Assembly: GCA_949840905.1 (NCBI GenBank)
Contig: CATKXW010000023.1
Coordinates: 1-33,605, forward strand
Direction of reading: 5' to 3'
DNA length: 33,605 nt
DNA from: an uncultured Eggerthellaceae bacterium
Lineage (GTDB): Bacteria > Actinomycetota > Coriobacteriia > Coriobacteriales > Eggerthellaceae
The position numbers were made by a program, and so were the translations under genes. The notes under the pieces were generated by a model. That model had not been told where the DNA came from and did no database searches. It saw only the letters and a list, made by a program, of their open reading frames with translations. This document shows, in pieces, positions 1 to 33,605 of this stretch (position 1 is the stretch's first letter; each line of letters opens with the position of its first letter).

Positions 1-29
1 GACCAAAAGGTCGCGGGCCGTGCTGTTCA

Positions 30-105
30 TGGTGGAGCATAGGGGGATCGAACCCCTGACCTCATGGCTGCCAGCCATGCGCTCTCCCAGCTGAGCTAAT
101 GCCCC
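30..105 (-). tRNA. tRNA-Ala (anticodon GGC)
   Basis: The reverse strand folds as a complete 76-nt cloverleaf. The seven-pair acceptor stem (GGGGCAT with ATGCTCC) includes the G3:U70 wobble pair that is the alanine identity element. The D arm carries AGCTCAGCTGGGAGAGC, the anticodon stem is CATGG/CCATG with loop CTGGCAG (anticodon at 70-72), and the T arm carries GGTTCGATCC. The 3' CCA is encoded at 30-32. A short GACC-AAAA-GGTC inverted repeat sits just beyond the 3' end at the window edge and could be part of its terminator. Confidence 0.97.
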
Positions 106-156
106 GAATGAATCGGTGCGCCCTTGCGAATTATCTTCGCGAAAAGCACGCTAGCC

Positions 157-184
157 ACTATAGCACAACCGGCGGTGGTGGCAA
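157..184 (-). promoter_or_regulatory. Promoter of tRNA-Ala
   Basis: On the minus strand there is a -35 TTGCCA (179-184) and a -10 TATAGT (157-162) separated by 16 bases. TG one base before the -10 makes it an extended -10. Transcription would start near 150, about 45 nt before the tRNA 5' end. No other gene lies on this strand nearby. Confidence 0.65.
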
Positions 185-261
185 CACCTTCTTTTGCGTA
201 TTTCCTCGCAGAGCGCCGTGCCGTCGGGGGTCTTTCTGCGCATTTTCCCCTGTTGTATGGT

Positions 262-267
262 TATAAT
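262..267 (+). promoter_or_regulatory. Putative -10 element for the 356-886 gene
   Basis: A perfect TATAAT lies about 90 bases before the first plus-strand gene. I see no convincing -35 at 16-18 bases upstream, so this is a partial promoter call. The stretch 106-355 otherwise holds only this element and the divergent tRNA promoter. Confidence 0.4.
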
Positions 268-355
268 AGCATCCAAAGAAAGCCCATAACGGCATGACCT
301 ATCACTGCCACAGGCCAACTCATACGTACCCGTTATCATGAAGGAGAGCCTAGCC

Positions 356-886
356 TTGCAGGTTCATGACGCGAACATGATGAAAACGCAGATGAAACGC
401 ACCCCTTTGATCGCGAACCGTTCAATGGATCATGGTGTTCCTTTCATCTTCTGTATCATGTTGGTCGCATGGCTGTTGTCTATCGCGCTTGCGTTCTCGG
501 TCGCTCCGAGCATTGCTTGGGCTGACGCCCCCGCTCGCTCTTCGGCGGGCGATACCGCGGTGTCCTCCAGCGCATGGCAGGCCAAGCCTGATAGCGACGA
601 GGACAAGGCTGACCTGGCCGCCGCTATCCAGCAAGAAGCTTATGCCCAGCAGAGCGAGTCCGGCTCTACCGGTCATGTGGGGCCGTATTACGCCATCGAG
701 AAGCGCTACGTCACCGCCGTCGAGGAAGGTTTCGATAAGGCAGCCGAAGAGCAGTACCTCGTGTCTTCCGTGTCGACCGCCCTAGCGGCGGCAGCGGTGG
801 TGGCCGCCATCTTCGCGGCACTGGCTCTCGTGAAGGCGAGCCGCGTGCGGGCGCGGGCGAACGTTCTGCGGAATCGCCGCAGATAG
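356..886 (+). CDS. Small envelope protein of unknown function (signal peptide/TM, outer domain, C-terminal TM)
   Basis: I do not recognise the family. From this start the protein has 176 residues. A hydrophobic segment at about residues 29-52 ends in AWADAPA, which looks like a signal-peptidase site. About 80 polar, Ser/Ala/Glu-rich residues follow, then a second hydrophobic helix at about 137-160 and a basic tail ending NRRR. This suggests an outward-facing domain held by a C-terminal anchor. Start choice: an in-frame ATG at 338 has no ribosome site, whereas AAGGAG at 341-346 is nine bases before the in-frame TTG at 356, so TTG is preferred. The frame is open from 338 in either case. It precedes the large membrane protein at 961 by 74 bases, so the two are probably cotranscribed. 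Confidence 0.65.
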   Translation: MQVHDANMMKTQMKRTPLIANRSMDHGVPFIFCIMLVAWLLSIALAFSVAPSIAWADAPARSSAGDTAVSSSAWQAKPDSDEDKADLAAAIQQEAYAQQSESGSTGHVGPYYAIEKRYVTAVEEGFDKAAEEQYLVSSVSTALAAAAVVAAIFAALALVKASRVRARANVLRNRRR

Positions 887-960
887 GGGCTCCTGCCCCG
901 TGAGAGCGTCCTGGAACTTGAGAACGAAGCTGATCGAAGACAGCATGAACCGGAGTGACC

Positions 961-2970
961 ATGCCCAACACTGAAACAAACGGAGGACTTTCGCTCGAAG
1001 CGCTGCTCGCAGCGGCGCAGAGCGCTCGTGGCGAAGAGGTGCCTGCTGAAGTCGCTCCTGCTCATGAGGAGCGAGCGGCTTCCGTCGAAGAGAGACCGGC
1101 TGCTGCGCCAGCCACCGAGGCGGCTCCCCCAAAGACCGCGGCTTCGGCTGCTGCTCCTGCGAGCACTGAGGCGGCGGAGCCTGTTGCTGAGCCTTCCGCT
1201 GCTGTGCAGCAGGAGGTCGTCCGCGAAGAGGAGCCGGCTGCCCCGGCGTTCGATCTGGCGGCAGCCCTCGGCTACGGCTCTCGTGGGGGCAGCGCTCCTG
1301 TCGCCTCTGCGGCACGCGAGCCGGAGGAGAAGTTCGACCTCGCATCCGCTCTTGGCTACAAGCCGGCATCGACCCAGGAGCCCGCGGCCGCCGAGCCGAC
1401 ACCGCCCGAAGCTGTCATCCAGACCCAGCAGCCTCAGGCCCAGGATGGATCGTCGGCGCGGACGACCGCGCCTGCGCGCAACGAGGGGCAGGACCGCGCG
1501 ACGGCTGTGCAGGAGCGCGCCATGCGCGAAGCCCAGCAGCAGGCTCGTTTGCGTGAGCATCGAGCAGCCCGCGAGGAGAAGGCGGCTCAGGCCGCAACCC
1601 GCAGCGATGGGCGCGAATCTCAGCGTGATGGCATAAAGGCCGCTCGTTCTGAGCAGGAGCGGCAGTCGCAAGAAGACGCTACCGCTCCCGCCACCGATAC
1701 GTCCCAGCGCATGGTCGAGCGCCGCACCGAGCGTCAGCGCACCGTGCGACCCTCCATTGGCCTCGGCGCTCAGAGCGTCGCCGATGCTGGCGGCAAGCCG
1801 ATCGAGTCCTACCAGCCTACCAAGCGAGATCGCTCTGCTCAGGCCCGCGCTGCGCGGCCGTTGAGGCAGGAAGAGGTGACGGAGGTCGCTCAGGCCATCG
1901 CCGCCGAGAATGCGCGCATCGAGTATGCGGAGGAATCGACGGCCGAGGTCGTGAAAGCGGAGCTCGTCGAGACCGCTGCGGTGGTCGAAGAGCAGCTGCG
2001 GGAGCAGCCGTCCGAGGCGGCAAGCCAGAAGAAGGCTCCCGTGGAGCCGACAGAAGAGCGCTTTGCGCAAACGAGCGACCAGCCAGCTGCTCCGCTAGGC
2101 GATCCCATCATTCTCCTCAGTAAGCCCATACCGACGCCTGAGCCTGAACCGGCGGTCGAGGTGTCTTCGGCGGAACCGCAGCCGCAGGTACGGCCGGTGA
2201 TCCCCGTTTCGGAGCCGACGCCTGCGATGCAGCCGAGCCAGCCGATGTCGCAACCGAAGCCCATCGACTTCACCTCACCGGAGTTCGCATCCTCCATCAC
2301 GGCGGGCGCCCCAGAGCCTCAGCGGCCCGGCGCTGTCGGCGGCAAGCCGGCCACCATGCCGCATAAGGTCCCCGTGCGCACCACCGAAGAGATCATCAAG
2401 CCTCCGAGCGCGCCCGTCAAGCTGGGGGTCATCTCGCCCGAGGCGGCCCGCCATGAAGCGGAAGCCAAGAAGAAGGTACAGAGCAACGAACGGAAGATAG
2501 TGAAGAAGGTCCGTCGCTTCCGTGCGTTGGGCATGCTGCTCATCGTTTTGGCTCTGGCGGCGCTGGGCGGTGCCATCTTCTTGTTCTTGGCTGGAAACGC
2601 CCAGGCGAAGGAGAGCATCGAGGCCGCTGCTACCGAGATCTGCGAGCAGGCCGGCCGTACCATCACTTATCGCTACAAGGCGGCCGACTCCAATGGTACG
2701 CTGTGCCCCACCACTGAGGTAGCCACGTTCAGCGCCGGTGATGTGCTGGAGCAGAGCGTCATCACCATGAACACGCCCGACTTCGAGACGGCGGCTCATA
2801 CCTTGGCCGCTTTCAAGAAGCAGTTCCAAGAGAGCGCCTATGTGGATGGTCGCGTGGATGGCAACATCGTCATCTTCACGTTGCATATGAGCAACGAGCG
2901 TATCCTGAAGGTGACCTACACCGCGCTGCTCATGACCAATACGACGGGTTGCGAGGTCCTTTTGAACTAG
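961..2970 (+). CDS. Large single-pass membrane protein, Ala/Glu/Pro-rich cytoplasmic region (paralogue of 3571-5781)
   Basis: Unrecognised family, 669 residues. Residues 1 to about 500 are low-complexity (Ala, Glu, Pro, Gln, Arg) and look disordered. A basic patch (KKVRRFR) precedes a single membrane helix at about 521-545, so the N-terminus should be inside and the last 120 residues outside. Two copies of FDLAxALGY lie at residues 97-105 and 125-133. The N-terminus contains SLEALLAAA, matching SLDALLTQA at the start of the second large protein. The outer domain shares the pattern TEV-x-T(F/Y)...G-x-VDG with that protein. Start: an in-frame GTG at 955 has no ribosome site, while GGAG at 952-955 sits five bases before ATG 961. 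The gene ends before a strong terminator. Confidence 0.75.
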   Translation: MPNTETNGGLSLEALLAAAQSARGEEVPAEVAPAHEERAASVEERPAAAPATEAAPPKTAASAAAPASTEAAEPVAEPSAAVQQEVVREEEPAAPAFDLAAALGYGSRGGSAPVASAAREPEEKFDLASALGYKPASTQEPAAAEPTPPEAVIQTQQPQAQDGSSARTTAPARNEGQDRATAVQERAMREAQQQARLREHRAAREEKAAQAATRSDGRESQRDGIKAARSEQERQSQEDATAPATDTSQRMVERRTERQRTVRPSIGLGAQSVADAGGKPIESYQPTKRDRSAQARAARPLRQEEVTEVAQAIAAENARIEYAEESTAEVVKAELVETAAVVEEQLREQPSEAASQKKAPVEPTEERFAQTSDQPAAPLGDPIILLSKPIPTPEPEPAVEVSSAEPQPQVRPVIPVSEPTPAMQPSQPMSQPKPIDFTSPEFASSITAGAPEPQRPGAVGGKPATMPHKVPVRTTEEIIKPPSAPVKLGVISPEAARHEAEAKKKVQSNERKIVKKVRRFRALGMLLIVLALAALGGAIFLFLAGNAQAKESIEAAATEICEQAGRTITYRYKAADSNGTLCPTTEVATFSAGDVLEQSVITMNTPDFETAAHTLAAFKKQFQESAYVDGRVDGNIVIFTLHMSNERILKVTYTALLMTNTTGCEVLLN

Positions 2971-2973
2971 ATC

Positions 2974-2992
2974 AGGCGATCGCGCATCGCCT
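2974..2992. repeat. Short inverted repeat AGGCGAT-CGCGC-ATCGCCT
   Basis: A 7-bp stem with a 5-base loop begins four bases after the preceding stop codon. No T tract follows, so it is not itself a terminator. Its arm resembles the inner arm (CAGGCGA) of the palindrome at 3390-3434. Confidence 0.5.
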
Positions 2993-3030
2993 GTAGCGAC
3001 GCACGATCGCACGATCGTCGAAAGTCAGAG

Positions 3031-3070
3031 AAATGAAAGACCCCGCCCATATGGACGGGGTCTTTCATTT
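3031..3070. terminator. Bidirectional intrinsic terminator between convergent genes
   Basis: A perfect 15-bp stem, AAATGAAAGACCCCG at 3031-3045 with its complement at 3056-3070, encloses a 10-base loop. The stem has a GC core and A/T-rich ends, so each strand has a U-rich 3' arm. It lies between the plus-strand gene ending at 2970 and the minus-strand gene ending at 3097, where a shared terminator is expected. Confidence 0.9.
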
Positions 3071-3096
3071 AGGCGAATCTGATGCCTGATAAGGAG

Positions 3097-3324
3097 TTAT
3101 TTCGCAGCGCTCTTCATGAGCTGATCGGAAACCTCCATGAAGGCGGAGTACACCTCAGGGGCGAGCATGACGCAGGAGATCTGGTTGTCGGTGACCAGCA
3201 TCTTCACCTTGTCGTTCTTGATGCTGCGCACGAAATCGGCCTCTTTGGCCTTGCCCAGGTCATCGGAGGTGATGAGGAGGCTGGAAAGGTCGTTAAGGCG
3301 AGGGAGGTTCATATCGTTAGCCAT
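3097..3324 (-). CDS. 75-aa antitoxin-like small protein (Phd/YefM-like, tentative)
   Basis: Small acidic/basic mixed protein of 75 residues with a clear ribosome site (AGGAG, eight bases before the ATG at 3324). The second half, with ISCVMLAPEVYSAFMEVSDQ, resembles the strand-then-helix segment of Phd/YefM-type antitoxins, where a short strand is followed by a Tyr-containing helix. That resemblance is by eye only. No toxin-like gene (RelE, Doc, PIN) lies beside it, so it could instead be a stand-alone DNA-binding regulator. It is transcribed away from the large membrane protein at 3571, and a nested palindrome sits between the two promoters, consistent with autoregulation. It converges on the terminator at 3031-3070. 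Confidence 0.7.
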   Translation of the reverse strand: MANDMNLPRLNDLSSLLITSDDLGKAKEADFVRSIKNDKVKMLVTDNQISCVMLAPEVYSAFMEVSDQLMKSAAK

Positions 3325-3366
3325 CAGATTGTCTCCTAACAGGTTGAAAAAGAACGATATTGCACC

Positions 3367-3395
3367 ATTGTGCCACTCATTTATTCTTCTTGCAA
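3367..3395 (-). promoter_or_regulatory. Possible promoter of the 75-aa gene
   Basis: The minus strand has TTGCAA (3390-3395) and CACAAT (3367-3372) with a 17-base spacer. Each hexamer has two mismatches to consensus, but the spacing is ideal and the position fits a leader of about 35 nt. The -35 overlaps the outer arm of the palindrome at 3390-3434. Confidence 0.4.
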
Positions 3396-3434
3396 GGAAA
3401 ACGTCGCCTGTTTCAGGCGATATGCTCCTTGCAA
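3390..3434. promoter_or_regulatory. Nested symmetric palindrome between divergent promoters (putative operator)
   Basis: The outer arms TTGCAAGGA (3390-3398) and TCCTTGCAA (3426-3434) enclose the inner arms TCGCCTG (3404-3410) and CAGGCGA (3414-3420). The gaps are equal: five bases (3399-3403) on one side and five (3421-3425) on the other. All 16 base pairs share one dyad centre at 3412. It overlaps the minus-strand -35 and ends 13 bases before the plus-strand -35. It could bind a dimeric or tetrameric regulator, or fold as an RNA hairpin. Confidence 0.6.
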
Positions 3435-3447
3435 TTCCAGTTCAGAA

Positions 3448-3476
3448 TTCACATCTGCGCAGATAAAGGATATACT
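3448..3476 (+). promoter_or_regulatory. Promoter of the large membrane protein at 3571
   Basis: TTCACA (3448-3453) and TATACT (3471-3476) are separated by exactly 17 bases, each one mismatch from the housekeeping sigma consensus. Transcription would begin near 3483, giving an untranslated leader of almost 90 nt. Confidence 0.7.
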
Positions 3477-3570
3477 GAACTGTCAATGGTCAGTTACGTT
3501 TCCTGCTCGTTTCAGCAGGCCTTCACGAAAGTGGTTCGACGGATTGTACGAGAAGAACAACGGTAGCAGC

Positions 3571-5781
3571 ATGTCTCTCGACGCGCTTCTTACTCAGGCG
3601 GGCATCCCCCCTGATGAAGTGCTCGAGCTGTTGCCTGATACCGACGAACCGCCGAAGACCCCCGAAGAGAAGAAGGCTGAAGCGCTGAAGTCGGCAGCGG
3701 CCTTGGCCGATCTGCCTGGCATGCCCGGGTTCCTCAAGCCCACGCGCACCTCGTTGGCCGCCGATGCGGCAAAAGCGAGCGAGGAAGAGCGCCAACAGAA
3801 GGTCGCCGAAGAGGGGGTCACCACCACCACGGTGGATGCCACCGGTAACAACGGCCAGGGCTTCAAGGTCACCGTCATGGTGAGCCCCGACGACGAGACC
3901 TCTAAGGAGGCAGCCGCCCTGCGTGACGCCGCCAGCGCATCCAAACCAGAACCCGACCTGTCCGGCTCTTCCCATGGGAGGACATCGGGTCTCGATGAAC
4001 GGTTCTATCCGCAGAACCAGGCCGCTGGGTCGGGCTTCGGCTGCGCTACGCCATCGGCTCCGTTCAGCTCGCCTTTGGCCGGTGCTCCACTGGGTGACCC
4101 CTATGGCTTCGACGCGGAACCACCGCTGCCCTTCGATGGCGGGGCTGCCATGCCCCTCGGCCCGCAACCCGAGTTCCCAGGCGTGTTGCCCGTGCCAGGG
4201 GCGAACGCTCCGGGCGTCATGCCGGTCGGAGGCGGCGGTATCGGTGTTCCGGGAGCGATCGCCTACGATATGGGCGTCGCGGCCGATGGGGCCTTCGCGC
4301 CTGCTGCGGGCGGCTTCGGCCCGCTCGACCCCGGTGCCCGAGCGGCGCTGGGCGGAGAGGGCTTCGGCCTTCCCACCGATGGCGTGCCGTTAACGGATGA
4401 GGAAGCCGCAGCTCGGGCGGCGGCTGCTCAGGCAGCGCAGAATGCGGCTATGGTCGAAGCCATGGTGCAGTACGGTCCCGATGCTATCTCCGAAGAGGAC
4501 AAGAAACGGTTCTTCGGAAAGAAGAAGCGCGAGAAGGCGGCCAAGAAGGCTGCCGAAGAAGCGGCGGCGTTCGCAGCGGCCACAGCGGCTGCTGCGGCAG
4601 AAGCGGCCGCAGCTGAGGAAGCGGCCCGCCGTCAGCCCACCGCGTACGTTCCCACACCGGCTCCTTTGGGAGGGGCACCGACCATGGACGGCTTCGAGGG
4701 CCGGTCGCCTTTCGATGGCATGGCACCGGTGGATGCCATGGGCACATCGCAGATCCCCCTGGGCGCTCAGCAGCCCATCGCACCGATGGACGGTCTGAGC
4801 CAGCCCATCATGGGTCAGGCTGCGGCGGACACGTCGGGCTATGACCGGTTCGCTAGTCCGCTGCCAGAGAATGCCGTCTATGGGGCTTCGCCCATGCAGC
4901 CAGGTATGGCCGATCCTTCCGTCACTACCGGCATGCCCGCCGTGGGCGCTGTGATGGGTCCTGACGGCTCGTATCTCACCGATCCGCTGGGCATGACGCT
5001 CGGTTGCGATCAGTACGGCTACGGGCCAGAAGTGCCCGGCGGCAACCCTGAGGGCGTTGCGGCTCTGGAAGCCATGCGCTCCGAGATGAACGATGCTTCC
5101 GATTCCCATCGCAAGCGCATGCGCACCATCAAGATCGCGGTGGGCTCGGTGGTCGGCGCGCTCGCCTTGGCCGCCATCACCTGCGGCATCTTGATCGGAA
5201 CCAATGTCATCTCCTTGGACGACCTGGGCATCCATATCGGTAACGAGAGCTCGCAGAGCAATGGCGCGAGCAGTTCTTCTTCGTCCAATGGGCTATCGTA
5301 CCATTCGAGCTCGTCGCGCTCTTCCAGCTCGTCCAGCGCTTCCGGCTCTTCCAGCTCCTCCAATGCCTCCGATGCGTCCAGCGCTCCCGGCTCTTCCGAT
5401 GCTTCGAGCTCGTCTCCCTCTGCATCGGGCGGTTCTACGACGCCGTTCGACCCGTCGAGCTTGGCGGGGGATGAGGTCTATCACTACACCCTCACCACCA
5501 TCGACGGCGAAACACCGAGCGTGACCGAAGTGGTCACTTACAACAGCGAGGGCATCTGCATCCAGACGGCCATGGACGCCGTGTTCAGCACGGCCACCGG
5601 AGCGCAGGCGTTCGTTGACCGTGTGCGTAGCGATTATGGCAAGAATTTCCTCTCCGGATCGGTAGATGGGACCACGGCCCATGTGGTGGTGGATATGGAG
5701 CGTGCCAAGTTCACGCGTGAGAAGTACGAGGACGCTCTGCGCAGCGTGGTGGATGATCTTGAGATAGAGCGGATGGCGTAA
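3571..5781 (+). CDS. Large single-pass membrane protein with Gly/Pro/Ala-rich cytoplasmic region and Ser-rich linker
   Basis: Unrecognised family, 736 residues. The first ~515 residues are low-complexity: an acidic/Ala start, a Gly/Pro/Met-rich middle, and a Lys/Ala/Glu helix-forming stretch at about 310-350. A basic segment (HRKRMR) precedes one membrane helix at about 518-545. Outside lie a Ser-dominated linker at about 555-625 and a ~100-residue folded domain at about 635-736. The last domain aligns by eye with the end of the protein at 961-2970. Start: the frame is open back to 3370, but ATG 3571 begins MSLDALL, matching the paralogue, and the promoter at 3448-3476 lies inside the extension. 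No strong ribosome site precedes it, so the start is less certain. A wall-spanning linker and surface sensor role is an inference. Confidence 0.72.
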   Translation: MSLDALLTQAGIPPDEVLELLPDTDEPPKTPEEKKAEALKSAAALADLPGMPGFLKPTRTSLAADAAKASEEERQQKVAEEGVTTTTVDATGNNGQGFKVTVMVSPDDETSKEAAALRDAASASKPEPDLSGSSHGRTSGLDERFYPQNQAAGSGFGCATPSAPFSSPLAGAPLGDPYGFDAEPPLPFDGGAAMPLGPQPEFPGVLPVPGANAPGVMPVGGGGIGVPGAIAYDMGVAADGAFAPAAGGFGPLDPGARAALGGEGFGLPTDGVPLTDEEAAARAAAAQAAQNAAMVEAMVQYGPDAISEEDKKRFFGKKKREKAAKKAAEEAAAFAAATAAAAAEAAAAEEAARRQPTAYVPTPAPLGGAPTMDGFEGRSPFDGMAPVDAMGTSQIPLGAQQPIAPMDGLSQPIMGQAAADTSGYDRFASPLPENAVYGASPMQPGMADPSVTTGMPAVGAVMGPDGSYLTDPLGMTLGCDQYGYGPEVPGGNPEGVAALEAMRSEMNDASDSHRKRMRTIKIAVGSVVGALALAAITCGILIGTNVISLDDLGIHIGNESSQSNGASSSSSSNGLSYHSSSSRSSSSSSASGSSSSSNASDASSAPGSSDASSSSPSASGGSTTPFDPSSLAGDEVYHYTLTTIDGETPSVTEVVTYNSEGICIQTAMDAVFSTATGAQAFVDRVRSDYGKNFLSGSVDGTTAHVVVDMERAKFTREKYEDALRSVVDDLEIERMA

Positions 5782-6387
5782 CTTCCCTGTTGAGGATAGG
5801 CCATGCAATCGTAATAGAGATTATGTGTATGGCCTTGAACCGATGCTATAGTGTCGCTGTTGCCCTCGGGAATGGGTTCACTTTCTTTCTGTGACGAAGA
5901 CCCAAAATGCGAGTTGGGCGTGAAGTCGAATCCAAGAGGACAATCTCCTTCTTCCGACGGCATCGCCTTTGATGATGGATCTTCCGCATGAACGTGGTCT
6001 TGCCGTCGGAGGTATTCCCGAGGCTCCTTCGTGATCCTTGCTGATGTTGCTGATGTAAGAGAGCATGGAGCTTTCGCTGTGAAGGGCTGCAGCACCTGAT
6101 CTGCCCGCCCTTTGCTCGTCACTGAGCAGCTGGCTCGGCTGCGCGATCCTGCCATATCGTACACGAAGTCCTTCTCACCGCTTTGGTCGCTATCCGCTAT
6201 TTGGGGAGAGGCTCTTGTCGGGCTTATCGTGCAGCCCGCTCGATCTTTTGAAGGCTTCTTTCTATGAAGCTCTTCTATAGTGGATAGAGGAGCGACCGCT
6301 TTAGTCGGATGCAGTACAATAAGGTGCTATCGACGCGGTTCTGAAAGGCTGCGCACCGGATAGGAGACAGCGAAGGGAGTCTCGACC
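5782..6387 (+). other. 606-bp region with no recognisable gene; possible long ilvE leader
   Basis: No ORF here looks coding. Features seen: an AGGCCAT/ATGGCCT inverted repeat (5798-5804, 5829-5835) just after the preceding gene; an extended -10 TGCTATAGT (5844-5852); arms TCCGACGGCA (5953-5962) and TGCCGTCGGA (6001-6010) that could pair around a 38-base loop; a tandem TTGCTGATG repeat (6038-6055); and a possible 22-codon leader ORF starting GTG 6031 with GAGG seven bases before it. I see no T-box consensus and no terminator with a U tract before ilvE. Base composition is less GC-rich than the flanking genes. Confidence 0.45.
5844..5852 (+). promoter_or_regulatory. Extended -10 promoter element upstream of ilvE
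   Basis: TGCTATAGT is an extended -10 (TG, one base, TATAGT). No clear -35 is visible, as expected for the extended class. Transcription from here would give an unusually long leader of about 530 nt before ilvE. Confidence 0.4.
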
Positions 6388-7314
6388 ATGGCCGACATAA
6401 CGGAAGTGGCGTACATCTGGAAGAACGGGGAGCTGGTGCCATGGGCCGAGGCGACGACGCACGTGCTGTCCCACTCGCTCCATTATGGGTCAGCGGTGTT
6501 CGAAGGCATTCGCTGCTACAAAGATCCCGATTCCAACAAGAGCTTCGTCTTCCGTCTGGAAGACCATATGGAGCGTTTGCTGCGCAGCTGCAAGATCGCA
6601 GCCATCGCCATCGACTACACGGTGGAGCAGCTGTGCGAGGCGACGGTGGAGCTCATCAAGGCGAACGGCCTGTCGGCGTGCTACATCCGCCCGCTGGTCT
6701 ATCGCGGCTATGGCGTGATGGGGGTCGACCCCAGCGATGCGCCCATCGATGTGGTCATCGCCTGCTGGCCGTGGGACACCTATCTGGGGGCTGATGCGCT
6801 CACTCAGGGCGTGTCGGTGGGAATATCCAGCTGGCGCCAGCGTTCCAACAACTCCATCCCGCCCGCCATGAAAGCATCGGCGTCCTACATGAACTCTCTG
6901 CTCGCGAAGCTGGAAGCCAAAGAGCACGGCTATGTGGAGGCCATCATGCTGAACGAGGAGGGCCTGGTGTGCGAGGGTACCGGCGAGAACCTCTTCATCG
7001 TACGCGATGGCGTGCTGATGACCCCGCCGCTCTCCGATGGCGTCTTAGAGGGCATCACGCGCGACTCGGTGCTGTGCATCGCCGATGAGCTGGAGATCCC
7101 GGCGGGGGAGGAGAGCCTGACCCGCAGCGATCTGTACGTGGCCGACGAGGTGTTCATGACCGGTTCCGCCGCAGAGCTGACCCCCATCGGCTCGGTGGAC
7201 GGCCGCGTGGTGGGGAAGCCGGGCGAGATCACCCGTCGCATCCAGGAACGCTTCTTCGAAGTGGTCTATGGCAAGGCCGAAGAGTACGTCGATTGGCTCA
7301 CTCCCCTTGGCTGA
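6388..7314 (+). CDS. ilvE: Branched-chain amino acid aminotransferase
   Basis: PLP-dependent fold-type IV aminotransferase that transfers an amino group between glutamate and the 2-oxoacids of valine, leucine and isoleucine. Length 308 aa is usual. The N-terminal motif HSLHYGSAVFEGIRCY is typical of the family. K162 in AMKASASYMNS is the expected Schiff-base lysine. EGTGENLF at about 196-203 is the conserved loop near the cofactor phosphate. GAAGGG lies a little over ten bases before ATG 6388. cimA begins inside or at the end of this gene, so they form one operon for isoleucine and related amino acids. Control by the long upstream leader is possible but unproven. Confidence 0.95.
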   Translation: MADITEVAYIWKNGELVPWAEATTHVLSHSLHYGSAVFEGIRCYKDPDSNKSFVFRLEDHMERLLRSCKIAAIAIDYTVEQLCEATVELIKANGLSACYIRPLVYRGYGVMGVDPSDAPIDVVIACWPWDTYLGADALTQGVSVGISSWRQRSNNSIPPAMKASASYMNSLLAKLEAKEHGYVEAIMLNEEGLVCEGTGENLFIVRDGVLMTPPLSDGVLEGITRDSVLCIADELEIPAGEESLTRSDLYVADEVFMTGSAAELTPIGSVDGRVVGKPGEITRRIQERFFEVVYGKAEEYVDWLTPLG

Positions 7315-8920
7315 GCGCATCTACACCTACGACTCCACGCTTCGTGATGGCGGCCAAGCCGAGGGCGTCGCATTCTCCCTCGAAGATAAGCTGCGGCTGG
7401 TCGAGCGCCTCGATAGGTTCGGCATAGACTTCATCGAAGGCGGCTATCCGGCTTCGAACCCGAAGGACATCGCCTTCTACGAGGCGGTGCGCGAGCTGCC
7501 CCTGCGTCACGCTCGCATCGCGGCTTTCGGTTCCACCTGCAAGAAGGGCGTGGCGGCAGAAGAGGACGCGGGGCTGCGCGATCTGCTGCGGAGCGGAGCG
7601 CCGGTGGTCACCATCGTGGGGAAGACGTGGGATGCGCAGGTGATCCGAGCGTTGCAGACCACGCTGGAGGAGAACCTGCGCATGATCGCTGACTCCGTGG
7701 CCTACTTGAAGAGGCAGGGACGTCGGGTGGTGTTCGATGCCGAGCACTTCTTCGACGGTTACAAGGCGAACTCCTCCTATGCGCTCGCATGCGTGCGGGC
7801 GGCCCACGAAGCGGGCGCCGATTCCATCGACCTGTGCGAGACCAACGGCGGCGCGCTGCCCTTCGAGGTGGAGGCCATCGTGGCCACGGTCATCGAGGGG
7901 TTTCCCGGCATAGCGCTGGGCATCCACTGTCACGATGACAGCGGATGCGCTGTGGCCAACACTTTGGCTGCTGTGCGCGCTGGAGCGACGGAGGTTCAAG
8001 GCACCATCGGCGGCATCGGCGAGCGCGTGGGCAACACCGATCTGCTGACGGTCATCGCCGATCTGGAATTGAAGATGGGTCGCACCTGCGTGGGCCCCGA
8101 GAAGCTGCGGGAGCTCACCAGCGTCGCGCAGTATGCGGCCGCAGTGAGCGACCTGTCAGTGGCGGCTCGCCATCCCTACGTGGGGGCGGCCGCTTTCGCC
8201 CATAAAGGCGGCCTGCATGCCAGCGCTATCGCCCGGTTCCCCGAGGCTTATGAGCATGTCGATCCGGCTGCAGTGGGCAATAGGGCGCACATGGTGGTGA
8301 GCGAGCTGGCGGGCAAAGCGTCGCTTCTGGCGAAGGCTCGCAGTCTCGGCTTCGATCTGGAGGCGGCCGGGGTGGATGTGCAGGCGGTGCTCGATGACAT
8401 CAAAGAACGCGAGGCCGATGGCTATTCTTACGAGGTAGCCGACGGTTCGCTGGCTCTGCTGCTGATGCGCCATACCGGCGAGTACGTGCCCATGTTCTCT
8501 TTGGAGAGCTTCCGTGTCATCGTGGACGACCATGAAGATATGGGAGCGTGGGCCAAAGATGCCATGTCGGAGGCCACCATCAAGATACATGTGGGGGAAG
8601 ACCGCTTCGTGGCCACGGGCGAGGGCGTGGGCCCGGTGGGGGCGCTGGCCAATGCGCTGCGCCTGGCCATCATGGAGAGCTATCCGGCCATGGCCGATCT
8701 GGAGCTGCTGGATTACAAGGTGCGCCTGCTCGACGAGAGCCAGGGCACCGATGCCATGACCCGCGTGACCATCACCACCACTGATGGGACGTCTACCTGG
8801 GGCACCGTGAGCGTGTCGGAGAACGTGATCGAAGCATCGTGGAACGCCTTGGTCGATTCCCTGGAATACGGGCTGTACCGAGCGTCGATGAAGAGGGAAC
8901 AGGAAGGCGGCCGCCCATGA
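7268..8920 (+). CDS. cimA: (R)-citramalate synthase
   Basis: Condenses pyruvate with acetyl-CoA to citramalate, the first step of the threonine-independent route to 2-oxobutyrate and isoleucine. The HMG-CoA-lyase-like TIM barrel begins YTYDSTLRDGGQAEG, with the metal/catalytic RD pair. GIHCHDDSG (H220, H222) gives the metal ligands and HKGGLHASA follows near residue 315. A LeuA-type regulatory domain occupies about 420-535. The ~550-aa length and the GYPASNPKD segment fit CimA rather than LeuA. Start: ATG 7268 overlaps ilvE by 47 bases without a ribosome site. TTG 7307 would give MAERIYTYDSTLRDGG, the usual family N-terminus, and overlaps ilvE only at its stop, so it is a serious alternative. 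The gene ends in an ATGA overlap with the next gene. Confidence 0.92.
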   Translation: MARPKSTSIGSLPLAERIYTYDSTLRDGGQAEGVAFSLEDKLRLVERLDRFGIDFIEGGYPASNPKDIAFYEAVRELPLRHARIAAFGSTCKKGVAAEEDAGLRDLLRSGAPVVTIVGKTWDAQVIRALQTTLEENLRMIADSVAYLKRQGRRVVFDAEHFFDGYKANSSYALACVRAAHEAGADSIDLCETNGGALPFEVEAIVATVIEGFPGIALGIHCHDDSGCAVANTLAAVRAGATEVQGTIGGIGERVGNTDLLTVIADLELKMGRTCVGPEKLRELTSVAQYAAAVSDLSVAARHPYVGAAAFAHKGGLHASAIARFPEAYEHVDPAAVGNRAHMVVSELAGKASLLAKARSLGFDLEAAGVDVQAVLDDIKEREADGYSYEVADGSLALLLMRHTGEYVPMFSLESFRVIVDDHEDMGAWAKDAMSEATIKIHVGEDRFVATGEGVGPVGALANALRLAIMESYPAMADLELLDYKVRLLDESQGTDAMTRVTITTTDGTSTWGTVSVSENVIEASWNALVDSLEYGLYRASMKREQEGGRP

Positions 8921-9204
8921 GCGAAGCATCCTTGCGCACCGATGACGTGAACGACCTGCTGCACGTGCTAGCCGCCCTCGACGACGAGGATACCATCTTC
9001 GCGCTGTTGGAGGACCTCTTCACCATTCGCGAGATTCGGGAGACGTCGCAGCGTTTGGCCGTAGCGCGCATGCTGGATGAAGGTGCGTCCTACGCCACCA
9101 TCGAGAAGGCCACGGGTGCCTCGGCCACCACCATAGCACGCGTTTCCAAGTGCCTCGCCTACGGTACCGGTGGCTACCGGACCGCTCTGGGAACATTGAA
9201 GTGA
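8917..9204 (+). CDS. YerC/YecD-family TrpR-like regulator
   Basis: Small helical protein of 95 residues with the TrpR-superfamily layout. An N-terminal helical dimerisation segment (LHVLAALDDEDTIFALLEDL) is followed by a helix-turn-helix (RLAVARMLDEGASYATIEKA, then GASATTIARVSKCL). The family is known as YerC/YecD, relatives of the tryptophan repressor whose ligand is mostly unknown. It starts in an ATGA overlap with cimA, so it is translationally coupled and belongs to the ilvE-cimA operon. Control of that operon is an inference. I see no obvious paired operator near the promoter at 5844. Confidence 0.88.
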   Translation: MSEASLRTDDVNDLLHVLAALDDEDTIFALLEDLFTIREIRETSQRLAVARMLDEGASYATIEKATGASATTIARVSKCLAYGTGGYRTALGTLK

Positions 9205-9248
9205 ACCGCGAACCTTTCCCGGAAGAGCATGCCGAGGCTTCTGCGCTG

Positions 9249-9316
9249 ACTTGCCGATAGCGGATCGAGAGCTTGCGGAACTTGTCAGCCGCGGTGAAGC
9301 AGACAGGGTGCTTCTC
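9249..9316 (-). pseudogene. Duplicated fragment of the rubrerythrin 3' end
   Basis: These 68 bases match 9534-9601 with nine mismatches and no gaps (about 87% identity). The match covers the last ~17 codons of rubrerythrin and about 17 bases past its stop. On the minus strand the copy reads HPVCFTAADKFRKLSIRYRQ against CPICFTAADKFRKF-stop. The first cysteine of the last rubredoxin CxxC is lost, and the stop codon has become serine. No start or upstream part of the gene remains, so it is a non-functional remnant. Confidence 0.85.
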
Positions 9317-9344
9317 TGCGCATTCGTTCTCGCGGATGGGGAGA

Positions 9345-9400
9345 TGAGAAAAAAGGGGGGAGCGCCGTAGGTAAAAGGGGAAGGAAAGAACGGCGCTCCC
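9345..9400 (-). terminator. Intrinsic terminator of the rubrerythrin gene
   Basis: GGGAGCGCCGT (9358-9368) and ACGGCGCTCCC (9390-9400) form an 11-bp stem with a 21-base loop. On the minus strand it is followed by CCCCTTTTTTCTC, a proper U tract, so it works for rubrerythrin, which ends at 9551. The plus strand lacks a U tract after the stem. Confidence 0.85.
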
Positions 9401-9418
9401 AAGATAAAGGAGAGAAGA

Positions 9419-9469
9419 ATGAAGAAGGATGGTAACGGATGCTCTTCGCATCCGACCCCGACTTCCTGA
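9419..9469 (+). CDS. Possible 16-aa micro-ORF (MKKDGNGCSSHPTPTS)
   Basis: AAAGGAG (9406-9412) lies six bases before ATG 9419, the best-looking ribosome site in this region, and the frame closes at TGA 9467-9469. No plus-strand promoter or downstream plus-strand gene is evident. The purine-rich plus strand, opposite the rubrerythrin trailer, could make such a site by chance. Reported at low confidence. Confidence 0.2.
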   Translation: MKKDGNGCSSHPTPTS

Positions 9470-9550
9470 TGCTCAGTATAGGGGGTCTCTCCTTCTCTTC
9501 TCGTTGCGAGCTGACGCGGTTACCGATGCGTCAACTTGCCGATACCGAAT

Positions 9551-10159
9551 CTAGAACTTGCGGAACTTGTCGGCCGCGGTGAAGCAGATGGGGCACTTCT
9601 CGAAGTCGTCGCCTTTGTGGATGTAGCCGCAGATGGGGCACAGGTAGTAGGCGTCGTCATCGGGGCAGTCGATGTTGTTGTAGGCCTGCATGTACAGCTC
9701 GGCGTGCACCGACTCGGCCAGCTTAGCGCGGGTGAACACCTGCACGGCCTTCGTCTCGCCCTCTTCCACGGCCTTCACGATGAAGGACGGGTACATGTCG
9801 GAGGTCTCGTAGATCTCGCCGAGAGCGCCGGCGATGAGGTTGAGGTCGGTCTGGATGCCCTCGGCTTCCGGGGCAGCCGGGCGCTCGTAGTCGGGCTCGA
9901 CGGCGTTGATGACGCTCATCTCCAGGCCGATGTGGATCTGCTCGGCGGCGCTGGTGGCCTCGAACAGGCGAGCGATCTGCTCGTAGCCCTGCTCGCGGGC
10001 GGCGATGGCGCTGGCGGCGTACTTAGCGGAAGCGCCGGTCTCGCCGTTAACGGCAGCCTTCAGGTTCTCGAGGGTGGAGCCCACCTTCGTGATGGCCTCG
10101 GGCACGACATCGAAGTTCGTGGAGTTGTCGACGGTAGGGATCTCGGCTCGAATGTTCAT
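9551..10159 (-). CDS. Rubrerythrin (ferritin-like diiron peroxidase with C-terminal rubredoxin domain)
   Basis: Cytoplasmic NADH-linked peroxidase that reduces hydrogen peroxide in anaerobes. Residues 30-160 form the ferritin-like four-helix bundle. Visible diiron ligands include E40, the E73-x-x-H76 motif (AEQIH) and E149-x-x-H152 (AESVHAELY). The rubredoxin-like end has C174-x-x-C177 (CPICGYIHKGDDF) and C189-x-x-C192 (CPIC), binding one iron. At 202 residues it is slightly longer than the classic ~190. A GAGGAG ribosome site sits four bases before the ATG. A TATACT at 10216-10221 on this strand may be its -10. It is monocistronic, with its own terminator, and a decayed copy of its tail lies beyond that terminator. 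Confidence 0.95.
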   Translation of the reverse strand: MNIRAEIPTVDNSTNFDVVPEAITKVGSTLENLKAAVNGETGASAKYAASAIAAREQGYEQIARLFEATSAAEQIHIGLEMSVINAVEPDYERPAAPEAEGIQTDLNLIAGALGEIYETSDMYPSFIVKAVEEGETKAVQVFTRAKLAESVHAELYMQAYNNIDCPDDDAYYLCPICGYIHKGDDFEKCPICFTAADKFRKF

Positions 10160-10339
10160 AGCACTCCTCTTCGTTCGGTAGGGAACAATATGCGCGACGG
10201 TTCGCGATCCGTATTAGTATAACGCCCGCATCCGCTGCGAGCGGGGTGAGAAACCCGTTATGCTATCATTATCCCTCGCATTGAAACGGCTCGATCCTGG
10301 CCGTTCAGGCCTCATTTCCGCGACCGAGATAGAAGACGC

Positions 10340-11395
10340 ATGAAGAACATCAACGAGATACTGGCGAGCGCCCAAGACACGCCGCATACGTTCGAGGAAT
10401 ACCTCGATTGCTACGCCGATCAGGTGGGCGGTCTGGTGAACGAGTACATCCCCCGCGGCAGCCATGGCGACATGGATCGCTATCTCTACGATCCGCTCGT
10501 GGCTTACAGCCAAAACGGCGGCAAGCGCCATCGGCCGCTCATCTGCTTCGCGGCTTGTCTGGCCGTGGGCGGCGATGCGCAGCTGGCCTCTTCAGCAGCC
10601 GCGGCTATCGAGCACTTCCACACGGCCGCGCTCATCCACGACGACATCGCCGATGAGGCGGAACTGCGCCGCGGCGAGCCGTGCCTGCATCTGACCGAAG
10701 GGCTGGGGCTCGCCATCAACATGGGCGATCTGGCGCTGACCTTGGTGAACGGCACCGTGATGAATGACCCTAACCTCAGCGATGGGGTGAAGGTGCGCGT
10801 GGTGAGCGAGCTCATCGCCATGACGCGGCGCACCGTGGAAGGACAGGCCCTCGACATCGGATGGGCCCGCGACGGTCGCTACGACATAACCCCGGAAGAC
10901 TACCTGGTCATGGCCACCCATAAGACCGCCCATTACTCGGGGGCGGTGCCGCTGGCCATCGGCGCCATCATCGGCGGCGGCAGCGAATCGCAGGTGGAAG
11001 CGCTGCGCAACTATGGTCTCGACACGGGCCTCGCCTTCCAGATCCAAGACGACCTGCTGAACCTGGTGGGCACCGAGGAGTCGACGAAGAAGGACTTCCG
11101 CAGCGACATCACCGAGGGCAAGCGCACCTTGGTAGTGGTCCATGCGCTGCAGAACGCCGAGCCTGCCGAGCGCGACCATCTCATCGAGATACTCTCTTCC
11201 AAGGAGAAGGACCCGGCGGTGCTCGCCGAAGCCGTGGAGCTCATGGAGCGCATCGGCTCGGTGGACTACGTGCGCAACTACGCCGAGAACCTCACTTCCA
11301 TCGCCAAGAACCGCCTGATAGACATGATCGAGCCTTCGATGTCGCGCGACATGCTCGTGTCGATGGCCGATTGGTTCGTCAGCCGGCTGAAGTGA
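10340..11395 (+). CDS. Trans-polyprenyl diphosphate synthase
   Basis: Chain-elongating prenyltransferase that builds the isoprenoid diphosphate used for menaquinone side chains or related lipids. Family marks: GGKRHRP at about 60-66; the first aspartate-rich motif DDIAD (D101, D102, D105) followed by RRG at 110-112; HKTAHYSG in the middle; and FQIQDDLLNLVG near 233-244. The second motif is DDLLN instead of the textbook DDxxD, with N241 in the last place. The 351-aa length is typical. Product length cannot be read from sequence by eye. A menaquinone role is inferred from menG about 4 kb downstream. The following gene starts three bases after the stop region, so the two are coupled. Confidence 0.9.
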   Translation: MKNINEILASAQDTPHTFEEYLDCYADQVGGLVNEYIPRGSHGDMDRYLYDPLVAYSQNGGKRHRPLICFAACLAVGGDAQLASSAAAAIEHFHTAALIHDDIADEAELRRGEPCLHLTEGLGLAINMGDLALTLVNGTVMNDPNLSDGVKVRVVSELIAMTRRTVEGQALDIGWARDGRYDITPEDYLVMATHKTAHYSGAVPLAIGAIIGGGSESQVEALRNYGLDTGLAFQIQDDLLNLVGTEESTKKDFRSDITEGKRTLVVVHALQNAEPAERDHLIEILSSKEKDPAVLAEAVELMERIGSVDYVRNYAENLTSIAKNRLIDMIEPSMSRDMLVSMADWFVSRLK

Positions 11396-11398
11396 TCG

Positions 11399-12331
11399 AT
11401 GAATACCATCCGACTTCACGACACCGGTCCGGCCGTCGAGGACGTGCAGCATCGTCTGATGCTGGTGGGGCGTCTGGATGAGGCTGACATCACCGGTACG
11501 TTCGACGAGCGCACGGCCGAGGCGGTGCGCGCCTTCTGCGTGAAGTTGCATCTGCCCGTTACCGACGAGGTGAACGACAAGGTGTGGGCGGCGCTGGTGG
11601 ATGCTTCGTTCGACCTGGGCGATCGCACGCTGTATCTGCGCATGCCCTACTTCCATGGCCATGACGTGCTGCAGTTGCAGAAAGCCCTGGGCGCGCTCGG
11701 CTTCACCAGTGGTGCCAGCGACGGCATCTTCGGGGCCCATACCGAGCTGGCCCTGCGGAAATTCCAGGTGAACCTCGGTCTGCCCTCCGACGGCATCGCG
11801 GGCGCTTACACCTATGCGGCCCTGCGGAACCTCCAGCATTCCTGGGAAGGAAAGGAAGCCGCGCATCTGCCACGGCCCGTGGGCTTCGCGCGAGCGGCCG
11901 ATGTGCTGGAGCAGAATGCGCTGTGCCTGTTCGGTATCGACGAGTTCACCCGCTCGGTGGCTTCGCGCATGTCGAATCTGAGCCAAGCCACCAACCCGCG
12001 CTCGAAGATCGTCAGCGCCGATGCGCTATCGGTGCCGCCGGACGACTCCATGCTGCTGGTGCATGTGGTGCTGCCCCATACCATCAGCGATGCTGACGAT
12101 GCGCCCAGCCTGTTCGCGGCGGTGCCTCGGGTGGTCTACGGCGATGAGGAGACGTTGTCGTTGCAGCTGCGCAATGCCATCGGCGCCATGAAGGCCCCGC
12201 GCGCACCGAAGCCGCCGCGCATCATCATCGAGCTACCGGGCGATACCTGGGAAGATGCCGGTGCCAACCGCTCCGCCCAGCACTTCGCCATCACCCTGCT
12301 CGACGCTCTGTGCTCAGCGTTGTTCGAGTGA
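11399..12331 (+). CDS. Protein with two peptidoglycan-binding domains and no export signal (CwlM-like?)
   Basis: Of its 310 residues, about 1-65 and 75-145 are two PG_binding_1 repeats. The second is classic (DGIFGAHTELALRKFQ followed by LPSDGIAGAYTYAAL). Residues ~150-310 are not recognised with confidence. The end (IIIELPGDTWEDAG, then a helix SAQHFAITLLDALCSALF) has the feel of a zinc-amidase tail, but I cannot find the His/Glu zinc ligands. There is no signal peptide and no membrane segment. The actinobacterial protein CwlM, a cytoplasmic regulator of peptidoglycan precursor synthesis, also has two such domains followed by an amidase-like domain, so a CwlM-like role is possible but tentative. 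It begins three bases after the prenyl synthase stop. Confidence 0.75.
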   Translation: MNTIRLHDTGPAVEDVQHRLMLVGRLDEADITGTFDERTAEAVRAFCVKLHLPVTDEVNDKVWAALVDASFDLGDRTLYLRMPYFHGHDVLQLQKALGALGFTSGASDGIFGAHTELALRKFQVNLGLPSDGIAGAYTYAALRNLQHSWEGKEAAHLPRPVGFARAADVLEQNALCLFGIDEFTRSVASRMSNLSQATNPRSKIVSADALSVPPDDSMLLVHVVLPHTISDADDAPSLFAAVPRVVYGDEETLSLQLRNAIGAMKAPRAPKPPRIIIELPGDTWEDAGANRSAQHFAITLLDALCSALFE

Positions 12332-12447
12332 GATGAGCGGATATTCGCTAGTTGCGGTGATGATCGCGGAGCCTGTTGGCGGCGATCAGCGACGACCCTT
12401 CGGCGTGTCCGGAGGGTGTTGCGGTTTCGCTGGCGGGGCTGCCGTTC

Positions 12448-12453
12448 TAGAAT
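12448..12453 (+). promoter_or_regulatory. Putative -10 element placing transcription start at the tsaE-tsaB-rimI-tsaD start codon
   Basis: TAGAAT ends six bases before ATG 12460, so transcription would start at or next to the A of the start codon and the message would be leaderless. The only purine patch before the ATG (AGGACG) is too close to act as a good ribosome site. The -35 region (TTTCGC at 12425-12430) is poor. Confidence 0.35.
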
Positions 12454-12459
12454 AGGACG

Positions 12460-15400
12460 ATGCAGAACAGACCCGTACATATATATAGCGTTCGGAACGA
12501 GGCAGACCTCGATGGGGCGGCTGCGGCGTTGGCGTGGTGGTTGGCGCCGGGGGACGTGGTGGTGCTCTCGGGCGATCTTGGGGCCGGCAAGACGCGGTTC
12601 ACCCAAGGGATAGCTCGGGCCCTGGGCGTTTCAGAGGCGGTGGTGAGCCCCACCTTCAACATCCTGCTCGCCTATGAGGACGGGCGCATCCCGCTGTATC
12701 ATCTGGACCTCTATCGGTTGCAAGATGAAGGGGAGCTGGAGGATATCGATTTCTACTCGCTGGTGGGGGCCGATTCGCCTGGCGCGGCGCTCGTCGAATG
12801 GGGCGAGCGGTTCCCGAAGGCGCTGCCCGAGGACGCGCTGTTCGTTGCGATGACCGTGGAGGCGGATGGCACCCGTGAGGTGAGCGCGCGTGCCACGGGG
12901 CCTCGGAGCGCCGAGCTGCTGCGGCAGTGGCGCGAAGAAGACCCGTCGAGCGGTGAGGCGTCGGTGGCTGGCATGGAAAGGCCATGCTGCGAGGGCGATG
13001 GCGTCACCGCTGCTATCGCTGAGGGCGCGGCGACGGGAGAGCGCTACGTGCTCGCTTTCGATACGGCCAACGAGATGATAGCCATCGGCCTGGGCGTCCT
13101 CGATGGTGCGACGCGCACCATCACGCTGCGGGCCAGCTGCGAGGTGGTGGCCCATCGAGCATCGAACACTCAGCTGCTGCCGCGCATCGAGGAGCTGACG
13201 GCGCGCGCGAGCGTGCCGCGTGAGGCCATCGCGTGCGTGGTGGTGGGTCGCGGCCCGGGCTCCTTCACCGGTGTGCGCATCGCCATGGCTACGGCCAAGG
13301 GCATCGCCAGCGCTCTCGGATGTTCCCTCTGCGGCGTGTCGAGCCTGGATGCCGTAGCATGGAATGCCTGGTCGCACGGCATACGCGGCCAGATGCTGGT
13401 GTTGGCCGATGCCATGCGCAAGGAGGTGTATCCCGCTTGGTTTCGCTCGGATGCCGACGGTGTGGCGCGCCTGGGAGCCGACCGAGTGGTGAAGGCGCAG
13501 GCGTTCGCCGAGGAGGCGGCCGCACAGCCGGCCTCCGAAGCGCCTCTCACGGTGGTAGGCGATGCCTTGGAGAAGCACGGTGCGCTATTCGAAGGGATGG
13601 GCATCGTGGCACCGCGGGAGGCGTGGACGCCGAGCGGTGCGGGGCTTCTGGGCGCAGCGCAGGCGGCTTGGCGCGCTGGCGAGATCGACCCGTTCGATGT
13701 CGCCCGGCATCATCCGGGGCTGCTACTGCCCGTCTACACGCGTCTGTCGGATGCGGAGGAGAACGAGCGGGTGCGCATGGCTTTCTGCGCTCCGAAGGAT
13801 CTGCGCACCGGTGTGGGCTCGCGAGGCGCGGCGGGCGCGAGCGGTCGTGCGACCATGCACGAGAAGGCCCTGGCTCGTCCGCTGCTCGTGTCTGCGAATG
13901 CTGCGGGGATCCCGGCGCTCGCGTTGCGGCCATTGAGCGCCGAGCGTCTGGCGGAGGCGGTGGCTCTCGATCAGGTGGCCATGGCCGGTGATACGTGGAG
14001 CGAAGCGCTGTTCGCAGACGAGCTGCCGCGTCGCGACCGCAGCTGGTGGATGGCCCTCGCGCCTCTTCCTGACGGGGAGGGCGCGGCTTTGGTGGGCTTC
14101 GCGGGCGGGATGGTGGTCGACGGTGAGCTGCAGATATTGAAGGTGGCTGTCGACCCGTCGCTGCGGCGGCGGGGCATCGCCACCGAGCTGGTGCTGCGGG
14201 TGGCCGAGGACGCCCGGAACCTGGGAGCCGATCGCTGCTCTCTCGAAGTGCGCGCCTCCAACGAAGGGGCTCAGCATCTCTATCGCGCGTTGGGTCTCGT
14301 TCCCATCGGGAGGCGACCGCGCTACTACCGCGATCGCGAGGATGCCCTCATCATGGAGGGCCCGCTGCCCGGGGCTTCCCATGATGTGGCCGGCATGGCG
14401 GTGCAGCATCATGAGGACACCGTGCGCCGGGCGGATGGGATCCGTTCGTTAGAGGCACCGCTCATACTGGCCATCGAGTCGTCATGCGACGAGACCGCCG
14501 CCGCCGTGATCGACGGCACGGGAGCCTTGCGCGCTGACGTGCTCGCCTCCCAGATAGACTTCCATGCCCGTTTCGGCGGCGTGGTGCCCGAGATAGCTAG
14601 CCGCAAGCATATCGAGGCTATCGTAGGGGTGTGCGACCAGTGCCTAGAAGCGGCTAGCGCCAACAGCGGGACGCCTGTGCGCTGGTGCGATCTGGACGCT
14701 ATCGCTGCTACCTACACGCCAGGTCTGGTGGGCGCGCTGGTGGTGGGCGTCGCTTTCGCGAAGGGAGCCGCATGGGCTCTCGACGTGCCGTTCATCGGCG
14801 TGAACCATTTGGAGGGGCACCTCTACGCCAACAAGCTGGGGGATGCCTCCTTCGCCCCGCCGGCGGTGGTCTCTCTGGTTTCCGGCGGCAACACGATGCT
14901 GGTTCATATGCGCGATTTCGGGGACCATGAGGTGCTCGGCAGCACCATCGATGACGCGGTGGGCGAGGCGTTCGACAAGGTGGCCAAGGCTTTGGGCCTC
15001 GGCTATCCGGGCGGTCCGGTCATAGCGCGCCTGGCGCAAGAGGGCGATCCGTGCGCCATTCCCTTCCCACGGGCCATGCTCCATTCGGGCGATCTGCGCT
15101 TCTCGCTGTCGGGCTTGAAGACGGCCGTGGTCACCTATATCGAGAAGGAAGAGCGGCAGGGGCGTCCCTTGAACCTGCCCGACATCGCGGCTAGCTTTCA
15201 GCAGGCGGTGGTCGACGTGCAGGTGGCGAAGGCTGAGGCCGCCCTTGTTCAGAGCGGTGCTCCGACGTTCTGCCTCGGTGGCGGCGTAGCGGCCAATCCG
15301 GTGTTGCGGGCGGCCTATGAGGAGATGTGCGCGCGTCGGCGGGTGAAGCTGGTCATGCCGCCTCTGCACTCCTGCGGCGACAACGCCGGCATGATAGCTC

Positions 15401-15489
15401 TCGTGGCTCTCGATCGGTACCGCGCAGGTCGCACGTTCCCGCTGTCGGCCGACGCGTTCGCCCATAGCGACCTCGAAGAACCCTACTGA
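12460..15489 (+). CDS. Four-part fusion TsaE-TsaB-RimI-TsaD: t6A37 tRNA modification complex with ribosomal S18 acetyltransferase
   Basis: One uninterrupted 1009-aa frame. Residues 1-158 are TsaE: Walker A SGDLGAGKT (37-45), SPTF (63-66), DLYRL (83-87), VEWGER. About 196-432 are TsaB: LAFDTAN, then GRGPGSFTGVRIAMATAKG (263-281). About 480-637 are RimI, a GNAT acetyltransferase: KVAVDPSLRRRGIATELVLR (acetyl-CoA loop) and HLYRALGLV. About 667-1009 are TsaD: AIESSCDETAAAV, the metal ligands H783 and H787 in NHLEGHLYA, SGGNT, and D974 in GDNAGM. TsaB, TsaD and TsaE together transfer threonylcarbamoyl to A37 of ANN-decoding tRNAs; RimI acetylates ribosomal protein S18. Linkers are about 35, 50 and 30 residues. 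The order matches separate tsaE-tsaB-rimI-tsaD genes in Bacillus (ydiBCDE), so the fusion keeps an ancestral operon order. All visible active-site motifs are intact. menG follows 16 bases later. Confidence 0.95.
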   Translation: MQNRPVHIYSVRNEADLDGAAAALAWWLAPGDVVVLSGDLGAGKTRFTQGIARALGVSEAVVSPTFNILLAYEDGRIPLYHLDLYRLQDEGELEDIDFYSLVGADSPGAALVEWGERFPKALPEDALFVAMTVEADGTREVSARATGPRSAELLRQWREEDPSSGEASVAGMERPCCEGDGVTAAIAEGAATGERYVLAFDTANEMIAIGLGVLDGATRTITLRASCEVVAHRASNTQLLPRIEELTARASVPREAIACVVVGRGPGSFTGVRIAMATAKGIASALGCSLCGVSSLDAVAWNAWSHGIRGQMLVLADAMRKEVYPAWFRSDADGVARLGADRVVKAQAFAEEAAAQPASEAPLTVVGDALEKHGALFEGMGIVAPREAWTPSGAGLLGAAQAAWRAGEIDPFDVARHHPGLLLPVYTRLSDAEENERVRMAFCAPKDLRTGVGSRGAAGASGRATMHEKALARPLLVSANAAGIPALALRPLSAERLAEAVALDQVAMAGDTWSEALFADELPRRDRSWWMALAPLPDGEGAALVGFAGGMVVDGELQILKVAVDPSLRRRGIATELVLRVAEDARNLGADRCSLEVRASNEGAQHLYRALGLVPIGRRPRYYRDREDALIMEGPLPGASHDVAGMAVQHHEDTVRRADGIRSLEAPLILAIESSCDETAAAVIDGTGALRADVLASQIDFHARFGGVVPEIASRKHIEAIVGVCDQCLEAASANSGTPVRWCDLDAIAATYTPGLVGALVVGVAFAKGAAWALDVPFIGVNHLEGHLYANKLGDASFAPPAVVSLVSGGNTMLVHMRDFGDHEVLGSTIDDAVGEAFDKVAKALGLGYPGGPVIARLAQEGDPCAIPFPRAMLHSGDLRFSLSGLKTAVVTYIEKEERQGRPLNLPDIAASFQQAVVDVQVAKAEAALVQSGAPTFCLGGGVAANPVLRAAYEEMCARRRVKLVMPPLHSCGDNAGMIALVALDRYRAGRTFPLSADAFAHSDLEEPY

Positions 15490-15505
15490 TAGGAAGAGCG
15501 AGCCT

Positions 15506-16258
15506 ATGACCACGAACCAGACCATCGACACCGCCACCGGACAAGCGGCTCCGGCGGAGCTGTCCACCGAGCGGGTGAGGTCCATCTTCTCCACCATCGC
15601 GAAGAAGTACGAGCGGTTCAACGCCGTGTCCAGCTTCGGTGCGTACAAGCGGTGGCTCGCCGGCATGATGGCCCAGGCGCCCATCGCTCGTGACGACGAG
15701 GTGCTCGACATCGCCGGCGGCACGGGGGATGTGACCTTCGCCGTGGCCAAGGCGAAGCGACCGGCGCGCATCCTCTGTACCGACCTGGTGCCCGAGATGT
15801 TGGAGGTGGCTCGCGCCCATCGGGCCGATGGCGAGGGAGGCGAGGTGCCCATCGAATTCGCTGTGGTGGACGCTCAGGCGATCCCTTATGAAGATGAGAG
15901 CTTCGACTGCATCACCATGGCTTACGGCATTCGCAACATGCCCGATCGCGCTCGGGCGCTCAGCGAGATGCACCGCGTGCTGCGTCCCGGTGGCAGCCTC
16001 GTATGTCTGGAGTTCTCGACCCCTCCTAACGCTGCCTGGCGTGGGCTATATCATTTCTATTTGAAGCACCTCATACCGTTCTGGGGAGGCCTGATCACCG
16101 GCGATCGCGAGGGATTCGTGTACCTGGGCCGCTCCATCAAGGCGTTTCCCGACCAAGAGGGCCTGGCCGCGCTGATGCGCGACGCCGGTTTCGTGGACGT
16201 CACCTGGAAGGATTACACGGGGGGCATCGCGGCGGTGCATGTGGCCCGCAAGGGATGA
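15506..16258 (+). CDS. menG: Demethylmenaquinone methyltransferase (MenG/UbiE)
   Basis: SAM-dependent C-methylase that converts demethylmenaquinone to menaquinone, the last step of the pathway. Of 250 residues, the family start RVRSIFSTIAKKYERFNAVSS is near 24. SAM motif I is VLDIAGGTGDVTFAVA (near 67). YGIRNMPDRARALSEMHRVL and LRPGGSLVCLEFSTP are the characteristic UbiE signatures. The end VTWKDYTGGIAAVHVARKG also fits the family. Bacteria with MenG normally use menaquinone in anaerobic respiration. AGGAAG lies about ten bases before ATG 15506, right behind the t6A fusion gene, so it is cotranscribed with it. The upstream prenyl synthase could supply the side chain. Confidence 0.95.
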   Translation: MTTNQTIDTATGQAAPAELSTERVRSIFSTIAKKYERFNAVSSFGAYKRWLAGMMAQAPIARDDEVLDIAGGTGDVTFAVAKAKRPARILCTDLVPEMLEVARAHRADGEGGEVPIEFAVVDAQAIPYEDESFDCITMAYGIRNMPDRARALSEMHRVLRPGGSLVCLEFSTPPNAAWRGLYHFYLKHLIPFWGGLITGDREGFVYLGRSIKAFPDQEGLAALMRDAGFVDVTWKDYTGGIAAVHVARKG

Positions 16259-16368
16259 GCGCAACGCGCCGCTTGCCCTGCGCGAGCGATGGCGCATCAT
16301 GGATACGCAGGGCGTTCATGGTATGATGGAGCCTTGAAAACGCTCAAGATATCCCGTGAGGTCTCCTT

Positions 16369-17727
16369 ATGCTCATCTGTTCTCAATACGTGCTTCCCGT
16401 GACGAGCGAGCCCATCATGAAGGGCGCTGTGCTCGTGCGCGACAACCGCATCGCTGACATCGGCACCGCAGAGATGCTGAAGCTGCGCTATCCCGATGAG
16501 GACGTCATCGACTACGGGCTGGCGGCGGTCATGCCGGGCTTGGTCGATCTGGACACCCGCTTGGAATACGCCGTCATGCGCGGCGTGGTCAGCGACCTTC
16601 CCTTCGCTCAGTGGTTCTTGGCGGTGGCCGATCATGCGCGCAAGCTAGAGCCGTCGGACTGGTTCGATTCGGCCATCCTGGGCGGTCTTGATGCGCTCTC
16701 TAGCGGCATCACCACCATCGCTGACATCACCGCCACCGGTGCTGCTCGTGCAGCTGCACAGCGACTGGGCCTGCGCGGTGTGATCTATCACGAGGTGTCG
16801 GCGGTGGACAAGGACCGCATCGACAATGCCATGCGCGCCGCCGCCGATGGCATCGAGGCGTGGCGGCAGGAATCCGATGGCGATCGCATCACCATCGGCA
16901 TAGCGCCCGCGGCGGCCTATCGCAATCATCCGGCCGTCTACGGCCGCGTGAGCGAATACGCCTCCGAACATGACCTGCCCGTGGCGCTGCGCCTGGCGGG
17001 CAGCCGAGAAGAGGTCAACTTCGTCAAGTACGGCTCTTCGATGTTCGCCATCCATGCGAAGAACGGCACGTTGCGCAGTTACACGGAGGTGCCCCCGTGG
17101 CTGCCCACGGGCGTCACGCCGGTGCGTTACGTGCTGAATTGGGGCGCTTTCGAGGCGCCGAACGTCATGATCATCCATGCTGTGCATGTGACCGACGAGG
17201 ACGTGGCGAAGCTGCGCGAGCATGACGTGGCCGTGTGCCTCACCCCACGCTCCAGCGCTCAGTTGGGCATGGGCACCGCGCCTTTGGATGAGTTCCTGCG
17301 GGCGGGCTTGCGGGTGGGCTTGGGCACCGATTCGCCGGCGGCCACCAATTCCACCGACATCCTCACCGAGATGCGCTCCACGCTCTTGCTGCAGCGAGCC
17401 ACCAACGCCCGTCGCTTCCTCAGCTCCACCACTATGTTGGAGCTGGCCACCATCGGCGGTGCGCGGGCTTTGGGCATGGAAGATCGCATCGGTTCCCTCG
17501 AGATAGGCAAGCAGGCCGATATCATCGCCGTGGATCTGTCGAGTTCGCATCATTCCGTGGAGACGAACCCGGTATCGGCGCTGGTGAACACTTGTACCGC
17601 TACCGATGTGCTGATGACCATGGTCGATGGCACCGTGCTCTATGAGAAGAACAACTGGCATGTGAACGTGGAAGTGGCGAAGAACATCGCGCGGGTGATC
17701 GAGATCCGCTCGAAGCTTCGCAACTAG
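16369..17727 (+). CDS. Amidohydrolase-superfamily protein with lost metal ligands (probable pseudoenzyme or altered chemistry)
   Basis: A 452-aa member of the SAH/MTA-deaminase/chlorohydrolase branch, recognisable from IMKGAVLVRDNRIADIG, AVMPGLVDLDTRLEYAVMRG, TTIADI, HAVHVTDEDV, GTDSPAATNS and the closing GSLEIGKQADIIAVD. In active family members PGxVxxHTH supplies two metal histidines; here that site is D62-T63-R64. The HxxE motif (metal His and catalytic Glu) reads R208-L-A-G211. Only H270 and D321 remain. So three of four metal ligands and the catalytic Glu are replaced while the fold markers persist. ATG 16369 follows GAGG by about eight bases. It lies between menG and the tat genes. Function unknown: a structural or regulatory role, or metal-independent chemistry. 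Confidence 0.85.
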   Translation: MLICSQYVLPVTSEPIMKGAVLVRDNRIADIGTAEMLKLRYPDEDVIDYGLAAVMPGLVDLDTRLEYAVMRGVVSDLPFAQWFLAVADHARKLEPSDWFDSAILGGLDALSSGITTIADITATGAARAAAQRLGLRGVIYHEVSAVDKDRIDNAMRAAADGIEAWRQESDGDRITIGIAPAAAYRNHPAVYGRVSEYASEHDLPVALRLAGSREEVNFVKYGSSMFAIHAKNGTLRSYTEVPPWLPTGVTPVRYVLNWGAFEAPNVMIIHAVHVTDEDVAKLREHDVAVCLTPRSSAQLGMGTAPLDEFLRAGLRVGLGTDSPAATNSTDILTEMRSTLLLQRATNARRFLSSTTMLELATIGGARALGMEDRIGSLEIGKQADIIAVDLSSSHHSVETNPVSALVNTCTATDVLMTMVDGTVLYEKNNWHVNVEVAKNIARVIEIRSKLRN

Positions 17728-17748
17728 GACGAACGAGGTCGATGCTCC

Positions 17749-17964
17749 ATGGCATCCAATAAGAAGAAGGGCTGCGGCCAGCGCAATCTCACGCGCGCCC
17801 AGAAGGCCGAACGTGCTCGAAGCGCGCAGCAGCGCGAAGAGCGGGCGAAAGCGCGCGCTGAGGCGGCAGAGCGTACCAAGAAGATATTCACCGTGGTAGT
17901 ATGTGTGATACTCGTGCTGGCGCTGGGCATCCCTACCATGGCGCTGGCGTTCTTGTCGGCATGA
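17749..17964 (+). CDS. Small single-pass membrane protein, basic cytoplasmic N-terminus
   Basis: Its 71 residues comprise about 45 residues rich in Arg, Ala, Lys and Glu, predicted helical and possibly coiled coil (AQKAERARSAQQREERAKAR), then one membrane helix at about 47-69 (FTVVVCVILVLALGIPTMAL). I do not recognise the family. The start at ATG 17749 follows GAGG by about a dozen bases. It lies 21 bases after the amidohydrolase and about 40 before the tat genes, so it is in the same operon. Confidence 0.75.
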   Translation: MASNKKKGCGQRNLTRAQKAERARSAQQREERAKARAEAAERTKKIFTVVVCVILVLALGIPTMALAFLSA

Positions 17965-18002
17965 TCCGGCCTTCGCTGAAGCGGTCATAGAAAGGGTTGC
18001 AG

Positions 18003-18452
18003 TTGTTCGGTATCGGCGGCTTCGAGCTATTCCTCATCGTGCTGTTCGGTTTCCTCGTGTTCGGGCCGGACAAGCTGCCCGAGATCGCGAAGACGATCGG
18101 CCGCGCCATCGCGAAGTTCCGCGACGCCCAAGCCGAGATGAGCGTGACCTTGAAGGATGTGGCCTTCGACAAGGACGCTGAGAATCCGTTCAAGAATCCT
18201 TTCGAGGCTGCGGACAAGATGGCTCAGGGCGCTCAACGCGGAGCAGCCACTGCGAAAGATACCGCAGCGGCGGTGAAGGAGGCGGTGGCGAAGGCTCCGA
18301 TCGATGATGGGGAAGGCACCGAGCCCGAACCTGTTCGCGAGAGCTTCTCGGAGCGCAAGGCGCGCTATGAGCGAGAGCGCAAGGCGAAGGCTGAGCGCGA
18401 GGCGCAAGGTCTGGCGACCCCTGCCGCCTCTGAGCAGGAAGGCGGTGTCTGA
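18003..18452 (+). CDS. tatB: Twin-arginine translocase subunit TatA/TatB family
   Basis: Component of the Tat pathway that exports folded, often cofactor-bearing proteins. From this start it reads MFGIGGFELFLIVLFGFLVFG, the canonical N-terminal membrane helix, followed by PDKLPEIAKTIGRAIAKF, the amphipathic helix. Glu at position 8 and the long 149-aa length with a charged tail favour TatB over TatA, but with no second subunit nearby it may do both jobs. Start: AAAGGG (17991-17996) abuts a TTG at 17997 but lies six bases before the in-frame TTG at 18003, which gives the family N-terminus. The stop overlaps the tatC start by one base. Confidence 0.9.
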   Translation: MFGIGGFELFLIVLFGFLVFGPDKLPEIAKTIGRAIAKFRDAQAEMSVTLKDVAFDKDAENPFKNPFEAADKMAQGAQRGAATAKDTAAAVKEAVAKAPIDDGEGTEPEPVRESFSERKARYERERKAKAEREAQGLATPAASEQEGGV

Positions 18453-19216
18453 TGCCCATCGGTCCTGCCCGCATGTCGCTCATGGATCATCTGGGCGAGC
18501 TGCGCATGCGTTTGGTGCGCATCGTGGTGTGCCTGTTCGTGGCCGCAGTGGTGTTCTACATGGCCACGCCCACCATGGGCAACTTTCTCATCATGCCCAT
18601 CCAGCAGTACCTGCCCTCTGAGCTGGTGGCCCTCGACCCGTTCGAGGCGTTCTCGGTACGCTTCTTCATATCCTTGTGGGCTGCTGCCGTGGCCACTTCT
18701 CCGGTCATACTCTGGCAGCTGCTTGCATTCTTCCTGCCGGCCTTGAAGCCTAAGGAGCGCCGTTGGTTCGTGCCCACGTTCATCGTGGGCGTGGCGCTGT
18801 TCATCATCGGCACGGTGTTCTGCTACTGCGTCATCTTAGGGGCGGCGTTCCAGTGGCTCACCGACCAGGCCATGGGCATCGGCGTCATCGAGCCGCGCAT
18901 GTCCAGCTACATCGACATCATCATCAAGTTCGAGCTGGCTTTCGGGTTCGCCTTCGAGCTGCCGTTGGTCATCTTCTACCTGGTCATATTCGATATCGTG
19001 CCCTATAAGAAGCTGCGCGGCAGCTGGCGGGTGGTGTATGTGGTGCTCATGGTGCTGTGCGCCGTGGTGACGCCGGATGCCTCGCCCATCACCATGCTGC
19101 TGATGTTCGCGGCCATCATCGTGCTGTACGAGGCCAGTCTGTTCATGGCGCGCATCGTGCTCGCCCGGCGCATCAAGAAGCAGAACGAGGAACTGGCGCT
19201 TCAGGAAGAGGAGTAG
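18452..19216 (+). CDS. tatC: Sec-independent protein translocase TatC
   Basis: Receptor subunit of the Tat translocase that binds twin-arginine signal peptides. It has 254 residues and six membrane helices, with the conserved N-terminal MSLMDHLGELRMRL (family HLxELRxR), the loop YLPSELVALDPFEAFSVRF (family P..F...K/R), and FELAFGFAFELPLVIFYL in the second half. The end is a basic/acidic cytoplasmic tail. ATG overlaps the preceding stop by one base, so translation is coupled. hypA follows two bases after its stop. Confidence 0.95.
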   Translation: MPIGPARMSLMDHLGELRMRLVRIVVCLFVAAVVFYMATPTMGNFLIMPIQQYLPSELVALDPFEAFSVRFFISLWAAAVATSPVILWQLLAFFLPALKPKERRWFVPTFIVGVALFIIGTVFCYCVILGAAFQWLTDQAMGIGVIEPRMSSYIDIIIKFELAFGFAFELPLVIFYLVIFDIVPYKKLRGSWRVVYVVLMVLCAVVTPDASPITMLLMFAAIIVLYEASLFMARIVLARRIKKQNEELALQEEE

Positions 19217-19218
19217 CT

Positions 19219-19605
19219 GTGCACGAGCTGGGTATCATGACCGGCGTGATGGATGCGGCGGTGAAGTCGGCTCAGGAAGCCGGTGCGACGCGGCTGCTGG
19301 GCGTGACCTTGTCCATCGGCGAGATGACCGAGGCCATCGAGGATGCGCTCGTGTTCGCCTTCGAGGCGCTGGTGGAAGATGATCCGTTCACGAAGGACGC
19401 CGAGCTCACGGTGAACATGATCGCGCCGAAGAGCATCTGTCTGGAATGCGGCCACGAGTTCGTCCACGATCGCTTCCATCTGTTCTGCCCTGAATGCGAC
19501 AGCTTCTGCACGCAGCTCATATGTGGGCGCGAGCTTCAGATAGACTCCATCGAAGTGGACCTGCCGGATGGCGACCCTGGCGGCTCTGAGGGGTCCGCTG
19601 GATGA
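19219..19605 (+). CDS. hypA: Hydrogenase/urease nickel incorporation protein HypA
   Basis: Nickel metallochaperone for [NiFe] hydrogenase maturation. The 128-residue protein starts MHELGIM, where H2 and the N-terminal amine bind nickel. The zinc site is C74-x-x-C77 and C90-x-x-C93 (CLECGHEFVHDRFHLFCPEC). GVTLSIGEMT at about 28-37 is the usual second strand region. The start is GTG 19219, read as Met, with AGGAG ahead of it inside the tatC end. It lies just behind tatC and ahead of hypB. The pairing with Tat fits export of a folded Ni-Fe enzyme, but no hydrogenase structural gene is in this window. Confidence 0.95.
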   Translation: MHELGIMTGVMDAAVKSAQEAGATRLLGVTLSIGEMTEAIEDALVFAFEALVEDDPFTKDAELTVNMIAPKSICLECGHEFVHDRFHLFCPECDSFCTQLICGRELQIDSIEVDLPDGDPGGSEGSAG

Positions 19606-19692
19606 GCTTCTCGCTGCGCGGGCCATGAGGGGCTTCGCGCCAAGGTGCCGCGGGGTCCGGTCGGCCGAGGAGAGACAAGGGAGAGAAGAGAC

Positions 19693-20349
19693 ATGGCGCA
19701 TATCGACATCAAGCAGCCCATCTTGCAGAAGAACGATTCGATGGCCGCTGAGCTGCGGCAGCGGTTCGCCGAGAACCACGTGTTCGTGCTCGACCTTCTG
19801 GCCAGTCCTGGAAGCGGGAAGACCTCGACCATCCTGGCCACCATCGATGCGCTGCGCGACGAGTTCAACATCGCGGTCATCGAAGGCGACATCGCCAGCA
19901 ACGTGGATGCCGAGAAGATCAAGGCCCAGGGGACGCCGGCGGTGCAGATAAACACCGGTGGGGCGTGCCATCTGGAGAGCGCCATGATAAAACGGGCCGT
20001 GGATGTGCTCGATCTGGAGCGGCTCGATCTCATCATCATCGAGAACGTGGGCAACCTGGTGTGTCCCACCGATTTCGACCTAGGCGAGAACGCCAAGGTG
20101 ATGATCCTGTCGGTTCCCGAGGGAGACGACAAGCCGTTGAAATATCCGGGGGTGTTCCAAGTAGCCCAGGCTGTCGTGCTGAACAAGGTGGACACCATGC
20201 CCGTGTTCGATTTCGACGATGGGCGCTTCACCGAAGAGGTGACGTCGCTGAACCCGCAAGCTCCCATCTTCCGCCTGTCGGCCACGACAGGCGAGGGCGT
20301 GGCCCCGTGGGTAGCGTGGCTGGCCGAGCAGATCCGCAGCGTGCAGTAG
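19693..20349 (+). CDS. hypB: Hydrogenase nickel incorporation GTPase HypB
   Basis: GTPase that delivers nickel to the hydrogenase large subunit together with HypA. In 218 residues: Walker A ASPGSGKTSTI (about 37-47), EGDIAS, the metal-site residues C92-H93 (GACHLES) and C124 (ENVGNLVCP), and the guanine-specificity motif NKVD (164-167). It lacks the His-rich nickel-storage stretch and the N-terminal CxxCGC motif found in some homologues, so it is a minimal form. ATG 19693 follows a GGGAGA purine run. The 87 bases after hypA contain nothing else recognisable. Confidence 0.95.
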   Translation: MAHIDIKQPILQKNDSMAAELRQRFAENHVFVLDLLASPGSGKTSTILATIDALRDEFNIAVIEGDIASNVDAEKIKAQGTPAVQINTGGACHLESAMIKRAVDVLDLERLDLIIIENVGNLVCPTDFDLGENAKVMILSVPEGDDKPLKYPGVFQVAQAVVLNKVDTMPVFDFDDGRFTEEVTSLNPQAPIFRLSATTGEGVAPWVAWLAEQIRSVQ

Positions 20350-20370
20350 CGACAGCGGAAGGAGGGCATC

Positions 20371-21180
20371 GTGGAGGCGATCTGGGACAGTCTGGTGGCG
20401 CAGCTCCGGGGATTCGTGGGCGGCATCGGCTTTTCCCATTGCGTGGTAGGGCTTTCCGGTGGTATCGATTCTGCCCTCGCCGCTGCTTTGGCCGTAGAGG
20501 CATTGGGTGTCGAGCAAGTTCATGGCGTGCTGATGCCGGGGCCCTATTCGAGCGATCATTCCGTAGAGGATGCCGAAGCGCTGGCCGCGAACCTGGGCAT
20601 CGAGACGTTCACCGTGCCCATAACGGATGCCTACGAGGCGTTCGCTGAGGTGCTGGCAGAGCCCTGCGGTGGATCGTTCGGAGGGCTGGCGGCCGAGAAC
20701 ACCCAGGCACGATGCCGTATGGTGTGCCTGATGGCCCTTTCCAACGCCCATGGCTGGCTGCTGCTGAACACCGGCAACAAATCCGAGGCGTACATGGGCT
20801 ACTCCACGCTCTACGGTGATACGGCCGGGGCGGTGGCACCGTTGGGCGACCTGTACAAGACCGAGGTGTACGCCTTGGCCGAGGCGCTGAACGGACGGGC
20901 GCGGAAGGCGGGCGCGGTGGCTCCTATCCCGCAGCGCACGCTGGACAAGCCTCCGAGCGCCGAGCTAGCCCCCGATCAGCAGGATGAGAAGGCTCTCGGG
21001 GTGGATTACGCCACCCTCGATGGGATCTTGCGGTGCGCCTTCGACGAGCATCAGCCCGTGGCTGCCATCGTGGCCTGCGGCTACGATGAGCAGCTGGTGG
21101 AGGATGTCATCGTGCGCGCTGAGTCGTTCGCGTTCAAGCGCGCCCAGCTACCCCCGACCCTGCCGGTGTCGCATCTGTGA
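20371..21180 (+). CDS. nadE: NH3-dependent NAD+ synthetase
   Basis: Makes NAD from deamido-NAD, ATP and ammonia, the last step of NAD synthesis. PP-loop ATPase motif LSGGIDSALAA (SGGIDS at 29-34), then NTGNKSEAYMGYSTLYGD, PLGDLYKTEV and PPSAELAPDQQDE, all typical. At 269 aa it has only the synthetase domain; the glutaminase (nitrilase) domain of the larger form is absent, so ammonia is the expected donor. The start is GTG 20371 with a strong AAGGAGG ribosome site six bases upstream. It is in line with hypA-hypB and the two YhgE/Pip genes, 21 bases after hypB. Confidence 0.94.
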   Translation: MEAIWDSLVAQLRGFVGGIGFSHCVVGLSGGIDSALAAALAVEALGVEQVHGVLMPGPYSSDHSVEDAEALAANLGIETFTVPITDAYEAFAEVLAEPCGGSFGGLAAENTQARCRMVCLMALSNAHGWLLLNTGNKSEAYMGYSTLYGDTAGAVAPLGDLYKTEVYALAEALNGRARKAGAVAPIPQRTLDKPPSAELAPDQQDEKALGVDYATLDGILRCAFDEHQPVAAIVACGYDEQLVEDVIVRAESFAFKRAQLPPTLPVSHL

Positions 21181-21201
21181 TGCCGAGCGGAGCGATGGTC
21201 C

Positions 21202-23901
21202 ATGGGTAACGTCTTCCGCGTGCTTCGCCGCGATGTGCTGCGGCTTCTGAAGACCCCACCGGCGCTCGTGGTCATCATCGCACTGATGGTGCTGCCCTCG
21301 GTGTACACCTGGTATAACGTGGTGGGCTTCTGGAATCCTTATGAGAATACGGGGAATTTGCGAGTTGCCGTGGTGAACGAGGATGCGGGCGGTTCGAGCG
21401 AGCTGACCGGGGAGATGGACCTGGGCGATCGGATCGTGGAGGAGCTGCACGACAACGACCAGTTGAAATGGGTGTTCACCGATCATGACGATGCCATGGC
21501 TCGGCTCGATCGCGGCGATTGCTATGCCGCCTATGTGATCCCATCCGATTTCACCGAGCGCTTGTTGGGCCTGACCGAGGGCCGCTATGAGGATCCCACG
21601 CTGAGATATTACGTGAACGAACGGCTAGGGCCGGTATCGCCCAAGATAACCGACACTGGGGCCACGACGCTGGATGCCACCATCAACTCCACGTTCGTCT
21701 CCACGGTGAGCGACGTTGCTGTGAAGACGATCACCGAGAAGGTGGGGGAGGCCCATGATTCGTTCGACGATGCACGATCGAGCGCACTGCTGAAGGTGGA
21801 TGCGGTGCAGGGCGGCCTCGATGGGGCCCGTTGCACCATCGGAGAAGTGCAGAACGCAGCAGGTGCCATGCGCGGCACGGCTGCTGATGCGCGATGCTCC
21901 CTTGATGCGGCGTGGCGGCAGGTGCAGCAGGCCCAAGGCTCCCTCGATGGTCTGGCGGTCCAGGCGCAGACGGCATCGCAGGCCATGGGGGAGTTCGCCC
22001 TGCGGGCCGAGCGCTCCATGGAGGTCGCGCTCGATGACGCGGGAGCCGCGGTGGCCTTGGCGCGTCAGGAAGTGCAGCATGTGGAGGATTCTCTCGACGA
22101 CTATCGGCCGAAGCTACAGGATGCGCTCGATCAGCTGGACGAGCGCATAGAGGATACCGAGGGACAGATTGCAGAGCTGCAGGCCCAGGCCGACGCATTG
22201 CCCGACGGTTCGCAGAAAGACCAGATGCTCCTGCAGATAGAGGAACTGAAGAAGCTGGACGAGGAGCTGCAGCGGCAGCGCACGTCGGTGCAGGGCGCCC
22301 TCGATTCCCTCGATGCGGCTCGCAACGCTGCCGGTGCTCTCGATACTATCATCACCACTTCCCTCGGCAACGTCCGGCTCCTTTCCGATACGATGTTCGG
22401 CGCGACGGTGCCGGCGCTGGGAGGGGGCTTGGGCCAGATGGGCGCTTCGGTCGCTCAGATATCGGCGGTGCTGGGCGCCCAGCATGGGCTCATCGAGTCT
22501 GCCCAAGGGCTCCTCGACGACCTTGACGGTGCTCTGTCCACTCTTGAGGAGGCCATGGGCGAGGCTGACGGGCTGTTAGCCTCCATCCAGAGCGATCTGG
22601 GCAGCGTGCGCGACGATCTGGTGCTGTTGGGCGAATCCGACGTCATCGCTGAGCTGTTCGGAGAAGAGGGCCTCGATGCTCGGCGCATCGCCTCGTTCAT
22701 GGGGGCGCCCACTCATGTGGTGACCGAGCGTCTCTATCCGATGAACGCCTATGGGTCGGCCATGGCGCCGCTGTTCATGAACCTCACGTTCTGGATCGGC
22801 GCGTTCATGCTGCTGGTCATCATGAAACAGGAGGTGGACAGCGCCGGCATTCGCGATCTTACCATCACCCAGCGCTATGTGGGCCGCTTCCTTCTGCTGG
22901 CCATCATAGCGGCCATACAGGCCATCGTCTGCTGTGCGGGCGTGCTGTTCCTTGGCGTAGAGGCAGCTAGCGTGGCGGGTCTGTTCTTCGCGGCCGTGGT
23001 AGCCTCTCTCAGCTACCTCAGCATCATCTACGCGCTGTCGGTGACGCTGCAGCATATCGGCAAGGGCATCTGCGTGCTGCTCGTGTTCGCTCAGATCCCC
23101 GGTGCTACGGGCCTGTATCCCATCGAGATGACGTCGAGCTTCTTCCAAGCGGTGTATCCGCTCTTGCCCTTCACCTACGGCATCGGTGCCATGCGTGAGG
23201 CCATCGGCGGCTTCTATGGGGATCAGTACGGCTTCGATGTGGGCATCCTTCTGCTGTTCTTCGCGCTGTTCATGGCATTGGGCATACTGGTCCGGCCGCT
23301 GATGGCGAACGTGAACCGCATGGTGGCCCGACAAGTGCGCAAGAGCGGCATGTTCAACAACGAGGACGTGGAAGTGCCCGCGCGGCCCTATCGCCTCTCT
23401 CAGATAGTACGCGTTCTCACCGACAAGCAAGAGTACCGCGAAGGGCTGCAGCAGCGCTACGAGCGTTTCGATCGGATGTACCCGCATCTGATACGCGGGG
23501 CGGCCATCGTCGGCGTCGGCGTGCCCGTGGCGGTGATGGTGGTGTTCTCGCTCACGCCAGCCGAGAAGGCGTCGCTGCTCACGTTCGGTCTGGTATGGCT
23601 GGTGCTGCTGTGCATATTCCTCGTGGTGGTGGAAAGCCTTCGTTACAGCTTCGAGCGGCAGTTGCGCCTGGATACCATGAGCGATGAGAAGCTGCGCTCC
23701 CTTTATGCGAACCGCAACACCATGGAACGCAGCGGTGCGACGGAAGGCTCGATCGCAGGAGCACCTGCGATCGCGAGCGCTGTTCCTGCGGGGCGCAACG
23801 CCGCGGTCCGAGCGCGTCATGGTAGGGTCGGGCGCACGCGCGGGAGCGGCGCTCGCCGTGGCGCCGTTCGTCGCCAAGGGCGAGGGAGGCACCGCCGATG
23901 A
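21202..23901 (+). CDS. YhgE/Pip family membrane protein (first of a tandem pair)
   Basis: An 899-aa membrane protein. The start MGNVFRVLRRDVLRLLKTPPA, a helix at about 17-40 with LPSVYTWYNVVGFWNP, then NTGNLRVAVVNEDAGG and SPKITDTGATT are hallmarks of the YhgE/Pip (phage infection protein) family. A coiled-coil-rich outer region spans about 175-480. Helices follow near 520-545, 560-590, 595-620, 630-650 and 680-700. Two extra helices at about 765-785 and 791-812 are not in the usual family plan. The last ~50 residues form an Arg/Gly-rich tail ending RQGRGRHRR. Members lie near type VII secretion genes or act in envelope transport; the substrate is unknown. The stop overlaps the next start as ATGA. 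Confidence 0.9.
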   Translation: MGNVFRVLRRDVLRLLKTPPALVVIIALMVLPSVYTWYNVVGFWNPYENTGNLRVAVVNEDAGGSSELTGEMDLGDRIVEELHDNDQLKWVFTDHDDAMARLDRGDCYAAYVIPSDFTERLLGLTEGRYEDPTLRYYVNERLGPVSPKITDTGATTLDATINSTFVSTVSDVAVKTITEKVGEAHDSFDDARSSALLKVDAVQGGLDGARCTIGEVQNAAGAMRGTAADARCSLDAAWRQVQQAQGSLDGLAVQAQTASQAMGEFALRAERSMEVALDDAGAAVALARQEVQHVEDSLDDYRPKLQDALDQLDERIEDTEGQIAELQAQADALPDGSQKDQMLLQIEELKKLDEELQRQRTSVQGALDSLDAARNAAGALDTIITTSLGNVRLLSDTMFGATVPALGGGLGQMGASVAQISAVLGAQHGLIESAQGLLDDLDGALSTLEEAMGEADGLLASIQSDLGSVRDDLVLLGESDVIAELFGEEGLDARRIASFMGAPTHVVTERLYPMNAYGSAMAPLFMNLTFWIGAFMLLVIMKQEVDSAGIRDLTITQRYVGRFLLLAIIAAIQAIVCCAGVLFLGVEAASVAGLFFAAVVASLSYLSIIYALSVTLQHIGKGICVLLVFAQIPGATGLYPIEMTSSFFQAVYPLLPFTYGIGAMREAIGGFYGDQYGFDVGILLLFFALFMALGILVRPLMANVNRMVARQVRKSGMFNNEDVEVPARPYRLSQIVRVLTDKQEYREGLQQRYERFDRMYPHLIRGAAIVGVGVPVAVMVVFSLTPAEKASLLTFGLVWLVLLCIFLVVVESLRYSFERQLRLDTMSDEKLRSLYANRNTMERSGATEGSIAGAPAIASAVPAGRNAAVRARHGRVGRTRGSGARRGAVRRQGRGRHRR

Positions 23902-26060
23902 GCAATATCTTGCGCCTCTTCCGCAGCGATATGCGGCATCTGTTCCGCAATGTGATGAGCACCATCATCGTGGTGGGCTTGGTGGTGGTGCCGTCGTTGT
24001 TCGCCTGGTACAACATCGTGGCCTGCTGGGATGTGTTCGACAACACGGGCAACTTGAAGGTGGCCGTGGCGAACACTGACGAGGGTTACGAGAGCGACCT
24101 GGTGCCTCTGCGGGTGAACGTGGGAGAGCAGGTGGTGAGCGCGCTGCGGGCGAACGACCAGATCCATTGGGTGTTCACCACCGAGGAGCAGGCCGTAGAT
24201 GGTGCGCGGTCGGGCGAGTTCTATGCCGCCGTGGTGATACCCAAGAGCTTCAGTCGCGACATGCTGACGTTCTTCGAGGATGACGCCCAGAGCGCCGATA
24301 TCGTCTACTACACCAACGAGAAGAAGAACGCCATCGCGCCCAAGATCACCGATACCGGAGCTGACTCCGTATCAGCGCAGGTGAACGAGGTGTTCGTGGA
24401 GACCCTGTCGGACATCGCCCTCGCTCTGGCCGATGCGTTCTCCACCCGCGCCGAAGAGAACGGCCTCTCCGGGCGCATCGCTGTGGTGGCCGACCATGGC
24501 CGTCAGCTGGCAGACCAGCTAGACGACGGAGCGACGGTGCTCGTGCTGTTAGGGGAAGTGAGCGCCTCGGCCGCCGGGCTGATCGACGGGGCATCGGAGC
24601 TGATCGGCGGCGCGAAGGAGGGCATATCGGAGATAGCGGCCAGTGCCGAGGGCGGCGTGGAGGCGGGCGGTGGCATGCTCGGTACCGTGCGAACATCGCT
24701 TTCCACGCTGGAACAGGGCTTGCAGAGCTCGAGCGCTCAGTTCGCCATCATCGCGCAGAGCGCCAGCACCATCCTGGATGCGGCGAAGACGGCGAAGGCG
24801 CAGAACATCGAACGCTTGAAGGAGCTTCAGAAGACCATCGACGATCAGCTGCTGCCCCTATTGAAGGACGTGCTGTTGCCGCTGGTGCAGGGGATGGGCA
24901 ACCAAGCTCTGGTGGACGAGCTGACGAAGGCCATCGAGGATCTGACGAAGCTGAGCGAGCTCATCGCCGATCTGCTCGCGTTCCTCGAAGATGACGGCAT
25001 CGTCTCTGATGAGACGGTGGCCGAGATGAAGCGGTTGCTCTCCTCTGCCTCCACGAAGATGAAGGGCGTCGCGGATGATTTCTCCGCTACGGTGAAGCCC
25101 GAGCTAGAGGCCCTGGTGGCCTCGGTCTCCTCCCTCGCCGCGCAGATGCATGGCGAGCTGGAGAGCTTGGAGGGCGCTGGCAGCGGCCTGGGCGATGCTG
25201 GATCGGATGCCGCGGCCACGCTGCGGCAGGCGAGCGGGCGCATCGGCGATGCAGCATGTTCGCTGCGGGATATGGCGAGCGACATGCGCGATCTGGCTGA
25301 CAGCATCGATGCGGCTCTGGCCGCCAACGATCCCGAGGCGCTGCGGGATATCCTCGGCGCTGACGCTCATACCCTCGCGCGCGCCCTGGCGGCACCGGTG
25401 CAGGTGGAGCGCATCGCGGTGTATCCGGCGGAGAACTTCGGCTCGTCCATGGCACCCCTTTATACCACGCTCGCGCTGTTCATCGGCTCGCTGCTCATCT
25501 TGGTGGCCGTGAAGACCCATGTCTCGCGCCAGGCGCTCAAGCGCTTGAGAGACCCGAAGCCCTCCCAGCTGTTCTTGGGCCGGTTCTGCTGCATGGCCGT
25601 CATCTCGCTCATGCAGACCACGCTCATGGGCTTGGGCAACATGTTGTTCTTGAAGGTGCAGGTGAGCGATCCGGTGCTGTTCTTGGTGTGCTTCTGGGCG
25701 GCGGGGCTGGTGTTCACGTTCGTCATCTATGCGCTGGTGGCGTCCTTCGCGAACCTAGGCAAGGCCATCGCTGTGCTGCTGCTCATCGTGCAGGTGACCG
25801 GCTGCGGCGGGTCCTATCCGCTCCAGCTTCTGCCCGACTTCGTGCAGCAGCTCAGCCCCTGGTTGCCGGCCACCCACGTGGTAGATGCCATGCGCATCGC
25901 CATGTTCGGCGGCCCTGCGACGGAGTTCTGGCTGCAGATGGGCCAGCTGGCCCTGTTCCTGGTGCCGGCCGCTCTGCTGGGCTTGGTGCTGCGCAAGCCC
26001 TTGGAGCGCTTCATGGATTGGTACGTGGAGCAGGTGGAGTCCTCTCAGCTCATCAGCTAG
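23898..26060 (+). CDS. YhgE/Pip family membrane protein (second of a tandem pair)
   Basis: A 720-aa homologue of the preceding gene with the same markers: MSNILRLFRSDMRHLFRNVMS, VVPSLFAWYNIVACWDVF, NTGNLKVAVANTDEG and APKITDTGADSVSAQVN. It has one N-terminal helix (about 18-40), a long outer region with helical and Ala/Gly-rich parts (about 175-500), and five helices near 515-538, 562-585, 593-617, 623-642 and 684-702. It is the standard six-helix form, without the extra two helices and Arg/Gly tail of its neighbour. The ATGA overlap implies equimolar synthesis, so a heteromeric complex is plausible. No type VII secretion genes are present in this window. Confidence 0.9.
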   Translation: MSNILRLFRSDMRHLFRNVMSTIIVVGLVVVPSLFAWYNIVACWDVFDNTGNLKVAVANTDEGYESDLVPLRVNVGEQVVSALRANDQIHWVFTTEEQAVDGARSGEFYAAVVIPKSFSRDMLTFFEDDAQSADIVYYTNEKKNAIAPKITDTGADSVSAQVNEVFVETLSDIALALADAFSTRAEENGLSGRIAVVADHGRQLADQLDDGATVLVLLGEVSASAAGLIDGASELIGGAKEGISEIAASAEGGVEAGGGMLGTVRTSLSTLEQGLQSSSAQFAIIAQSASTILDAAKTAKAQNIERLKELQKTIDDQLLPLLKDVLLPLVQGMGNQALVDELTKAIEDLTKLSELIADLLAFLEDDGIVSDETVAEMKRLLSSASTKMKGVADDFSATVKPELEALVASVSSLAAQMHGELESLEGAGSGLGDAGSDAAATLRQASGRIGDAACSLRDMASDMRDLADSIDAALAANDPEALRDILGADAHTLARALAAPVQVERIAVYPAENFGSSMAPLYTTLALFIGSLLILVAVKTHVSRQALKRLRDPKPSQLFLGRFCCMAVISLMQTTLMGLGNMLFLKVQVSDPVLFLVCFWAAGLVFTFVIYALVASFANLGKAIAVLLLIVQVTGCGGSYPLQLLPDFVQQLSPWLPATHVVDAMRIAMFGGPATEFWLQMGQLALFLVPAALLGLVLRKPLERFMDWYVEQVESSQLIS

Positions 26061-26139
26061 CTCGCGCATGAGGCGTTCGTCGGTGCGGCGGGGGTCGGTC
26101 CTTGGGGTTCGGGGCGAGTCCCCGTGGCTGTTCTTGCGG

Positions 26140-26174
26140 GCGGGAGACGACCGCTCTTACGGTGGCCGTCCCGC
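26140..26174 (+). other. Hairpin in the pheS leader
   Basis: Segments GCGG-GACG-ACCG and CGGT-CGTC-CCGC pair in order, with small bulges, around the loop CTCTTA. No U tract follows, so it could be a weak terminator of the preceding operon or a leader element. Nothing else in 26061-26241 is recognisable, and I see no T-box motif. Confidence 0.4.
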
Positions 26175-26193
26175 TTGTAGCGCATGGTTGCGG

Positions 26194-26199
26194 TATACT
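26194..26199 (+). promoter_or_regulatory. Putative -10 element of pheST
   Basis: TATACT lies 42 bases before pheS ATG 26242. No convincing -35 is visible 16-18 bases upstream. Its place between operons makes it the likeliest promoter for pheST. Confidence 0.4.
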
Positions 26200-26241
26200 C
26201 TTCCTCGTTTTTCATTCGTTCTCATCGAAAGAAGCATACCA

Positions 26242-27303
26242 ATGGCGGTAACTGACGAATTGACCGCGCTCGCAGCGGAAACGCTGCAGCGTATCGACGC
26301 GGCCCAGAGCACCGCGGCCCTCGACGAGGTGCGCGTTGCGGTAGTGGGCAAGCAAGGCTCGCTCACCGGCTATCTGCGGAACATGGGCAGCGTGCCCAAA
26401 GAGGAGCGCGCAGCCGTGGGCAAGGCGGTGAACCAGGCACGCGAGCAGGTGGAAGCGGCGCTCGAGGCGCGCAAGGCAGCGCTCAAGGCATCCGAGCTCG
26501 ATGCGGCCATCGAGGGCGCGGCGGTGGATATCACGCTGCCCGGCCGCGGCCAGCAGATGGGCACCCGCCACCTCATCAATGCCATGATAGACGAGGTGTC
26601 GGAGCTGTTCTTGGGCTTAGGGTATTCGGTGGCCGAAGGCACCGAGGTCGAGACCGACTACTATAACTTCACGGCGCTGAACGCTCCGGCCGACCATCCT
26701 TCTCGCAGCATGCAGGACACGTTCTATGTGCGTGACATGTCGGGCGATGTGGCTGAGGTGCAGGGCGAATCCGACGTGCTGCTGCGCACTCAGACCTCTG
26801 GCGTGCAGGTGCACGTCATGGAGGATCAGGAGCTGCCCATCTACATCATCGCGCCCGGCAAGGTGTACCGTCGTGATGTGGCCGATCCTTCCCACCTTCC
26901 GCAATTCCATCAGGTGGAAGGATTGGTGGTGGATCGCGGCATCACTTTCGGCGACCTAAAGGGCACCCTTGAGCTGGTGTGCAAGCAGATATTCGGACCG
27001 GATCGCAAGACGCGCTTCCGCGCCCACTACTTCCCGTTCACCGAGCCGTCGGCCGAGGTGGACGTGAGCTGCGGCATCTGCCATGGCGAGGGCTGCCGCA
27101 TGTGCAAGGGCACCGGGTGGTTGGAGCTTTTGGGTTGCGGCATGGTGGATTCCAACGTGCTGAAGATGAGCGGCATCGACCCCGAGGAGTATTCCGGCTT
27201 CGCATTCGGCATGGGGCTGGAGCGCATGGCGTGCTTGAAGTACAACGTCCCCGACCTGCGCATGCTGTTGGAGGGGGATATGAGGTTCCTCAGGCAGTTC
27301 TGA
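26242..27303 (+). CDS. pheS: Phenylalanine-tRNA ligase alpha subunit
   Basis: Catalytic subunit of the alpha2-beta2 class II synthetase that charges tRNA-Phe. It has 353 residues. The N-terminal ~85 form the coiled coil that contacts tRNA (GKQGSLTGYLRNMGSVPKEE). The catalytic core has HPSRSMQDTFY, RTQTSGVQVHVM, motif 2 GKVYRRD, and motif 3 GFAFGMGLERMA. The CGICHGEGCRMCKGTGWLE segment before motif 3 is normal for many bacterial PheS. The frame is open far upstream into the previous gene, but the family N-terminus and promoter position fix ATG 26242. pheT follows about 100 bases later. Confidence 0.96.
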   Translation: MAVTDELTALAAETLQRIDAAQSTAALDEVRVAVVGKQGSLTGYLRNMGSVPKEERAAVGKAVNQAREQVEAALEARKAALKASELDAAIEGAAVDITLPGRGQQMGTRHLINAMIDEVSELFLGLGYSVAEGTEVETDYYNFTALNAPADHPSRSMQDTFYVRDMSGDVAEVQGESDVLLRTQTSGVQVHVMEDQELPIYIIAPGKVYRRDVADPSHLPQFHQVEGLVVDRGITFGDLKGTLELVCKQIFGPDRKTRFRAHYFPFTEPSAEVDVSCGICHGEGCRMCKGTGWLELLGCGMVDSNVLKMSGIDPEEYSGFAFGMGLERMACLKYNVPDLRMLLEGDMRFLRQF

Positions 27304-27356
27304 TGGCTGCTCGCAGGTAGCGCGCAAAGGGGATAGGGCGCGGTCGCTCAGATGCT

Positions 27357-27382
27357 CTTCGCCGGCCTTCCGGCCGGCGAAG
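27357..27382 (+). other. Strong GC hairpin in the pheS-pheT gap
   Basis: CTTCGCCGGCC (27357-27367) pairs perfectly with GGCCGGCGAAG (27372-27382) around a TTCC loop. It ends 23 bases before pheT. No U tract follows on the plus strand, so it is probably an RNA processing, stability or translation-tuning element rather than a terminator. Confidence 0.6.
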
Positions 27383-27405
27383 ATGAAGATAGGAAGAGAA
27401 GGAAC

Positions 27406-29886
27406 ATGAAGGTCTCTCTTAAGTGGTTGAACGAATATACCGAGGTGCCGGCCGATCTGAAGGCGTTCTGCGATCGGCTCGACCTGACGGGCACGGGCGT
27501 GGAGGGCGTCGAGACCTTGGGCGCGACGTTCGAGCACGTGGTGACGGCCCAGGTGGTGGCGAAGGAGCCGCATCCCGATTCCGACCATATGTGGGTATGT
27601 CAGGTGGATGTGGGGAAGTGGAACATCGGCGAGAACGGCGAGTGCGAGCCGCTGCAGATCGTGTGCGGCGCCCAGAACTTCAACGCGGGCGATCATATCG
27701 TGACGGCCCTGGTGGGTGCAGAGCTGCCTGGTGACATCCGCATCAAGAAGTCGAAGCTGCGCGGCGTGGTGAGCCATGGCATGAACTGCTCGGAGCGCGA
27801 GCTGGGCTTGGGGGGCGACAATGAGGGCATCATGATCCTGCCCGAGGATGCGCCGGTAGGCATGGCATTCGCCGAATACGCCCAGCTCACCGATAGGGTG
27901 TTGGACCTTGAGATAACCCCTAACCGCCCCGATTGTTTGAGCATGGTGGGCATGGCCCGCGAGGTGGGCGCTATGTACCAGCAGGCGTTCACCGACCCGC
28001 TGGCTGAGGCAGCCGCCAAGCTGCCGAGCGTCACCGCCGAGGATGCTGCGCCTGTGACCGACACGGTGAGCATCGCGGTGGAAGACCCCGAGCGTTGTGC
28101 CCGCTATACGGCGCGGGTCATCGAGAACGTGAAGGTGGGCCCTTCTCCCGACTGGCTGGCCGAGCGGGTGACCGCTGCGGGGTCGCGCCCCATCAACAAC
28201 GTGGTGGACGTGACCAACTACATCCTGTTCCTTTATGGGCAACCGCTCCATGCGTTCGACCATGATGCGCTCGCTAGCGAGGACGGCACGGTCTCCATCA
28301 TCGTGCGCCCGGCGCATGAGGGCGAGAAGCTGACCACTCTCGATGGCGAAGAGCGCTCCTTGATCCCTGATATGACCGTCATCGCCACTCCGGAGCGATC
28401 CGTGGCGCTGGCGGGCGTGATGGGAGGCTTGGAGACGGAGGTGACCGACGCTACCAAAACCGTGCTGCTGGAGACGGCCACGTTCAGTCGCGCTCATACC
28501 TCGCGCACGAGCCGCAACCTCGGGCTCATCTCCGAGTCGTCCCTCCGCTACGAGCGCGGGGTCGACGATGTGCCCATCGACGAGATATCCCAGGCAGCTG
28601 CCGCGTTGCTGGCGGAGGTATCCGGCGGCAGCGTGCGTCCGGGCATGGTGGAGGTGTACGACCATCGCACCACGCCGGTCGCTCTTACCTTCCGCATCCC
28701 GCGCTTCAACGAGTTCGTGGGGGCCGACATCCCGCGCGACTTCATCGTGGACATCCTGGTGCGTCTCGGCTGCGAGGTGAGCGATGGTGCCGACGGCGAT
28801 ACGCTGAGCGTGGTGGCGCCCACCTTCCGTCCCGACCTCGAACGCGAGGTCGACCTGTACGAGGAAGTGCTGCGCCTGTGGGGCATGGACCGCATTCCCT
28901 CCACGTTGCCGGCCGGCCGCGAGCGCATCGGCGTGCGCAGCCATGAAGAGCTCACGCGCGCCAAGCTGAATCACACGCTGCGGGCGAGCGGTTTGAACGA
29001 GACCATGACCTATTCGTTCGCTGCGCCCGATGACATCGTGCGCCTGCGCATGGATCCTGAGAGCCTGGGCATGGCGGTGGAACTGCTGAATCCCATGAAC
29101 GCCGACCAGTCCATCATGCGTCAATCCATCATCCCGGGCCTGTTGAAATCGGTGGCCTACAACCAGAGCCATGGGGTGAAGAACGTGCAGCTCTACGAGA
29201 TGGGCACCGTGTTCTCTACCTCGGAGGGGCGCAAGAACCCCAAAGAGCGCACCAAGGTAGCCGGCGTGCTGGCCGGCGCCATGGGCGATGCCGCCTGGAA
29301 TGCGAGTCCGGTACGATTCGACTTCTTCGACGGCAAGGGCGTGCTGGAGTCCATCGCGCGTGAGCTGGCGCTGCCCAAGGTGCGCTTCCGCGTGCTCGAA
29401 GCCGCTGATGCGCCCCATCTGCAGCCGGGTCGTGCCGCTGAGATGCTCAGCGGCGGCACGGTGATCGGCTGGGTGGGCGAGCTGCATCCGCTGGCCGTGG
29501 ATGCCTTCGAGGCAACAGCCCCGGTGGTGGCCTTCGAGCTCGACCTCAACGCGCTGGATAAGGCGACCCAGCCTGCGCGTCCCTACGTGGACGTGCCCGT
29601 GTTCCCGTCTGTGGACGTGGACCAGGCGTTCGTGGTGGACGAAGAGGTCACCCACGAGAAGCTGTGCCAGGTGATGAGCTCTGCCGGCGGCAAGCTGCTA
29701 GAGGATGTGCGCCTGTTCGACGTCTATCGCAACGATGAGCGCGTGGGCGCGCACAAGAAGTCCATGGCCTACGCCCTCACCTATCGCGCCCCTGATCGCA
29801 CCCTCACCAGCGAGGAAGTGGAGAAGGCCCACGAGCGCCTCGTGAAGAAGGTCTGCGGCGCCACCGGCGCCAGCGTGCGCGAGTAG
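27406..29886 (+). CDS. pheT: Phenylalanine-tRNA ligase beta subunit
   Basis: Partner of PheS, 826 residues, full length. The start MKVSLKWLNEYTEVP is typical. An EMAP/tRNA-binding OB domain spans about 40-155 (VVAKEPHPDSDHMWVCQVDVG, GVVSHGMNCSERELGLG). B3/B4 editing-type domains follow (DLEITPNRPDCLSMVGMARE, then RPINNVVDVTNYILFLYGQP). B5 lies near 410-480 (YEEVLRLWGMDRIPSTLP after it), then the catalytic-like core. A C-terminal FDX-ACB anticodon-binding domain spans about 735-826 (PYVDVPVFPSVDVDQAFVVD, YRAPDRTLTSEEV). AAGGA lies a few bases before ATG 27406; the frame is open for 18 codons upstream without support. Confidence 0.96.
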   Translation: MKVSLKWLNEYTEVPADLKAFCDRLDLTGTGVEGVETLGATFEHVVTAQVVAKEPHPDSDHMWVCQVDVGKWNIGENGECEPLQIVCGAQNFNAGDHIVTALVGAELPGDIRIKKSKLRGVVSHGMNCSERELGLGGDNEGIMILPEDAPVGMAFAEYAQLTDRVLDLEITPNRPDCLSMVGMAREVGAMYQQAFTDPLAEAAAKLPSVTAEDAAPVTDTVSIAVEDPERCARYTARVIENVKVGPSPDWLAERVTAAGSRPINNVVDVTNYILFLYGQPLHAFDHDALASEDGTVSIIVRPAHEGEKLTTLDGEERSLIPDMTVIATPERSVALAGVMGGLETEVTDATKTVLLETATFSRAHTSRTSRNLGLISESSLRYERGVDDVPIDEISQAAAALLAEVSGGSVRPGMVEVYDHRTTPVALTFRIPRFNEFVGADIPRDFIVDILVRLGCEVSDGADGDTLSVVAPTFRPDLEREVDLYEEVLRLWGMDRIPSTLPAGRERIGVRSHEELTRAKLNHTLRASGLNETMTYSFAAPDDIVRLRMDPESLGMAVELLNPMNADQSIMRQSIIPGLLKSVAYNQSHGVKNVQLYEMGTVFSTSEGRKNPKERTKVAGVLAGAMGDAAWNASPVRFDFFDGKGVLESIARELALPKVRFRVLEAADAPHLQPGRAAEMLSGGTVIGWVGELHPLAVDAFEATAPVVAFELDLNALDKATQPARPYVDVPVFPSVDVDQAFVVDEEVTHEKLCQVMSSAGGKLLEDVRLFDVYRNDERVGAHKKSMAYALTYRAPDRTLTSEEVEKAHERLVKKVCGATGASVRE

Positions 29887-29982
29887 CCTCGAAAAACCTG
29901 GTTGAAAATCCTCGAAAGACAGGGCCGAAAAACAGAATATTCCTCGAAAATCCTGGTTGGAAATCCTCGAAAAACCCGGTTG
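29887..29982 (+). repeat. Four-copy 18-mer direct repeat array upstream of the ATPase gene
   Basis: Consensus CCTCGAAAAACCTGGTTG. Copies are at 29887-29904, 29910-29927 (degenerate, CCTCGAAAGACAGGGCCG), 29942-29959 and 29965-29982. They form two pairs, each with a 23-base period and a 5-base AAAAT/GAAAT spacer, and the pairs are 55 bases apart. The array starts immediately after the pheT stop and ends at the -10 of the next gene, as expected for a multi-site operator. Confidence 0.8.
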
Positions 29983-29991
29983 TGCTATACT
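29983..29991 (+). promoter_or_regulatory. Extended -10 promoter of the DUF4143-type ATPase
   Basis: TGCTATACT is an extended -10 directly after the last 18-mer repeat. Start would be near 29998, followed by GAGAGG and ATG 30024. There is no clear -35; the repeat array occupies that position. Confidence 0.6.
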
Positions 29992-30023
29992 TTCCCAGAA
30001 AAGCACCAGTTGAGAGGCTTTCC

Positions 30024-31310
30024 ATGGCACGTTACACCGATCTGCGACCCAAGGGCTACATTCCGCGATTCGCTGATGAATCAGTGGAAAGGAGGCTTTC
30101 GAGCGTAGGGGCTGTCGAGATCCAAGGGACGCGCTGGTGCGGCAAGTCGTGGACCGCATCCGCTTTCGCGGAGAGCATGACGCGCGTGGATGGTGACGCG
30201 CTCCTCTATGAGAACGATCCGTCGCTCGCATTGATCGGTGCGCGTCCGCATGCCATAGATGAGTGGCAAGATGTTCCCGCGATCTGGAACCGCGTACGCC
30301 ATGCGATAGACGATGCTGCCAACGAGCCCGGTCAGTTCATCCTGACCGGCTCATCCTCTCCGAGCACAGAAGAAGAGCGTCACAGCGGAGCGGGTCGCAT
30401 ATCGCGCATTCGCATGCGAACGATGACCCTTGCCGAAAGGGGACTTTCCACGAAGGCGGTCTCGTTGCGAGGTCTGTTCGATGGGCGATTCGAACCTGCT
30501 GCGGCGGACATGGACCTCGCTGCATATGCGGAAGCCATATGTCGAGGTGGCTGGCCTGCGCTTCTGGATGCTGATCTTCTCTCTGCCCAAAAGACCATCG
30601 ACGAGTATCTCGACCTTCTTTTCGAGGTGAGCATGCGGAAGCTGGGAAAGGACCCGATACTGAGCCGCCGTCTCGCTATCGCTTTGGCGCGCAATCTGGG
30701 AACGAGCGCAACATTGAGAACGCTGAGCGAAGATGCAGCTGCCGGCGATAAGGGTCCCCTTGAAGAGACCGTCTCGAGCTACCTCGCGGCGTTCTCTCTC
30801 AACTATTTCATCGATGAGCTTCCTGGTTGGGATGCTCCTGTGAAGGCGCGCTCACGGGTGCGCACGCGGCCGAAGAGGTATCTGGATGATCCTTCGTTGG
30901 CGACATCGCTCCTCTCGCTCGATCCGGGGCGCCTTCTGGCGGACGGCCAGACGCTCGGCGTTCTGTTCGGATCGCTGTGCTATCACGACCTAGCGGTGTA
31001 TGCGTCGTTGCTACCCGATGCGGGGCCTGCGCCGCTTCGCTACTACGCCGATGCCGATGGATTGGAGGTCGACCTCATCATCGAGCTTCGCGATGGGCGA
31101 TGGGCGGCGTTCGAGGTGAAGCTAGGCGAGAGCAAGGTCGATCAGGCTGCCCGTAACCTGCTTCGCCTGAAGGCGAAAGTAGCGGCGAATCAGGCGGCCC
31201 GCAATAAGGAGCCGGAGTTCATGGCCGTGCTCGTAGGCAACGCGCCTTATGCTCGTCGCCGCAAAGAGGACGACGTATATGTGATCCCGCTCTCGACGTT
31301 GACAGCATAG
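30024..31310 (+). CDS. AAA-type ATPase with C-terminal DUF4143 (PD-(D/E)XK-like) domain
   Basis: 428 residues. The N-terminal P-loop is EIQGTRWCGKSWTA (Walker A 35-42), with a Walker-B-like HAIDEWQ (76-82) and sensor FILTGSSS (105-112). The winged middle part is Arg-rich (SRIRMRTMTLAERGLS). The C-terminal domain has GLEVDLII, then AAFEVKLGESK, the D and ExK pattern of the PD-(D/E)XK nuclease-like fold. This family is widespread in gut anaerobes and archaea and its role is unknown; nuclease activity has not been generally shown. It appears to be a single-gene unit, possibly acquired, with less GC-biased codon choice than its neighbours. The frame opens at GTG 29982, but ATG 30024 has a ribosome site. 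Confidence 0.9.
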   Translation: MARYTDLRPKGYIPRFADESVERRLSSVGAVEIQGTRWCGKSWTASAFAESMTRVDGDALLYENDPSLALIGARPHAIDEWQDVPAIWNRVRHAIDDAANEPGQFILTGSSSPSTEEERHSGAGRISRIRMRTMTLAERGLSTKAVSLRGLFDGRFEPAAADMDLAAYAEAICRGGWPALLDADLLSAQKTIDEYLDLLFEVSMRKLGKDPILSRRLAIALARNLGTSATLRTLSEDAAAGDKGPLEETVSSYLAAFSLNYFIDELPGWDAPVKARSRVRTRPKRYLDDPSLATSLLSLDPGRLLADGQTLGVLFGSLCYHDLAVYASLLPDAGPAPLRYYADADGLEVDLIIELRDGRWAAFEVKLGESKVDQAARNLLRLKAKVAANQAARNKEPEFMAVLVGNAPYARRRKEDDVYVIPLSTLTA

Positions 31311-31872
31311 GGTGCTCGAACTGCGCATTGTTTCTGATGCGGAGAGAACACGGTCGCTTTGCGTCTAGTACAGAATGGTGAGGGTAACTTTCTTTCTGGT
31401 GGCGGGGATCGAAATCTCCACATCTCTATCCATGGCGTTTCAACTGGAAGTTTCGGAGGTTTCGAGGGAAACTTCGGTTCCTTTCGTTTGAAAGGGCCAG
31501 TGGCGTCTGCTATATTCCGAGGTGCCAAAATGCGAAGTTCCTCTATTGCGGAGGGACCGCGGATAATCGAATACTGGTCAAACGTTTCGTCTAGTAAACG
31601 AAAACATGAAGGTTAGGGAAAGCATAGGCTTTCATCGTCTTCATGGGCGTACGTGGCGTTTAAGAACAATGTGCGAAGAGGGCATCTGCCTTTCGAGACA
31701 CGCTGTTCTTTGCGCTACGGCCAAAGATTATTCGCGACTCGCATTTTGGCGAATGTGGTGGATGCCCTCCTCACATATCGCCAGCGCAGCACAAAAACGA
31801 GCAGCATCAGGTAGATAACAGGGCCTCCTCCACGGTGTATCGGGAAGCACACGCCGGAAGGAGCGGATCGCG
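31311..31872 (+). other. 562-bp non-coding region with palindromes and a long leader for the LRR protein
   Basis: No ORF here looks convincingly coding; the 31359-31616 frame lacks a ribosome site. Seen: GAAGTTTC (31447-31454) with GAAACTTC (31468-31475); a near-consensus promoter (31488-31516); the sequence CCAAAATGCGA at about 31524 and its reverse complement near 31740; CGTCTAGTA twice (near 31353 and 31588); and ATGAAG/CTTCAT arms near 31605-31645. AT content is above the flanking genes. Transcription from the promoter gives a leader of about 350 nt. I do not recognise a known riboswitch in it. Confidence 0.5.
31488..31516 (+). promoter_or_regulatory. Promoter upstream of the secreted LRR protein
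   Basis: TTGAAA (31488-31493) and TATATT (31511-31516) with exactly 17 bases between them, each close to consensus. This is the strongest-looking promoter in the window. It lies about 360 bases before ATG 31873. Confidence 0.7.
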
Positions 31873-33605
31873 ATGCGAGCCTCTGCTATCTCTTTCAGTA
31901 AGAAAGCCCTCTCAGCATTCTTCGCTGCTGCTTTGACCTTGGGGCTCCTGCCCATCACGGCTTTCGCAGACGATGCGGATGCCGCTCGTGCGGACGCGAG
32001 CGCGTCGGTCCAGGAAGAGCCGATCTTCGATGGGTCGTTCACGGAGGGCGCTGCGAACCCGGACGCCCAAAAGGAAGCGGTCTCGACCGAGGATGCCGCT
32101 CAAGTCAGTGAGGCCGCGATCGGAGATGCTCTTCTTCCTGCAGGAGGGGTCATCGATCAAGAGGTCGCGCCCGATACGCTGGTAGCCCAAGTGGAATCCA
32201 CCAAGAGCTTCTTCTTGGCGAGCGCCATGGAGAACACGCGTGCCGTGCCCATGATGAGCGCCAAGCTACCCTTAGGCGAAGGCATCGAGGATGCTCTTCC
32301 CGACGCCGATCACGTCGTGACAGGATCGTTCACCTATAGAGGGATCACCTATGCGATGGAGCCGGGAGGGGAGTCCGTGGCCATCGTGGCGGTGGACTAC
32401 GACAAGCTGCCCGCCGAATCCATCGAAGCGCGGATCATCGTGCTGCCTTCTGTCGTCTCTGCTGATGGCATCGACTCCTTCTCGGTGAGCCGTATCGCGA
32501 AGGACGCATTCTCGTCTTTGACGCGTGAGGCGGCCCTTTCGACATCGGAACCCGTTGATGGCTCGGATGACCAGGGAGCTCTCGGTATCACCGCTATCAC
32601 CATCCCAGTTTCGGTGAGCTCCATCGAAGAGGGGGCATTCGCAGGTTTCGAGACGTTGCGGTATGCGATCGTCTCTGCTGACAATCCGAACTACTCCATG
32701 TACGACGGCTGTCTTTACGACGCCGATCGACAAAGCCTCCTGCTCATTCCCGAGGGTAGGGTGGGCGCTGTCCGCATCGCACCTAGTGCGACGCAGCTCG
32801 ATCCCGAGGTGTTCTCGCATTGCCCCTCGCTGGATAAGCTCCTCGCCGACGCGGACAGCGCAGCTTTCAAGACCCTCGGAGATGTGAACATAAGAAATAG
32901 AGACGGCGAGGCCCTAGAGGTCGCGCTCGACCCCGGTGCGACCGCGCTCGACGCTGCCTATGATTCGACCATCGAGGTCGAGGAAGGGGACACCATCGAT
33001 CTAGCGGTAGAGCTCGGTCTTGCGTCGAGCGACGATGTCGTGGTCCCCCCTGTGCTCTCTACGGATATCCTTCGCTTCGACGACGGTGAGCTCAAGGCCT
33101 TCAGTCCTGGGACGGTCGAGGTGGCTCTCGATATGCTGCCCGCTCAAGACGAACGCTTCGTCGTTGCTACGGTCGTCGTCGACGCTCTCGAAGGTTCGAA
33201 CGTCGATCCTGAAACGTTCGCCGGACCGGAAGAAGCTGCGAGCGAAGATCCTCTGTCGACCTCCGATGCGTCGGTCGCTGAGCTCGATGGGCGCAACGTC
33301 TTGAGCGCTGTCTCTTATGATGTGCATGTGGGAACGCCGATGACCACGTATTGCGGAAGCCACTCGATAAGCGGCACTCAGAACCGTGTAGCCGTTCTCC
33401 CATCGGCTGGGTGGTATGTGCGCAACGTGGGGTATGCACCGACCGTATCTGCGATGACCGGTGTGAACAAAGGTGGCGTTCAGGTGTCTGGCTTCGGCTG
33501 CGGTCAAAGCGGTTGCTCGTATGCGACGTGGGGATCGCAACAGGCTGTCGGGTCGGGCTATGGCAGCGGGATCACGAAGGTCGAGTACTGGGATCCGGTG
33601 ATCCA
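31873..33605 (+). CDS. Secreted BspA-type leucine-rich-repeat surface protein (incomplete at window end)
   Basis: The frame is open from ATG 31873 to the window edge, 577 codons, with AAGGAG nine bases before the start. A signal peptide is clear: ISFSKKALSAFFAAALTLGL then PITAFA, with likely cleavage before DD at about residue 33. An acidic Ala/Asp/Glu linker follows. Residues ~230-310 contain BspA/LRR_5-type units (ITAITIPVSVSSIEEGAFAG, then NPNYSMYDGCLYD and LLLIPEG). A beta-rich part follows to about 430. The visible end is Gly/Ser/Cys-containing (GFGCGQSGCSYATWG) and may begin another domain. Such proteins are usually large, wall-attached and involved in host or surface contact; the anchor would lie outside the window. 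Confidence 0.88.
   Translation, partial: MRASAISFSKKALSAFFAAALTLGLLPITAFADDADAARADASASVQEEPIFDGSFTEGAANPDAQKEAVSTEDAAQVSEAAIGDALLPAGGVIDQEVAPDTLVAQVESTKSFFLASAMENTRAVPMMSAKLPLGEGIEDALPDADHVVTGSFTYRGITYAMEPGGESVAIVAVDYDKLPAESIEARIIVLPSVVSADGIDSFSVSRIAKDAFSSLTREAALSTSEPVDGSDDQGALGITAITIPVSVSSIEEGAFAGFETLRYAIVSADNPNYSMYDGCLYDADRQSLLLIPEGRVGAVRIAPSATQLDPEVFSHCPSLDKLLADADSAAFKTLGDVNIRNRDGEALEVALDPGATALDAAYDSTIEVEEGDTIDLAVELGLASSDDVVVPPVLSTDILRFDDGELKAFSPGTVEVALDMLPAQDERFVVATVVVDALEGSNVDPETFAGPEEAASEDPLSTSDASVAELDGRNVLSAVSYDVHVGTPMTTYCGSHSISGTQNRVAVLPSAGWYVRNVGYAPTVSAMTGVNKGGVQVSGFGCGQSGCSYATWGSQQAVGSGYGSGITKVEYWDPVI

Follow-up and report, generated by a model that had tools for sequence, protein, structure and literature searches.

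An Eggerthellaceae open reading frame that joins TsaE to the TsaB-RimI-TsaD fusion of Coriobacteriia, an addition that occurred repeatedly

A stretch of 33,605 nucleotides from an uncultured gut-type bacterium of the family Eggerthellaceae (in the following referred to as the window) contains one ORF that runs from ATG to stop over 1009 aa without an internal stop codon and in which a Pfam/NCBIfam profile search identified TsaE, TsaB, a RimI-type GNAT domain, and TsaD, in this order (Table 1). Three of these proteins finish the synthesis of t6A, a universal tRNA modification, and RimI is a probable ribosomal-protein acetyltransferase. The new element is the N-terminal TsaE, which was added, repeatedly, to a known Coriobacteriia triple fusion. 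We regard it as likely that the ORF gives rise to a single polypeptide of about 107 kDa, which would constitute the complete late t6A machinery with TsaE tethered by a flexible linker.

The profile matches were assigned to separate parts of the protein, namely TsaE to residues 12–140 (PF02367, 4.6e-33; TIGR00150, 105 bits compared to a cut-off of 60), TsaB to residues 197–427 (TIGR03725, 165 bits, cut-off 69), the GNAT/RimI domain to residues 499–632 (PF00583, 2.8e-16), and TsaD to residues 669–987 (TIGR03723, 407 bits, cut-off 296). Against the RimI profile TIGR01575, which has a cut-off of 86.4, the fused domain scored 84.7 bits in the protein search and 89.9 bits in the genome search. The P-loop of TsaE is intact and the metal/nucleotide motifs of TsaD are all present, GGVAAN in addition to the three given in Table 1. 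This domain search agrees with an earlier note on this DNA, which had claimed four domains with intact motifs in an order like that of ydiBCDE. The C-terminal TsaB, RimI, and TsaD lie in one frame and follow the order of the Coriobacteriia triple fusion. The ATG at 12460 is supported as the true start by a -10-like box that ends 6 nt upstream, as in most relatives: 75 of the 112 loci compared carry a TANNNT box 4–9 nt ahead of a TsaE start, while 15.2 were expected from shuffles. The box often reads GTATCAT and usually lies 6–7 nt from the TsaE start codon. This pattern suggests that the transcript of the t6A locus is leaderless across the family and begins at or near the ATG.

Table 1. Features of the fusion ORF and its upstream region (positions within the window).
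Feature	Position	Strand	Basis
-10-like box TAGAAT, 6 nt ahead of start codon; possible leaderless mRNA	12448..12453	+	
Fusion ORF TsaE-TsaB-RimI-TsaD, 1009 aa	12460..15489	+	ORF reading, profile matches
TsaE ATPase domain, Walker A GDLGAGKT	12493..12879	+	Profile matches, motif
TsaE-TsaB linker, residues 161-191, disordered	12940..13032	+	pLDDT <50; 0 in-frame stops
Candidate internal starts GTG 12964, ATG 12973; weak Shine-Dalgarno, unconserved	12964..12975	+	
TsaB (YeaZ) domain	13048..13740	+	TIGR03725
TsaB-RimI linker, largely disordered (residues 423-485)	13741..13953	+	Predicted structure
RimI-type GNAT domain, acetyl-CoA motif RRRGIA	13954..14355	+	Profile matches, motif
RimI-TsaD linker, disordered (residues 640-663)	14356..14463	+	Predicted structure
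TsaD transferase domain, motifs ESSCDET, NHLEGH, SGGNT	14464..15420	+	TIGR03723

The source genome comprises 1.98 Mb in 44 contigs and is 98.5% complete. TsaD, TsaE, and TsaB scored above the cut-off only in this ORF, and the profile search of the 98.5% complete genome yielded no second TsaE, TsaB, or TsaD above the cut-off, which bears out the absence of separate tsa genes elsewhere in it. Two Sua5/TsaC-type matches were found in the genome, which could account for the initial step of t6A synthesis. The fusion ORF is neighbored by genes for a polyprenyl synthetase, a peptidoglycan-binding protein, UbiE, an amidohydrolase, TatA, and TatC. The window furthermore harbors a rubrerythrin gene (9551–10159, minus strand) and a 75-nt direct repeat (9242–9316 and 9527–9601, 84% identical), whereby the first copy looks like a duplicated gene-tail remnant, since the second copy coincides with the 3′ end of the rubrerythrin gene.

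In order to place the architecture among its relatives, we queried 138 family genomes with the protein, examined about 130 loci closely, and took samples from the class and from the phylum. The named relatives belong to the Eggerthellaceae/Coriobacteriales. A single TsaB-RimI-TsaD frame is present in nearly every intact locus among the approximately 130 from Eggerthellaceae and in many other Coriobacteriia; the exceptions within the family are G038, which is without RimI, as well as G063 and G066, where the loci are broken up, probably due to sequence errors or decay. Coriobacteriia outside the order mostly have three genes (tsaE, tsaB, and a rimI-tsaD fusion), which often overlap, and in families f7, f10, and part of f13 from outside the order tsaB-rimI-tsaD is already fused. 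The RimI-TsaD two-part fusions of other Coriobacteriia (about 500 aa) match the C-terminal half of the window protein, whereas TsaE and TsaB are encoded there by separate overlapping genes. In Bacillus subtilis, the ydiB-ydiC-ydiD-ydiE operon corresponds to tsaE-tsaB-rimI-tsaD and thus to the four functions and the order of the window, but in four separate genes instead of one ORF. These genes are given as adjacent (PMC3571937). The same publication from 2013 describes a yeaZ::rimI::ygjD (TsaB-RimI-TsaD) triple fusion from Coriobacterium glomerans, which shares with the window protein the three C-terminal domains, their order, and the bacterial class, but is without TsaE (PMC3571937). Other fusions are the Alr-TsaE fusion in Clavibacter michiganensis and the RimI-TsaB fusions in Mycobacterium leprae and Bordetella (PMC3571937, PMC4926160), in which TsaE and RimI join other partners and none of which links TsaE to TsaB and TsaD. 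The four-part fusion was not described in the literature searched, the coverage of which is incomplete. The earlier note had called the protein unusual; this holds for the addition of TsaE, even though it is repeated, but not for TsaB-RimI-TsaD, which is normal across the family and known since 2013.

The four-part in-frame ORF is also present in about 20 further Eggerthellaceae genomes, among them G080, which consists of a single contig. Within the family, TsaE shares the open frame at 21 loci that are readable as far as TsaD (in G115, TsaD contains a stop), and at two more loci that are ended by contig edges. Fused TsaE occurs in the species of the window, in all readable members of genus g44, in all three members of g45, in two of four of g4, in g12, and in one of two of g33. 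Such a recurrence argues against a sequencing error in the ORF. An assembly or sequencing error that joined two genes could be imagined for a source genome in 44 contigs; however, the same architecture would have to be explained in about 20 other genomes, G080 among them, and in G049, another species of the same genus, the frame is open across the linker to the contig edge, so that we consider such an error extremely unlikely. The claim of one uninterrupted frame is thus confirmed by the open linkers and by the repetition of the four-part frame across related genomes. G049 had appeared as an unfused member of the genus because its match begins at residue 176, which was dropped since the contig starts there; its frame is compatible with a fusion. 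For G167, a frame of 1045 aa with TsaE and RimI-TsaD was rejected, as ORF reading yielded separate genes, and open-frame length alone was discarded as evidence of fusion.

As a separate ORF, tsaE is located close upstream at 89 loci (two repeat genomes already counted), with relative frames 0, 1, and 2 in 18, 28, and 43 cases, respectively, and many split loci have one stop codon between TsaE and TsaB in the same frame. In a tree built from TsaB-RimI-TsaD, the distribution of the fused state requires five changes, each of them forced by supported branches. A four-part TsaE-TsaB-RimI-TsaD ORF of 1057 aa was also found outside Eggerthellaceae (G329, locus L153, family f2 of the same order), so that another family acquired the fusion separately; when G329 and outgroups are included, seven changes are needed and six are forced. 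A single origin of all fused rows from Eggerthellaceae is rejected (p-AU 7.9e-7). The genus of the window and g44 group together in the first tree (SH-aLRT 96), whereas the second tree does not have that resolution. According to these trees, TsaE was joined on independently at least five or six times, usually from a tsaE gene directly upstream and sometimes only one stop codon away. The four-part form would have arisen from the standard layout of the family, a tsaE gene immediately ahead of the tsaB-rimI-tsaD fusion gene, when a stop was lost or a shift brought both into frame.

Between the TsaE and TsaB profile matches the fused loci have gaps of 37 to 94 residues, which vary in length but are all in frame; these linkers show little conservation, and small and charged residues abound in most of them. 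Within the 21 linkers there are 0 stops in frame compared to 29 and 54 in the other forward frames, although the sequences are related and do not represent independent trials. The chance that a GC-rich linker is open ranges from 0.0015 to 0.47 per locus and is 0.39 for the linker of the window. Since the linkers are free of in-frame stops, they are most likely translated through, and single-chain translation is the most likely state that we infer. It might be that the continuous frame gives two products, i.e., full-length or TsaE-only chains together with a TsaB-RimI-TsaD protein from an internal start. This would fit the GTG and ATG candidates of the window with their weak Shine-Dalgarno pairing and the split relatives, where adjacent genes give the two proteins. 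However, the linkers of the fused lineages share no conserved internal start, in several of them (e.g., L010, L025, and L101) no ATG precedes TsaB, and two products would not require every linker to be in frame and stop-free, which makes this explanation rather unlikely. It could also be that the whole chain is made and a protease then cuts the disordered linkers, which would release ordinary separate subunits. The linkers are indeed long, disordered, and fast-evolving, but a common cleavage motif was not seen by eye across linkers of different lineages, and we consider such processing quite improbable. A TsaE:TsaB:TsaD ratio of 1:1:1 follows from the ORF, provided that the full-length chain is synthesized and stays unprocessed.

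The AlphaFold2 model, which was based on a seven-row alignment, consists of four folded domains that are joined by disordered linkers (mean pLDDT 69.5), and the predicted TsaD, TsaB, and TsaE folds agree with solved structures from bacteria. As the pTM is only 0.53 with this seven-row alignment, inter-domain docking is not predicted. TsaE and tRNA bind to TsaD-TsaB competitively (PMC11648230, PMC9654439). In the tethered machinery that we prefer, TsaC/Sua5 from elsewhere in the genome would make threonylcarbamoyl-AMP, and the TsaB and TsaD domains, paired within one chain or between chains, would form the transferase. TsaE on its flexible linker of about 40 residues would dock on and off the TsaB-TsaD interface in competition with tRNA so as to reset the enzyme with ATP. 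Tethering appears compatible with the TsaE cycle, because about 31 disordered residues would allow docking and undocking without leaving. The fusion may have been kept because TsaE tethering is harmless, and it may even help via a raised local concentration. We slightly favor the reading that a tethered, obligate 1:1:1 TsaE-TsaB-TsaD enzyme, which TsaE is unable to leave, has come about naturally on at least five or six occasions.

RimI in the middle of the chain would acetylate S18 independently of these steps. S18 of the source genome begins with MADYAKQ, so that the Ala substrate is present. A second RimI-like domain is encoded in the source genome within a 454-aa class I methyltransferase-GNAT protein and scores above the fused RimI. 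The gene for this protein (G000:C3:49904-51265, minus strand; L040:1420-2784) occurs in 5 of 60 genomes of the family, and for that reason the fused RimI is regarded as the conserved one. The genus g12 genome G038 (L135, ORF 1992–4901) encodes TsaE-TsaB-TsaD with a low-complexity linker in place of RimI. Thus, the RimI link looks separable, as G038 lost RimI but kept TsaE-TsaB-TsaD. The G038 loss and the second RimI-like domain count against the supposed coupling of tRNA modification and S18 acetylation that the earlier note had put forward as a consequence of the fusion. A dependence of t6A on RimI was considered as well, but the G038 protein, which does without RimI, weakens this idea.

The role of TsaE in t6A synthesis is not fully worked out, owing to its competition with tRNA for one site. 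With a TsaE that is unable to leave, the synthesis of t6A would have to proceed through local docking and undocking, and a chain that fixes the three proteins at 1:1:1 would, if true, demonstrate that permanent attachment of TsaE is tolerated. The natural fusion chain would be available as a single-protein enzyme for kinetic and structural work, and the repeated independent fusions together with split sisters in the same genera present matched pairs for comparing the role of TsaE.
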